A stretch of 11,181 nucleotides of DNA from Spirochaetia bacterium UBA5368 (GTDB taxonomy: Bacteria > Spirochaetota > UBA4802 > UBA5368), in NCBI GenBank assembly GCA_002407865.1, contig DHPI01000073.1:13263-24443 (forward strand), written 5' to 3'. The position numbers and the translations under genes were made by a program. The notes beneath the pieces were generated by a model that searched no databases, was not told where the DNA came from, and saw only the letters and a program-made list of their open reading frames with translations. Positions 1-11,181 of this stretch are shown here, one piece after another; position 1 is the stretch's first letter, and the number at the start of each line of letters is the position of its first letter.

Positions 1-1
1 A

Positions 2-304
2 GATTACGACAGAATACTGCTGCTTACCCGAAAGGGGAAAACAGCCCGCACGTTCGATATCCCGCCCGCGCGTGACGGAGCATCTTCAATTACACATACC
101 GCTGGATTGTATGCGGCAGGCTACACGCGTACAACGGGCGAAGCGCAGTTTCTGCTATTCACGGACGACGGCACGGTTGTCTATCGGAAAGCGTTTCCCG
201 AGGAATCATTTCTTGACGCAAAAATGAGCGGCAATCTTATCCTGCTACGAGGCTCTCAAAATCTATACTGTTACAGGTATCTTTTTCCAGAGCCGCGCCG
301 ATAG
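2..304 (+). CDS. C-terminal end of an unidentified protein (5' end outside window)
   Basis: An open frame enters from the left edge and runs about 100 codons to a TAG at 302-304. The ATG at 107 is probably internal, because the frame is already open from base 2 and the protein reads coherently there (DYDRILLLTRKGKT). The residues alternate short hydrophobic, strand-like stretches with glycine/asparagine turns (FLLFTDDGTVVYRKAF, GNLILLRGSQNLYCY). That pattern is common at the end of beta-propeller or beta-sandwich domains, but I recognise no family and assign no function. The last 68 bases overlap, tail to tail, the 3' end of the glycosyltransferase gene on the opposite strand. The reading frame looks real on composition; the product is unknown. 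Confidence 0.6.
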   Translation, partial: DYDRILLLTRKGKTARTFDIPPARDGASSITHTAGLYAAGYTRTTGEAQFLLFTDDGTVVYRKAFPEESFLDAKMSGNLILLRGSQNLYCYRYLFPEPRR

Positions 305-1109
305 CGTGTAAATACTCTGTAAACGCGGCATTTCCCCTCTTCTGCGCCCCGCCCGCGAGGATGCGGCATTTCTTTTTTGCCGCAATCACGGCTGCCGTTT
401 TGTCTTCGTCCCGCATCGCACCCCCATAAAGACGGAGCACCTTGATTATCGAGTACAGCCTGAACCTGTCCATGCCACAGAACCTGTGCGAAAGCTGGTC
501 GGCATGGCCGCCGTATTTTATTGTACACCGTTCATGAATGAGGCCGGCCTCTTCCCGCCATGTGAGGCGCAGCCAGAGGTCGTAATCCTCGCACACAGGC
601 ATTTTTTCATCGAACATGCCGGCATCATCGAAAAGCCCTCGATGCAGCACAGCACACGAAGGGCTTATAAGGCACAATTCGAGCGATGGGATGAATACGC
701 GCCCTTCGGGCTTGCGGTGCCTGTTCATCGGGTTTACCCTGCGGCCGTTTCGTATCCACAGCTCATCGGTCTGATGCAAGCGCACGCGCGGATTGTGCCC
801 TATATAGTCGCGATGCAACGCGAGCTTACCCGGAAGCCACAGATCGTCGGAATCGAGAAACGCGATATACGGCGACGACGAACGCGCCACGCCGAGATTG
901 CGCGCGGCACTGACACCGGCGTTATCCTGCCGCAGATACGTGAGGCGGCCGCGGAACTCGTCGGCGATTTGAGGGGTTGAATCCGTCGAACCGTCATCCA
1001 CGACGACAAGCTCGAAATCGCAGAATGTCTGAGCCAGCACGGAACCTATCGCGCGCCGCAGCGACTCATGCCGGTTGTACGACGGGATTATTACGGAAAA
1101 AAAAGGCAT
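237..1109 (-). CDS. Family 2 glycosyltransferase (GT-A fold)
   Basis: This 290-residue protein is predicted to transfer a sugar from a nucleotide-sugar donor to an unidentified acceptor, probably at the cytoplasmic side of the inner membrane. It starts with the typical GT2 opening FSVIIPSYNR (4-13), followed by the VVVDDGSTD nucleotide-binding segment (36-44), NAGVSAARNLG (63-73) and the metal-binding FLDSDD (84-89). The likely catalytic-base region is CEDYDLWLRL (173-182). A downstream GGHADQLS (200-207) is, from memory, found in a subgroup of bacterial GT2 enzymes. No membrane helix is evident, so it is soluble or peripheral. The ATG at 1109 lies 8 bases after the MlaD-like stop with only a weak ribosome site (AAAAAGTAA), suggesting coupled translation as last gene of the Mla-like operon. 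Donor and acceptor cannot be read from sequence. Its 3' end overlaps the convergent gene. Confidence 0.9.
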   Translation of the reverse strand: MPFFSVIIPSYNRHESLRRAIGSVLAQTFCDFELVVVDDGSTDSTPQIADEFRGRLTYLRQDNAGVSAARNLGVARSSSPYIAFLDSDDLWLPGKLALHRDYIGHNPRVRLHQTDELWIRNGRRVNPMNRHRKPEGRVFIPSLELCLISPSCAVLHRGLFDDAGMFDEKMPVCEDYDLWLRLTWREEAGLIHERCTIKYGGHADQLSHRFCGMDRFRLYSIIKVLRLYGGAMRDEDKTAAVIAAKKKCRILAGGAQKRGNAAFTEYLHAIGAALEKDTCNSIDFESLVAG

Positions 1110-1117
1110 ACATGCCG

Positions 1118-1795
1118 TTACTTTTTAAACAAAAATTTCACCGGGTGCTTTTTCAATTCTTCGGAAATTTCGTTCATCGTCTTCGCGGTTTCCCTGAACG
1201 AAGCAAGTATGGCCAGAATGTCTTTCTGCGAACTTGAGAGTATACCGTTGATGGTCGCAACGCTGTTGGAGAGATTGGCGACCAGCGTACGCAGATTGCC
1301 CTTGCTTTCAATCGAAATATCGCGGATAACGTTTACCGTCGAGGTCAGGGTGGTAAGCAGCGCGTGCACATCCTGCAGTATAGCCTCAAGATTGACGTAT
1401 TCGATTCCTTCAACCACCGAGTGATCCGCCAGAAGCTCGCCCTTCTTCTCCGTATTTCGAATTTCGATGACAGGGTCGCCGATAATATTCTGGTTCTGAA
1501 TGATTGCCGAGCAATCCTCGTAAATTTCTATATCCTTCTTTATGCGCATCACGGCAAGGAAATGGAGTGCGGGCTTGTACACCGGTTTGATGTCGATCAC
1601 CCTGCCGATCGTGTAACCCTTCACCTTCACCTGCGTGCCCTCTTTAATGGATGTCAGCGAATCTATTTTCAGATATACATCGATAGTAGAGCTCGCGAGA
1701 GAATAGCCGAGCTTTAACGTAACAAACATCAGGAGGATCACCAGGGGGATAAGGATAAATACGGCCACGCGCAATTCATTTTTTTCAAACTTCAT
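1118..1795 (-). CDS. mlaD: MCE-domain substrate-binding protein, MlaD-like
   Basis: A 225-residue, single-MCE-domain protein of the MlaD type. These form hexameric rings in the periplasm, anchored on the MlaE permease, and pass phospholipid between the membranes. An N-terminal helix (about 9-30, VAVFILIPLVILLMFVTLKL) anchors it. The MCE domain spans about 37-115 and holds the core signature GTQVKVKGYTIGRVIDI (53-69). A helical segment follows (about 134-215) and a short basic/aromatic tail ends HPVKFLFKK; in related proteins such helices line the channel. The length fits short MlaD-type proteins. GAGGAA lies 4 bases before the ATG at 1795, a good ribosome site. The gene is third in the order permease, ABC subunit, MCE protein, glycosyltransferase. 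Orthology to MlaD proper, rather than another MCE subtype, is inferred. Confidence 0.88.
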   Translation of the reverse strand: MKFEKNELRVAVFILIPLVILLMFVTLKLGYSLASSTIDVYLKIDSLTSIKEGTQVKVKGYTIGRVIDIKPVYKPALHFLAVMRIKKDIEIYEDCSAIIQNQNIIGDPVIEIRNTEKKGELLADHSVVEGIEYVNLEAILQDVHALLTTLTSTVNVIRDISIESKGNLRTLVANLSNSVATINGILSSSQKDILAILASFRETAKTMNEISEELKKHPVKFLFKK

Positions 1796-1815
1796 ACAAT
1801 TCCTCGCACAGACGC

Positions 1816-2580
1816 TTATAACACCTTCATGGGGCCTTCAACCGACGACGCACAGTACTGCCGCAGGTAATCGTTGTTCTGCGACACAAAATCTTCCCGG
1901 CTTCCGGCAAATACGATCTCACCCTCGTACAGCATAATGAACCGGTCGGAAAAATCAATAAATCTTTCCGGTTCGTACGTCACGATAATAACCGATTTTT
2001 CAGGCTGCGACGCCCATGTTCTGAGATGCCGCATATACGTCTGCGAATTCAGCAGGCACTGCCCTTCCAGCGCGTGTTCCACCAGCAAAAGCTCAGGATC
2101 AAGCGCAATCGCCCTCGCGTACGCCGTTTTAAGGATTGCCGCACCCGAAAGCGAAACAGGCCGCATGTTACGGCAGTATCCAAGGTGCAGATCCTCGACG
2201 AGCCGGTTAACAACATCACCGATCTGGCCCGTGGTCAACTGCGTATGGTACTTGAGGGGAAGGGAGATGTTTTCAACGACAGACATGTTATTGATCAGCC
2301 CGTAATCCCTCTGCAGATAGCCAAGCTCTTTTCTGTAATTGTGCATTTCAACATAATTGAATGTCTTGATTGACCGGCCGTTGAAAATGACTTCACCGCC
2401 AAACTGGTCTGTAACGCCCGCAATCAGCGGGCAGACAATTTCCGCACCAGAATCCTCCGGGCCGAAGATAATGAGGTTTTCGCCACGACCGAGAGTAAAC
2501 GTGACATCGTTCAACGACGTACGTTCCTCACGGTAGTAGAGGATATGCTCGAACCTTAATATGTCGTTACTGTCGCTCAT
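1816..2580 (-). CDS. mlaF: MlaF-like ABC subunit with degenerate ATPase motifs (probable pseudo-ATPase)
   Basis: Placed between MlaE- and MlaD-like genes, this is the nucleotide-binding subunit position of an MCE transporter. I use the ATG at 2580 (254 aa); the same frame also opens at a TTG at 2619, adding 13 residues. Numbered from the ATG, the fold landmarks align with MlaF: Walker A region FGPEDSGAEI (39-48), Q-loop Q90, VVENISLPLKYHTQL (101-115), signature region SLSGAA (143-148), ARAIALDPELLLVEH (155-169) and switch region VIIVTYEPE (197-205). The catalytic residues are altered: Walker A Lys is Ala46 and the next Ser/Thr is Glu47, the second signature Gly is Ala147, the Walker B Asp is Glu168, the catalytic Glu is His169 and the switch His is Tyr202. 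The Q-loop glutamine is kept. There is no frameshift or stop. ATP hydrolysis by this chain looks very unlikely; it may act structurally or pair with another ATPase. Confidence 0.85.
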   Translation of the reverse strand: MSDSNDILRFEHILYYREERTSLNDVTFTLGRGENLIIFGPEDSGAEIVCPLIAGVTDQFGGEVIFNGRSIKTFNYVEMHNYRKELGYLQRDYGLINNMSVVENISLPLKYHTQLTTGQIGDVVNRLVEDLHLGYCRNMRPVSLSGAAILKTAYARAIALDPELLLVEHALEGQCLLNSQTYMRHLRTWASQPEKSVIIVTYEPERFIDFSDRFIMLYEGEIVFAGSREDFVSQNNDYLRQYCASSVEGPMKVL

Positions 2581-2626
2581 CCGATATATACGCCTTTTAT
2601 AGTACGCAGCAAAAACCAATACCCAT

Positions 2627-2645
2627 CAGGGCCGCAGACGCCCTG
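2627..2645 (-). other. GC-rich hairpin in the mlaE-mlaF spacer
   Basis: A perfect 6-bp inverted repeat, CAGGGC at 2627-2632 and GCCCTG at 2640-2645, separated by 7 bases, lies in the 77-base gap between the permease stop and the ABC-subunit ATG. In the minus-strand transcript it would form a stable small hairpin with no U-tract after it. It could mark processing or modulate expression of the downstream gene; it could also be chance. Confidence 0.4.
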
Positions 2646-2657
2646 CGCGCCCCGCAA

Positions 2658-3431
2658 TTAAAAATAGAACAATGCCGAGATAAACGCGTTTATTACAAAA
2701 AGAATTACGAGCGTGCGAACAACCGCACGAGACACGAAAATCGGTATCTGAAAATTTGAACGCGGCATAAAACCGTAATAGCAGCATATCAAAGGAATCA
2801 GTATCCCGTATATTACGCTTTTTAAAATCGTAATCGCAAGGTCGCTGAAACTGAACGCATCAAGCAGCGTCTGCACAAACGATTTCGCCGGTATGAATAC
2901 CGTCGTCAGCGAAATAAGATAGCCGCCGAAGAACGCAATAATGTCGAAAATTATAATGAGAGAAAAAATCGCGATGATCGACGCAATGATGCGGGGAAAC
3001 ACGATATAAAGTTTCGTGTCGACGCCCATCAACTCGAGCGAGAGGATTTCCCTGTTCTGTTGCTGCGTGGCAATTTCAGCCGCAATCGCCGAACCCGATC
3101 TGCTGACAACAATCATGGCCGTCGCAAGCGGGCCCAGCTCCCGCGCAATAATAATGACGAGAAGATTGCCGATAAATCCCTCGATGCCGAACTTCGGGAA
3201 ATTCTTCGTCGCCTGTATAATGACCGTCGCGCCCAGAAGCAGCGCGATCGAAACGATTATCGGCAGCGCATCAACGCCGGTAAACCTGGTCTGGTTGACG
3301 ACAATGGAATACAGCGACCTGAACCGGAGGTACTTGATCGATCTGAACGAACGCACGATTGACAAAACGAACCGCGAAAAATTTTTCACGCCGTCCCATG
3401 CCGAGCTTAATTTTTTCGGAAAACGGGCCAT
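2658..3431 (-). CDS. mlaE: MlaE/YrbE-family permease of an MCE lipid transporter
   Basis: This is an inner-membrane permease of the MlaE family, about five hydrophobic helices, expected as a dimer with the ABC subunits below and the MCE ring above. From the ATG at 3431 it has 257 residues, the usual family length. The family core ARELGPLATAMIVVSRSGSA (96-115) is followed by IAAEIATQQQ (116-125) and LELMGVDTKLYIVFPRIIA (132-150). An N-terminal amphipathic part (1-50) precedes the first core helix. The frame continues upstream to an ATG at 3548, but those 39 residues are polar, lack a ribosome site and overlap a possible promoter, whereas 3431 has GGGGGG just before it. The C terminus is unusual: the glycine-rich GVG-type stretch I expect there is replaced by PRSNFQIPIF (223-232). 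It is the first gene of the minus-strand operon. Confidence 0.9.
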   Translation of the reverse strand: MARFPKKLSSAWDGVKNFSRFVLSIVRSFRSIKYLRFRSLYSIVVNQTRFTGVDALPIIVSIALLLGATVIIQATKNFPKFGIEGFIGNLLVIIIARELGPLATAMIVVSRSGSAIAAEIATQQQNREILSLELMGVDTKLYIVFPRIIASIIAIFSLIIIFDIIAFFGGYLISLTTVFIPAKSFVQTLLDAFSFSDLAITILKSVIYGILIPLICCYYGFMPRSNFQIPIFVSRAVVRTLVILFVINAFISALFYF

Positions 3432-3547
3432 ATCCCCCCGAATTCGACCATATCGCTTTTTTTGGATTGATTTTTTTCCGGAAGTTTCCGGATAGTATTC
3501 TTCGCTGCCGTTCCGCACGCACTGCACGTTATACGGCAACATTTGCA

Positions 3548-3576
3548 TTTATGGGGCAGACACTGACAAATTGCAA
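3548..3576 (-). promoter_or_regulatory. Candidate sigma70-like promoter of the Mla-like operon
   Basis: On the minus strand, TTGCAA (3576-3571) is separated by 17 bases from CATAAA (3553-3548); each box matches four of six consensus positions. Transcription would begin near 3541, about 110 bases before the preferred mlaE start at 3431, which supports that start over 3548. It is a weak match in an AT-rich divergent spacer, so other positions remain possible. Confidence 0.3.
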
Positions 3577-3680
3577 GAAAAAACAAAAACACGTTGCATT
3601 TTTATCCTTCCACCTGATATTTGCAGCAACGCCTTATACATGAAACACACTACATACGCCCGGGTTAATGCGATCAACCG

Positions 3681-5162
3681 ATGAGTATACGAAACAGGTA
3701 CATACTTTTTCTGCTGCTATCCACGCTTGTGCTTCAGATATATATAGTACTCAAGGCCGACGATATCATGTACATGTCCGATACCGTGCGGGGCTTTTTT
3801 CTTCAGGTGCGCTCGGCGGTCGCCCCCGCGGAAGACCGCTTCCGCATAGTGCGTCCCGCGAGCTACAGGAAATACAAGGCAACCTATGCCGGCCTTCCAT
3901 CTGAATATCGCCATGCGGGATATTTCCTTTTTTACAGGGCGCCGCGCGACATCAGGCTGAACGCGCTCGCCGACGAAGCGCTCAGGTATACGCACTACTT
4001 CAAGCGCTATCAGTTGGAGCGCGCCATCAGGGAACACAACGGGATCAACGGCGCGATTGTGCGCCGCGGCGACGTCGTCTATATCCCCCACTCCCTCCCG
4101 GTGCTTTTGCCGGATTTCAAGCGAACGTTGAAACCGGCGCTGATTCACTCCCGGGGACTGTATTACACAGGCGGCGCCGTCGGCAGCGAGAAAATACTGC
4201 GTACGATTGACAGGTATGTCGAGCGCGGCATCAACACCATCGTATTCGATGTAAAAGACATTACCGGCATAGTTAATTACCGCAGCCACACGCCGGGCGT
4301 TATCGACTACAACACGCACCGCAAACGGACAATCGACGATATCGACAAACTTATCCGTGTTCTCAGAGAGAAAAACCTCTACATCATCGCGCGCATCGCC
4401 GTTTTCCGCGACCATCTGCTGTACGAGCGCGTGCCAGAATTCGCGATACGGTCAAAAAAAACCGGCGGGCGGTGGAACGAGGATTCGGCCGAGCTCTGGT
4501 GCGATCCGACAAACGTGAGCGTGCAGGATTACAACATCGCGCTTGCGATAGAGCTTGCCGAAAAGGGCGTCGACGAAATACAGTTCGATTACATACGCTT
4601 TCCCACCGCGGGAAATCTCCGCGACGCCGCCTACACCTACAGTTTCGGCAAAATGACCAACGAAGCGGCCATAACCCATTTTCTCGCGCGCGCCCACGCG
4701 GAGCTGTCGAAGCGCAACACCCTGCTCTCAATTGACATATTCGGCGTCGTGGCGTGGGGCAAGGAAGTCGACATCCGGTTAACAGGCCAGCGTATAGAAA
4801 TGCTCGCGCCGTACTGCGACGTAATATCGCCAATGCTGTACCCGTCGCATTTTAACGACAACTTTGACGGCTACGCCAGTCCTGGCGACAATCCGTATTA
4901 TTTTATAAACCGCGGCGTTCTGAAGGTAAAAGCCTTCGCGAAGGGAAAGCCGATCAGGCCGTGGCTCCAGGCATTCAAATGGCGCACATCGGCATACAAC
5001 GAAAATTATATACTTGAACAAATAAAGGCAGCCAACGACGCGGGCGCCCTTGGATACCTTTTTTGGAACGCGTCGAACAACTACGAGTACGCGTACGACG
5101 GCCTCGCAAAACTCGCATCGGTTGAGAAAAAAAACGACATCGCACAAGGAGCACACAGGTGA
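3681..5162 (+). CDS. Membrane-anchored DUF4015-type putative glycoside hydrolase with LysM-like segment
   Basis: A 493-residue protein beginning with a hydrophobic helix (8-24, ILFLLLSTLVLQIYIVL), a signal anchor or signal peptide placing the rest outside the cytoplasm. Residues about 101-136 end in REHNGINGAIVRRGDVVYIP, resembling the second half of a LysM peptidoglycan-binding repeat. From about 158 to 475 the sequence matches the putative glycosyl hydrolase family DUF4015, a predicted TIM barrel: NTIVFDVKDITGIVNYRS (185-202), IARIAVFRDHLL (236-247), ELWCDPTN (271-278), DEIQFDYIRFP (298-308), LSIDIFGVVAW (349-359) and ISPMLYPSHF (382-391). The acidic residues in FDVKD and QFDYIRFP are candidate catalytic groups. 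Substrate is unknown; a cell-wall or surface glycan is inferred. The ATG at 3681 lacks a clear ribosome site. Its stop overlaps the start of the methyltransferase gene. Confidence 0.85.
   Translation: MSIRNRYILFLLLSTLVLQIYIVLKADDIMYMSDTVRGFFLQVRSAVAPAEDRFRIVRPASYRKYKATYAGLPSEYRHAGYFLFYRAPRDIRLNALADEALRYTHYFKRYQLERAIREHNGINGAIVRRGDVVYIPHSLPVLLPDFKRTLKPALIHSRGLYYTGGAVGSEKILRTIDRYVERGINTIVFDVKDITGIVNYRSHTPGVIDYNTHRKRTIDDIDKLIRVLREKNLYIIARIAVFRDHLLYERVPEFAIRSKKTGGRWNEDSAELWCDPTNVSVQDYNIALAIELAEKGVDEIQFDYIRFPTAGNLRDAAYTYSFGKMTNEAAITHFLARAHAELSKRNTLLSIDIFGVVAWGKEVDIRLTGQRIEMLAPYCDVISPMLYPSHFNDNFDGYASPGDNPYYFINRGVLKVKAFAKGKPIRPWLQAFKWRTSAYNENYILEQIKAANDAGALGYLFWNASNNYEYAYDGLAKLASVEKKNDIAQGAHR
5146..5162 (+). 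promoter_or_regulatory. Ribosome site and GTGA stop/start overlap coupling two genes
   Basis: AAGGAG at 5146-5151 sits 7 bases before a GTG start at 5159. That GTG shares bases with the TGA stop (5160-5162) of the preceding gene. The strong site fixes the methyltransferase start and indicates translational coupling. Confidence 0.8.
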
Positions 5163-5971
5163 TAGTAAAAGACGAGGATTTTTACAGGGAATACATTCGG
5201 GTCTGGGACGACGGCGCCGCCGCCGATCCGCCCTTCATTACGCTGGGCGTTGAGGCCCTGCTGAAGGATTATTACGGCGACCTTCTCGACGCGCCGCCGC
5301 CGTTTCCGGTACGGGAAGGCGATACAGTGCTCGATCTTGGCTGCGGCTGGGGGCGCGTACTGAAACCGGTAATGGATAGAAAAGCAAATGCTGTCGGATT
5401 CGACATATCCGAAAACATGCTCGGCCTCGCAGGTCGGCACCTGAAAAAAAACGGCCACACACCCGCCCTTATCCGCGGGGACGGCACGCGCCTGCCGTTT
5501 AAGGACAATACGTTCGACACGGTCTATTCGCTGCTGGTGTTGCAACATCTTTCGAAAGAAAACGGAAAGGCGATACTCGGTGAAGTCCTCCGCGTATTGA
5601 AACCCGGCGGAACGGCCTATATACGCGTGCCCGGCCGCTTTGCCCCGGAAAACCTGCTCTTCAGCTTTTTGCAGTTTATCTCTATACACATTTTCAGGTA
5701 CAACGATCCAATCCGCATGCGCTTCTACGGGGTCGGAGAAATAAAAGGGCTATGCAAAAAGCTCTATTCAAAATGCGACATCGACGCCCACGAATTCAGG
5801 CCGCCGTGGAATTTCCACACGAAATGGACATGGCATTACATTATTGTCCCAAAACGGTTTCACAAGGGACTGCGCCGCATATCCGACCGCATAGAGGAAA
5901 AGGCGAACCGCGGCGGCTGGGGATTTCTGAAGCCCTTCGGCGTTGTACTCATGGTAAAGGCGGTAAAATAG
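5159..5971 (+). CDS. Class I SAM-dependent methyltransferase
   Basis: A 270-residue predicted soluble methyltransferase. The SAM-binding motif I is VLDLGCGWGRVL (57-68), the ribose-binding acidic residue is Asp82 in VGFDIS (79-84), and the adenine-side motif is RGDGTRLPFKDNTFDTVYSL (106-125). EVLRVLKPGGTAYIRVPG (142-159) is the usual post-core strand and turn of the Methyltransf_11-type fold. The C-terminal part (160-270) is rich in aromatic residues (RPPWNFHTKWTWHY, 214-227) and basic near 231-252; it probably shapes the substrate site or touches the membrane. The start is GTG with AAGGAG 7 bases upstream, overlapping the previous stop. Its partner encodes an extracytoplasmic putative glycosidase, so a glycan or lipid-linked sugar substrate is possible but only inferred. 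Small molecules such as quinones cannot be excluded. Confidence 0.88.
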   Translation: MIVKDEDFYREYIRVWDDGAAADPPFITLGVEALLKDYYGDLLDAPPPFPVREGDTVLDLGCGWGRVLKPVMDRKANAVGFDISENMLGLAGRHLKKNGHTPALIRGDGTRLPFKDNTFDTVYSLLVLQHLSKENGKAILGEVLRVLKPGGTAYIRVPGRFAPENLLFSFLQFISIHIFRYNDPIRMRFYGVGEIKGLCKKLYSKCDIDAHEFRPPWNFHTKWTWHYIIVPKRFHKGLRRISDRIEEKANRGGWGFLKPFGVVLMVKAVK

Positions 5972-6015
5972 CGGACGGCGAACAATGCCGATGTACGCAG
6001 ATTATACCGCTCTCA

Positions 6016-6042
6016 GCTTCCTGTCCGCACCGGGCAGGAAGC
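6016..6042. terminator. Strong hairpin in convergent spacer, terminator-like without U-tract
   Basis: An 11-bp stem (6016-6026 with 6032-6042, one G-T pair) closes a 5-base loop GCACC, 45 bases after the methyltransferase stop and beyond the end of the convergent radical SAM gene. Neither strand has a T-run after the stem, so it is not a textbook intrinsic terminator. It may terminate or protect both 3' ends. A smaller 6-bp inverted repeat (TATTCT/AGAATA) lies at 6056-6072, nearer the radical SAM stop. Confidence 0.5.
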
Positions 6043-6080
6043 CGCGCGGAGGATATATTCTTTAATAGAATAGCCCTGGG

Positions 6081-7646
6081 TCACGACCAGCGGACTGTCG
6101 TTCCCGCTTTCGATGACGTCACCGAAATACATTCGAGCGCGCGCAGTCGTTCCAGCTCTGTTGTTATTTCGCCATCATCGTAACCGATCTTTCCGTGCAG
6201 GGATGCGGCAAAATCCGACAGCACATCCTCATCCGACGCGTTTCCGTCAAGGCCGCGATAGTTTTCGATATATTCACCGACAATCAGCTTCTCGTTGAAA
6301 TCGAACGACTGGATACCGTGCATCATATCCTGATCCTTATCCGAAAGCGCCTCGCCTTTGCCTTTTCGGGCGCCGATGTCCTCGACATATTCACGTATTT
6401 TCCCATTAAATTCGCTCACGATGCGGTCGATCTCACTGTACGGCATGGTGCCGGTCTCCGATACCGACTGGTTGGCGTCGTACAGGTCCCAGTTATCGGT
6501 AAGGATCCGCAGGCCGTATTCCTCTTTTTTATCACGCACCTCGGTACCCGGAAACGGCGCGAGTATATGATACCCGTACAGCGGGCTAAGGCTTTTCGCG
6601 AACTCCATCGTCGTGCGCACGGTTTCCGGCGTTTCACCGGGAAGGCCGAGAATATACGATGTCATCGGCTCAATACCCACATCGTTGCAGAGCGCCACAG
6701 CGTTTCTGCATTTCTCCAGCGTGATGTTCTTTTTGACGCGGTCAAGTATCTCCTGATTGCCGCTTTCTATGCCGAAGCACAGCGTGGTGCAGCCCGCCGC
6801 CTTCAGGCTTTCCAGCAGTTCCTTCGAAACGGTATCCACGCGGGCAAAGGCGACCCACGGATGGCGTATGCCGCGACGCATTATCTCGTCGCAAATGGCC
6901 ATGCATCGCTTTTTGTTCGCGGTAAAAAGATCATCCACGATATTGATCTGCTTGAAACGCATGGTGGAAAGCAGCTCGAACTCGTCAACGACGCGGTTGA
7001 CGTCAAAATACCGCACCTTGCGCCCGACCATGCGGCTGCCTACGCAGAATATACATTTATTGGGGCACCCGCGCGAGGTCACCATGTTGATAGGAAATCC
7101 CATCGCGCGGTACTTGCTCAGAGACACCAGATGTCTCGCCGGATACGGCAAAATATTGATGTCGGGGATGAGCGGCCTGTTTTCGTTATGCGTCACCATC
7201 CCGTTTTTGTGGTACGATATCCCCTGCACCTTGTCCACCGGAACACCCATGTCGATGGCCCGCAGCATCTCGGTAAACGTTATCTCGCCTTCGCCGCGCA
7301 CGATGTAATCGACATGCCCGTTATGAAGGAGAATGCTGTCCGCGTCGAAGGTGACATGGGGCCCGCCCATAACGGTAATAATATCGGGATTCTCATCCTT
7401 GTAGTCCTTTAATATGGCCAGGGCGCGGTTGACTGTCATCGTCACCGCGGTTGCTCCCACAACGTCGGGTTTGAATTCATTCAACGTTTTTTTCACCCGT
7501 TCTCGTGAATACGGCTGCACGATATAATCTTCTATTCTGACATCAACACCTTCCTTAAGTAAAAACGCCGCAAGCGATATCAATCCAAACGGCGGCGTCG
7601 GTGATTCTTCAAAGGGATACGGTGGATTTATAAGTAAAACCTTCAT
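6081..7646 (-). CDS. Cobalamin-binding-type radical SAM enzyme (B12-binding plus radical SAM domains)
   Basis: A 521-residue enzyme with the two-domain plan of class B, cobalamin-type radical SAM proteins. Residues 1-140 form a B12-binding-like Rossmann domain: VLLINPPYPFEESPTPPFGL (3-22), PDVVGATAVT (60-69), VMGGPHVTFD (92-101) and YIVRGEGE (114-121). The radical SAM domain carries the cluster motif C194-x3-C198-x2-C201 in SRGCPNKCIFC, then INIVDDLFT, CFGIESGNQEILDRVKK and SYILGLPGETPETV. About 80 C-terminal residues (440-521) are acidic and unassigned. Such enzymes methylate or rearrange unreactive carbons in lipids, tetrapyrroles and natural products; the substrate here is not readable. 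GAGGAA lies 5 bases before the ATG at 7646. It appears to be a single-gene unit, convergent with the methyltransferase gene and divergent from the rnf operon. Confidence 0.9.
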   Translation of the reverse strand: MKVLLINPPYPFEESPTPPFGLISLAAFLLKEGVDVRIEDYIVQPYSRERVKKTLNEFKPDVVGATAVTMTVNRALAILKDYKDENPDIITVMGGPHVTFDADSILLHNGHVDYIVRGEGEITFTEMLRAIDMGVPVDKVQGISYHKNGMVTHNENRPLIPDINILPYPARHLVSLSKYRAMGFPINMVTSRGCPNKCIFCVGSRMVGRKVRYFDVNRVVDEFELLSTMRFKQINIVDDLFTANKKRCMAICDEIMRRGIRHPWVAFARVDTVSKELLESLKAAGCTTLCFGIESGNQEILDRVKKNITLEKCRNAVALCNDVGIEPMTSYILGLPGETPETVRTTMEFAKSLSPLYGYHILAPFPGTEVRDKKEEYGLRILTDNWDLYDANQSVSETGTMPYSEIDRIVSEFNGKIREYVEDIGARKGKGEALSDKDQDMMHGIQSFDFNEKLIVGEYIENYRGLDGNASDEDVLSDFAASLHGKIGYDDGEITTELERLRALECISVTSSKAGTTVRWS

Positions 7647-7760
7647 GTGGTTCCTCGCAGATACGCGATATAATCACGCAGACAGGGATTAACCGCGGCA
7701 GTATTCGTTATTCCCGATTAGCGTGACACGCCCTCTTTTTGTAAAGAATTTATCGGACAC

Positions 7761-7779
7761 TGCAAGAATATTTCTTGCA
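7761..7779. promoter_or_regulatory. Perfect palindrome, candidate operator
   Basis: TGCAAGAA at 7761-7768 and TTCTTGCA at 7772-7779 are exact inverted copies separated by TAT. The size and symmetry fit a dimeric repressor site. It lies 115 bases upstream of the radical SAM start and about 130 upstream of the rnf promoter, so it could serve either gene. No T-run follows on the left-reading strand, which argues against a terminator. I cannot name the regulator. Confidence 0.45.
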
Positions 7780-7863
7780 AATCTTATTTTGATGGAAAAA
7801 AAGGATGCATCAGGCGCACAAACATGATATGCTGCGGACGAGCTCAATGGAGTGTCCCGCTTT

Positions 7864-7892
7864 AATTATTATTTTTGCGGAAAAAAATAATT
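7864..7892. repeat. AT-rich imperfect inverted repeat next to the rnf promoter
   Basis: Arms AATTATT-A-TTTTT (7864-7876) and AAAAAAATAATT (7881-7892) pair around a GCGG loop with a single bulged A at 7871. It ends just before the -35 box at 7894. It could be an upstream promoter element, a binding site for a DNA-bending protein, or an ordinary AT-rich stretch. Confidence 0.4.
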
Positions 7893-7893
7893 C

Positions 7894-7923
7894 TTGACCG
7901 GATATAGCGATAGTCCCTATATG
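7894..7923 (+). promoter_or_regulatory. Sigma70-like promoter for the rnf operon
   Basis: TTGACC at 7894-7899 (five of six to consensus) and TATATG at 7918-7923 are separated by 18 bases. Transcription would start near 7930, leaving a leader of about 115 bases before the ATG at 8045. An inverted repeat (ATATAG at 7902-7907, CTATAT at 7917-7922) overlaps the spacer and -10 box and could bind a repressor. Confidence 0.55.
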
Positions 7924-8044
7924 GAGGGTTAAGAGCAAAGCAAGCAATTAGTGTTGTATTATTACTTTTTTGTATTTATGTATATTTTTTCTACCTTAGG
8001 TTCGTTACTTCACAGGAAACTATAAACATGTAAGGTGATACACA

Positions 8045-8323
8045 ATGGTAAAAGAGAAGATTTTTTGCGCAAATTGTCTGAACTGCATCGTGATCCGCCA
8101 GTACGAGTCAGAACCGGACCGTTACGTATTGCGCGTGAAATGCCTCAAGAAAAAATGGGTAAAACGCTCCGGTGAGGAGAAACTCTATAAATATTTTACG
8201 GTCGCCCGGCGCATCATGGAAGATTGTGACACCTACGTCGATGCGGGCGAGCTCTTCCCGTATATAAAAAATCTGCGGAAAGAGCTTCCAATTAAGGACG
8301 AAATTTATTCGACCAAGGGTTGA
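8045..8323 (+). CDS. Small Cys-rich protein heading the rnf operon, function unknown
   Basis: A 92-residue, soluble, basic protein that I do not recognise by name. Five cysteines stand out: C8, C11 and C14 form a CxxCxxC motif (FCANCLNC), with C33 (VKCLKKKW) and C61 (EDCDTY) further on. This arrangement suggests a metal site, zinc or an iron-sulfur cluster. The middle is strongly charged (KKKWVKRSGEEKLYKYF, 35-51). There is no signal peptide or membrane helix. AAGGTGA lies 6 bases before the ATG, an excellent ribosome site, and the stop is two bases from the rnfC ATG, so co-translation with rnfC is likely. A role in Rnf assembly, cluster delivery or regulation is inferred from position only. 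Confidence 0.85.
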   Translation: MVKEKIFCANCLNCIVIRQYESEPDRYVLRVKCLKKKWVKRSGEEKLYKYFTVARRIMEDCDTYVDAGELFPYIKNLRKELPIKDEIYSTKG

Positions 8324-8325
8324 TT

Positions 8326-9654
8326 ATGGCGTTTAACACCTTTATCGGAGGAATTCATCCGCCTGAGAACAAGCATCTTACCGAAGATAAAGCTTTTTCA
8401 AACCTATCGATTCCGCAATTATGCTATATACCCATGCAGCAACATGTGGGAAAGCCGGCAAACCCCATCGTCGAGGTGGGGGACACGGTCCGCGAGGGGC
8501 AGTTGATCGGCCTCTCGGACGGCTATATCAGCGCAAATGTGCATGCATCCGTGCCCGGTAAGGTTGTTGAAATCGGCAGATATCCCACACTATACTCGAA
8601 AGAAGGCGTCTGCGTCGTCATCGAGGCGCAGGGCGCGTTCTCAACGTCGGGCAAAATACTCGACGAGGAGCAGTGGGAATCGCTTACCGCGCTTGATTTA
8701 ATAAATCGTGTCGCGGAGGCCGGGATTGTGGGTCTCGGCGGAGCCGCGTTCCCAACGCATGTAAAACTTCAGCCGCCGCGCAAGCGCCAAATCGATACGC
8801 TCATCGTCAACGGTTCGGAATGCGAACCATATCTTACCGTCGACGACATGTTGATGCAAACCCATCCTTCCGAGATCATCGAGGGCGTTCGTGTTGCACT
8901 GAAAATTCTCGGCATCACCCAGGCGTTTATCGGCATTGAAAAAAACAAGCCGAAGGCCATTCAAGCGCTTGAGGAGCGGCTCACGGCGATCTCGATACCG
9001 GAAAAAATTACCGTCGCCCCGCTGAAGGTGAAATATCCCCAGGGCGCCGAAAAACAGCTTATTCACAGCATACTGAAACGCAATGTGCCGTCGGGCGGGC
9101 TTCCAATGGATGTACATGTCGTCGTGCAAAACGTCGGCACCATTTTCGCCATACGGGAAGCCGTTGTACTGCGCAAGCCCCTGTTCGAGCGTTTCATTAC
9201 CGTTACCGGCGAAATAGTAAAAAAGCCGGGCAACTACAAGGCGCGGCTTGGCACCCGGATATCGGATGTGATCGAGGAATGCGGGGGACTCACCGAAAAA
9301 CCGGGAAAGATTATCATGGGCGGTCCTATGTGCGGTATTGCCGTTGACACCATCGAAATTCCGGTCGTTAAAGGCACGTCGGGTCTTCTATTTCTGAAAA
9401 ACGAAGAAATCCAGGTTTCGCAATACCGCCCGTGCATCCGCTGCGGCAGATGCGTGGCCGTCTGCCCCGCCGGCCTTATGCCCTTCGAACTCGTGAATGC
9501 GATCGAGAAAGGGCGATACGACCTTGTGGAGCCATCGAACCCCTTTGACTGTATCATGTGCGGGTCGTGCGCATACTGCTGCCCATCCAAAAGACCGTTA
9601 AACCACTTCATTAGAATGGCGCAGGAAAAGCTTCACAAGAAACACAAGCAATAA
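8326..9654 (+). CDS. rnfC: Electron transport complex subunit RnfC
   Basis: A 442-residue peripheral subunit of the Rnf complex, which couples ferredoxin oxidation and NAD reduction to Na+ or H+ export. RnfC carries the NADH/FMN module and docks on the cytoplasmic face. The opening GGIHPPENK (8-16) is the family hallmark. Then come a barrel-sandwich segment (about 36-105), the nucleotide/flavin motif GLGGAAFPTHVKL (136-148) with NGSECEPYLTVDD (162-174), and an SLBB-like region (about 290-340). Two [4Fe-4S] motifs close the chain: C370, C373, C376, C380P and C409, C412, C415, C419P. It lacks the long repetitive C-terminal extension of gammaproteobacterial RnfC. I place the start at ATG 8326, with AAGGG 6 bases upstream; a TTG at 8320 in the same frame overlaps the previous stop and is less likely. 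Confidence 0.97.
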   Translation: MAFNTFIGGIHPPENKHLTEDKAFSNLSIPQLCYIPMQQHVGKPANPIVEVGDTVREGQLIGLSDGYISANVHASVPGKVVEIGRYPTLYSKEGVCVVIEAQGAFSTSGKILDEEQWESLTALDLINRVAEAGIVGLGGAAFPTHVKLQPPRKRQIDTLIVNGSECEPYLTVDDMLMQTHPSEIIEGVRVALKILGITQAFIGIEKNKPKAIQALEERLTAISIPEKITVAPLKVKYPQGAEKQLIHSILKRNVPSGGLPMDVHVVVQNVGTIFAIREAVVLRKPLFERFITVTGEIVKKPGNYKARLGTRISDVIEECGGLTEKPGKIIMGGPMCGIAVDTIEIPVVKGTSGLLFLKNEEIQVSQYRPCIRCGRCVAVCPAGLMPFELVNAIEKGRYDLVEPSNPFDCIMCGSCAYCCPSKRPLNHFIRMAQEKLHKKHKQ

Positions 9655-9676
9655 TAATTACAACCGGACAACGCTT

Positions 9677-10753
9677 ATGCCCCAGAAAAAATCACTTGCA
9701 CCAGAACTTGTACTTTCCAGCGCGCCTCACGTAAAGGCCGGGCAATCGATAACATCCATAATGTGGATGGTCGTGCTCGCGCTCATGCCGGCGACGCTTT
9801 ATTCCGTATATCTGTACGGCATTCATGCCCTTCTCGTGATATGCGTCGCCATCATCGCCGCTGTTGCGTCAGAAGCGCTGTACCTTTTTTTAATGAAAAA
9901 GCCGGTAACCATACTTGACGGATCGGCAGTAATCACCGGACTTTTGCTCGCCATGAACGTACCGCCCGATGTGCCGTTATGGACTGTCGGCATAGGCTCG
10001 GCGTTCGCCATTATCATCGCAAAACAGCTCTTCGGCGGCCTCGGCTTCAACATATTCAATCCGGCTCTTGCGGGCCGCGCATTTTTGATGGCGTCATGGC
10101 CCGTATACATGACAACAAAATGGCACACCTTCACTCCAACAAATGTGCTCTCGCAGGGGATAACGAATATCACCGACATGCCCGAACAGGCGTTTGATGT
10201 AGTGACACAGGCGACGCCGCTCGGCGCATTGAAGGAGGTCCCGAAGCTGCTGTCCGATCTGCACGTACTGCCCGACATGCTGCACAATCTGCTCTTTTCC
10301 AAAGAAATGTTGAAATCCCTCTTCGTGGGGAATGTCGGCGGCTGCATTGGCGAGACTTCCGCTCTGCTTCTTATTCTGGGAGGGCTGTTCCTTCTCTATA
10401 AGCGGATCATCACATGGCATGTTCCGGCAATGTACATCGGCACGGTTGTAATTTTCATGTATTGCTACTACTCACTGAGCGGGTTCCCCTATCCTGTTGA
10501 GGCGACAGTATATCATGTCTTCTCGGGCGGTCTAATGCTCGGCGCGTTTTTTATGGCGACCGATATGGTGACCTCTCCGGTGACATGGAAGGGCATGCTC
10601 ATCTTCGGAGCCGGATGCGGCATTCTGACGTGCGTTATCAGGCTCTGGGGCGGCTACCCCGAGGGCGTATCGTATTCGATATTATTGATGAATACGGCCG
10701 TGCCGTTGATTGACAGGTATACAAAACCGCGGATATTCGGTACGCGCGCATGA
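9677..10753 (+). CDS. rnfD: Electron transport complex subunit RnfD
   Basis: A 358-residue integral membrane subunit of Rnf, related to NqrB. It begins with LVLSSAPHVKAG (11-22), typical of the family, and contains many hydrophobic helices (for example 28-48, 50-72, 104-116, 228-244, 252-268, 280-296, 304-324). The motif KQLFGGLGFNIFNPALAGRAF (116-136) is a family signature. VVTQATPLGALK (175-186) matches the site where FMN is attached through a phosphoester bond, making Thr180 the likely flavin-bearing residue. Helices near the C terminus include GFPYPVEATVYHVFSGGLMLGAFFMATDMVTSP, which is strongly conserved. It starts 22 bases after the rnfC stop; the ribosome site is weak. The order rnfC-rnfD-rnfG matches known operons. 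Confidence 0.96.
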   Translation: MPQKKSLAPELVLSSAPHVKAGQSITSIMWMVVLALMPATLYSVYLYGIHALLVICVAIIAAVASEALYLFLMKKPVTILDGSAVITGLLLAMNVPPDVPLWTVGIGSAFAIIIAKQLFGGLGFNIFNPALAGRAFLMASWPVYMTTKWHTFTPTNVLSQGITNITDMPEQAFDVVTQATPLGALKEVPKLLSDLHVLPDMLHNLLFSKEMLKSLFVGNVGGCIGETSALLLILGGLFLLYKRIITWHVPAMYIGTVVIFMYCYYSLSGFPYPVEATVYHVFSGGLMLGAFFMATDMVTSPVTWKGMLIFGAGCGILTCVIRLWGGYPEGVSYSILLMNTAVPLIDRYTKPRIFGTRA

Positions 10754-10819
10754 CACAGGCCACCAATTGCACATACCGGCAGGAACACCACGCAATGGCC
10801 GATCAACCGAGGTTAATGC

Positions 10820-11181
10820 ATGAATAAGTCATTAGTAAAACCGACTATAATTCTCGCAGTGATCGCGTTTATCGCGACGTTTGCGCTTTCGCATATCAAA
10901 AAGATAACATATCCGAGCATTCAGAAACAGGAACGGCAAAAGCGCGACGCCGCGCTCATGGCTGTGCTCCCCGGCTATACAATTACGGAAGAAAAAAGGG
11001 CCCCGATCGACAACAGGGAATTCACATACTGGATCGCGGAAAAGATCGAAAACAATGCGCCGATCACAGCGTATGCATTCGTGACAGAAAAGGGCGGTTA
11101 CAGCGGACCGGTGCGTTCAATGGTCGGAATCGACAAATCCGGCAGATTGCTCGGGATCGCGATTATTCAGCAGTCGGAAAA
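10820..11181 (+). CDS. rnfG: Electron transport complex subunit RnfG, N-terminal part (runs off window)
   Basis: About 120 codons are visible before the right edge. RnfG is an inner-membrane protein with an extracytoplasmic FMN-binding domain that carries a covalently attached flavin. A hydrophobic helix (8-25, PTIILAVIAFIATFALSH) follows a short basic N terminus, and the start of the FMN-binding domain is clear at GYSGPVRSMVGID (93-105) and LLGIAIIQQSE (110-120). The (S/T)GAT-type flavin-linking motif lies beyond the window. The ATG at 10820 has GAGG 7 bases upstream; another ATG at 10816 is out of frame and stops after three codons. The 66-base gap after rnfD holds no feature I can support. 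Confidence 0.92.
   Translation, partial: MNKSLVKPTIILAVIAFIATFALSHIKKITYPSIQKQERQKRDAALMAVLPGYTITEEKRAPIDNREFTYWIAEKIENNAPITAYAFVTEKGGYSGPVRSMVGIDKSGRLLGIAIIQQSE

Follow-up and report, generated by a model that had tools for sequence, protein, structure and literature searches.

The window, an 11,181-nucleotide stretch of one contig (C11) of the Spirochaetia bacterium UBA5368 genome (83% complete, 3.4 Mb), carries on its minus strand three tightly spaced genes in the order mlaE, a degenerate mlaF (its product hereafter called pseudo-MlaF) and an MCE gene (Table 1). The permease belongs to the MlaE family (Pfam PF02405, 188 bits against a cut-off of 22.5), and the third product holds an MCE domain (PF02470, 45.5 bits against a cut-off of 25.1). 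Pseudo-MlaF is encoded by an intact frame, as read on the DNA; MlaF chains are its best sequence matches in the PDB, and its AlphaFold2 model (37 sequences; pLDDT 93.6, pTM 0.90) has E. coli MlaF (6xbd_I) as best solved fold match (TM 0.92, rmsd 1.7), with Mce1 structures also among the structure-database matches. The MlaF fold is predicted to be kept. Profile scores place the protein under the NCBIfam equivalog cut-off for MlaF (NF008809; 95.4 bits versus 441), with the tungstate ATPase model WtpC scoring it slightly higher than NF008809 does (97.6 bits, cut-off 440); judged by its sequence, pseudo-MlaF is a relative of MlaF and not an equivalog. Directly upstream, on the opposite strand, lies a gene for a putative glycosyl hydrolase (DUF4015; 3681-5162), and the frames at 8320-11179 resemble rnfC, rnfD and the start of rnfG, which we take to belong to an Rnf electron-transport complex.

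Table 1 Features of the mlaE-pseudo-mlaF-MCE locus in window coordinates
Feature	Position	Strand	Basis or remarks
Pseudo-MlaF (P0001), ABC nucleotide-binding subunit fold, catalytic residues replaced	1816..2580	-	DNA, alignment, model; 254 aa, ATG at 2580, stop at 1816
Walker A, degenerate, GPEDSGAE	2440..2463	-	Lys to Ala, codon 2443-2445
Q-loop region GYLQRDYGL	2296..2322	-	Arg in canonical Gln column, Gln one residue off
Signature, degenerate, LSGAA	2137..2151	-	Second Gly is Ala in the window copy
Walker B and catalytic pair	2074..2079	-	Walker B Asp to Glu (2077-2079), catalytic Glu to His (2074-2076)
D-loop	2056..2058	-	Asp to Cys
Switch	1975..1977	-	His to Tyr
C-terminal tail of pseudo-MlaF	1816..1836	-	Short, conserved Gly-Pro
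Variant MlaE permease	2658..3431	-	PF02405; likely ATG 3431, ORF open to 3548
Variant MlaE coupling-helix stretch EIATQQQNREILSLELMGVDT	3015..3077	-	Usual: EIGxM, then Glu/Asp at E. coli position 127
MCE (MlaD-type) protein, one MCE domain	1118..1795	-	PF02470; 225 aa

Catalytic residues and selection

In a gap-free alignment, the window motifs face K47, LSGGM, D169-E170 and H203 of E. coli MlaF. The degenerate Walker A, signature, Glu-His pair and switch Tyr named in the initial annotation of this DNA were all found at the codons given for them, both on the DNA and in this alignment. Its further statement that the Q-loop glutamine is kept does not hold, the register being off by one: GYLQRDYGL lies against SMLFQSGAL of E. 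coli MlaF, placing window Gln90 opposite Phe and Arg91 opposite the Q-loop Gln. The replaced D-loop Asp is a loss beyond those it had named. The protein thus carries none of the sequence hallmarks of an active ABC ATPase (Walker A Lys, Walker B Asp with catalytic Glu, LSGG and switch His).

We searched 59 genomes, among them 45 of the same order besides the source genome (46 order genomes with it). An orthologue of pseudo-MlaF occurs in 41 of the 45 (42 of 46 with the source genome), twice in one genome (G007), and is absent from four (G009, G016, G018 and G025); residue counts for the order rest on 43 loci from 42 genomes, the window included, with one locus represented by another record of the same gene (L206 for L041) in the alignment. 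At none of the 43 loci did we find the Walker A Lys, the Q-loop Gln in its column, the second signature Gly (Ser in 39), the catalytic Glu (His in 39) or the D-loop Asp (Cys in 30, Ser in 12); the Walker B Asp is present at one (Glu in 41) and the switch His at two (Tyr in 36), and a Glu follows the Walker A Pro at all 43. No locus has an internal stop codon, and one copy (G041) lacks about 38 residues around the switch region. In the same alignment, three other MlaF classes (37 control rows representing 35 distinct loci; the nine 'can' rows include two duplicates, L208 = L163 and L209 = L162) keep the Lys, the second signature Gly, the Walker B Asp, the D-loop Asp and the Q-loop Gln in 37 of 37 rows. 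All 10 class B controls replace the catalytic Glu by Asp, and two carry Gln instead of the switch His; in class A, a single row shows Gln at the first signature Gly. The losses in pseudo-MlaF are neither chance nor the mark of one odd genome, being the same in 42 of the 46 order genomes.

Pairwise dN/dS (NG86) was computed within one genus (g2; 5 genomes, 10 pairs), leaving out pairs with the source genome, for which dS was above 1.6 or not computable. Values were 0.09-0.175 for pseudo-MlaF, 0.036-0.115 for MlaE and 0.031-0.062 for the MCE protein over these pairs; for G001-G007, the one unsaturated pair for the intact operon MlaF, that protein gave 0.098 and pseudo-MlaF 0.128. Pseudo-MlaF is therefore constrained, more loosely than MlaE and MCE and about as much as intact MlaF. 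The initial annotation had taken intact Walker motifs in sister genomes, together with relaxed selection, as the sign of simple decay; the opposite was found, with no orthologue intact and selection purifying. With the Walker A Lys and catalytic Glu gone throughout, these values support its reading of the protein as a pseudo-ATPase, and decay or assembly error confined to a single genome is ruled out by the recurrence of the losses and by dN/dS.

A co-inherited, matched permease

MlaE adjoins pseudo-MlaF at 42 of the 43 order loci and an MCE gene at 37. The six loci without an adjoining MCE gene comprise two at a contig end (G011 and G004), three in genomes whose MCE genes lie only elsewhere (G010, G019 and G023) and one where pseudo-MlaF stands apart from an MlaE-MCE pair (G013). 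A scan of 392 genomes of the phylum, an even draw from a larger group (family threshold E<=1e-40), placed the pseudo-MlaF family in 55: the 42 of the order and 13 of two further families (11 of f22, among them matches to public MAG records of a Turneriella sp. and a Leptospiraceae bacterium, and 2 of f38), here termed Leptospiraceae-type. In the ten Leptospiraceae-type loci read (L190-L199), pseudo-MlaF is paired with an MCE gene and the stretch holds no MlaE; in all 13 genomes the variant MlaE lies on another contig or more than 200 kb away. At the thresholds used, variant MlaE (215 bits or more) was found in exactly the 55 of 392 genomes that have pseudo-MlaF, the next MlaE proteins of the scan reaching 171 bits or less (14 genomes without variant MlaE). 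The co-occurrence holds in the 14 genomes where the two genes lie apart, and no variant MlaE was found in the four order genomes without pseudo-MlaF.

The two proteins are also altered where they would touch. Contacts between E. coli MlaE and MlaF, as given in the interface description of PMC7784689, include E127-R52 and R142-E112. Over 53 rows (43 from the order and 10 Leptospiraceae-type, the latter from 10 of 13 genomes each for MlaF, L190-L199, and MlaE, L230-L239, with seven genomes in common; one divergent locus, L207, was left out of the MlaE counts), variant MlaE has Gln for M123 and Ala, Ser or Cys for G121 in 53 of 53, and Arg or Lys for E127 in 44 (35 of 43 in the order; Arg in 9 of 10 Leptospiraceae-type). 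In pseudo-MlaF, R52 is replaced in 52 of 53 (order: Pro 27, Asp 6, others 9, Arg 1; Leptospiraceae-type: Asp or Glu in 6 of 10), where control MlaFs have Lys or Arg in 37 of 37, and E112 is Tyr in 53 of 53 (43 of 43 in the order), where the other classes have Glu or Arg. In the order, 6 of 43 loci show an outright acid-base swap (Asp52 with Arg or Lys127), as do 3 of the 7 Leptospiraceae-type genomes with both genes read; at R142 and Y108, two further contact positions, the variant is not distinct from every other class. On balance, this re-matched interface speaks for a dedicated MlaE/pseudo-MlaF pair and against docking of other ATPases.

Pseudo-MlaFs of the order group with those of the Leptospiraceae-type set in one clade (SH-aLRT 99; fast tree search without bootstrap, on 80 rows, to which the clade contributes 24 order and 8 Leptospiraceae-type), within which the Leptospiraceae-type set shows less advanced loss. 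Its ten MlaFs read keep the Lys in 9, the Walker B Asp in 6 and the catalytic Glu in 1, with the switch His and the second signature Gly in none. Because the Lys persists there beside a lost signature Gly and switch His in a single clade, the signature and switch His probably disappeared before the Lys, whose loss followed in the order. A more distant Spirochaetota operon (G048) has an MlaF with Lys, Asp-Glu and switch His, and with Tyr already at 112, beside an MlaE with the usual EIGxM; this operon, loosely placed in the tree, may resemble the ancestor. The initial annotation, made from the window, had missed that the losses are common to the order, less complete in the Leptospiraceae-type genomes and matched in the permease.

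Other MlaF-type ATPases

Besides pseudo-MlaF, the source genome encodes three Walker-bearing MlaF-type ATPases: one in an intact, ordinary mlaE-mlaF-mce operon (C6), a class A protein (C32; L172 1501-2253) and a class B protein adjoining rsgA, with a catalytic Asp (C33; L184 1498-2253), the last two with no permease in the stretch read. The second ATPase encoded away from a permease that the initial annotation had envisaged thus has two candidates besides the operon copy, and pairing with pseudo-MlaF therefore needed testing. The genome also has an orphan MlaE (C24; L031 893-1747) and an orphan MCE gene (C75; L036 955-1881), which with the class A gene apparently make up a dispersed canonical Mla system; at most of the Leptospiraceae-type loci read, genes of these three types sit together. 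In 11 of 13 such loci the gene directly after the orphan-type MlaE encodes an MlaF; five of these MlaFs are represented in the tree, where they fall in class A, and class A therefore probably serves the orphan-type MlaE. The MlaE-facing residues of class B equal those of class A, and A and B may form an asymmetric pair.

With class A, class B and operon-type labels assigned by hand from search scores over the 46 order genomes, no single class is common to all carriers of pseudo-MlaF. The operon type (mlaE and mlaF) is absent from eight carriers, four of them at least 90% complete (G017, G031, G034 and G038), and class A from six, four of them at least 95% complete (G008, G014, G015 and G022); completeness is 99% for G017 and 96% each for G031, G008 and G015, several other genomes being incomplete MAGs. 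Orphan MlaE and class A are both absent from G008, which has the operon copy only, and from G015, which has the operon copy and a frame of 369 aa at 36%. The four order genomes without pseudo-MlaF have both class A and class B. Among the three classes over these 46 genomes, we found no dedicated competent partner ATPase co-occurring with pseudo-MlaF, and sampled members of all three do not have the matching interface. As candidates for such a partner, the class B protein was set aside on its presence in all four genomes without pseudo-MlaF and on the Lys52, Phe108 and Arg112 that it shares with class A, and the class A protein on its going with the orphan MlaE.

Interpretation and alternatives

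We think it fairly probable that the locus encodes an Mla-type complex in which a homodimer of the pseudo-ATPase serves as the structural clamp of an ATP-independent lipid conduit. The catalytic residues are gone across the clade, selection is purifying, and pseudo-MlaF is co-inherited with a permease variant that matches it. Two pseudo-MlaF chains would dock on two variant MlaE chains and keep the permease in a state open to the MCE channel, and lipids would move through the MCE ring without ATP, either along their own gradient or by transfer to a putative periplasmic partner. The clamp is suggested by the E. coli system as reported in PMC10212509, where ATP-free MlaE has a V shape that opens towards the MlaD channel, and lipid transfer from MlaD to MlaC is independent of ATP hydrolysis, which prevents it; because that transfer is spontaneous unless so prevented, we guess the direction to be from the inner to the outer membrane. 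MlaC (PF05494) was found in one of nine genomes searched and not in the source genome. As for assembly, PMC7367683 describes a C-terminal handshake of E. coli MlaF needed for it, and K47A and E170Q variants that fail to complement, from which it follows that an inactive MlaF cannot replace the E. coli protein. The pseudo-MlaF tail has a Gly in 43 of 43 and a Pro in 42 of 43 order loci just before the handshake helix and ends before the terminal helix of E. coli (Tyr261, Leu265), as does the intact operon MlaF of the same genome (249 aa), so dimerisation is unsupported by that feature.

Loss of the ATPase in a dying operon is very improbable as an explanation and is contradicted by the conservation of the gene over the whole order. 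Pseudo-MlaF does evolve faster than its two neighbours, is missing from 4 of 45 order relatives and is shortened in one genome (G041); against this, 43 loci are free of internal stops, separate families share the same losses, dN/dS is far below 1 and close to that of intact MlaF, and the gene is co-inherited with the variant permease. The replacements are specific and conserved (the Glu after Pro, the His for the catalytic Glu and the Tyr for the switch His), which could instead speak for an altered pocket that still takes up a nucleotide or a different ligand so as to gate the permease, or that hydrolyses by other chemistry, and the Leptospiraceae-type proteins mostly keep the P-loop Lys and, in 6 of the 10 read, the Walker B Asp. 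Loss of the P-loop would lower the chance of nucleotide binding and not exclude it; in the order, however, the Lys, the Walker B Asp (save at one locus) and the Q-loop Gln are lost together, and we regard such a sensor or non-canonical enzyme as unlikely.

It is likewise improbable that a competent MlaF-type ATPase (C6, C32 or C33) supplies the ATP cycle in an asymmetric heterodimer with pseudo-MlaF. ABC transporters with one degenerate site set a precedent, the source genome has three Walker-bearing candidates, two without an adjoining permease, and at least one match to an intact query (E<=1e-38) occurs in all 46 order genomes, which would allow a promiscuous partner. No MlaF class tracks pseudo-MlaF, however; the Lys or Arg52 of all 37 controls would face the Arg or Lys127 of most variant MlaEs, and the degenerate signature of pseudo-MlaF would leave the hybrid site defective as well. 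Among the options that the initial annotation had listed, operation without ATP and a scaffold role are thus favoured, short of proof, by co-occurrence and interface residues, and the same evidence goes against the heterodimer. Returning to the clamp reading, we hold more tentatively, at somewhat less than even confidence, that an ATP-free Mla complex, with an inert NBD homodimer, a re-matched permease and an open lipid conduit, evolved before the order and the Leptospiraceae-type lineage split.

If such a conduit exists, it may give phospholipids a passive route to the outer membrane in cells that also have ATP-driven Mla systems, which bears on how phospholipids reach that membrane and on the direction in which Mla works. 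In an Mla set that is old and co-inherited and has an inert NBD, the structural contribution of that domain would stand apart from its energetic one, and the ATP-driven Mla operon in these organisms offers a comparison for a natural ATP-dead complex. Use of ATP is what defines ABC transporters and, to our knowledge, the known degenerate examples keep one working site. The annotation 'ATP-binding cassette domain-containing protein' (as for P0005) hides pseudo-ATPases of this kind.

Related chains were seen elsewhere. Among 24 further MlaF-like chains adjoining MlaE, from Verrucomicrobia, Planctomycetota, Bdellovibrionales, a deltaproteobacterium, a gammaproteobacterium and Spirochaetota, 22 have lost at least two of seven catalytic positions (L094-L096, L098, L100, L104, L105, L107, L111, L117, L121-L125, L128, L129, L131-L133, L135 and L136) and only L093 and L127 are intact, in a sample biased because the query was itself degenerate and in which L100 and L105 look like near-copies. 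Degenerate MlaF beside MlaE in Verrucomicrobia and other phyla, if true, would make ATP-free Mla recurrent. One order genome (G032) carries, in addition to the pseudo-MlaF operon, a second, highly divergent MlaF-like chain without recognisable Walker A between MlaE and an MCE-like gene (L207, on C46; 960-3183). In the literature searched (titles and beginnings of abstracts, with full text of open-licence papers), we found no description of a degenerate MlaF, and the main text of a phylogenomic Mla study (PMC10665443) has no match for 'spirochaet' or 'degenerate'.

Comparison with known systems

One close relative is MlaFEDB of E. coli (also of A. baumannii and P. aeruginosa), with which the window shares the ATPase fold, the MlaE family and an MCE protein, and from which it differs in the replaced Walker A Lys, Walker B Asp, catalytic Glu, signature, D-loop, Q-loop and switch His, the shorter C-terminal tail, the changed MlaE coupling helix and a source genome in which no MlaC was found. 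Mycobacterial Mce systems have a shared ATPase encoded apart, and some of the ATPases in these spirochaetes likewise lie at a distance from their permease; in contrast to the mycobacterial arrangement, the degenerate MlaF here lies inside the operon and no distant ATPase tracks it. Veillonella parvula MlaEFD, as portrayed in PMC10665443, resembles the window in its minimal mlaE-mlaF-mlaD set of three genes without MlaC and in a shortened MlaF C-terminal extension, but its MlaE and MlaF closely resemble those of model diderms, whereas the window MlaF is degenerate, and its MlaD is more than twice the E. coli size, whereas the window MCE protein is short. Finally, TM287/288, TmrAB and ABCC1, according to PMC7756269, have, like the window, lost catalytic residues in a selected NBD; these transporters keep one competent site, whereas the only ATPase of the window operon is degenerate in both half-sites.
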